Source: Gammaproteobacteria bacterium (GTDB lineage: Bacteria; Pseudomonadota; Gammaproteobacteria; GCA-001735895). Taken from it: DNA of 33,400 nt. Shown here piece by piece: positions 1 through 33,400 of this stretch. Numbering within the stretch: position 1 is the stretch's first letter; each line of letters starts with the position of its first letter. The notes under the pieces are model-generated. The model had not been told where the DNA came from. It saw nothing but the letters and a program-made list of their open reading frames with translations, and did no database searches. The position numbers were made by a program, and so were the translations under genes. The stretch is taken from positions 1-33,400 of the forward strand of contig JAAEMR010000229.1 of assembly GCA_024225395.1 (NCBI GenBank), read 5' to 3'.

Positions 1-86
1 CCAGCCACATCATGGATTACTTTAGGTTTATTCGATTTCATTCTGCTGCCTTTGCCGGCGGCAAGAATAACAATACTGAGAGGCAT
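1..86 (-). CDS. glmU: GlmU, bifunctional UDP-GlcNAc pyrophosphorylase/acetyltransferase (N-terminus only)
   Basis: Only the first 28 codons are inside the window; the gene runs off the left edge. The reading begins MPLSIVILAAGKGSRMKSNK and continues PKVIHDVAG. This is the nucleotide-binding loop of GlmU uridyltransferases (LAAGxGxRM followed by KPKVxHxxAG). GlmU makes UDP-N-acetylglucosamine for peptidoglycan and LPS in the cytoplasm. An AAGGAA ribosome-binding site lies 7 nt before the ATG. Position just downstream of atpC on the same strand is the usual gammaproteobacterial order. The atp terminator at about 162-192 separates the two, so glmU probably has its own promoter in the AT-rich stretch 90-160, where several TATAAT-like hexamers occur but no convincing -35. 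Confidence 0.93.
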   Translation of the reverse strand, partial: MPLSIVILAAGKGSRMKSNKPKVIHDVA

Positions 87-161
87 GCTGTTTTCCTTTT
101 AATTTATAATTTGTTCAGACAAAGAATAGTTTATATTATATTTCCCGTATAAATATAATAT

Positions 162-192
162 AAAAAAAAAGGGAGCAAATGCTCCCTTTTTT
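162..192 (-). terminator. Rho-independent terminator of the atp operon
   Basis: A perfect 6 bp stem GGGAGC/GCTCCC (171-186) with a 4 nt loop is followed on the minus strand by a run of nine T (complement of 162-170). It starts 23 nt after the atpC stop codon. There is also a T run on the plus side (187-192), so it could work in both directions. Confidence 0.9.
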
Positions 193-214
193 CTAATCTG
201 TGACCCAGGTTTAA

Positions 215-634
215 CTAACGATTAATCTTAAGTTTCTGTATTGCGGCTATCTGCGCTGCTGCTGCGGCAATCTCAGCCCTGGCCTTGGCTACATCGATAT
301 CAGATTTCTGATCAGATAACGCTTCTTCTGCACGCTTTTTAGCTTCAATAGCAGCAGCCTCATCCAGGTCATGTGCACGTATTGCCGTATCAGATAAAAC
401 GGTTACAACGTGTGGTTGAACTTCAAGTACGCCACCAGAGATAAAGAAGAATTCCTCTTTACCATTACCCAGATCCAGTCTTACTTCACCCGGCTTAAGA
501 GGTGATATTAATGGAGTATGGCGTGGCGCAATACCCACTTCACCCATTATGGCCGGGGCATAAACCATTTCCGCAGGGCCGGAGTAAATATGCTCTTCGG
601 CACTTACGATATCAACATGAATTGTCATCGCCAT
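215..634 (-). CDS. atpC: ATP synthase F1 subunit epsilon
   Basis: 139 aa, the normal length. The epsilon subunit is part of the rotating central stalk (gamma-epsilon-c ring) and restrains ATP hydrolysis. The N-terminal beta-sandwich begins [19 protein letters not shown]. Typical family stretches are [37 protein letters not shown] and [11 protein letters not shown], followed by the C-terminal helical hairpin (about residues 90-139), which is alanine-rich here. It is the last gene of the operon, 30 nt after atpD, with the terminator directly behind it. The start is fixed by similarity to the E. coli N-terminus (MAMTYHLDVVSAE). Confidence 0.98.
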
Positions 635-664
635 AATTAAGAACCTCTTCTAGAATGCAGCCTG

Positions 665-2083
<1,419 letters not shown>

Positions 2084-2097
2084 TCATTTAAAATCTT

Positions 2098-2958
2098 TTA
2101 AACGGCTGCTGCGCCGCTAACAATTTCACTAATTTCCTGCGTTATTGCAGCCTGACGTTCCTTGTTGTAAATCAGCTGCAATTCTTTTATCAAATCGCCG
2201 GCATTATCCGTTGCGCTCTTCATAGCTACCATCCGGGCCGCCATTTCGCAGGCTACATTTTCGACTACCGACGTGTAAACCAGAGACTCTATGTAACGAT
2301 CGAGCAAGTTATCCAGAACTTCTTTGGAATCCGGCTCATAGATATAATCCCAATGGTGCTTTAATTCATCATCGGTTGATGGCACAACTGGAACAAGCTT
2401 ATGAATTTCAGCTTGCTGGGCCATAGTATTTACAAAACGATTGCCAATCATATAGATAGCGTCTATATCGCCATCATGATAATTTTTCAATAACACCTGA
2501 ACTGATCCGATAATATCGGTTATTTCAGGCTTATCACCTAAATGACTGGCCTCTGCAACAATTTTAGCACCCAGGCGTTTGAAGAAACTCAAACCCTTGC
2601 CACCCAGTGTCACGACTTCTAACTCAACTTTCTGGCTATCCCATTCATCTAACTGGTTTAAGGCTTTCTTGAACAGGTTAATATTCAAACCACCACATAA
2701 ACCACGATCAGTTGTAACTACGATCAAACCTACTTTTTTGACCGCACGTTCAATCAAAAAAGGATGTTTATATTCGGGATGAGAACTTCCCAGGTGTCCA
2801 ACAACTTTTCTGATTTTTTCAGCATACGGACGAGCCGCTTTCATGCGTTCCTGTGCACGGCGCATTTTACTGGCCGCAACCATTTCCATAGCTTTAGTGA
2901 TCTTGGAAGTGTTTTGAACACTCTTGATCTTGGTTCTTATCTCTTTAGCACCGGCCAT
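2098..2958 (-). CDS. atpG: ATP synthase F1 subunit gamma
   Basis: 286 aa, the normal size. Gamma is the rotor shaft inside the alpha3beta3 hexamer. Both diagnostic coiled-coil ends are present. The N-terminus is [20 protein letters not shown] followed by [19 protein letters not shown]. The C-terminal helix includes [20 protein letters not shown] followed by [23 protein letters not shown]. The central Rossmann-like part has [11 protein letters not shown]. The gene lies between atpA (33 nt upstream) and atpD, as in other bacteria. Confidence 0.98.
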
Positions 2959-2991
2959 AATTTATACTCTTAGCACCTTTAACAAGTAACC

Positions 2992-4533
2992 TTAATAAAC
3001 ACCGTTCGCCTTGAAGTCTTCGATAGCTTCTTTCATCCCTGACACAATTTTATCATTGTAGTCACCAGACTCATTAATCGTATCCAGTAATTCAGCAAAA
3101 TTAGATTTCACATGTGCATGTAAAGCCTCTTCAAATTCTACAACCTTGTTAACTGGAACATCATCAAGATAGCCTTCGTTTGCAGCAAACAGTGAAACAC
3201 CCATTTCCGCCACAGATAAAGGAGAGTACTGCTTTTGCTTCATTAGCTCGGTAACACTTTGACCACGCTCCAGCTGCTTACGAGTCGCTTCATCAAGATC
3301 GGATGCAAACTGAGAGAACGCTGCCAGTTCACGATATTGAGCCAATGCCAGACGAACACCGCCACCGAGCTTTTTAATGATCTTGGTTTGAGCTGCACCA
3401 CCAACACGCGATACAGACAGACCCGCGTTAATCGCAGGACGTATACCTGCATTAAACAAATCAGATTCAAGGAAAATTTGACCGTCAGTAATCGAAATTA
3501 CATTAGTTGGTACGAAAGCCGATACGTCACCACCCTGTGTTTCGATGATAGGTAAAGCCGTTAATGAACCTGTTTTACCTTTGACTTTTCCATCGGTAAA
3601 TTTTTCTACATATTGTTCATTTACGCGTGCAGAACGCTCAAGTAAACGTGAATGCAGGTAGAAAACATCACCCGGATATGCTTCACGTCCAGGAGGACGA
3701 CGTAACAACAGGGAAACCTGACGATATGCCCAGGCCTGTTTTGTCAGGTCATCATAGATAATTAGAGCATCTTCGCCACGGTCTCTGAAATATTCACCCA
3801 TCGAACAACCCGCATAAGGCGCGATATATTGAAGTGCTGCAGAGTCAGAAGCTGTTGCCGCAACAACAATCGTATGCTCCATTGCACCGTGCTCTTCCAG
3901 CTTACGTACAACGTTTGCAACAGTTGACGCTTTCTGGCCAACCGCTACATAGATACATTTAACACCGGTACCTTTTTGATTGATAATTGCATCAATTGCT
4001 ACTGCAGATTTACCAGTTTGACGATCACCGATAATCAGTTCGCGCTGGCCTCGACCAACAGGAACCATCGCATCAATCGCTTTCAATCCAGTTTGTACCG
4101 GCTGATCAACAGATTTTCTTTCGATAACGCCGGGAGCAACTTTTTCAATAGGAGAAAACTCTTTACTACCGACCGGACCCTTGCCATCAATTGGCTCACC
4201 CAGAGAGTTAACGACTCGACCCAGAAGCTTTTCACCGACCGGAACCTCAAGAATTCTGCCGGTACATTTGGCCGTATCACCTTCAGAAAGATGCTGGTAA
4301 GAACCCAGAATAACGGCACCTACAGAATCTCTTTCAAGGTTAAGTGCCATGCCATATGTATCACCGGGAAACTCTATCATTTCACCTGACATTGCATCAG
4401 CGAGTCCATGGACGCGCGCGATACCATCTGTCAAACTGACGACAGTACCTTCTGTTCTAGCTTCTGCAGCGCTTTCAAAACTCTTGATTCGCTCTTTTAT
4501 CAGTTCGCTAATTTCTGACGGATTAAGTTGCAT
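2992..4533 (-). CDS. atpA: ATP synthase F1 regulatory subunit alpha
   Basis: 513 aa, the same length as E. coli AtpA. Alpha forms the non-catalytic nucleotide sites of F1 and contributes the arginine finger. The P-loop GDRQTGKS is at residues 169-176. The alpha signature [17 protein letters not shown] is present. The N-terminal helix [20 protein letters not shown] binds delta. The gene follows atpH with 57 nt between them. The C-terminus ends [10 protein letters not shown], close to the E. coli ending. Confidence 0.99.
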
Positions 4534-4590
4534 AACGTGATCCCATGTTCATATAAAGGAACCCAATAAATGGATTCATAAAATTCAGTG

Positions 4591-5142
4591 TTATTTATTC
4601 AAAATTGATGTCAGCTTACTCAGTCGCCCAAGTGCAGATCCATCAATAACCAGATCACCCGCGCGAATAATAGCGCCTGCAATCAATGATTGATCAATTT
4701 CAGCTGAAATACTAACGTCTTTACCCAGTTTCTCTTTCAACTGACTGGCCATCTCTTTTTCCTGCTTGACTGTCAGTTTCCTGGCTGAAGTTACCTTCAC
4801 TTCAATACTTCCTTCTGCAGCCTGTTTAAGCGCTTCGTAACCTTCATAAATTGCAGGTAAAGAAAGTAACCGGTCATTTTCTACCAGTAGCAGCAACATG
4901 TTCTTTACTTGCTGATTCATCTCGGGTGCATCGGCTACCGAAGACATGACAGTGGTAAAGAGTTCCGCTAAATCTGAACCATTAACTGAAGGTGAAGTGA
5001 TTAAAACCTGCATTTCATCTTCAGTTGCAACCTGTGAAGCTAATTGCAGAACATCAGACCAGAACGGTAGATTTTTTTGCTCACTAGCAAGTTCATAAAT
5101 TGCTTTGGAGTAAGGTCTTGCAGCTGTTTCAAGATCAGACAT
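4591..5142 (-). CDS. atpH: ATP synthase F1 subunit delta
   Basis: 183 aa, slightly longer than the 177 aa E. coli protein. Delta joins the peripheral stalk (b2) to the top of F1. The N-terminal helical domain reads ARPYSKAIYELASEQKNL. The C-terminal part has the conserved ISAEIDQSLIAGAIIRAGDL region followed by DGSALGRLSKL. The spacer to atpF is 9 nt, which suggests translational coupling. Confidence 0.97.
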   Translation of the reverse strand: MSDLETAARPYSKAIYELASEQKNLPFWSDVLQLASQVATEDEMQVLITSPSVNGSDLAELFTTVMSSVADAPEMNQQVKNMLLLLVENDRLLSLPAIYEGYEALKQAAEGSIEVKVTSARKLTVKQEKEMASQLKEKLGKDVSISAEIDQSLIAGAIIRAGDLVIDGSALGRLSKLTSILNK

Positions 5143-5151
5143 TATTAATAC

Positions 5152-5622
5152 CTAGATTTGCGCCATCAGGTCATCAAGCACTTTGCCGTGTGTGGCAGCA
5201 TTTACTTCACGCTTGAGTATCTGTTCGGCTCCAGCCAGAGCAATAGAAGAAACCTCTTTACGCAATTGCTCACGTGCAGAATTAACTTGCTGCTCTATAT
5301 CTGATGTTGCCGCGACTTTGATTTTATCGGCTTCATCCCGTGCAATGTCTTTGGCTTCATCAACAATCTCATTGGCTCGCTTTTGTGCCTGATTGATGAT
5401 TTCCTGTGCCTGCTGCTTGGATTCTTTAAGGTTATCGCCAGCTCTGGATTGTGCAAGCTTAAGATCTTTCTGACCTCTTTCTGCAGCAGCCAGACCATCA
5501 GCAATTTTAGCCTTACGCTCTTCCAATGCCGTCATTAATGGCGGCCAGACATATTTCATGCAGAACCAAACAAATACTATAAAAGTAATACTTTGCCCAA
5601 TTAATGTTGCATTGAAATTCAT
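5152..5622 (-). CDS. atpF: ATP synthase Fo subunit b
   Basis: 156 aa, exactly the usual gammaproteobacterial length. It has one N-terminal membrane helix ([20 protein letters not shown]), then [21 protein letters not shown] long charged alanine-rich coiled coil follows that dimerises to form the peripheral stalk and ends in the delta-binding helix. It lies between atpE (36 nt upstream) and atpH. Confidence 0.98.
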
Positions 5623-5658
5623 ATCGCTGTCCTCAAATAGAGTTTAAACAATTATTGC

Positions 5659-5898
<240 letters not shown>

Positions 5899-5931
5899 CT
5901 AACAAATAGAATTGTAAAAAATTAAGTCTAA

Positions 5932-6066
5932 GAACTTTGTACGAGTGAATTCTTGTTCTCAGGCAAGGCAAAAACGCGCGCAGAAGCGCAGTTTAAACGA
6001 AGCAAATGAGCATTCGAGCACATTTTTAACGCCGCATGAGGACAAAGGATCATTTGTACAAAATTC
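5932..6066. repeat. MITE-like element with imperfect 17 bp terminal inverted repeats, between atpB and atpE
   Basis: The left end GAACTTTGTACGAGTGA (5932-5948) and the complement of the right end TCATTTGTACAAAATTC (6050-6066) match at 14 of 17 positions. The right end contains the palindrome TTTGTACAAA. The arms also pair partly further in (CTCAGGCAAGGC with GCCGCATGAGG), so the whole could fold into a long imperfect hairpin. A small inner hairpin GCGC-AGAA-GCGC is visible. It begins at the base next to the atpB stop codon (6067-6069) and lies inside the operon mRNA. No convincing protein is encoded and no clear target-site duplication is seen. The mobile-element reading is inference; a structured intercistronic RNA is the alternative. 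Confidence 0.5.
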
Positions 6067-6915
<849 letters not shown>

Positions 6916-7275
6916 CTATTTACCTTTAAAAAAAATTGGCACAAATATGCCGGACATCTGAACTAACAAATAACCGACAAATAAAATTAATGGATCCCAC
7001 TGATAATCTGAGGTGAAAGCTAACACAAATATTATGCCTGCCATCAACCACTTACTAACATCAGATCGATATGTATAACTAAGCCATTCGACTGCATTAT
7101 TATTATCTAACTGCCGCAACATTTTATAACTAAAATAAATGCTCGGAAGTAAACTTGCCAGACACCCAGTTAAAGCTGAAAACACATCACCCAGTTTTAA
7201 TAAAAAGACCAGAAGACAATATATCAGTAGAAAAACTAACTGAACTGTTAGCAAATATTGGATTTGAGTTTTCAT
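6916..7275 (-). CDS. atpI: ATP synthase protein I
   Basis: 119 aa, four predicted membrane segments. It has the AtpI pattern SALTGCLASLLPSIYFSYKM near residues 34-53. AtpI is a non-essential helper in c-ring assembly and is characteristically the first gene of the atp operon, as here. The ribosome-binding site is weak (AAAGCG before the ATG), in line with its low expected expression. The operon promoter lies about 50-80 nt upstream. Confidence 0.9.
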   Translation of the reverse strand: MKTQIQYLLTVQLVFLLIYCLLVFLLKLGDVFSALTGCLASLLPSIYFSYKMLRQLDNNNAVEWLSYTYRSDVSKWLMAGIIFVLAFTSDYQWDPLILFVGYLLVQMSGIFVPIFFKGK

Positions 7276-7325
7276 CGCTTTAAATTATAGCGCGACAAGC
7301 TCTATTCCCCGTTAATGCGGAGCGA

Positions 7326-7354
7326 ATTATAAGGAGTTGTTTGATAAGAATCAA
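7326..7354 (-). promoter_or_regulatory. Predicted sigma70 promoter of the atp operon
   Basis: On the minus strand TTGATT (-35, 7349-7354) is followed after exactly 17 bp by TATAAT (-10, 7326-7331), then a GC-rich discriminator (TCGCTCCGC). It lies 50 nt before the atpI start in the parB-atpI gap. It is the strongest promoter-like sequence I saw in the minus-strand half of the window. Confidence 0.75.
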
Positions 7355-7428
7355 TCAGACTATTAATAAATTTATACATCAAATAAAAATAACTATATAA
7401 GTAATATCTTAAATCAATTTCAAATCCG

Positions 7429-8295
7429 TCAATCCAGCAAATGCTGCAAAATCCCATCCAGCTCTTCATTATTATGAAAGTTAATAACAAGCTGTCCAGC
7501 ACCCTTATTACCTGATTTAATCTTCACTTCAGTACACAGACTGTCACTAATCTTTTGCTCAAGATGCAGAATATCCGGATCAGGTTCAGGTTTTGGAGAT
7601 TTTTTAGGGGCTGGCGATAAGGTTTTTTTAATCAGCGCTTCAGTTTCACGCACTGATAATCCCCGATTGACCACAATTCGAGCAATTTCAGCCTGATCAT
7701 GCTCCGGTAATGCCAGTAAAGCACGCGCATGCCCCATGCTGAGCAATGACTTATTGACCAGCTCCTTAACCGGTTCGACAAGCTCCAGTAAGCGCAATAA
7801 ATTGCTCACCGCAACACGCGAACGCCCAACCGCTTCGGCAACCTGCATGTGGGTCAGTGAAAAATCATCAATCAAACGCTGCAACGCCGCCGACTCTTCC
7901 AACGGATTTAAGTCTTCACGTTGAATATTTTCAATCAATGCAACTGCGGCTGCAGACTGCGTGTCTATTTCTTTAATAACCGCAGGAATAGATTGCAACC
8001 CTGCCAGCTGGGACGCACGCCAACGGCGCTCACCGGCTATCAATTCATAGTGAGAACCTTCTTTTCGAACCACTATTGGCTGAATAACGCCCTGAGCGGA
8101 AATAGAATTTGCCAGTTCCTGCAACGCTTCTTCATCAAAATGTTTACGCGGCTGATATTCACCGCGTTGAATTTTATCGATCGGCAGCTCGGTTAAACCC
8201 GCTGCAATTTCTTCTTTACTGGCCTGAGTAACTTCCTGAACATTTCCAATTAAAGAACCCAGTCCACGCCCTAATCTTTTTTTCTTTGCAACCAT
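7429..8295 (-). CDS. parB: Chromosome partitioning protein ParB
   Basis: 288 aa, the usual size. ParB is a CTP-dependent DNA clamp that loads at parS and recruits ParA and SMC. The N-terminal CTP-binding domain includes YQPRKHFDEEALQELANSI, the GERRWRAS box (ELIAGERRWRASQLAG) and ENIQREDLNPLEE. A helix-turn-helix follows (LTHMQVAEAVGRSRVAVSNL). A Lys/Pro-rich linker (SPAPKKSPKPEPDPD) leads to the C-terminal dimerisation domain ending LDGILQHLLD. It is 5 nt downstream of parA. I did not find a convincing parS palindrome in the window. Confidence 0.97.
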   Translation of the reverse strand: MVAKKKRLGRGLGSLIGNVQEVTQASKEEIAAGLTELPIDKIQRGEYQPRKHFDEEALQELANSISAQGVIQPIVVRKEGSHYELIAGERRWRASQLAGLQSIPAVIKEIDTQSAAAVALIENIQREDLNPLEESAALQRLIDDFSLTHMQVAEAVGRSRVAVSNLLRLLELVEPVKELVNKSLLSMGHARALLALPEHDQAEIARIVVNRGLSVRETEALIKKTLSPAPKKSPKPEPDPDILHLEQKISDSLCTEVKIKSGNKGAGQLVINFHNNEELDGILQHLLD

Positions 8296-8300
8296 AATTA

Positions 8301-9086
8301 TTAATTCACGTAATGATGCTGCTTGGCATCTCTTCTCAACACTTCACCAGCCAATGCCAGGTAGGCCATAGAACCGCGAGAGTTTTTATCATATTGTAAA
8401 ATTGGCTGCCCGAAACTGGGCGCTTCAGCCAGGCGAATATTGCGAGGAATGACCGTGCGATAAACGGTGTCACCAAAATGCTCTACCAGTTCACTGGATA
8501 CATCATTGGACAGGTTATTGCGCGGGTCGTACATTGTTCTCAATAATCCCTCAACCTTAATTTCGGGATTTACACTGATGCGAATCTGCTCAATGGTATC
8601 CAGCAAAGCCGTCAAACCTTCCAGCGCATAATATTCACATTGCATTGGAATAACCACGCCATTTGATGCGACCAGAGCATTAACGGTCAGCATATTCAAA
8701 GAGGGCGGGCAATCAATCAGAATGTAATCATATTTATCCATGATGGTTGCCAGCGCCAGGGTTAATTGACGCTCCCGACCAATTTTATTCATCAACTGAA
8801 CCTCGGCAGCCGTTAAATCCCCGTTCGATGGCAACAGGTCAAATCCTGCTTCCGGTGACTTTAACGTCACCTGCTGAACTGTCTTCTCCCCCAGCAATAC
8901 TTCGCATACGCTAAACTCAAGTTCGTTTTTATCAATGCCACTGCCCATCGTCGCATTACCCTGAGGATCCATATCAACCAGCAATACGCGACGTTTTGTC
9001 GCCGCCAGTGAAGCCGCCAGATTGACACAGGTCGTGGTTTTTCCAACACCGCCTTTTTGATTGGCAATTGTGATAATTTTGGTCAT
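8301..9086 (-). CDS. parA: Chromosome partitioning ATPase ParA (Soj)
   Basis: 261 aa. It has the deviant Walker A motif KGGVGKTT at residues 11-18, then VLLVDMDPQGNATMGSG and YDYILIDCPPSLNMLTVNAL. This is the short chromosomal ParA/Soj type without an N-terminal helix-turn-helix. The ATPase forms nucleoid-bound dimers and segregates origins with ParB. The ATG overlaps the rsmG stop codon (ATGA), so the two are translationally coupled. Typical neighbours are mnmG-rsmG upstream and parB downstream. Confidence 0.97.
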   Translation of the reverse strand: MTKIITIANQKGGVGKTTTCVNLAASLAATKRRVLLVDMDPQGNATMGSGIDKNELEFSVCEVLLGEKTVQQVTLKSPEAGFDLLPSNGDLTAAEVQLMNKIGRERQLTLALATIMDKYDYILIDCPPSLNMLTVNALVASNGVVIPMQCEYYALEGLTALLDTIEQIRISVNPEIKVEGLLRTMYDPRNNLSNDVSSELVEHFGDTVYRTVIPRNIRLAEAPSFGQPILQYDKNSRGSMAYLALAGEVLRRDAKQHHYVN

Positions 9087-9712
9087 ATGTCCTGTCGCTG
9101 TATAGTGACCAAACTGCGTTTCTCAGCAATGCCCGGCACCTGTAATTGATTAATCTCTAACTTATAGAGAGCTGAATCCAGTGGCTTCAGTTCAGCCTCA
9201 CTCAGTTCAGTTTTCATGGTAATCAAGCGTGTGCCGGTTTGCCAGACTGGGGTCACTGAGGACACAAAATCAGACACCGACGAAAAAGCTCGACTGACAA
9301 TCACATCGAATGAAGATTCGGCATGATAATCCTGAATACGCGAGTGCACAACTTTAACATTGGATAATCCACAACTTGCGATCGCCTGTTGCACGAATCG
9401 GGTTTTTTTTCCGTTACTGTCCAGCAGCACCCATGTCGACTCCGGTAACATGATTGCCAGCGGAATACCCGGCAAACCGGCGCCTGTTCCAACATCCAGA
9501 CATAACCCACCGTGCGGAATTTCATTAAGGATTGCAAGACTATCCAGCACATGATAAGCAACCATTTTTCGCGGCTCAGTAATTGCCGTCAGGTTATAAG
9601 CTTTATTCCACTTGATCAGCAATTCGAGGTAATCTTTTAACTGTTTTACCTGAGACTCTTCAAAAGATAGATTTATTTCCTCGAGCCCATTCTTCAATAA
9701 AGACGTTAACAT
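9083..9712 (-). CDS. rsmG: 16S rRNA (guanine527-N7)-methyltransferase RsmG
   Basis: 209 aa, normal length. It methylates N7 of G527 in the 530 loop of 16S rRNA, using S-adenosylmethionine. It has the SAM-binding motif LCLDVGTGAGLPGIPLAI. Family stretches are WNKAYNLTAITEPRKMVAYH at the N-terminus and DVIVSRAFSSVSDFV in the catalytic half. The start overlaps the mnmG stop (TAATG) and the stop overlaps the parA start, giving a tight mnmG-rsmG-parA-parB unit. Confidence 0.97.
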   Translation of the reverse strand: MLTSLLKNGLEEINLSFEESQVKQLKDYLELLIKWNKAYNLTAITEPRKMVAYHVLDSLAILNEIPHGGLCLDVGTGAGLPGIPLAIMLPESTWVLLDSNGKKTRFVQQAIASCGLSNVKVVHSRIQDYHAESSFDVIVSRAFSSVSDFVSSVTPVWQTGTRLITMKTELSEAELKPLDSALYKLEINQLQVPGIAEKRSLVTIQRQDI

Positions 9713-11601
9713 TAGGCGGATTTCTTTGCCGGAACCTGCTGACGTTTCAAATGCACCAGTAACAATGAGATTGCTGCCGGCGTAACACCCGAAATTCGAC
9801 CTGCCTGACCAATGGTTGCCGGGCGTACATCCTGTAACTTCTGACGGACTTCATTGGAAAGCCCTTTCACCAGATCATAATCCAACTCAACCGGTAACTT
9901 CGTAGACTCATGCTTAACCGCTTTATTAATTTCATCCTGCTGGCGTGATAAGTACCCTGAATATTTACTATTTATCTCAACCTGTTCCTGCACTCTTTCA
10001 TCAAAAACCTTACCTGGTTCCAGTAACGGCACAAGATGCTTAATTTTTATTTCAGGGCGTTTCAGCATTTCCGATAATCGGTATTCCCGGTTTACAGGTT
10101 TTTCCAGCAAAGGATTGAGTGCCTGCTCAGATGCCTGACCGGGGCGTACCCAGCTATCTTTTAGCGACTGGTTTAAAATTTCCAGCTGCTCCCGATAGTC
10201 ATTAAAAGTCACCCAGCGCTTCTCATCGACCAACCCGAGTTCCCGGCCTGTTTCAGTGAGTCGCAAATCTGCATTATCTTCGCGCAACATCAGGCGATAT
10301 TCGGCGCGGCTGGTAAACATACGATACGGCTCATTGGTGCCACGGGTAATTAAATCGTCAACCAACACACCCATGTACGCTTCAGAACGCGAAAGACTCA
10401 ACGGCTCCTTACCCAAAACTGCAGCAGCAGCATTCGCACCTGCCATCAATCCCTGTGCCGCCGCTTCTTCATAACCGGTCGTTCCATTAATCTGACCTGC
10501 AAAATACAAACCTTCAAAAAAGCGTGTCTGTAAGTCGGGACGCAAATCACGAGGATCAAAAAAATCATATTCAATCGCATAACCCGGACGAATGATATGC
10601 GCCTTTTCAAACCCGGCAATACTCTGAATCAAACGTTCCTGGATATCATAAGGCAGACTGGTGGAAATCCCGTTAGGATAAACTTCAGACAGGTTCAACC
10701 CTTCGGGTTCTACAAAAATCTGGTGCGATGTTTTATCTGCAAAACGAACCACTTTATCTTCAATCGACGGGCAATAACGCGGGCCGGTACCTTCTATTTC
10801 ACCAGTAAACAAAGGAGAACGGTCCAGACCACTGCGAATGATGTCGTGGGTCTGCTCACTGGTATAAGTAATATGACAACTCACCTGACGCGGATGCAGG
10901 TCTACCGATGCCATGGTTGAAAACACCGGTAAAGGATCATCACCCGGCTGCTCCTGCATTTTAGAATAATCCAGAGTTTTACGATCCAGTCTGGCTGGTG
11001 TACCTGTTTTTAAACGATCGATACGAAAAGGGCGTTCCCGTAGCCGATCAGCCAGTGCAATTGACGGAGGGTCACCCGCGCGACCACCACTGTAATTAGC
11101 CTGACCGATATGAATCTTACCTGCCAGAAAGGTACCTACTGTTAGCACCACTTTGGAAGCATAAAAGTTAAGCCCCATTTCGGTAACTACACCTTCAATT
11201 CGACCATTATTCTCAACCAGGTCAACCACAGGTTGCTGGAACAAGGACAAATTCGGCTGACTTTCCAGCACTTCACGAATGGCCATGCGGTATAACTGAC
11301 GATCCGCCTGGGCACGGGTTGCACGTACTGCAGGTCCTTTTCTTCTATTTAGAATGCGAAACTGAATGCCCGCTTTATCAGCTGCCAGCGCCATCACTCC
11401 GCCCAGCGCATCAATTTCTTTCACCAGATGTCCCTTGCCGATGCCACCAATAGCCGGATTACAGCTCATTTGTCCTAGCGTATCGATATTGTGCGTCAGC
11501 AATAAGGTGTTCGCCCCCATACGCGCGGACGCAAGTGCAGCCTCGGTACCGGCATGGCCGCCACCAATCACAATCACATCAAAACGTCGGGAGAAATCCA
11601 T
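9712..11601 (-). CDS. mnmG: tRNA uridine-5-carboxymethylaminomethyl modification enzyme MnmG (GidA)
   Basis: 629 aa, identical in length to E. coli MnmG. With MnmE it installs the cmnm5/mnm5 group on U34 of several tRNAs, using FAD. The N-terminal FAD-binding loop is [18 protein letters not shown]. Further signatures are [19 protein letters not shown] and [19 protein letters not shown]. The C-terminal helical domain, which binds MnmE, ends with a Lys-rich tail. mnmE is not its neighbour here; an unrelated cluster lies upstream. Confidence 0.98.
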
Positions 11602-11633
11602 TAGAGAAATTCGCAGTTAAAAATTAATCGACT

Positions 11634-11663
11634 ATTTTAGTCTGTTTCCTGTTATTCGATCAA
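11634..11663 (-). promoter_or_regulatory. Predicted promoter of mnmG-rsmG-parA-parB
   Basis: Minus strand TTGATC (11658-11663), 18 bp spacer, TAAAAT (11634-11639), about 30 nt before the mnmG ATG. The match is fair, and it lies in the only gap upstream of this operon. Confidence 0.5.
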
Positions 11664-11678
11664 CTTAACTTAAAGATA

Positions 11679-11709
11679 CCCGGAAAATATCAATTTCCAG
11701 GATTTTTTT
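11679..11709 (+). terminator. Terminator-like hairpin oriented to the plus strand
   Basis: An 8 bp stem (CCCGGAAA / TTTCCAGG, with one G-T pair) at 11679-11701 is followed by seven T at 11703-11709. In this orientation it would stop plus-strand transcription, yet the genes on both sides run on the minus strand. For the minus-strand gene ending at 11722 the same hairpin lacks a T tract after the stem. Confidence 0.45.
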
Positions 11710-11721
11710 AATAAATTACCG

Positions 11722-13215
11722 CTACTGTTGAATTTTAACCGGCTTAATAACCTGCAAAGACCCGGGGGGCTTAATTAAAAGCCCGGGATTTATCATTAAA
11801 ACTTTTTCATTCAGCAACTTAATATCCTGCCTGGTTTTGGGTTTAATATTCAACTTTTTCAACGCACGAGAATTTTTGAACCTGGGATTTTTTACAATAT
11901 TCGACAGTGTGCCCAATGTTTTTACCGATCGAGCATTAGAACTATCCAGCTTAAGAGCAGTCTTCAGGTCACTAACTATTATGTTGGCATCCTGTTGCTT
12001 ACCGATAGAAGCAACAGCTCTTAAATTATAAACAGCAGGATCATAAGGGGTCAATGTAACGGCATTTTGAATCGCGCTCAGTCCAGATGAAGAACGCTGA
12101 TTCTGCATCAACTGACTCGCACCGTATAATAGATTTGCCGCTGACAAATTAACATGACTTTCATTCTCAGTAGTGATATCGATAAATTGCTTAAACGCTT
12201 TTTCTGCCGCGCTGTAATTTTTCAGCTGATAACGCTGAAGCCCCGCCATAAAATGAACAGCAGGCAGTGAAAACCGGGGCTCCACCAACCAGCCAGCAAC
12301 CCATCCGGACCTATTACCCAGCTTTAACTTATACCACAGTCCTTTGCCGGATATATAACGCATATCCAGTACCCGATAATTACCGTCAAGGTTACCTTTA
12401 AAAAGCACTTTCCGACCGGCCGGAGCAGTGCGAATATTGATATTGCGTCTGCTGGCATAAATTTCTGCTGGCGGGACATCAACATCGCCGAGTTTTATCC
12501 AGCCCGTTTTTTCACTGGAAACTTTCACCTTGAACCAGCTGCCTTTCATATCGACAGACTGTAACGCTATATTTTTAGCCACGTTTTTAATGACGATTGA
12601 GCTGCTATTGGCAGAGGCATAGACCTTCGCTTTTTTACGCGTAACGATAAAGCGGTTAAACAGGCTCGTCCGGTCAGTTTTAACCAGCTTAAAGTTATAC
12701 CTTGAGCGACTGATTTCAGCGCCGAAGGTATTTTTACCCAGGCCTCGAAGTTTGACACTTAAACTTAATTCATCACCGACAAGTTCGGGCAACAAAGTCA
12801 GGTAACTGTTTAGATAGATGGCATCTTTTATTTCATTAACCTGCCCCCACAGTACCATGCGGGTATTCTGAGATTTTGCAATTTCAACCGCAGCACGATG
12901 ATAGTCTTTGCGTAACATATCCGTTATCTGAGTTTGATCCGGCGTGTGTGCATAAATGACCCCGGCACCACCCTGATCCTGCACAGCGGTGAGCGCTTCA
13001 CGCCATAATAAATAGCCGATAGATTTACCCAGGCCACTGTCTTTTTTTGGATTCATAAATTCAGTGATCAGACCTTTAACCGGCACGTGACTAAGCACTT
13101 CTCTGCCCTGTTGTAATCCGGGTATAAAACTTCGAGTTATTTGATCAGCTGAAAAAACGGGTAACTGAAAAGTTAAACCGAGCAGAAGGACAATAAGTCG
13201 ACTGATATTTTTCAC
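11722..13215 (-). CDS. Secreted protein with two SH3b-like domains and C-terminal TPR-like repeats, function unknown
   Basis: 497 aa, not a family I can name. Residues 1-23 form a signal peptide (hydrophobic core LIVLLLGLTFQLPV, cleavage near FSA-D). Residues about 25-180 form a domain of unknown type with alternating strands and helices (GAGVIYAHTPDQ, MVLWGQVNEI). Two bacterial SH3-like modules follow at about 190-243 and 253-313. Each has the pattern of hydrophobic strands ending in a Trp-containing signature (GSWFKVKV..TGWIKLGD and GLWYKLKL..SGWVAGWL). Residues about 318-440 look like TPR helices (AAEKAFKQFIDITTE, YNLRAVASIGKQQDA), and the tail is basic. SH3b modules in secreted proteins often bind cell-wall peptides, so a periplasmic role is inferred. 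Its start overlaps the upstream gene by 4 nt. Confidence 0.85.
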   Translation of the reverse strand: MKNISRLIVLLLGLTFQLPVFSADQITRSFIPGLQQGREVLSHVPVKGLITEFMNPKKDSGLGKSIGYLLWREALTAVQDQGGAGVIYAHTPDQTQITDMLRKDYHRAAVEIAKSQNTRMVLWGQVNEIKDAIYLNSYLTLLPELVGDELSLSVKLRGLGKNTFGAEISRSRYNFKLVKTDRTSLFNRFIVTRKKAKVYASANSSSIVIKNVAKNIALQSVDMKGSWFKVKVSSEKTGWIKLGDVDVPPAEIYASRRNINIRTAPAGRKVLFKGNLDGNYRVLDMRYISGKGLWYKLKLGNRSGWVAGWLVEPRFSLPAVHFMAGLQRYQLKNYSAAEKAFKQFIDITTENESHVNLSAANLLYGASQLMQNQRSSSGLSAIQNAVTLTPYDPAVYNLRAVASIGKQQDANIIVSDLKTALKLDSSNARSVKTLGTLSNIVKNPRFKNSRALKKLNIKPKTRQDIKLLNEKVLMINPGLLIKPPGSLQVIKPVKIQQ

Positions 13216-14252
13216 TGGTTCAGCCCTCCCTCTATTTTTGCAAGCAAGCGATTTAAGTCATTCAGTTTAAATGTTTCCTCCTTCTGTAGAGTCGCTTTTT
13301 CAGCTATCAGGTAGGCCCGAATTCTTTCCAGTACCGCTTTATCCCCATTTTCCGCTGCCCGGGCATATTCCTTTCCAGCAATTGCCAGTAATGCAAAATG
13401 TCCCCATAGCGGACTTAACTGATCAGCCAGCTCTATTGAATTGACCGCCTCGGAACTCAAACCTTTGTCTCGAACCTGAAGCAGACGCGGGTTTTTTCCT
13501 GTTTCTGTCGGCATCACCAGAAAATTAGAATAGATACTCATTTGCTGATTATCGCCCTGGTTACTTTTCCACTGTGACATTCCACTGATCATGGCGAGAG
13601 CATTGACATATTCACCGATCGAACGACGTTTCCCCAGACTCATTCTGGATATAGTTTCGGTCAGCGTTTGCAGCTCAATCGGTGGAAGAGGTTCAAAAGC
13701 CTGAACCCCGAGGAATTCCTCAAGATTTTGCATACGCGTATTGATTGCAGACTGTAATGCAAAAACAAATAACTCGACATCAATCTGCACCGGAGCATCA
13801 TCTGGTAACATTCGATAAGGAATTAAAAACAGCGAGTTACCCTGATTCCCCGTGTAATTCGTTAACATTTCCTGCTCATTCTGAGACAGCGTTGTAGGTT
13901 GCTTCAACTGATACAGCTCTATTGTTTCAATATCACATTGGTTTTGTGTTTTAAGGTCGCAGGAATGCAACTGGTCTGATTTTTGATAACCGTTTTTTTC
14001 GAACCGCAACGTAATAAACCTGGAGTGCAAGTTCAGCGTTTGCGGTCTAACAAGGTCCAGTTTAAATCGACCCTGATGATCCGTAGATGTTATCGAAGAA
14101 GAAAACCCGGATGGTTCCATCAGACTTACCTTCACGCCCGATAAAGCCTTATTAGCTGCACTGGATACTATGCTCCCGTGAATATTTATATTGCTGGCAA
14201 ACGACAGAACTGGAAATAGAAGAGCTATAAAAAACAGTGGGTATTTCATCAT
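13212..14252 (-). CDS. Secreted protein with carboxypeptidase-regulatory-like domain, function unknown
   Basis: 346 aa from the chosen start. An ATG exists 15 nt further upstream, but the Shine-Dalgarno AAGGAG sits 5 nt before the ATG at 14252 (followed at once by a second ATG), and a start there leaves a clean signal peptide (MMKYPLFFIALLFPVLSFA). The mature N-terminus (about residues 22-110) resembles a carboxypeptidase regulatory-like beta-sandwich (INIHGSIVSSAANKALSGVK, then TDHQGRFKLDL). It contains two cysteines (SCDLKTQNQCD) that could form a disulfide. The remaining ~230 residues are mostly helical and unrecognised. The ribosome-binding site lies inside the last codons of the upstream gene and the stop overlaps the downstream start, so all three genes are coupled. 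Confidence 0.82.
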   Translation of the reverse strand: MMKYPLFFIALLFPVLSFASNINIHGSIVSSAANKALSGVKVSLMEPSGFSSSITSTDHQGRFKLDLVRPQTLNLHSRFITLRFEKNGYQKSDQLHSCDLKTQNQCDIETIELYQLKQPTTLSQNEQEMLTNYTGNQGNSLFLIPYRMLPDDAPVQIDVELFVFALQSAINTRMQNLEEFLGVQAFEPLPPIELQTLTETISRMSLGKRRSIGEYVNALAMISGMSQWKSNQGDNQQMSIYSNFLVMPTETGKNPRLLQVRDKGLSSEAVNSIELADQLSPLWGHFALLAIAGKEYARAAENGDKAVLERIRAYLIAEKATLQKEETFKLNDLNRLLAKIEGGLNQ

Positions 14253-14254
14253 TG

Positions 14255-14806
14255 CTACTCCTTGCATCGCATTTTTAAATTAATTGTGTCACCTGACAGT
14301 AAAGCTGATCGTGTTAAAGGGTGGTTTGTTGTCAGGCAATCATTGCCGGATACTCGAATAAAGCGAGGATAATCCGCAAAATCCGGCTTGTAGGTGAGCG
14401 CGAAGAAACCGTTACGGCTATCAATGATACCTTTCTCCCTGGCGATATTTTGATCATTAAAATCGATCAGCTCGACATATAAACCATTAAAACGCCCCCT
14501 TCCCTCTCGATCCAGTATGGTAATTTGCCCGGTTACTTCTCCGGGTAATGGATTCAGCCTGTTATCCAGCCAGCTGTATAAAATTCCCAGCGCAAAAAGC
14601 ACGAAAGCGATAGTAATGAGTATCGAGGGTAAATCCCTGTCTTCTTTCTGCCGTAAATGTTGAATAAAAAAATAACTTGCCGCCAGGCACAAAACCAGGA
14701 CCAGCAATTGTGTCCACAGTAAAGGCAGCGAAATTCCAACCAGCTTAAGTTGCTCTACTACAAACTGGCTGATGCGTACCGGTAAATTTAAATCTTCAAT
14801 TTCCAT
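14255..14806 (-). CDS. Two-TM membrane protein with small C-terminal beta domain, function unknown
   Basis: 183 aa. Two membrane helices are visible, at about residues 26-50 and 60-80. The short loop between them is rich in charged residues (QHLRQKEDRD), so by the positive-inside rule both ends should face the periplasm. The C-terminal domain (about 88-183) begins GEVTGQITILDREGRGRFNG and resembles the carboxypeptidase-regulatory-like fold of the neighbouring protein. It holds Cys157 and Cys181, a possible disulfide. It is the first gene of the three-gene unit and ends 2 nt before the next start. It probably anchors the other two products at the inner membrane; that is inference. Confidence 0.8.
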   Translation of the reverse strand: MEIEDLNLPVRISQFVVEQLKLVGISLPLLWTQLLVLVLCLAASYFFIQHLRQKEDRDLPSILITIAFVLFALGILYSWLDNRLNPLPGEVTGQITILDREGRGRFNGLYVELIDFNDQNIAREKGIIDSRNGFFALTYKPDFADYPRFIRVSGNDCLTTNHPLTRSALLSGDTINLKMRCKE

Positions 14807-14833
14807 TGGGTTCTATCCATGAAAAGATCGCAA

Positions 14834-14862
14834 AGTATAAGAGCTATTTCCCTCAATATCCA
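14834..14862 (-). promoter_or_regulatory. Possible promoter of the three-gene envelope cluster
   Basis: On the minus strand TGGATA (14857-14862), 17 bp spacer, TATACT (14834-14839), about 28 nt before the first start codon. The -10 is good; the -35 matches at four of six positions. Confidence 0.4.
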
Positions 14863-14911
14863 GCATGCTAATCTATAATATTCAACATAAACAACAGGCT
14901 TAGATGCATTT

Positions 14912-14940
14912 TTGACAGGCGTGAAGAACCTATGCATATT
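14912..14940 (+). promoter_or_regulatory. Possible promoter of the TraB/GumN gene
   Basis: TTGACA (14912-14917) is a perfect -35. After 17 bp comes CATATT (14935-14940), a moderate -10, about 50 nt before the start codon. It lies back-to-back with the promoter of the minus-strand cluster. Confidence 0.45.
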
Positions 14941-14989
14941 AGGGAAACTCTGACCAATTTATGAACTCAACTGCGATACCAAAAACACG

Positions 14990-15841
14990 ATGAAATATTT
15001 TTTGCTAGCTTATTTTTTACTTCAACCTGCCTTTGCATCCAGCCCGGTCTGGCTTGTTGAGTCAGCACAAAACCATTTATTTCTGGCCGGCACCATCCAT
15101 GTGCTGCGAGCTTCAGACCAACCTTTACCTGCTGCATTTGAAACGGCTTATGAACAATCACAAATGCTGGCTTTTGAAACTGATATTGGTGAAATTCAAA
15201 GCCCGGCTTTTCAACAGCAACTGGTTCGGGCTGTTACCCTGGATCAACATCAAACTCTGCAGGATTTACTTACCCCGGAAACCCGAAAAAGACTGCATAC
15301 TTATTTTCTGAAAAATAATATTAATTTAGAACAGTTTTCACGATTTAAACCCTCAATGATCGCCATAACACTCACCCTGATGGAATTGAAAAAGCTGGGT
15401 GCCGGTAGTCATGGAGTCGACCAGTATTATTTCGACAGGGCAAAAGATGATCAGAAAAAAATACTGGCACTGGAAAGCCCGCAACAACAAATAGATTTTC
15501 TTGCACACATGGGAGAAGGGCAGGAAGACTTGATGATTCAACAAACACTGAAAGACATTGACAGCTTAAGCTCTCAATTTCCAGAAATGATCAGTAGCTG
15601 GAGAAAAGGTGATAGCAAACAACTGGAATCTCTGTTTGTTGAACCCATGCAAAAGGAGTTTGATGCTGTCTACCAGCAATTACTGGTTCAACGGAATGCC
15701 GCCTGGATACCACAAATCATCAATTATCTGAAAACTTCTGAAACTGAAATGGTATTAATAGGAGCAGCCCATTTAGTGGGAAGCGACGGACTCATCACAC
15801 AACTAAAACAGGCTGGATACAAAATTACCCAACTCGATTGA
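14990..15841 (+). CDS. TraB/GumN family protein
   Basis: 283 aa with a signal peptide (MKYFLLAYFLLQPAFAS, cleavage near residue 16). The N-terminal family motif is FLAGTIHVLRASDQPLP (GTIH at 34-37). A second conserved histidine segment near the C-terminus reads MVLIGAAHLVGSDGLI, and the central motif GVDQYYFDRA is also typical. Members of this family (bacterial GumN, animal Tiki) share an EreA/ChaN-like fold, and Tiki is a metal-dependent protease. The bacterial role is not settled. Here the protein should be periplasmic. It has no obvious operon partner; the envelope cluster is divergent. Confidence 0.9.
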   Translation: MKYFLLAYFLLQPAFASSPVWLVESAQNHLFLAGTIHVLRASDQPLPAAFETAYEQSQMLAFETDIGEIQSPAFQQQLVRAVTLDQHQTLQDLLTPETRKRLHTYFLKNNINLEQFSRFKPSMIAITLTLMELKKLGAGSHGVDQYYFDRAKDDQKKILALESPQQQIDFLAHMGEGQEDLMIQQTLKDIDSLSSQFPEMISSWRKGDSKQLESLFVEPMQKEFDAVYQQLLVQRNAAWIPQIINYLKTSETEMVLIGAAHLVGSDGLITQLKQAGYKITQLD

Positions 15842-15870
15842 TAGCCTGGCCATCAAAAATGCCTGTTACT

Positions 15871-15882
15871 TGACATCTGTCA
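15871..15882. promoter_or_regulatory. Perfect 12 bp inverted repeat upstream of iorA, candidate operator
   Basis: TGACA-TC-TGTCA is fully symmetric. Its left arm overlaps a consensus -35 hexamer TTGACA (15870-15875). A GATAAT -10-like hexamer lies at 15905-15910, but the spacing to this -35 is 29 bp, too long for a standard pair. The site is about 85 nt before the iorA start and could bind a dimeric regulator. Confidence 0.35.
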
Positions 15883-15964
15883 TGTTTCCCGCAAGTTTCA
15901 TAGTGATAATCGAATCAACCATTACTTACACACACAAAAATTGTAACCACCGGGGTACTCACAA

Positions 15965-17866
15965 TTGGACCAGTCAATTTCAGCGGCTTCTGACGAAGCC
16001 ATCAGTAATCGTGCATTCATGTCAGGCAACGAGGCAGTCGCCCGGGGCGCTTATGACGCCGGATGCAAAGTAGCCGCAGCCTACCCCGGCACGCCTTCTA
16101 CAGAAATTCTTGAATACACCAGCCAGTACAAGGATATGTACAGCGAATGGTCGGTTAACGAAAAGGTTTCACTGGAAGTCGCCATTGGCGCGTCTCTAGC
16201 AGGTAGCCGGGCATTTTGCGCGATGAAACACGTTGGTTTAAACGTGGCTTCAGATGCATTGATGACCCAGACATTAGTTGGTGTTAAAGGCGGACTCGTG
16301 ATTGCCGTTGCCGATGACGTGGGTTTATCGTCATCACAAAATGAACAGGATTCCCGCTTCTGGGGACGATTTGCGCATATTCCCGTACTTGAACCGGCTG
16401 ATTCTCAGGAAACCTATGACATGGTTAAGTACGCTTTTGACCTGTCGGAACAATTCAATACCCCGGTGTTATTACGAATGACCACTCGTGTTTGTCATGT
16501 AAAAAGCGTGATCACATCCGGTAATCGAGTGAATAAAGAGTCTCTCGGTTTCGTCAAAGAACAAACCCGCCTGGTGATGACGCCGGCGAATGCCAAACAC
16601 CGCATTCCTTTCATGCATCAGCGTGAAGCCACCATGCGCGATTTCAGTAATAGCGAGTGCCCGCTAAATACCATTACTCCCGGAACCGATACGCGCATCG
16701 GCTATGTCACATCCGGCCCGGCCTTTTTACACGTGAGTGAAAGTTTTCCTGACGCCCCTGTCTTCAAAATGGGTCTGAGTTTTCCGCTTCCCACTGAAAA
16801 AATTCGAGAGTTCGCAGCCACTGTTGATCAACTGGTCGTGGTGGAAGAAATCGAACCGCTGGTTGAAACCGAATTAAAAGCTGCAGGTATTAAGGTTATC
16901 GGCAAAGATATTCTGCCACTTCAGGGAGAGTTAGCCCCTAATATCCTGCGTCCTGCCATTGCTGAATTGCTGGGCGAACCCATTCCACAAGATCTACCAG
17001 AAAAACGTTCTGGTATATCTGTTGAAGTAGCACTTCCGTCACTGGCTGACGATTTATTTCCACGACCACCGACGATGTGTGTGGCCTGCCCGCATCTTGG
17101 CATTTACTACACCCTGTCCAAAGTAAAAAATACCATTATCTCTGGTGATATTGGTTGTTACACCCTCGGATCAGGTCACCCCTGGAATGCCATGGATACC
17201 TGCATTTGCATGGGTGCATCGATGGGTGTTGCTCTCGGTCTGGATAAAGGCCGCGCCCCGTCTGATGACAATAAAAGCATCCTCGCAGTCATTGGAGATT
17301 CAACCTTCATGCACATGGGCATGCAGGGTTTACTCGACATCACTTACAACAAGGGAAATGTGACCATCCTATTGCTGGATAATCGTGCCGTCGGGATGAC
17401 AGGCGGACAGGAAAATCCGGGTACCGGTCACAACATCCACGGAGAAGAAACACAGCGTATCGATTTCCCCAAATTGTGTGAAGCACTGGGCGTAAATCCT
17501 GAGCGCATCCACCAGGTTAATCCTTACGAAATGCCCACGTTATTTAAAGCGATTCGTAAGGAAGTAAAAATCAACGAACCGTCTGTCATTATCACCAATC
17601 AACCCTGTGTGCTGGTTGATTACTATAAAAACAAACCTTCATTTGAAGTTATTGATGATAAATGTACCGGTTGCACCAACTGCCTGGATGTCGGTTGCCC
17701 GGCTATCATGGTGACACGAAGGGAAACCGTAACCAAACCAAACGGTTCGACCAAAGAACTCGCTTTCGTAAGAATTGAATCTGCCGTTTGTACCGGTTGT
17801 GATTTATGCCCGAAAACCTGTGGCCCCGATGCCATTCTTCCAATTGAGGGCTTCACCCGTGACTGA
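15965..17866 (+). CDS. iorA: Indolepyruvate:ferredoxin oxidoreductase, alpha subunit
   Basis: 633 aa. With IorB it converts arylpyruvates (indolepyruvate, phenylpyruvate) plus CoA into arylacetyl-CoA, CO2 and reduced ferredoxin. Order of parts: N-terminal TPP pyrimidine domain (SGNEAVARGAYDAG, AAYPGTPSTEIL), the joining domain, then the TPP pyrophosphate-binding domain (GDIGCYTLGSG, VIGDSTFMHMGMQGLLD, LLDNRAVGMTGGQENPG). Two C-terminal [4Fe-4S] sites follow, CTGCTNCLDVGCP near residue 567 and CTGCDLCPKTCGP near 609. The second has CxxCxxCxxxC spacing. The start used is TTG; the next in-frame start is ATG at 16019, just before SGNEAVARG. Neither has a strong ribosome-binding site, so the N-terminus is uncertain by 18 residues. 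Confidence 0.95.
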   Translation: MDQSISAASDEAISNRAFMSGNEAVARGAYDAGCKVAAAYPGTPSTEILEYTSQYKDMYSEWSVNEKVSLEVAIGASLAGSRAFCAMKHVGLNVASDALMTQTLVGVKGGLVIAVADDVGLSSSQNEQDSRFWGRFAHIPVLEPADSQETYDMVKYAFDLSEQFNTPVLLRMTTRVCHVKSVITSGNRVNKESLGFVKEQTRLVMTPANAKHRIPFMHQREATMRDFSNSECPLNTITPGTDTRIGYVTSGPAFLHVSESFPDAPVFKMGLSFPLPTEKIREFAATVDQLVVVEEIEPLVETELKAAGIKVIGKDILPLQGELAPNILRPAIAELLGEPIPQDLPEKRSGISVEVALPSLADDLFPRPPTMCVACPHLGIYYTLSKVKNTIISGDIGCYTLGSGHPWNAMDTCICMGASMGVALGLDKGRAPSDDNKSILAVIGDSTFMHMGMQGLLDITYNKGNVTILLLDNRAVGMTGGQENPGTGHNIHGEETQRIDFPKLCEALGVNPERIHQVNPYEMPTLFKAIRKEVKINEPSVIITNQPCVLVDYYKNKPSFEVIDDKCTGCTNCLDVGCPAIMVTRRETVTKPNGSTKELAFVRIESAVCTGCDLCPKTCGPDAILPIEGFTRD

Positions 17867-18461
17867 TTTAGCCACCACAAATATCCTGGTTGCCGGCATC
17901 GGTGGACAGGGCGTCATGACCGCAGCCGAAATACTGGCTCAAACCGCTCTTGCACAGGGTTACGATGTTAAGAAAACTGAAGTTGCCGGCATGGCTCAAC
18001 GCGGAGGTGTAGTAACCTCTCATGTGCGCTTTGGCGAAAAGGTTAACTCACCTGCGATCCCTGATGGAGAAGCAGATTTAATAATCGGTTTTGAACCTGC
18101 TGAATCAGCGCGTTGGTTAGAGCAACTCAAACCCGGCGGAGTTATGCTAGTGAATCAAAATATACAGGTTCCGCCCATTGTTAATATTGGTTTGTTCGAT
18201 TACCCCGACGACCCCGTTGCTTCAATCGTGGAGCGAGGCGTCGAAGTTCATGCCTTTAATGCAACCAAAATTGCACAGAAAATTGGCAATATCCGCCTCG
18301 TAAATACCGTCATGCTCGGTGCCAGCTCAACTCATTTACCCTTTTCTGCAGATATTTTAAAAGAAGCCATTATGGCTCGCTTCAGAGCACGCAAACCAAA
18401 ACTGGTAGGCATCAATGAACAGGCATTTCTGGCCGGTCAGGAAGCTGCAGCCGCATCGTAA
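17859..18461 (+). CDS. iorB: Indolepyruvate:ferredoxin oxidoreductase, beta subunit
   Basis: 200 aa from a GTG start. An upstream in-frame ATG (17775) would give a longer product, but it lies deep inside iorA, whereas GAGGG precedes this GTG by 8 nt and the family motif begins soon after (NILVAGIGGQGVMTAAEILA). The gamma-type 2-oxoacid oxidoreductase domain has KKTEVAGMAQRGGVVTSHVR and DLIIGFEPAESARW. It overlaps iorA by 8 nt, so the two subunits are probably translationally coupled. Confidence 0.94.
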   Translation: MTDLATTNILVAGIGGQGVMTAAEILAQTALAQGYDVKKTEVAGMAQRGGVVTSHVRFGEKVNSPAIPDGEADLIIGFEPAESARWLEQLKPGGVMLVNQNIQVPPIVNIGLFDYPDDPVASIVERGVEVHAFNATKIAQKIGNIRLVNTVMLGASSTHLPFSADILKEAIMARFRARKPKLVGINEQAFLAGQEAAAAS

Positions 18462-18464
18462 AAA

Positions 18465-19790
18465 ATGACAATATGCACACGTGAAACTATGCAAGATATC
18501 AATCCAGCTCAACTAGAATCAATCGAAACTTCTAGCATTGAAGAACTCAGAGAGTTACAACTGGAACGCCTTAAGTGGAGTCTTAAACACGCTTATGACA
18601 ATGTACCGTTTTACAAAAAAAGTTTTGACCAGCACGGTGTTCATCCTGATAACCTGAATTCGTTGCAAGACCTGGCAAAATTCCCCTACACCGTCAAAGA
18701 TGATTTACGTGATAACTACCCATTTGGTCTGTTTGCAGTACCTCGTGAGCAGGTGGTCAGGGTTCACGCTTCATCTGGCACAACCGGCAACCCGACCGTG
18801 GTGGGTTACACCCAGAATGACATCGACATGTGGTCCAATTTAATGGCTCGATCCATCAGAGCTGCGGGGGGACGTCCCGGCGATCTTTGCCACATTGCCC
18901 TTGGCTACGGCCTGTTCACCGGTGGGCTGGGCGCTCATTACGGTGCTGAAAAACTGGGCTGCACGGTCATTCCAATGTCTGGTGGACAAACTGCCAAACA
19001 GGTTCAGCTCATAATGGATTTCAAACCACGAATCATCCTGGTCACTCCATCCTATTGCCTGAACCTTGCAGATGAGCTGGAAAGACAGGGAATTACTCCG
19101 GAGGAAAACCCGCTGGAAATAGGCATGTTCGGTGCAGAACCCTGGACCAACGAAATGCGTGGCGAGCTGGAACAACGCCTGGGCATAGACGCTGTCGACC
19201 TGTATGGTCTTTCAGAAATTATAGGTCCGGGGGTCGCTCAGGAATACGCCGAATCAAAAGATGGACCCACCATCTGGGAAGATCATTTCTATCCTGAAAT
19301 TATCGATAAAGATACGGGTGAAGTGTTAAAAGATGGTGAAGATGGTGAGCTGGTCTTTACTTCTTTAACCAAGGAAGCTTTCCCCATCATCCGTTACCGC
19401 ACCAAAGATTTAACCCGTCTACTAGCTGGCACAACCCGCTCGATGCGTCGAATCAAAAAAATTACCGGTCGTTGCGATGACATGATGATTATTCGAGGTG
19501 TTAATGTTTTCCCCAGCCAGATCGAAGAAATTTTACTTAAGCAGGTCTCCATGGCTCCGCACTATCAAATCGAACTGACTCGTGCTGGAAACCTGGATTG
19601 CATCGCCGTGAATGCCGAAGCCAAACCCGGCACCAGTGAGTCAGAGCGATTACAAATAGCGGATCAGGTAACAAAAAGCATCAAGGACTTTATCGGCATA
19701 TCTGCACAGATAAACATTCTTGCAGAAGGTCAGGTACCCAGGTCTCTGGGTAAAGCACAGCGAGTAGTTGATAACCGTAATACAAAATAG
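18465..19790 (+). CDS. paaK: Phenylacetate-CoA ligase-like AMP-forming enzyme
   Basis: 441 aa, the normal PaaK length. It activates phenylacetate or related aryl acids: ATP + acid + CoA to acyl-CoA + AMP + PPi. The N-terminus has the family pattern ELQLERLKWSLKHAYDNVPF. The AMP-binding loop is SSGTTGNPTVVGYTQND. Further motifs are YGLSEIIGPGVAQE, RYRTKDLTRLL and the C-terminal GRCDDMMIIRGVNVFPSQIE. Linkage to iorAB is widely seen and suggests that both enzymes supply aryl-acetyl-CoA. The substrate (phenyl or indole) cannot be told from sequence. The start could also be the ATG at 18489; neither has a clear Shine-Dalgarno. Confidence 0.92.
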   Translation: MTICTRETMQDINPAQLESIETSSIEELRELQLERLKWSLKHAYDNVPFYKKSFDQHGVHPDNLNSLQDLAKFPYTVKDDLRDNYPFGLFAVPREQVVRVHASSGTTGNPTVVGYTQNDIDMWSNLMARSIRAAGGRPGDLCHIALGYGLFTGGLGAHYGAEKLGCTVIPMSGGQTAKQVQLIMDFKPRIILVTPSYCLNLADELERQGITPEENPLEIGMFGAEPWTNEMRGELEQRLGIDAVDLYGLSEIIGPGVAQEYAESKDGPTIWEDHFYPEIIDKDTGEVLKDGEDGELVFTSLTKEAFPIIRYRTKDLTRLLAGTTRSMRRIKKITGRCDDMMIIRGVNVFPSQIEEILLKQVSMAPHYQIELTRAGNLDCIAVNAEAKPGTSESERLQIADQVTKSIKDFIGISAQINILAEGQVPRSLGKAQRVVDNRNTK

Positions 19791-19796
19791 AATACC

Positions 19797-20330
19797 GTGA
19801 ACGATACTTCATACATAAAAAAAGGACCTGCCTTCTGGCTGGCTGCAATATTAAATATCATTGCCGGTTCAGCTCTTTTTGCGCTGATGCTGATCACCTG
19901 CGTGGATGTGTTTGGGCGTTACCTGTTCAACTCCCCGCTACTGGGCTCGACAGAACTCACCGAAATGGGGCTTGGCATTATTATCTTCACGTCATTTCCT
20001 ATTATTTCCTGGCACAATGAACATATCGTGGTCGATATGCTTGACCGCTTCACCCCGCCCCTGGTTCATTGCGTTAGAACCATACTTCTAAACATCGTGA
20101 TGGCAGTTGCATTTTTTTTCCTCGGGCAGCGCATTATAAAACTGGGAAATCGCTCACTCAGTTATGGAGAAGAAACCGAGTACCTGTCCATTCCACTGGG
20201 CTGGGTCATTAATTATATTGGTTTCATGTTCTGGTTAACCAGTATCACGCTTCTCACCTTCGGCTTATATCGGACCATTATTCGGTACCGGGAACACAAA
20301 ACAATACATGCAGGTACCTTGTTTAGATGA
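19797..20330 (+). CDS. TRAP transporter small permease (DctQ-like)
   Basis: 177 aa beginning at GTG. It has four hydrophobic helices, with the DctQ pattern of TM1 (ALMLITCVDVFGRYLFNSPL), then ISWHNEHIVVDML. DctQ subunits join the large permease in sodium-driven uptake of organic acids. It follows the ligase gene by 6 nt and overlaps dctM by 4 nt (ATGA), so it belongs to the ior operon. The missing partner is the periplasmic DctP binding protein. Confidence 0.92.
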   Translation: MNDTSYIKKGPAFWLAAILNIIAGSALFALMLITCVDVFGRYLFNSPLLGSTELTEMGLGIIIFTSFPIISWHNEHIVVDMLDRFTPPLVHCVRTILLNIVMAVAFFFLGQRIIKLGNRSLSYGEETEYLSIPLGWVINYIGFMFWLTSITLLTFGLYRTIIRYREHKTIHAGTLFR

Positions 20331-21628
20331 CTATTTCTCTCATTGGCTTTGCCTGTTTACTGGTATTAGTTTTCATGCGAATTCCCATCGGCTTATCGAT
20401 GGGAGTTATCGGTTTTTTTGGATTTGCCTATCTCAGCGACTTCAACTGGATTGCTGCTTTATCAATGTCTTCACGACGAGTCATCGATACTTCTCAGGAC
20501 TATGGTCTTTCAGTGATCCCGTTATTTATCTTAATGGGTAACCTGGTTACCCGATCAGGATTATCCAAAGAGCTTTACACCGCTTCCTACACTTTCCTGG
20601 GGCATTTGCGCGGTGGTTTATCCATGGCGACCGTCGTCGCCTGTGGCGCATTTTCAGCCATCTGTGGTTCCAGCCTGGCAACCGCCGCCACGATGGCGAA
20701 AGTTGCCATGCCACCAATGCGCGAATACGGCTACAGTGATGCGCTGGCCAGTGCCTCCATCGCCGCTGGCGGCACGCTGGGTATACTCATCCCACCCAGT
20801 GTCATTCTGGTTATCTACGGCATTATGACCGAGCAAAGCATACGTGAATTATTTGCAGCTGGCTTTCTACCCGGTCTGTTAGGTATTTTTCTGTATATGG
20901 GCGCTGTCTCATGGACAGTCTGGAGAAAACCCGAATCGGGCCCCAGAGGAGAACCCAGCACAGGTCATCAGAGAATTCAGGCACTTAAAGGCGTGTGGGG
21001 AACCATATTGCTTTTCTCCCTGGTCATGGGCGGAATTTATGGCGGCATTTTCACTCCCACCGAAGCCGCTGGCATTGGAGCAGCAGGTGCATTTTTAATT
21101 GCACTGTCACGTCATTCACTCAATATCAGAATTATTTTTGATATTCTTGCAGAAACCGCTCATACCACCGCATCACTGTTTATCGTGGTCATAGGTGCAT
21201 TAATTTTTTCTAACTTCATCAACCGTGCCGGTTTCCCCGATGAGTTACTTGCATTGATTTCTGGCTACAACCTTTCCCCGATGACCGTCATTTTCCTGAT
21301 TCTGGGAATATATATTATTCTGGGATGCGTTTTTGAAAGCCTGTCAATGTTACTGCTTACAATTCCGGTTTTTTATCCAGTGGTTCAAAGCCTCGGGTTT
21401 GATCTTGTATGGTTTGGAATTGTAGTAGTTGTTGTCACTGAAATAAGCCTGATAACACCGCCGGTAGGGCTTAATGTTTTTGTGTTAAGTGGAGTGCTGA
21501 AGGACGTTAAGACGGGCACTATTTTTAAGGGCGTGACCCCGTTCTGGATTGCAGACATTATTCGCCTGTTATTGATAACGCTGATTCCAGTTATTTCATT
21601 AGCGCTTCCTGCTTTTCTTTATCGTTAG
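20327..21628 (+). CDS. TRAP transporter large permease (DctM-like)
   Basis: 433 aa, very hydrophobic, consistent with about a dozen membrane helices. Family hallmarks are PIGLSMGVIGFFGFAYLSD at the N-terminus, IPLFILMGNLVTRSGLSKEL, AICGSSLATAATMAKVAMPP, AAGGTLGILIPPSVILVIYG, FTPTEAAGIGAAGA and the C-terminal LITPPVGLNVFVL. It transports the substrate bound by a DctP protein; none is encoded here. Context with iorAB and the ligase suggests an aromatic organic acid. That is inference. Confidence 0.95.
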   Translation: MTISLIGFACLLVLVFMRIPIGLSMGVIGFFGFAYLSDFNWIAALSMSSRRVIDTSQDYGLSVIPLFILMGNLVTRSGLSKELYTASYTFLGHLRGGLSMATVVACGAFSAICGSSLATAATMAKVAMPPMREYGYSDALASASIAAGGTLGILIPPSVILVIYGIMTEQSIRELFAAGFLPGLLGIFLYMGAVSWTVWRKPESGPRGEPSTGHQRIQALKGVWGTILLFSLVMGGIYGGIFTPTEAAGIGAAGAFLIALSRHSLNIRIIFDILAETAHTTASLFIVVIGALIFSNFINRAGFPDELLALISGYNLSPMTVIFLILGIYIILGCVFESLSMLLLTIPVFYPVVQSLGFDLVWFGIVVVVVTEISLITPPVGLNVFVLSGVLKDVKTGTIFKGVTPFWIADIIRLLLITLIPVISLALPAFLYR

Positions 21629-21647
21629 TCCGGGCTAGAAACTAACG
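21623..21647. terminator. Hairpin between convergent dctM and HMA-like genes
   Basis: A perfect 7 bp stem CGTTAGT/ACTAACG closes an 11 nt loop. It contains the stop codons of both convergent genes (TAG at 21626-21628 on plus, and 21642-21644 on minus). A weak AT tract follows on the plus side (ATAATTATT), but there is no clean T run on either side. It may act as a bidirectional terminator or 3'-end protector. Confidence 0.45.
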
Positions 21648-22022
21648 ATAATTATTCCAGTATTCATCCAGCTCTTCACGCGGTAATTCCGGGTCAATAT
21701 CACAGGCAAGCGTCTGGTTTTCCTCAATAACTTCAATTTTTTCACGCGCATTATCTTCAAGGTATTGATAAATATTTCGCTTTATCATCGCCTGTATTGA
21801 ATCATCCAGAAAGAAACCCAGCTCTTTAAGCAAAGCTTCGATTAATTCAAATGTTAAATGTTCAAGCGAATAAGAAAGTGTAAGGCGAGAATCTGAAATG
21901 GGTTGGGCATCATATACGCCTTTGATTCCACGCAGTGCCGCACAGGCTTCAGCCGCCTGTGTTTGTTCGCCATTTTGAGCAAGGCAAATCTTTCTTTCTC
22001 TTATATGAATATCGTCATCCAT
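21642..22022 (-). CDS. Small protein with an HMA-like (ferredoxin-fold) N-terminal domain lacking CxxC, function unknown
   Basis: 126 aa from the ATG at 22022. The reading frame is open 39 nt further upstream, but MDDDIHIRERKICL at this start fits better. Residues about 8-70 show the beta-alpha-beta-beta-alpha-beta order and the spacing of heavy-metal-associated domains: GEQTQAAEACAALRGIKGVY, a strand DSRLTLSYS, and a helix LIEALLKELGF. The metal-binding CxxC is absent. The C-terminal half is charged and ends PELPREELDEYWNNYR. It lies 75 nt after prmC on the same strand, so it may be the last gene of the hemA operon. Function cannot be stated. Confidence 0.7.
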   Translation of the reverse strand: MDDDIHIRERKICLAQNGEQTQAAEACAALRGIKGVYDAQPISDSRLTLSYSLEHLTFELIEALLKELGFFLDDSIQAMIKRNIYQYLEDNAREKIEVIEENQTLACDIDPELPREELDEYWNNYR

Positions 22023-22097
22023 GCTAATAAGCCTACGACAGACAAACTTAAAGGACAACAATTTTATTATTCTAATTAGCCCGCATTTGTCACAGGG

Positions 22098-22946
22098 TTA
22101 GATTTTTAAGCCCAGGCTAACACGCGGTAAATCATTGTAGTCTGTTAAGGTTTTGATACTATTAAAACCATATTTTTCAAGCATTTCAACAACCTGTTGC
22201 TGCTGGTTATATCCATGTTCCAGCACAATCCAGCCATCTTTATTTAAATAGCTACTCGCATCCTGAATAATCACTTCAAGAGCTTCCAGACCTGTTTCAC
22301 CGCTGCTTAACGCCATTATAGGTTCAGCGGGTAAATCACCCTGACTAAGATAGGGATCATCCTCCGCAATGTAGGGAGGGTTGGACACGATGACATCAAA
22401 TTTACGCTCAGGTACATGCTGGTACCAGTTAGATTCCTCGAAAGAAATCGTCAAATCATGTTTTGTTGCATTTGATCGCGCCACATCCAGAGCACCTTGA
22501 CTAAAGTCGGTTGCCAGCACATTAGATTTCGGTTTATATTTTTTTAATGCCAGAGCAATTGCCCCTGTGCCGGTTCCCATTTCAAGTATTTGAGGGGAAT
22601 CTAAATCAGCTAGTAAGTCCAGCACGGTATCAACGATAAGCTCTGTTTCAGGTCTTGGAACCAGCGTGTCCGGAGTCGTATTCAATTCCATCGAATAGAA
22701 TTCACGACTACCCGTTAAATAGGCCACGGGTTGAGGTTGCAAACGTTTTTTTATAATTTCCCGGAAGCATTCCAGCTGCTCAGCTGTTAACTCTTTCTCA
22801 GGCCAGGTCAGCAGGTAACTACGATTTTTATTGAGGCAGAAAGCCAGTAGAACTTCGCTGTCCAGCCCGGCAGAACAGCTGATAGAAAATAGATTTTTAG
22901 TGGCCCACTCAAGCTGTTTTTTTATGCTGTTGGCACCATGAACCAT
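22098..22946 (-). CDS. prmC: Peptide chain release factor N5-glutamine methyltransferase PrmC
   Basis: 282 aa. It methylates the glutamine of the GGQ motif in RF1 and RF2. The SAM loop is ILEMGTGTGAIALAL (about residues 120-134). The catalytic NPPY is at 189-192 (DVIVSNPPYIAEDDPYL), and the substrate-side motif is LVPRPETELIVD. The N-terminal helical domain is more divergent than the rest. It lies 8 nt downstream of prfA, whose product is its substrate. Confidence 0.96.
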   Translation of the reverse strand: MVHGANSIKKQLEWATKNLFSISCSAGLDSEVLLAFCLNKNRSYLLTWPEKELTAEQLECFREIIKKRLQPQPVAYLTGSREFYSMELNTTPDTLVPRPETELIVDTVLDLLADLDSPQILEMGTGTGAIALALKKYKPKSNVLATDFSQGALDVARSNATKHDLTISFEESNWYQHVPERKFDVIVSNPPYIAEDDPYLSQGDLPAEPIMALSSGETGLEALEVIIQDASSYLNKDGWIVLEHGYNQQQQVVEMLEKYGFNSIKTLTDYNDLPRVSLGLKI

Positions 22947-22954
22947 GACATCAA

Positions 22955-24043
22955 TTAAACTTCTTCAGCCAGATTTGCCAGCTGCTCAGCCTGATGTTCA
23001 TTCATCAACGGGTCAATAACATGTTCCAGACTACCTGACATGATGTCATCCAGTTTATATAGAGTCAGGTTAATTCGGTGATCGGTGATTCGTCCCTGAG
23101 GATAATTATAGGTCCGAATTCGCTCAGAACGGTCACCACTACCGACCAGTGACTTTCGTTCTTCCGCCTGTTCTTTATCCTGCTTCTGCTTTTCCGCATC
23201 ATAGATTCTAGCCTGCAACAGAGACATAGCCCGGGCTCTATTCTTATGCTGAGAACGCTCATCCTGACATTCGACCACGGTGCCCGTCGGTATGTGCGTT
23301 AAACGAATCGCCGAGTCCGTTTTATTAACGTGCTGACCACCCGCTCCGGATGCTCGGAAGGTATCAACCCGTAAATCGGCCGGGTTGATGTCTATTTTCT
23401 CAACATCCGCCGTTTCAGGAATAACGGCAACCGTAGCCGCTGACGTATGCACTCTGCCCTGAGATTCGGTTTCAGGAACACGTTGAACCCGGTGAGCACC
23501 AGATTCAAACTTTAAATTGGAATAAGCGCCTGCACCAATAATACGCACAATAATTTCTTTATAACCACCATGTTCACCATCATTAGTGTTCATGACTTCG
23601 ATTTGCCATCTTTTCTTTTCCGCATATCGACTGTACATACGGAATAAATCACCGGCAAAAATAGCCGCTTCATCGCCACCCGTTCCAGCCCTGATTTCTA
23701 GAAAAACATTACTGTTGTCATTGGGGTCTTTGGGTAACAGCAGCTTCTGTAATTCCAGTTCCAGTTCATCCATTCGCTGTTTCGCTTCCCTAATTTCTTC
23801 TTCCGCCATTTCACGCATTTCTGCATCATCTTCCCTGAGCATTTCATCCGCGGCAATTTTATCCTGCTCGACAGACTGGTATTCGGTGAAAGCTTTAACC
23901 ACATCTTCCAACTGTGCATATTCCATCGACAGCGCACGAAAGCGGTTTTGGTCATTAATAATTTCCAGCTCCGAAAGCAGGCCGGCAATCTCTTCATGAC
24001 GCGCACTGAGTAACTCTAATTTGGATAAAATGGAAGCCTTCAT
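22955..24043 (-). CDS. prfA: Peptide chain release factor 1
   Basis: 362 aa, normal length. RF1 reads UAA and UAG stop codons and triggers peptide release. The GGQ motif is at 235-237 ([15 protein letters not shown]). The stop-codon reading PxT tripeptide is Pro190-Glu191-Thr192 in [14 protein letters not shown]. The N-terminal helical domain (about residues 1-100) is rich in Glu and Met. It lies between hemA (36 nt upstream) and prmC. Confidence 0.98.
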
Positions 24044-24079
24044 GTATTTTCCCGGGGCTATTCTGGTGGAAACAATCTT

Positions 24080-25330
24080 TTAACTATGATCGATCAAAGA
24101 GTGTAATAACTGGATTAGATGCTGATCGTCTTCTTTTAAGGCCTTACGCATTTCGATGGTGGGGCCATGCAGGAGTTTATTGGTCAAATTGGCCGCCAGT
24201 GTCTGCATCACCTTCACCGGGTCTTCTTTACTATCCAGCATAGTTTGGGCTTTTTTCAGGCACTCCTGCTTTAATGATTCAGCATTTTGACGTAGCTGGC
24301 GAATTTCATCAGCCGACCGGTGGGTTCTGATCCAGTGATCGAAATGAACAACTTCTGTTTGAATGATATCCAGCGCTTCATTCGCTGCTTCTTCGCGTGA
24401 GCGTCTATTCTCATCGATAACTTCTTTTAAATCATCGACTGTGTACAGATACACGTCATCCAGATCACCCACTTCAGCCTCGATATCTCGTGGTACGGCC
24501 AGGTCAACCATAAATATGGGACGATGTTTACGTTTTTTAAGTGCTGACTCAGTTGCCCCTTTACCCAGTATAGGTAACTGGCTGGCTGTCGAAGAAATCA
24601 CAATATCAGCATTAATTAACTGTTCAGGAATTTCTCCGATAGTTACCGCTTTAGCACCCAGCTCTTCAGCCAGGTTTTGAGCGCGCTCCAGCGTTCGATT
24701 CGCAATGGTGATGCCACCAATGTCCTTGCCCTTAAGGTGCCTCGCAGCTAACTCAATGGTTTCTCCAGCACCAATCATTAATGCATGCAACGGGGATAAA
24801 TCACCAAAAATCTGTTTCGATAAAGAAACTGCGGCAAAAGCTACTGAAACAGGGTTAGAACCAATAGCGGTATCGGTTCTGACTTTTTTACCGACAGTAA
24901 AACCATGTTGAAATAATCGACCCAATACCGTTTTAACGACATTGGAGGAGCAAGCAGTGTCATAAGCAGCTTTAAGTTGACCCAGGATTTGAGGCTCACC
25001 TAAAACCATTGAGTCAAGGCCACTGGCCACACGAAATAAATGACGCGTCGCCTGTTCATCACGGTGTTGATAAATATAGGGGTTTAACTCATTGAAATCT
25101 AACGAGTGAAATTCAGACAACCAGTGTATTAATGAATTTTTATAATTCTCACCCACTTCACAGTACAGCTCGGTACGATTACAGGTGGAAACGATGACGG
25201 CCTCATTAACTTCTTCCAGAGCAGCAGCCTGATTTAAAGCATCTACCATCTGCTCAGGTGCAAACGTCACTTTTTCACGTATCTCTACGGGTGCAGTTTG
25301 ATGGTTAATTCCTAGTGCAATTAAAGGCAT
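24080..25330 (-). CDS. hemA: Glutamyl-tRNA reductase
   Basis: 416 aa (E. coli 418). It catalyses the first committed step of tetrapyrrole synthesis by the C5 pathway, Glu-tRNA(Glu) to glutamate-1-semialdehyde with NADPH. The catalytic Cys50 lies in VSTCNRTELYCEV. The NADPH-binding part has MIGAGETIELAARHL and ITIANRTLERAQNLAEELG. The DLAVPRDIEAEV segment and the long helical dimerisation domain at the C-terminus are present. It is the first gene of hemA-prfA-prmC, divergent from the TPR-lolB operon. A near-consensus FNR-type box lies about 80-90 bp upstream. Confidence 0.98.
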   Translation of the reverse strand: MPLIALGINHQTAPVEIREKVTFAPEQMVDALNQAAALEEVNEAVIVSTCNRTELYCEVGENYKNSLIHWLSEFHSLDFNELNPYIYQHRDEQATRHLFRVASGLDSMVLGEPQILGQLKAAYDTACSSNVVKTVLGRLFQHGFTVGKKVRTDTAIGSNPVSVAFAAVSLSKQIFGDLSPLHALMIGAGETIELAARHLKGKDIGGITIANRTLERAQNLAEELGAKAVTIGEIPEQLINADIVISSTASQLPILGKGATESALKKRKHRPIFMVDLAVPRDIEAEVGDLDDVYLYTVDDLKEVIDENRRSREEAANEALDIIQTEVVHFDHWIRTHRSADEIRQLRQNAESLKQECLKKAQTMLDSKEDPVKVMQTLAANLTNKLLHGPTIEMRKALKEDDQHLIQLLHSLIDHS

Positions 25331-25407
25331 ACGTCAGTTAATTCAAAAACGAACCCGCGATTTTCCGGTATTAATGACCGAATAGCAAGAATAGTGATTA
25401 ACTTATA

Positions 25408-25421
25408 TTGACCTTAATCAA
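25408..25421 (-). promoter_or_regulatory. FNR/Anr-type binding site upstream of hemA
   Basis: TTGAC-CTTA-ATCAA differs from the consensus TTGAT-N4-ATCAA at one position. The site centre is about 85 bp before the hemA start codon. A class II promoter would then start near 25373, and a weak -10-like CTATTC (minus strand, 25380-25385) is at the fitting distance. Anr control of hemA under low oxygen is established in Pseudomonas aeruginosa; for this organism it is an inference. Confidence 0.55.
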
Positions 25422-25462
25422 GTAAATGCGTTGAACAAATGCGCTTTTTAGCGATCTAAAAC

Positions 25463-25501
25463 CTCGGTTAGAAGAATATTCTTCTCGCATTATTAACCGA
25501 G
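25463..25501. repeat. Nested inverted repeat in the hemA / TPR-lipoprotein divergent region
   Basis: Outer arms CTCGGTTA (25463-25470) and TAACCGAG (25494-25501) are perfectly complementary. Between them lies the perfect 14 bp palindrome GAAGAATATTCTTC (25471-25484). The structure overlaps the -35 region of the candidate plus-strand promoter just downstream, so an operator role is plausible. No T run follows, so it is not a terminator. Confidence 0.5.
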
Positions 25502-25510
25502 TGCTACACT
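25502..25510 (+). promoter_or_regulatory. Possible extended -10 promoter of the TPR-lolB-ispE operon
   Basis: TGCTACACT is an extended -10 (TG, one base, TACACT). There is no good -35 at 17 bp (TTCTCG), which is tolerated in extended -10 promoters. It lies about 80 nt before the start codon. Confidence 0.35.
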
Positions 25511-25592
25511 CTTCTAAACCTGAATACAGGAAAGTTTACCTTCTTACTCTTCAGGTTTACCTTATAAAGTTCGATTTAATTCAGGTTCATGT

Positions 25593-27335
25593 ATGCCTTT
25601 TAAGATCTACCAGCACAAAAAGTTTGTTGTTACATTAATGGCCAGCGCCGTTATTTCGGGTTGCGCCAGTTTAAGCCCTCTGACACAGCCAGAAACCGAT
25701 ACTCTGCAACACCAGTCTGTAACAATTCACACACTGGACAAGGCTACTCCAATAGAAAATGACCCCGTTTATCAGCTACTAATCGCTGAACTGGCTGTTA
25801 ATAATGGTCAAACTGATCTGGCAGTTGATAATTACCTGGCTGTCGCATTAAGTCAGAACGACCCTAAAATCGCTGAAAGAGCCGTAAGAATCGCCGTCTA
25901 TGGCCAGGATCTGGAAGCAGCACAGCAAGCTGCAGAGCACTGGATTGCACTGGAACCTGGCAGAGCAGAAGCCCGCCAGATTATCGCGGCGATTTATATT
26001 CGACAGGGTAATGCCGAACTTGCCTACAAATATTTACAGCAGGTCATCGAATCTCAGGACCCTTTGACCGACCAGACTTTTGTTTCAATCCTCGGGTTGA
26101 TGGCACGAGAGAAAAACACTGAAACTCTGGTAAAAGTCTCTAAGAAAATTGCCGATAATTACAGTGATTTCGCCTATGCACATTATCTGCACGGCCACCT
26201 TTCTTCACAGGCAAACCTGCCTGAAGAATCTCTCAAATACCTGGATAATGCACTGGCAATCAAAGACATCCCTGACGTACATGCTTTGCGCGCTAAAATG
26301 CTGATCAAACTTGGAAAGCGTGAAGAAGCCGTTGTCAGCCTGCAACGCGCCGTATTAACAAAACCCAAAAATAAGCAGTTACGTCTCGCCTATGCCCGGC
26401 TACTGGTTGATGTTAAAAAATATGAACGTGCACGCATTGAATTTGAAAAACTCCACCTGCTAGCTCCCAATGACACCGATTTATTATATACATTAGGTTT
26501 GTTATCACTTGAGGCCCAACGATTTGACGCCGCTGAAAAATATTTAGGTAAATTACTCAAAAGCGGGAAACGTGAAGGTGAAGCGCTCTACTACCTGGGG
26601 CGAATCAGTCAAAGCGAAGGGCATATTGAAAAAGCCGTAGAAAGGTATAAAAAGGTAAAAAACGGGGAGTATCGATTCGATGCCCAGATGCGCTCAGCCA
26701 AACTAATCGCTTTACAGGGGAAAATTGACGAAGCCCTGGAGTTTTTAAATAAAATGACTGAATCCAGTCAGTCAAAAACGGCTTTGATACGCATTTATCT
26801 GACCCGGGGAGAAATTCTTAAACATGATGAACGTTTTGTAGAGGCTATTAAAAATTACGATCAGGCCCTGGAAGTCATTCCCGGCAATATCGATCTACTC
26901 TATGCGCGCGGTTTAACCGGAGAAAGCATTGATGATATCGAATTACTGGAAACCGATATGCTGACTATTTTAAAAACAGAACCTGATAATGCGCATGCCC
27001 TCAACGCTCTTGGTTTTACCCTGGCCGATCGAACTGACCGTATCCAGGAAGCCTACGAATACCTGAAAAGGGCCATGCAAATAAAACCTGAAGACCCGGC
27101 CTTCATTGACAGCTTTGGCTGGGTAAATTACCGCATGGGTAATTATGACGAAGCTATACGATTATTAAAAAAGGCACTATCACAGGTTGAAGATGGTGAA
27201 ATTGCCGCCCACCTGGGTGAAGTGTTATGGGTAACCGGAAAGCAACAGGAAGCCCTGGGCATCTGGAACAGGGCTTTAAAAAAATCACCCAAAGACAGCA
27301 ATATCCTGAAAACCATGAAGCGCTTTAATCAATAA
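25593..27335 (+). CDS. TPR-repeat outer-membrane-type lipoprotein
   Basis: 580 aa. The signal peptide ends in a lipobox VISGC, so Cys24 should be lipidated; the following Ala-Ser does not carry the Asp inner-membrane retention signal. From about residue 55 to the end the protein is TPR repeats (for example AYKYLQQVIESQ, EESLKYLDNALAIKD, REEAVVSLQRAVLTKPKNKQ, EAIKNYDQALEVIPGN, and a C-terminal pair EAYEYLKRAMQIKPEDPAF, DEAIRLLKKAL). It precedes lolB by 15 nt. The same position, between hemA and lolB, is taken by a TPR protein in Pseudomonas. The role is unknown; a scaffold for envelope complexes is a reasonable guess. Confidence 0.9.
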   Translation: MPFKIYQHKKFVVTLMASAVISGCASLSPLTQPETDTLQHQSVTIHTLDKATPIENDPVYQLLIAELAVNNGQTDLAVDNYLAVALSQNDPKIAERAVRIAVYGQDLEAAQQAAEHWIALEPGRAEARQIIAAIYIRQGNAELAYKYLQQVIESQDPLTDQTFVSILGLMAREKNTETLVKVSKKIADNYSDFAYAHYLHGHLSSQANLPEESLKYLDNALAIKDIPDVHALRAKMLIKLGKREEAVVSLQRAVLTKPKNKQLRLAYARLLVDVKKYERARIEFEKLHLLAPNDTDLLYTLGLLSLEAQRFDAAEKYLGKLLKSGKREGEALYYLGRISQSEGHIEKAVERYKKVKNGEYRFDAQMRSAKLIALQGKIDEALEFLNKMTESSQSKTALIRIYLTRGEILKHDERFVEAIKNYDQALEVIPGNIDLLYARGLTGESIDDIELLETDMLTILKTEPDNAHALNALGFTLADRTDRIQEAYEYLKRAMQIKPEDPAFIDSFGWVNYRMGNYDEAIRLLKKALSQVEDGEIAAHLGEVLWVTGKQQEALGIWNRALKKSPKDSNILKTMKRFNQ

Positions 27336-27350
27336 ATAGCTTATTTTTGA

Positions 27351-28010
27351 ATGACTCGTTTACCTGTATTGCCAGCACTGTTCCTGGTGCTGAGTGGCTG
27401 CGTAACAACGCCTGAAAACGCCGAGCCTGTCTCCGATGAAAGCCATGAACTCTGGTACCAGCGCCAGCAACAGCTCTCAACAGTTCAAAATTGGGAAATT
27501 CGCGGCCGGGTTGCCCTGTTTGTGGATGACAAGGTTTATAACCTGGGGCTGGACTGGAGACTGGACAAAGACCTGTCGTCCCTCAAATTAGAAGCACCTC
27601 TCGGTCAGGGCCTGATTCAACTTGAAAAAAAGGATTCACAGGTCACCCTTCTGACCTCAGAGGGTAAAACCTACAATGGCCAGAATGCCGAGCAGGTTTT
27701 ATATCAATCTACCGGTTGGTCTATACCCGTGGAAGGGCTCAGGTCATGGATTAAAGGCATAAATCACAACCAGTCCGATTATTTGCCAGATATTGATAGC
27801 ACGGGCAAAGCCGTTTCTATGCATCAGGATGATTGGCGCATTAGCTTTCTACAATATAAAAAATCACAACTCGCCAACAATTACACATCCGTACTACCCC
27901 GTAAGATCTACATGAAACGAGACAACCTGGCGTTAAAAATCGTGATCGACCAATGGCAGGCTCAACAAAAAACACCATCCTCTGAATTATTCCCCACTTT
28001 TGAGGATTAG
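27351..28010 (+). CDS. lolB: Outer-membrane lipoprotein receptor LolB
   Basis: 219 aa. LolB accepts lipoproteins from LolA and inserts them in the outer membrane, and is itself a lipoprotein. The lipobox LVLSGC gives Cys17. The mature part has WEIRGRVALFVDDKVYNLGL, LEAPLGQGLIQLEKKDSQV and the WSIPVEGLRSWIKGI motif typical of LolB. No clear Shine-Dalgarno is seen before the ATG, and the gene is probably read through from the TPR gene 15 nt upstream. Its last codons supply the ribosome-binding site of ispE. Confidence 0.95.
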   Translation: MTRLPVLPALFLVLSGCVTTPENAEPVSDESHELWYQRQQQLSTVQNWEIRGRVALFVDDKVYNLGLDWRLDKDLSSLKLEAPLGQGLIQLEKKDSQVTLLTSEGKTYNGQNAEQVLYQSTGWSIPVEGLRSWIKGINHNQSDYLPDIDSTGKAVSMHQDDWRISFLQYKKSQLANNYTSVLPRKIYMKRDNLALKIVIDQWQAQQKTPSSELFPTFED

Positions 28011-28011
28011 C

Positions 28012-28857
28012 ATGCCCCAATCCTTACAGCTCCAATCTCCTGCAAAGCTCAACCTGATGCTGCACATCACCAGCCAACGGGACGATGGTTATCACAATCT
28101 GCAAACTGTATTTCAGTTCATCGATCTAAATGACACGATTACTTTTAATAAAACTGACAGTAATGTACGACGCATAAGCGGCAATGAGCAGGTAACCGAA
28201 CAAGGTGACCTGATTATTAAAGCGGCGAAATTACTTCAGCAGCATTGTTCGACTTCTCAGGGGGTCGATATTTCGATTCAGAAAAATATCCCGATAGGTG
28301 GTGGCCTGGGTGGTGGAAGTTCAAATGCAGCCACAACACTGATGGCGTTAAATTATTTATGGGATCTACAACTCAATTCCACTGAATTACAGCAAATCGG
28401 GTTGCAGTTGGGAGCCGATATACCCATTTTTATTTTTGGACAAAATTCATGGGCAGAAGGTGTTGGTGAAGACCTAAAAGCGATAAAATTACCAAAAAGC
28501 TGGTTTTTAATCATTCATCCGCAAGTTTTTGTGTCTACAGGGCAAATTTTTTCGTCTAAGCATTTGACACGGGATTGTCATCCCATCACAATACGCGCCT
28601 TTCTGGAAGGCAGTGGTCGAAATGTATGTGAACCCGTTGCCTGCGAACTGTATCCTGAGATACAGAATGCTATTGACTGGTTAAATCAGTTTAGCCCGGC
28701 CAGAATGACAGGCACAGGAGCCTGTATTTTTGCAAATTTTGATAGTGCTGAAAAAGCAAATTTTGTAAAATCAAAAATTCCTGAACAGTGGACAGGATTT
28801 GTAGCCGAAGGGCTAAACAGTAATCCAGTCACAAAAGCCTGTTTAAATACAGGTTGA
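28012..28857 (+). CDS. ispE: 4-diphosphocytidyl-2-C-methyl-D-erythritol kinase
   Basis: 281 aa. It phosphorylates CDP-methylerythritol in the MEP isoprenoid pathway. The GHMP-kinase ATP loop PIGGGLGGGSSNAATTL is at about 94-110. The N-terminal LQSPAKLNLMLHITSQRDDG and YHNLQTVFQFI, and the C-terminal MTGTGACIFANF, complete the family pattern. The ATG at 28012 is chosen because GAGG lies 7 nt before it; an in-frame TTG at 28000 would overlap lolB. It starts 1 nt after the lolB stop. tRNA-Gln begins 11 nt after its stop and is probably on the same transcript. Confidence 0.96.
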   Translation: MPQSLQLQSPAKLNLMLHITSQRDDGYHNLQTVFQFIDLNDTITFNKTDSNVRRISGNEQVTEQGDLIIKAAKLLQQHCSTSQGVDISIQKNIPIGGGLGGGSSNAATTLMALNYLWDLQLNSTELQQIGLQLGADIPIFIFGQNSWAEGVGEDLKAIKLPKSWFLIIHPQVFVSTGQIFSSKHLTRDCHPITIRAFLEGSGRNVCEPVACELYPEIQNAIDWLNQFSPARMTGTGACIFANFDSAEKANFVKSKIPEQWTGFVAEGLNSNPVTKACLNTG

Positions 28858-28868
28858 ATACAAATTAT

Positions 28869-28943
28869 TGGGCCGTCGCCAAGCGGTAAGGCACTGGGTT
28901 TTGATCCCAGCATGCGTAGGTTCGAATCCTGCCGGCCCAGCCA
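28869..28943 (+). tRNA. tRNA-Gln (anticodon TTG)
   Basis: 75 nt including an encoded CCA. The acceptor stem TGGGCCG/CGGCCCA is fully paired. The anticodon stem CTGGG/CCCAG encloses TTTTGAT with TTG at 28901-28903. The T arm is GTAGG-TTCGAAT-CCTGC. No separate promoter is evident in the 11 nt after ispE, so processing from the ispE transcript is likely. Its last 18 bases plus one are repeated exactly 232 bp downstream. Confidence 0.97.
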
Positions 28944-29176
28944 TATTTAAAACAGTATCATCGATTGGCTAATTGGTGATACTTAGACCGCGACAGGATT
29001 TGAACCGTTAAAAGGTTCGACAAAATCACCTGGAATGATTTTGAACGCCAAAGGCGGCCCTTTTAGGGTGAGGGCATGGTAGCCCTAATATAAAATCGTC
29101 AGCAACGATTTTAAACGCGTAGCGCCCGTAGGGTGAAATACAGGACGTATTTCATTTATCCTGCCGGCCCAGCCAT
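28926..29176. repeat. 232 bp element bounded by 19 bp direct copies of the tRNA-Gln 3' end, built of tandem hairpins
   Basis: The sequence ATCCTGCCGGCCCAGCCAT occurs at 28926-28944 (tRNA 3' end) and again at 29158-29176. Between the copies lie a 12 bp wobble-containing hairpin (28955-28982) and an inverted copy of the T-arm/acceptor region (28988-29006). Two homologous modules follow (about 29021-29087 and 29091-29154). Each has an AAAATC..GATTTT hairpin, AACGC, GCG, AGGGTGA and a further hairpin. Stem sequences differ between modules but pairing is kept. No protein is encoded. It lies 28 nt before prs, so it could also be part of the prs leader. An integration remnant, a tRNA-derived repeat or a structured RNA are all possible. 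Confidence 0.65.
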
Positions 29177-29204
29177 TATTTTTTAAATCTAGTGAAGAAA
29201 TCTG

Positions 29205-30167
29205 ATGGTCGGTATCGTCGCACATGACATGATGGTGTTTACTGGGAATGCAAATCCCCAGTTAGCAAATACTATTAGCAAAAACCTCGACATCCCACTT
29301 GGACAGGCTTCCGTCGAATGCTTTAGTGACGGCGAGATTTCTGTAGAAGTGCGTGAAAATGTACGCGGTAAAGATATTTTTATCGTTCAGCCAACATGTA
29401 AACCCACCAACGATAACCTGATGGAACTGTTGGTGATGATAGATGCAATGAAACGCGCATCGGCTAATCGTATTACGGCTGTTATTCCTTATTTCGGATA
29501 TGCCAGACAGGATCGACGTGTACGCTCCCAGCGCGTTGCCATCACTGCCAAGGTTGTTGCAAACATGTTGACCAGCGTCGGCGTTGACCGTGTTTTAACC
29601 GTTGATTTACACGCTGACCAGATTCAGGGATTTTTTGACCGCCCTGTTGATAACGTCTATGCCTCACCCATTTTGATGAGTGACATCTGGAAACAGGAAT
29701 ACCCCGATATGATCGTGGTATCACCTGACGTAGGCGGTGTAGTTCGTGCACGCGCTGTCGCAAAACAGCTGGGAGATGCAGAACTGGCGATTATAGACAA
29801 ACGTCGCCCGAAGCCTAACGAGGCCAAGGTTATGCACATCATTGGTGACGTAAAGGATAAAACCTGCATCATCGTGGATGACATGGTTGATACCGCAGGC
29901 ACATTATGCCAGGCGGCTAAAGCTCTGAAAGAACACGGCGCATCAGGCGTATTTGCCTACTGTACCCATCCGGTATTATCCGGCAAAGCAATACACAATT
30001 TAAACAATTCAGTTATTAACAAACTGATTGTTACCGATACGATTCCACTGTCTGAAGAAGCTCAGACCTGTGACAAAATCAGAACCGTATCAATGGCGTG
30101 GATGCTGGCAGAAACTATTCGCCGCATTCACTTTGACGAATCTGTTAGTTCGCTTTACATGGACTAA
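29205..30167 (+). CDS. prs: Ribose-phosphate pyrophosphokinase (PRPP synthase)
   Basis: 320 aa. It makes PRPP from ribose-5-phosphate and ATP for purine, pyrimidine, histidine, tryptophan and NAD synthesis. Family motifs are [60 protein letters not shown] and [18 protein letters not shown], and the PRPP loop is [15 protein letters not shown]. The ATG at 29205 has a weak AAGAAA site. In-frame ATGs at 29229 and 29232, immediately before VFTGN, would be closer to the usual length but have no ribosome-binding site. The leader contains the tRNA-derived hairpin element. Confidence 0.97.
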
Positions 30168-30171
30168 CGAT

Positions 30172-30247
30172 CGCAATACCAAACCGTATTGCGCTTTTAC
30201 TCCCCGGTCGCAGGGGAGTTTTACAATCACCTTATGGTGATTTTTTT
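30172..30247 (+). promoter_or_regulatory. Three consecutive hairpins between prs and rplY, the last a terminator 20 nt before the rplY start
   Basis: Hairpin 1: CGCAATAC/GTATTGCG (30172-30193). Hairpin 2: ACTCCCC/GGGGAGT (30199-30219), followed by TTTT. Hairpin 3: AATCACC/GGTGATT with loop TTAT (30225-30242) followed by a run of T to 30247. Hairpin 3 has the form of a Rho-independent terminator, yet the rplY ribosome-binding site starts only 8 nt later. It may be the prs terminator, an attenuator, or the L25 autoregulatory leader known for rplY in E. coli. I see no clear antiterminator pairing. Confidence 0.6.
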
Positions 30248-30266
30248 ATTTAACTGGAGAACTTTA

Positions 30267-30923
30267 ATGTCCGATCAAATCGAACTTACTGCTGAACCCC
30301 GTTCTGACATGGGGAAAGGTGCGAGCCGCCGCCTGAGAAAGGCCGGTCTGGTTCCAGCAATTATTTATGGTGGTGATACAGATCCTGTATCCATTAACCT
30401 GAATCACAATGACTTTTCTAACCTGCTTGAAAACGAATCGACCTACACTCAGATTCTGTCGATGAAAGTTGGTAAGAGTAAAAAAGAAGAGGTCCTGTTA
30501 CGTGACCTTCAGCGCCACCCTTACAAGCAATTAATCATGCATGCTGATTTTCTGCGTATTGACCAGAAGAAAGTTATCCATGTTACCGTACCTATTCACT
30601 GCCTTAACGAAGAAACCTGTCACGGTGTTAAAGTTGAAGGTGGCCTGCTGAACCATCTGCAAAGTGAAATCGAAATCATGTGTCTGCCTAAAAACTTACC
30701 AGAATATCTAGAACTGGATGTTGCAGAACTGAAGCTGGGCGACAGTCTGCATCTCTCTGACATTAAGATGCCTGAAGGCGTTGAAATTGTTGCACTCACA
30801 CATGGTGAAGATCACGACACAGGTGTTGCAGCGGTTCACAAAACTCGTGAAGTTGCTGATGTTGATCCTGAAGCTCCTGAAGCTCCTGAAACTGAAGGCG
30901 ACCAGGCAGCCACTGAAGAGTAA
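30267..30923 (+). CDS. rplY: 50S ribosomal protein L25, long CTC form
   Basis: 218 aa from the ATG at 30267, which has GGAGA 7 nt upstream. An open frame extends 26 codons further upstream but covers the leader hairpins. The N-terminal L25 domain binds 5S rRNA (AEPRSDMGKGASRRLRKAGL, VPAIIYGG). The C-terminal TL5-type domain follows (VHVTVPIHCLNEETCHGVK), making it the CTC form rather than the 94 aa E. coli L25. The tail is acidic with an APEAPE repeat. Order prs-rplY-pth-ychF is conserved in gammaproteobacteria. Confidence 0.96.
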   Translation: MSDQIELTAEPRSDMGKGASRRLRKAGLVPAIIYGGDTDPVSINLNHNDFSNLLENESTYTQILSMKVGKSKKEEVLLRDLQRHPYKQLIMHADFLRIDQKKVIHVTVPIHCLNEETCHGVKVEGGLLNHLQSEIEIMCLPKNLPEYLELDVAELKLGDSLHLSDIKMPEGVEIVALTHGEDHDTGVAAVHKTREVADVDPEAPEAPETEGDQAATEE

Positions 30924-30943
30924 ACTCTCCAGTCAGCTAAGTT

Positions 30944-31528
30944 ATGGCAGCCCAAAAGGCAGATATACGATTGATTGTTGGCCTCGGTAATCCCGGGGCC
31001 AATTATCATTCTACCCGTCATAATGCCGGTTTCTGGCTGATTGACGAAATTGCACGTGATCATTCTATAGCATTACGCAATGAAACCCGTTTTCATGGTG
31101 AAGTCGGAAAATTTCATACCGCTGGAAAGGATATATACCTGCTAAAACCCAGCACTTTCATGAATAAAAGCGGCCAGTCTGTGGCAGCCTTATCCAAATA
31201 CTTTAAAATATCACCCGATCAAATCCTCGTTATGCATGATGAACTGGATCTTGAGGCTGGTGATAATCGCCTGAAAAAATCCGGTGGTCATGGTGGTCAC
31301 AATGGTTTACGAGACATCATCAACCATCTTGGAAAAGAATTTTTCCGGCTACGCATCGGCATTGGACACCCTGGAGACCGAAACCAGGTTGTTAATTATG
31401 TATTAAAAGCACCATCCAGGATTGATCTGCAAAGAATTGAAGATGCCAGCCTGCAATCCGTTAACATCATGCCAACCCTGCTGTCCGGCGAATTTGAAAA
31501 AGCCATGCAGCAGCTACATACAAAATAA
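30944..31528 (+). CDS. pth: Peptidyl-tRNA hydrolase
   Basis: 194 aa. It recycles peptidyl-tRNAs released prematurely from ribosomes. Catalytic His26 lies in STRHNAGFWLID and Asn16 in VGLGNPG, both shifted by six from the E. coli residues (His20, Asn10). The VMHDELDL segment carries the conserved aspartate, and KPSTFMNKSGQSV and GGHGGHNGLRDI are typical. It starts 20 nt after rplY with a weak ribosome-binding site and is 12 nt before ychF. Confidence 0.97.
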   Translation: MAAQKADIRLIVGLGNPGANYHSTRHNAGFWLIDEIARDHSIALRNETRFHGEVGKFHTAGKDIYLLKPSTFMNKSGQSVAALSKYFKISPDQILVMHDELDLEAGDNRLKKSGGHGGHNGLRDIINHLGKEFFRLRIGIGHPGDRNQVVNYVLKAPSRIDLQRIEDASLQSVNIMPTLLSGEFEKAMQQLHTK

Positions 31529-31540
31529 ACAGGAAATATC

Positions 31541-32632
31541 ATGGGCTTCAAATGTGGCATAGTAGGCTTACCCAATGTCGGTAAATCAACTCTATTTAAT
31601 TCACTGACAAAAGCAGGCATTGCCGCCGAAAACTACCCGTTTTGCACCATCGATCCCAATGTTGGCATCGTAGAAGTACCTGACAGGCGCATGGATCAAC
31701 TAGCCGCTATCGTACAACCCAAAAAGATCATTCCGACCACCATGGAATTTGTTGATATCGCCGGACTCGTTGCAGGAGCTTCAAAAGGTGAAGGCCTCGG
31801 AAATCAATTTCTAGGGCATATTCGCGATACCGATGCTATTGCCCAGGTTGTCAGATGTTTCGAAGATGAAGACATTGTGCACGTAAACAACAATATTGAT
31901 CCTCTCAGCGATATCGACACGATAAATACCGAACTATTACTGGCCGATATGGAATCCATCGACCGCCAAACTGAACGCGCCACCAAGCTGGCAAAATCCA
32001 ACGATAAGGAAGCCAAAGCCAAGTTGGCATTCATGCAGAAAATTCAGGCACATGTGAATGAGGGAAATTCTGCACGTAGCCTGGAGATCGACGAAAATGA
32101 ACAAAAATGGCTATATGATTTGCACCTGATCACGGCTAAACCGGTATTTTATATCGCCAACGTAGCTGAAGATGGCTTTGAAAATAACCCATATCTCGAC
32201 CAGGTAAATGAATACGCCGCAAAAGAAGGTGCCGATGTTGTACCCGTGTGCGCATCCATAGAAGCCGAAATCGCCGAACTGGACGCAGAAGATGCTGCAG
32301 AATTTTTACAGGAATTAGGCCTGGACGAGCCTGGTCTGGATCGTGTTATCCACGCTGGTTACCACCTGTTACATCTACAAACCTACTTCACCGCAGGCGT
32401 ACAGGAAGTCAGAGCATGGACCATTTCAGTCGGTGACACTGCCCCCAAAGCTGCCGGTAAAATTCATACAGACTTCGAAAAAGGCTTTATCAGGGGAGAA
32501 GTCATGGCATTTGACGACTTTATCGAGTACAACGGTGAACAGGGTTGTAAAGATGCAGGCAAGTGGAGACTGGAAGGAAAAGAATACGTCATGTTTGAAG
32601 GTGATGTCATTCACTTCCGTTTTAATGTTTAA
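31541..32632 (+). CDS. ychF: Ribosome-binding ATPase YchF (OLA1-type)
   Basis: 363 aa, normal length. The P-loop GLPNVGKST is at 9-17 and the G3-type motif is [20 protein letters not shown]. The G4 position reads YIANVAE instead of NKxD, in line with the ATP preference of this family. A coiled-coil insertion lies near residues 125-180, and a TGS domain is at the C-terminus ([14 protein letters not shown] to [10 protein letters not shown]). It lies directly after pth with an AGGAAA ribosome-binding site. It is the last protein gene of the conserved block. Confidence 0.97.
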
Positions 32633-32647
32633 ATCACCTGCAAAGGC

Positions 32648-32676
32648 TTGACAAAACAACCGTTTAAAGGGAAAAT
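32648..32676 (+). promoter_or_regulatory. Promoter of tRNA-Met
   Basis: A perfect TTGACA (32648-32653), 17 bp spacer, GAAAAT (32671-32676), then a C-rich discriminator (CCCGCACC). That is the layout of stringently controlled stable-RNA promoters. The tRNA starts about 15 nt after the expected transcription start. Confidence 0.75.
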
Positions 32677-32697
32677 CCCGCACCTTCAAAAATACAA

Positions 32698-32774
32698 GGC
32701 TACGTAGCTCAGCTGGTTAGAGCACATCACTCATAATGATGGGGTCCCCTGTTCAAATCAGGGCGTAGCCACCA
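32698..32774 (+). tRNA. tRNA-Met, elongator (anticodon CAT)
   Basis: 77 nt with encoded CCA. The acceptor stem GGCTACG/CGTAGCC is fully paired; the first pair is G-C, unlike the mismatched first position of initiator tRNA. The anticodon stem CATCA/TGATG encloses CTCATAA with CAT at 32732-32734. A T run (32775-32780) follows at once and may help termination. Confidence 0.95.
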
Positions 32775-32840
32775 TTTTTTAACTTAAGTATCAATTAGTT
32801 ACAGCCTAGCCACACCAGACAGAAATATTATTTAGTCGCT

Positions 32841-32860
32841 TGGGTAACCTATGGGTAACC
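32841..32860. repeat. Short tandem motif TGGGTAACC x2 downstream of tRNA-Met
   Basis: TGGGTAACC occurs at 32841-32849 and 32852-32860, separated by two bases. It lies about 70 bp behind the tRNA in DNA without recognisable genes (32775-32966). A decayed resemblance to the tRNA 3' end (CCTAGCCACACCA, 32805-32817, against CGTAGCCACCA) is also present. Whether either is an attachment or recombinase site cannot be decided. Confidence 0.35.
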
Positions 32861-33029
32861 TTTTAGGCGCTATATTGAATGATTGCCAACTTTTACAAAC
32901 ACAATATTTCTAGTTTAGAAACAATACCAACTGCACCAATACACACTAGCGCATAACTACCTGATAATGTACCGCCCAGGCATGCACAATAAAAAGAGGG
33001 GGGTGGGGGCTAATGATAGGCTGAGTGAT

Positions 33030-33170
33030 ATGGATTTACACCCACTCACACATCAGAACAAACTTTCAAAATCAGCAAAAAAACAGATAGCATTTCTTTG
33101 TGTAAATTATGCGGTAAACGCACGGATAGAGGGGTTAAATTTTTACCCTGCCAATACCATTCCAGATTGA
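33030..33170 (+). CDS. Small ORF resembling a YhfG/VbhA-type Fic antitoxin, possibly truncated
   Basis: 46 aa from the ATG at 33030; an in-frame ATG at 32967 would add 21 residues of unlikely composition. The core KKQIAFLCVNYAVNARIEGL resembles the NYAASxRLEG region I know from YhfG-like proteins and the SxRLEG core of VbhA, which blocks the Fic active site. The class I inhibitory motif is (S/T)xxxE(G/N); here it is Asn-Ala-Arg-Ile-Glu-Gly, so the first residue is changed. The product ends soon after (NFYPANTIPD), shorter than most antitoxins. No fic gene follows within the window. The ribosome-binding site is poor. It could be a remnant or chance. Confidence 0.3.
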   Translation: MDLHPLTHQNKLSKSAKKQIAFLCVNYAVNARIEGLNFYPANTIPD

Positions 33171-33400
33171 GTACGTCTCTATACGGGCGCTCCCTGGCGG
33201 CTGCCGTAGCCTTAGAATCGATGTTTGAGACATTAGGTGCTGATCTATGCAGGAGAGCCTCAGTTGCCCTGTAATTGGGTTCTGTTAAGCTCTTAAAACT
33301 ATATTCTGATCAGGGAGGGGGTGCTATAAATGACTGACCAGTATTCGCCTGCTGTCCACATTTTTCGGTGGGGATTTTGTTAGGTTCTTATTCTGAGATC
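33171..33400. other. Right-edge region with no recognised gene
   Basis: About 230 bp with stops in all frames and no known RNA motif that I can recognise. A 17-codon ORF (33330-33383, MTDQYSPAVHIFRWGFC) has a strong purine-rich GGGAGGGGG 9 nt upstream of its ATG and may be a leader peptide or chance. The region continues past the window edge. Confidence 0.3.

Follow-up and report, generated by a model that had tools for sequence, protein, structure and literature searches.

An rtT-like unit of two palindromic modules between tRNA-Gln and prs and its dispersed relatives in Gammaproteobacteria

The 33,400-nt stretch of gammaproteobacterial DNA analyzed here (the window; contig JAAEMR010000229.1) carries, between its tRNA-Gln and prs genes, a single unit composed of a left arm, two palindromic modules and a copy of the tRNA-Gln 3′ end. 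This unit is probably a member of a family of non-autonomous mobile palindromic elements of the type represented by Escherichia coli rtT. All of its parts are described on the + strand. The intact tRNA-Gln(TTG) gene at 28869–28943 is the source of the copied 3′ end; the first copy of this 19-bp direct repeat (ATCCTGCCGGCCCAGCCAT) spans 28926–28944 and recurs exactly, with 19 of 19 positions identical, at 29158–29176. A spacer hairpin at 28954–28983 (AGTATCATCGATT/AATTGGTGATACT) is followed by the left arm, P1 (CCGcgaCAGGAT, 28988–28999), and by a small hairpin, P2 (TTGAACC/GGTTCGA, 29000–29020), whose last bases, GGTTCGA, correspond to the 5′ half of T-arm plus T-loop; 28991–29006 is an inverted copy of the tRNA-Gln T-arm. 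In the DNA-energy fold of 28988–29170, which provided P1 and P2, the left arm closes on the tRNA-end copy by pairing with 29158–29167, and the hairpins of both modules lie inside. The modules themselves, delineated with Infernal, are arranged head to tail with a 70-base step, each being ~70 bp long and containing four hairpins. Module 1 (29021–29090) matches R1, a covariance model built from 32 modules of related genomes, at 55.5 bits (E 3e-9), and has hairpins at 29021–29043 (GGA in the loop), 29046–29056, 29057–29069 and 29071–29086. Module 2 (29091–29156) matches R1 at 61.1 bits (E 1.6e-10), with hairpins at 29091–29113, 29116–29124 and 29125–29133 (both with a GTA triloop) and 29135–29153 (loop CAGGACG). 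A preliminary description of this DNA had placed both modules, with their stems and paired changes, at the same positions; the 19-bp tRNA-Gln end copy and the inverted T-arm copy were missing from it.

Comparison of the orthologous sites shows that the unit is present in some relatives and absent from others. In G006, a genome of the same genus, tRNA-Gln runs directly into prs-proximal sequence and the element is absent, and in the close relative G002 prs follows straight after tRNA-Gln, also without the element. The window, G001 and G007 each contain one or more units, with the shared prs-proximal sequence resuming after the last unit. The empty site in G006, aligned with the occupied sites of the window, G001 and G007, therefore identifies 28945–29176 as an insert, 232 bp long relative to the empty site, with prs (29205–30167, + strand) as the downstream neighbor outside the element. 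The same pattern of presence and absence indicates that the region is not a conserved prs leader. The prs leader RNA suggested in the preliminary description is thus not supported, given that G006 and G002 keep tRNA-Gln next to prs without the element, and that many other tRNAs and genes have the module as a neighbor.

The plan of the unit is that of E. coli rtT (Rfam RtT, RF00391). Like rtT, the window unit follows a tRNA gene, whose 3′ end it repeats at its own terminus; its left arm is complementary to the T-arm (GAAGGgTGAGAACCTTC) and is followed by GGTTCGA and then four short hairpins; and, as in rtT, units occur in tandem. Indeed, the E. coli tyrT–tyrV region contains four units of like plan that all finish with the tRNA-Tyr 3′ end, and these four rtT units are the best R1 matches in the tyrT stretch, albeit weak ones of 10–14 bits. 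In a permissive Rfam search the window scored 17.9 bits against RtT, below the gathering cut-off of 45, and no family other than tRNA reached its gathering score in the window. Because the RtT cut-off is not reached, we do not call the element a member of Rfam RtT. Other tRNA-linked copies scored 40.6 bits (the tRNA-Gln unit of G050), 33.6 bits (G023) and 28.1 bits (Rheinheimera) against the same cut-off, and the tRNA-Tyr unit of G239 matched both models, at 63.1 bits with RtT and 46.9 bits with R1. Matches to RtT above the cut-off occur in 18 of 274 genomes of the class, and of the 50 genomes of the class matched by RtT, R1 also matches 42 (p 3e-11). Judged by sequence, then, the element is best described as rtT-type, linked to rtT by intermediates that match both RtT and R1. 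The earlier statement that no named family has this plan accordingly needs amending, as rtT shares it, and stands only in that the window copy falls short of the Rfam cut-off. There are further differences between the two. The loops of this family are often GGA, whereas E. coli rtT has GCGAAAGC and GCGAAGC, and the family module can also stand by itself at a distance from tRNAs, or be doubled head to tail within a unit. A protamine-like protein, Tpr, is annotated in E. coli.

The module is widely dispersed. The draft genome that contains the window has at least 12 R1 copies at E < 0.001, the window's two included, others lying after tRNA-Lys and after tRNA-Arg, and a divergent tandem array after tRNA-Glu scores 28 bits with R1. 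Among the sampled Gammaproteobacteria, 116 of 274 species (42%) have R1 matches, often in multiple copies, as do 72 of 299 genomes of the phylum, not all of which belong to the class; the E-values of R1 are rough, and the counts per genome are lower bounds, as 16–18 candidates were scored in each. Hosts among the matches listed include Serratia, Phytobacter, Alteromonas, Kangiella, Rheinheimera, Bowmanella, Endozoicomonas, Ectothiorhodospira, Methylomicrobium and Steroidobacteraceae, in addition to others. The suggestion of a dispersed tRNA-associated repeat is thus borne out, the covariance search having recovered both further copies in the same genome and homologs across the class and phylum. 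Inverted pairs of modules also occur, and three genomes (G281, G157 and G171) carry many copies with identical scores over one chromosome. In G281 and G157 the identical copies are embedded in longer repeats, so part of the spread is hitch-hiking. Those of G281 (L262–L271) are near-identical dispersed repeats with TTAAC...GTTAA-like ends and the module within, resembling a longer, MITE-like carrier; those of G157 (L272–L277) comprise at least six near-identical dispersed repeats, likewise longer than the module that they contain. A phage or plasmid origin was rejected, the consensus module having no match in the phage and plasmid collections searched.

The module is concentrated near tRNA genes. 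In a set of 109 distinct copies among the matches listed, collected with a scan pattern free of any tRNA sequence, 33 lie less than 400 bp from a tRNA gene, where about 1.2% would be expected (p 1e-36). Each of the 33 shares the strand of its tRNA, and in 19 of them at least 14 of 18 nt of the 3′ end of that same tRNA follow; in a smaller set from the class scan the strands agree in 20 of 25. The module stands at TTCGA^ATC, the T-loop of a partial copy of the local tRNA, and does so for nine tRNA kinds. Next to an intact gene, G003, G006 and G014 have a tRNA copy that is complete but for an interruption at the T-loop. In addition, the closing stem is longer with the end of the unit's own tRNA (7.6 bp) than with ends of other kinds (5.6 bp), a difference reached in none of 500 permutations of the 46 tRNA-linked copies, which cover the nine kinds. 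In L186 and L206, GTCGA precedes the module, which apparently occupies the D-loop of a partial tRNA-Ser copy; tRNA sites other than the T-loop are therefore also used. Local tandem duplication of tRNA 3′ ends together with chance hairpins, without any mobile family, could account for tRNA 3′ ends being repeated along with their spacers or terminators, as is seen in L075 and in E. coli tyrT. This explanation is hardly credible, however, for a module that accompanies many different tRNAs and also turns up at sites without a tRNA, in rRNA spacers and within proteins.

That the hairpins are real structural features is clear from folding and covariation. Dinucleotide shuffles fold far less well than the region, which has z-scores of −6.4 for 28944–29180 folded as RNA and of −4.85 (DNA) and −4.6 (RNA) for 28988–29170. 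Pairing in hairpin 1 reaches 99.3% over the 32 homologous modules, which come from related genomes. Both partners have changed in 18 of their 25 pairs, where shuffles give 11.6 ± 1.6, and covariation scores 0.383, as opposed to 0.151 for shuffles. The hairpin richness and the compensatory changes noted earlier therefore withstand comparison with shuffles. One reading of these data is a conserved, structured tRNA-trailer RNA that would be released by processing, as rtT is reported to be, and have a role of its own, for example in the stringent response. The plan shared with E. coli rtT, the complete strand bias in the unbiased set and the strong covariation are all in keeping with such an RNA, and PMC4986893 and PMC2965389 describe the reported release of rtT from the tyrT transcript and an effect on the stringent response. 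The kinds of base change seen in the hairpins speak against it.

Selection on RNA tolerates G.U pairs but not A.C mismatches, whereas a DNA palindrome treats both alike. In hairpins 1 and 2 the ratio of G.U to A.C is 25:11, compared with 100:2 in the tRNA stems of the same loci (p 5e-6), so that G.U pairs are scarce relative to A.C mismatches. Hairpin 3 has a C(GNA)G triloop in 56 of 78 and in 44 of 69 non-redundant copies, with a GNRA tetraloop in one copy of each set. Loops of the GNA type form extraordinarily stable DNA mini-hairpins (PMC4686876), and the rtT sequences given above, GCGAAAGC and GCGAAGC, are both named in the GNA mini-hairpin literature. Together, the G.U:A.C ratio and the C(GNA)G triloops favor folded DNA as the thing that is kept. 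From the strand bias of copies near tRNAs it is evident that either the transcript or the insertion direction matters too. Of the selection on structure proposed in the preliminary description, the kept pairing and the covariation hold; selection on RNA is doubtful, a DNA palindrome fitting the changes better. Moreover, the trailer RNA would have to accommodate patchy presence within one genus and copies scattered over protein genes and many unrelated locations, and we consider it unlikely. Between a conserved regulatory RNA and a non-autonomous mobile palindrome of DNA, the evidence favors the latter. The covariation in this case may mirror DNA palindromes and not RNA function, a point of relevance to structured-RNA searches near tRNA genes.

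A second RNA-based reading concerns the loops. The GGA loops of hairpins 1 and 4, cotranscribed with tRNAs, might titrate CsrA/RsmA as decoys and so link tRNA transcription to the Csr system. The loop of hairpin 1 is CNGGA, with GGA in 69 of 78 copies, and hairpin 4 has A(N)GGA in 66 of 78, while GGA is rare in hairpins 2 (4 of 78) and 3 (5 of 78); these counts are inflated by the GGA-rich seed alignment of R1. Hairpin 4 resembles the CsrA consensus: CsrB repeats read CAGGA(U/A/C)G, SELEX yielded RUACARGGAUGU and RsmE prefers ANGGAN loops (PMC7652899). At the level of the family, the A(N)GGA hairpin loops may be a likeness to CsrB and RsmX/Y/Z, and csrA is present in the window's genome. However, the Rfam Csr/Rsm models stayed below their cut-offs, the family is tRNA-linked, unlike those RNAs, and its occurrence showed no dependence on CsrA, which is lacking from 13 of 116 module-bearing genomes and 26 of 158 others (p 0.29). 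GGA is retained no better in tRNA-linked than in unlinked copies, E. coli rtT is without GGA loops, and the window has GGA in only two of four candidate loops. The three checks, on CsrA co-occurrence, GGA retention and the E. coli rtT loops, gave no support to a CsrA sponge, and the decoy reading seems quite improbable. It enters into a broader scheme, to our minds a long shot, under which E. coli rtT would be a domesticated member of a Proteobacteria-wide mobile DNA mini-hairpin family that favors tRNA T-loops, re-creates the tRNA end on insertion and gives CsrA-binding loops to stable-RNA transcripts, making tRNA operons distributed CsrA sinks.

Under the mobile-palindrome explanation that we prefer, the unit of spread would be the ~70-bp string of four hairpins. 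In stable-RNA operons the module occupies the T-loop of a partial tRNA copy (TTCGA^ATC), so that each unit ends in a copy of the local tRNA 3′ end and begins with an inverted copy that pairs with it. Spread and upkeep would most likely proceed as self-complementary DNA, single-stranded or cruciform. The data show homology, dispersal, the T-loop position, copies of local tRNA ends, a bias to one strand and variable occupancy of orthologous sites; we infer that spread acts on folded DNA. Transcription with the tRNA operon would be incidental, although now and then exploited, as in E. coli rtT. Several observations count against this explanation. A mobilizing enzyme was not found: among the genes beside modules neither a transposase nor a gene of any other kind recurs, and the presence of Y1 transposases is uninformative, as these are common whether or not a genome has R1 matches. 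The non-tRNA sites show no excess of insertion into hairpin loops (p 0.78), and such insertion was rejected. The one-strand arrangement of tRNA-linked copies in the unbiased set could also be explained by selection on the transcript, and the identical copies of G281 and G157 ride inside longer repeats.

The literature searched held no relevant account of a palindromic repeat that bears a name and is tied to tRNA genes. A parallel can be drawn with the REP/BIME sequences of enterobacteria, which are likewise short, dispersed, non-autonomous palindromes with inverted module pairs; PMC2965389 notes a similarity of rtT to BIME-linked attenuators. The present family differs in having four hairpins per unit, the tRNA T-loop position and the tRNA 3′-end copies, and, in contrast to REP elements mobilized by RAYT (Y1) transposases, no RAYT gene was found among the neighbors of its modules. 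The mobile-palindrome reading would place E. coli rtT, an old orphan, in a large mobile family, of which R1 and the site rule TTCGA^ATC of the tRNA copies offer a means to find the remaining members. It would also mean that one repeat has invaded tRNA copies, rRNA spacers and protein N-termini.

Outside tRNA operons, a module lies in the 23S–5S spacer of a ribosomal operon of Serratia marcescens 106R (L150, 837–911), and two further Serratia copies (L185 and L200) have flanks similar to those of L150. In other genomes, copies extend or sit within ORFs, in frame and N-terminal. The gene for a NuoG-like protein (L278, G171:C1:3570272–3571431) contains six head-to-tail 72-nt modules, the last incomplete, which encode an in-frame repeat of 24 residues (..PHKIVRNDFGQPKAGPEDGLQGRS..) at its N terminus, 24 codons per module. 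At or near the start codons of GmhB-, response-regulator- and MurG-like proteins (L153, 7048–7123; L188, 1711–1786; L209, 6620–6691), in Steroidobacteraceae and other Gammaproteobacteria, the module provides extensions of the type MTKSSGTILDG.... The identities of these proteins come from reading of the sequences. Such in-frame palindromic repeats in protein genes, found in genomes other than that of the window, are a likeness to the Rickettsia palindromic elements, which differ in sequence and hosts; the main niche of the present family is stable-RNA operons. Some non-tRNA copies (L098, L114, L147 and L157) lie within other dispersed palindromes of the type GTCATTCCGGCGAAAGCCGGA^ATCCAG. In L079 (G005:C37:5000–6700) several modules lie near an open frame that resembles, by eye, an IS91-type transposase.
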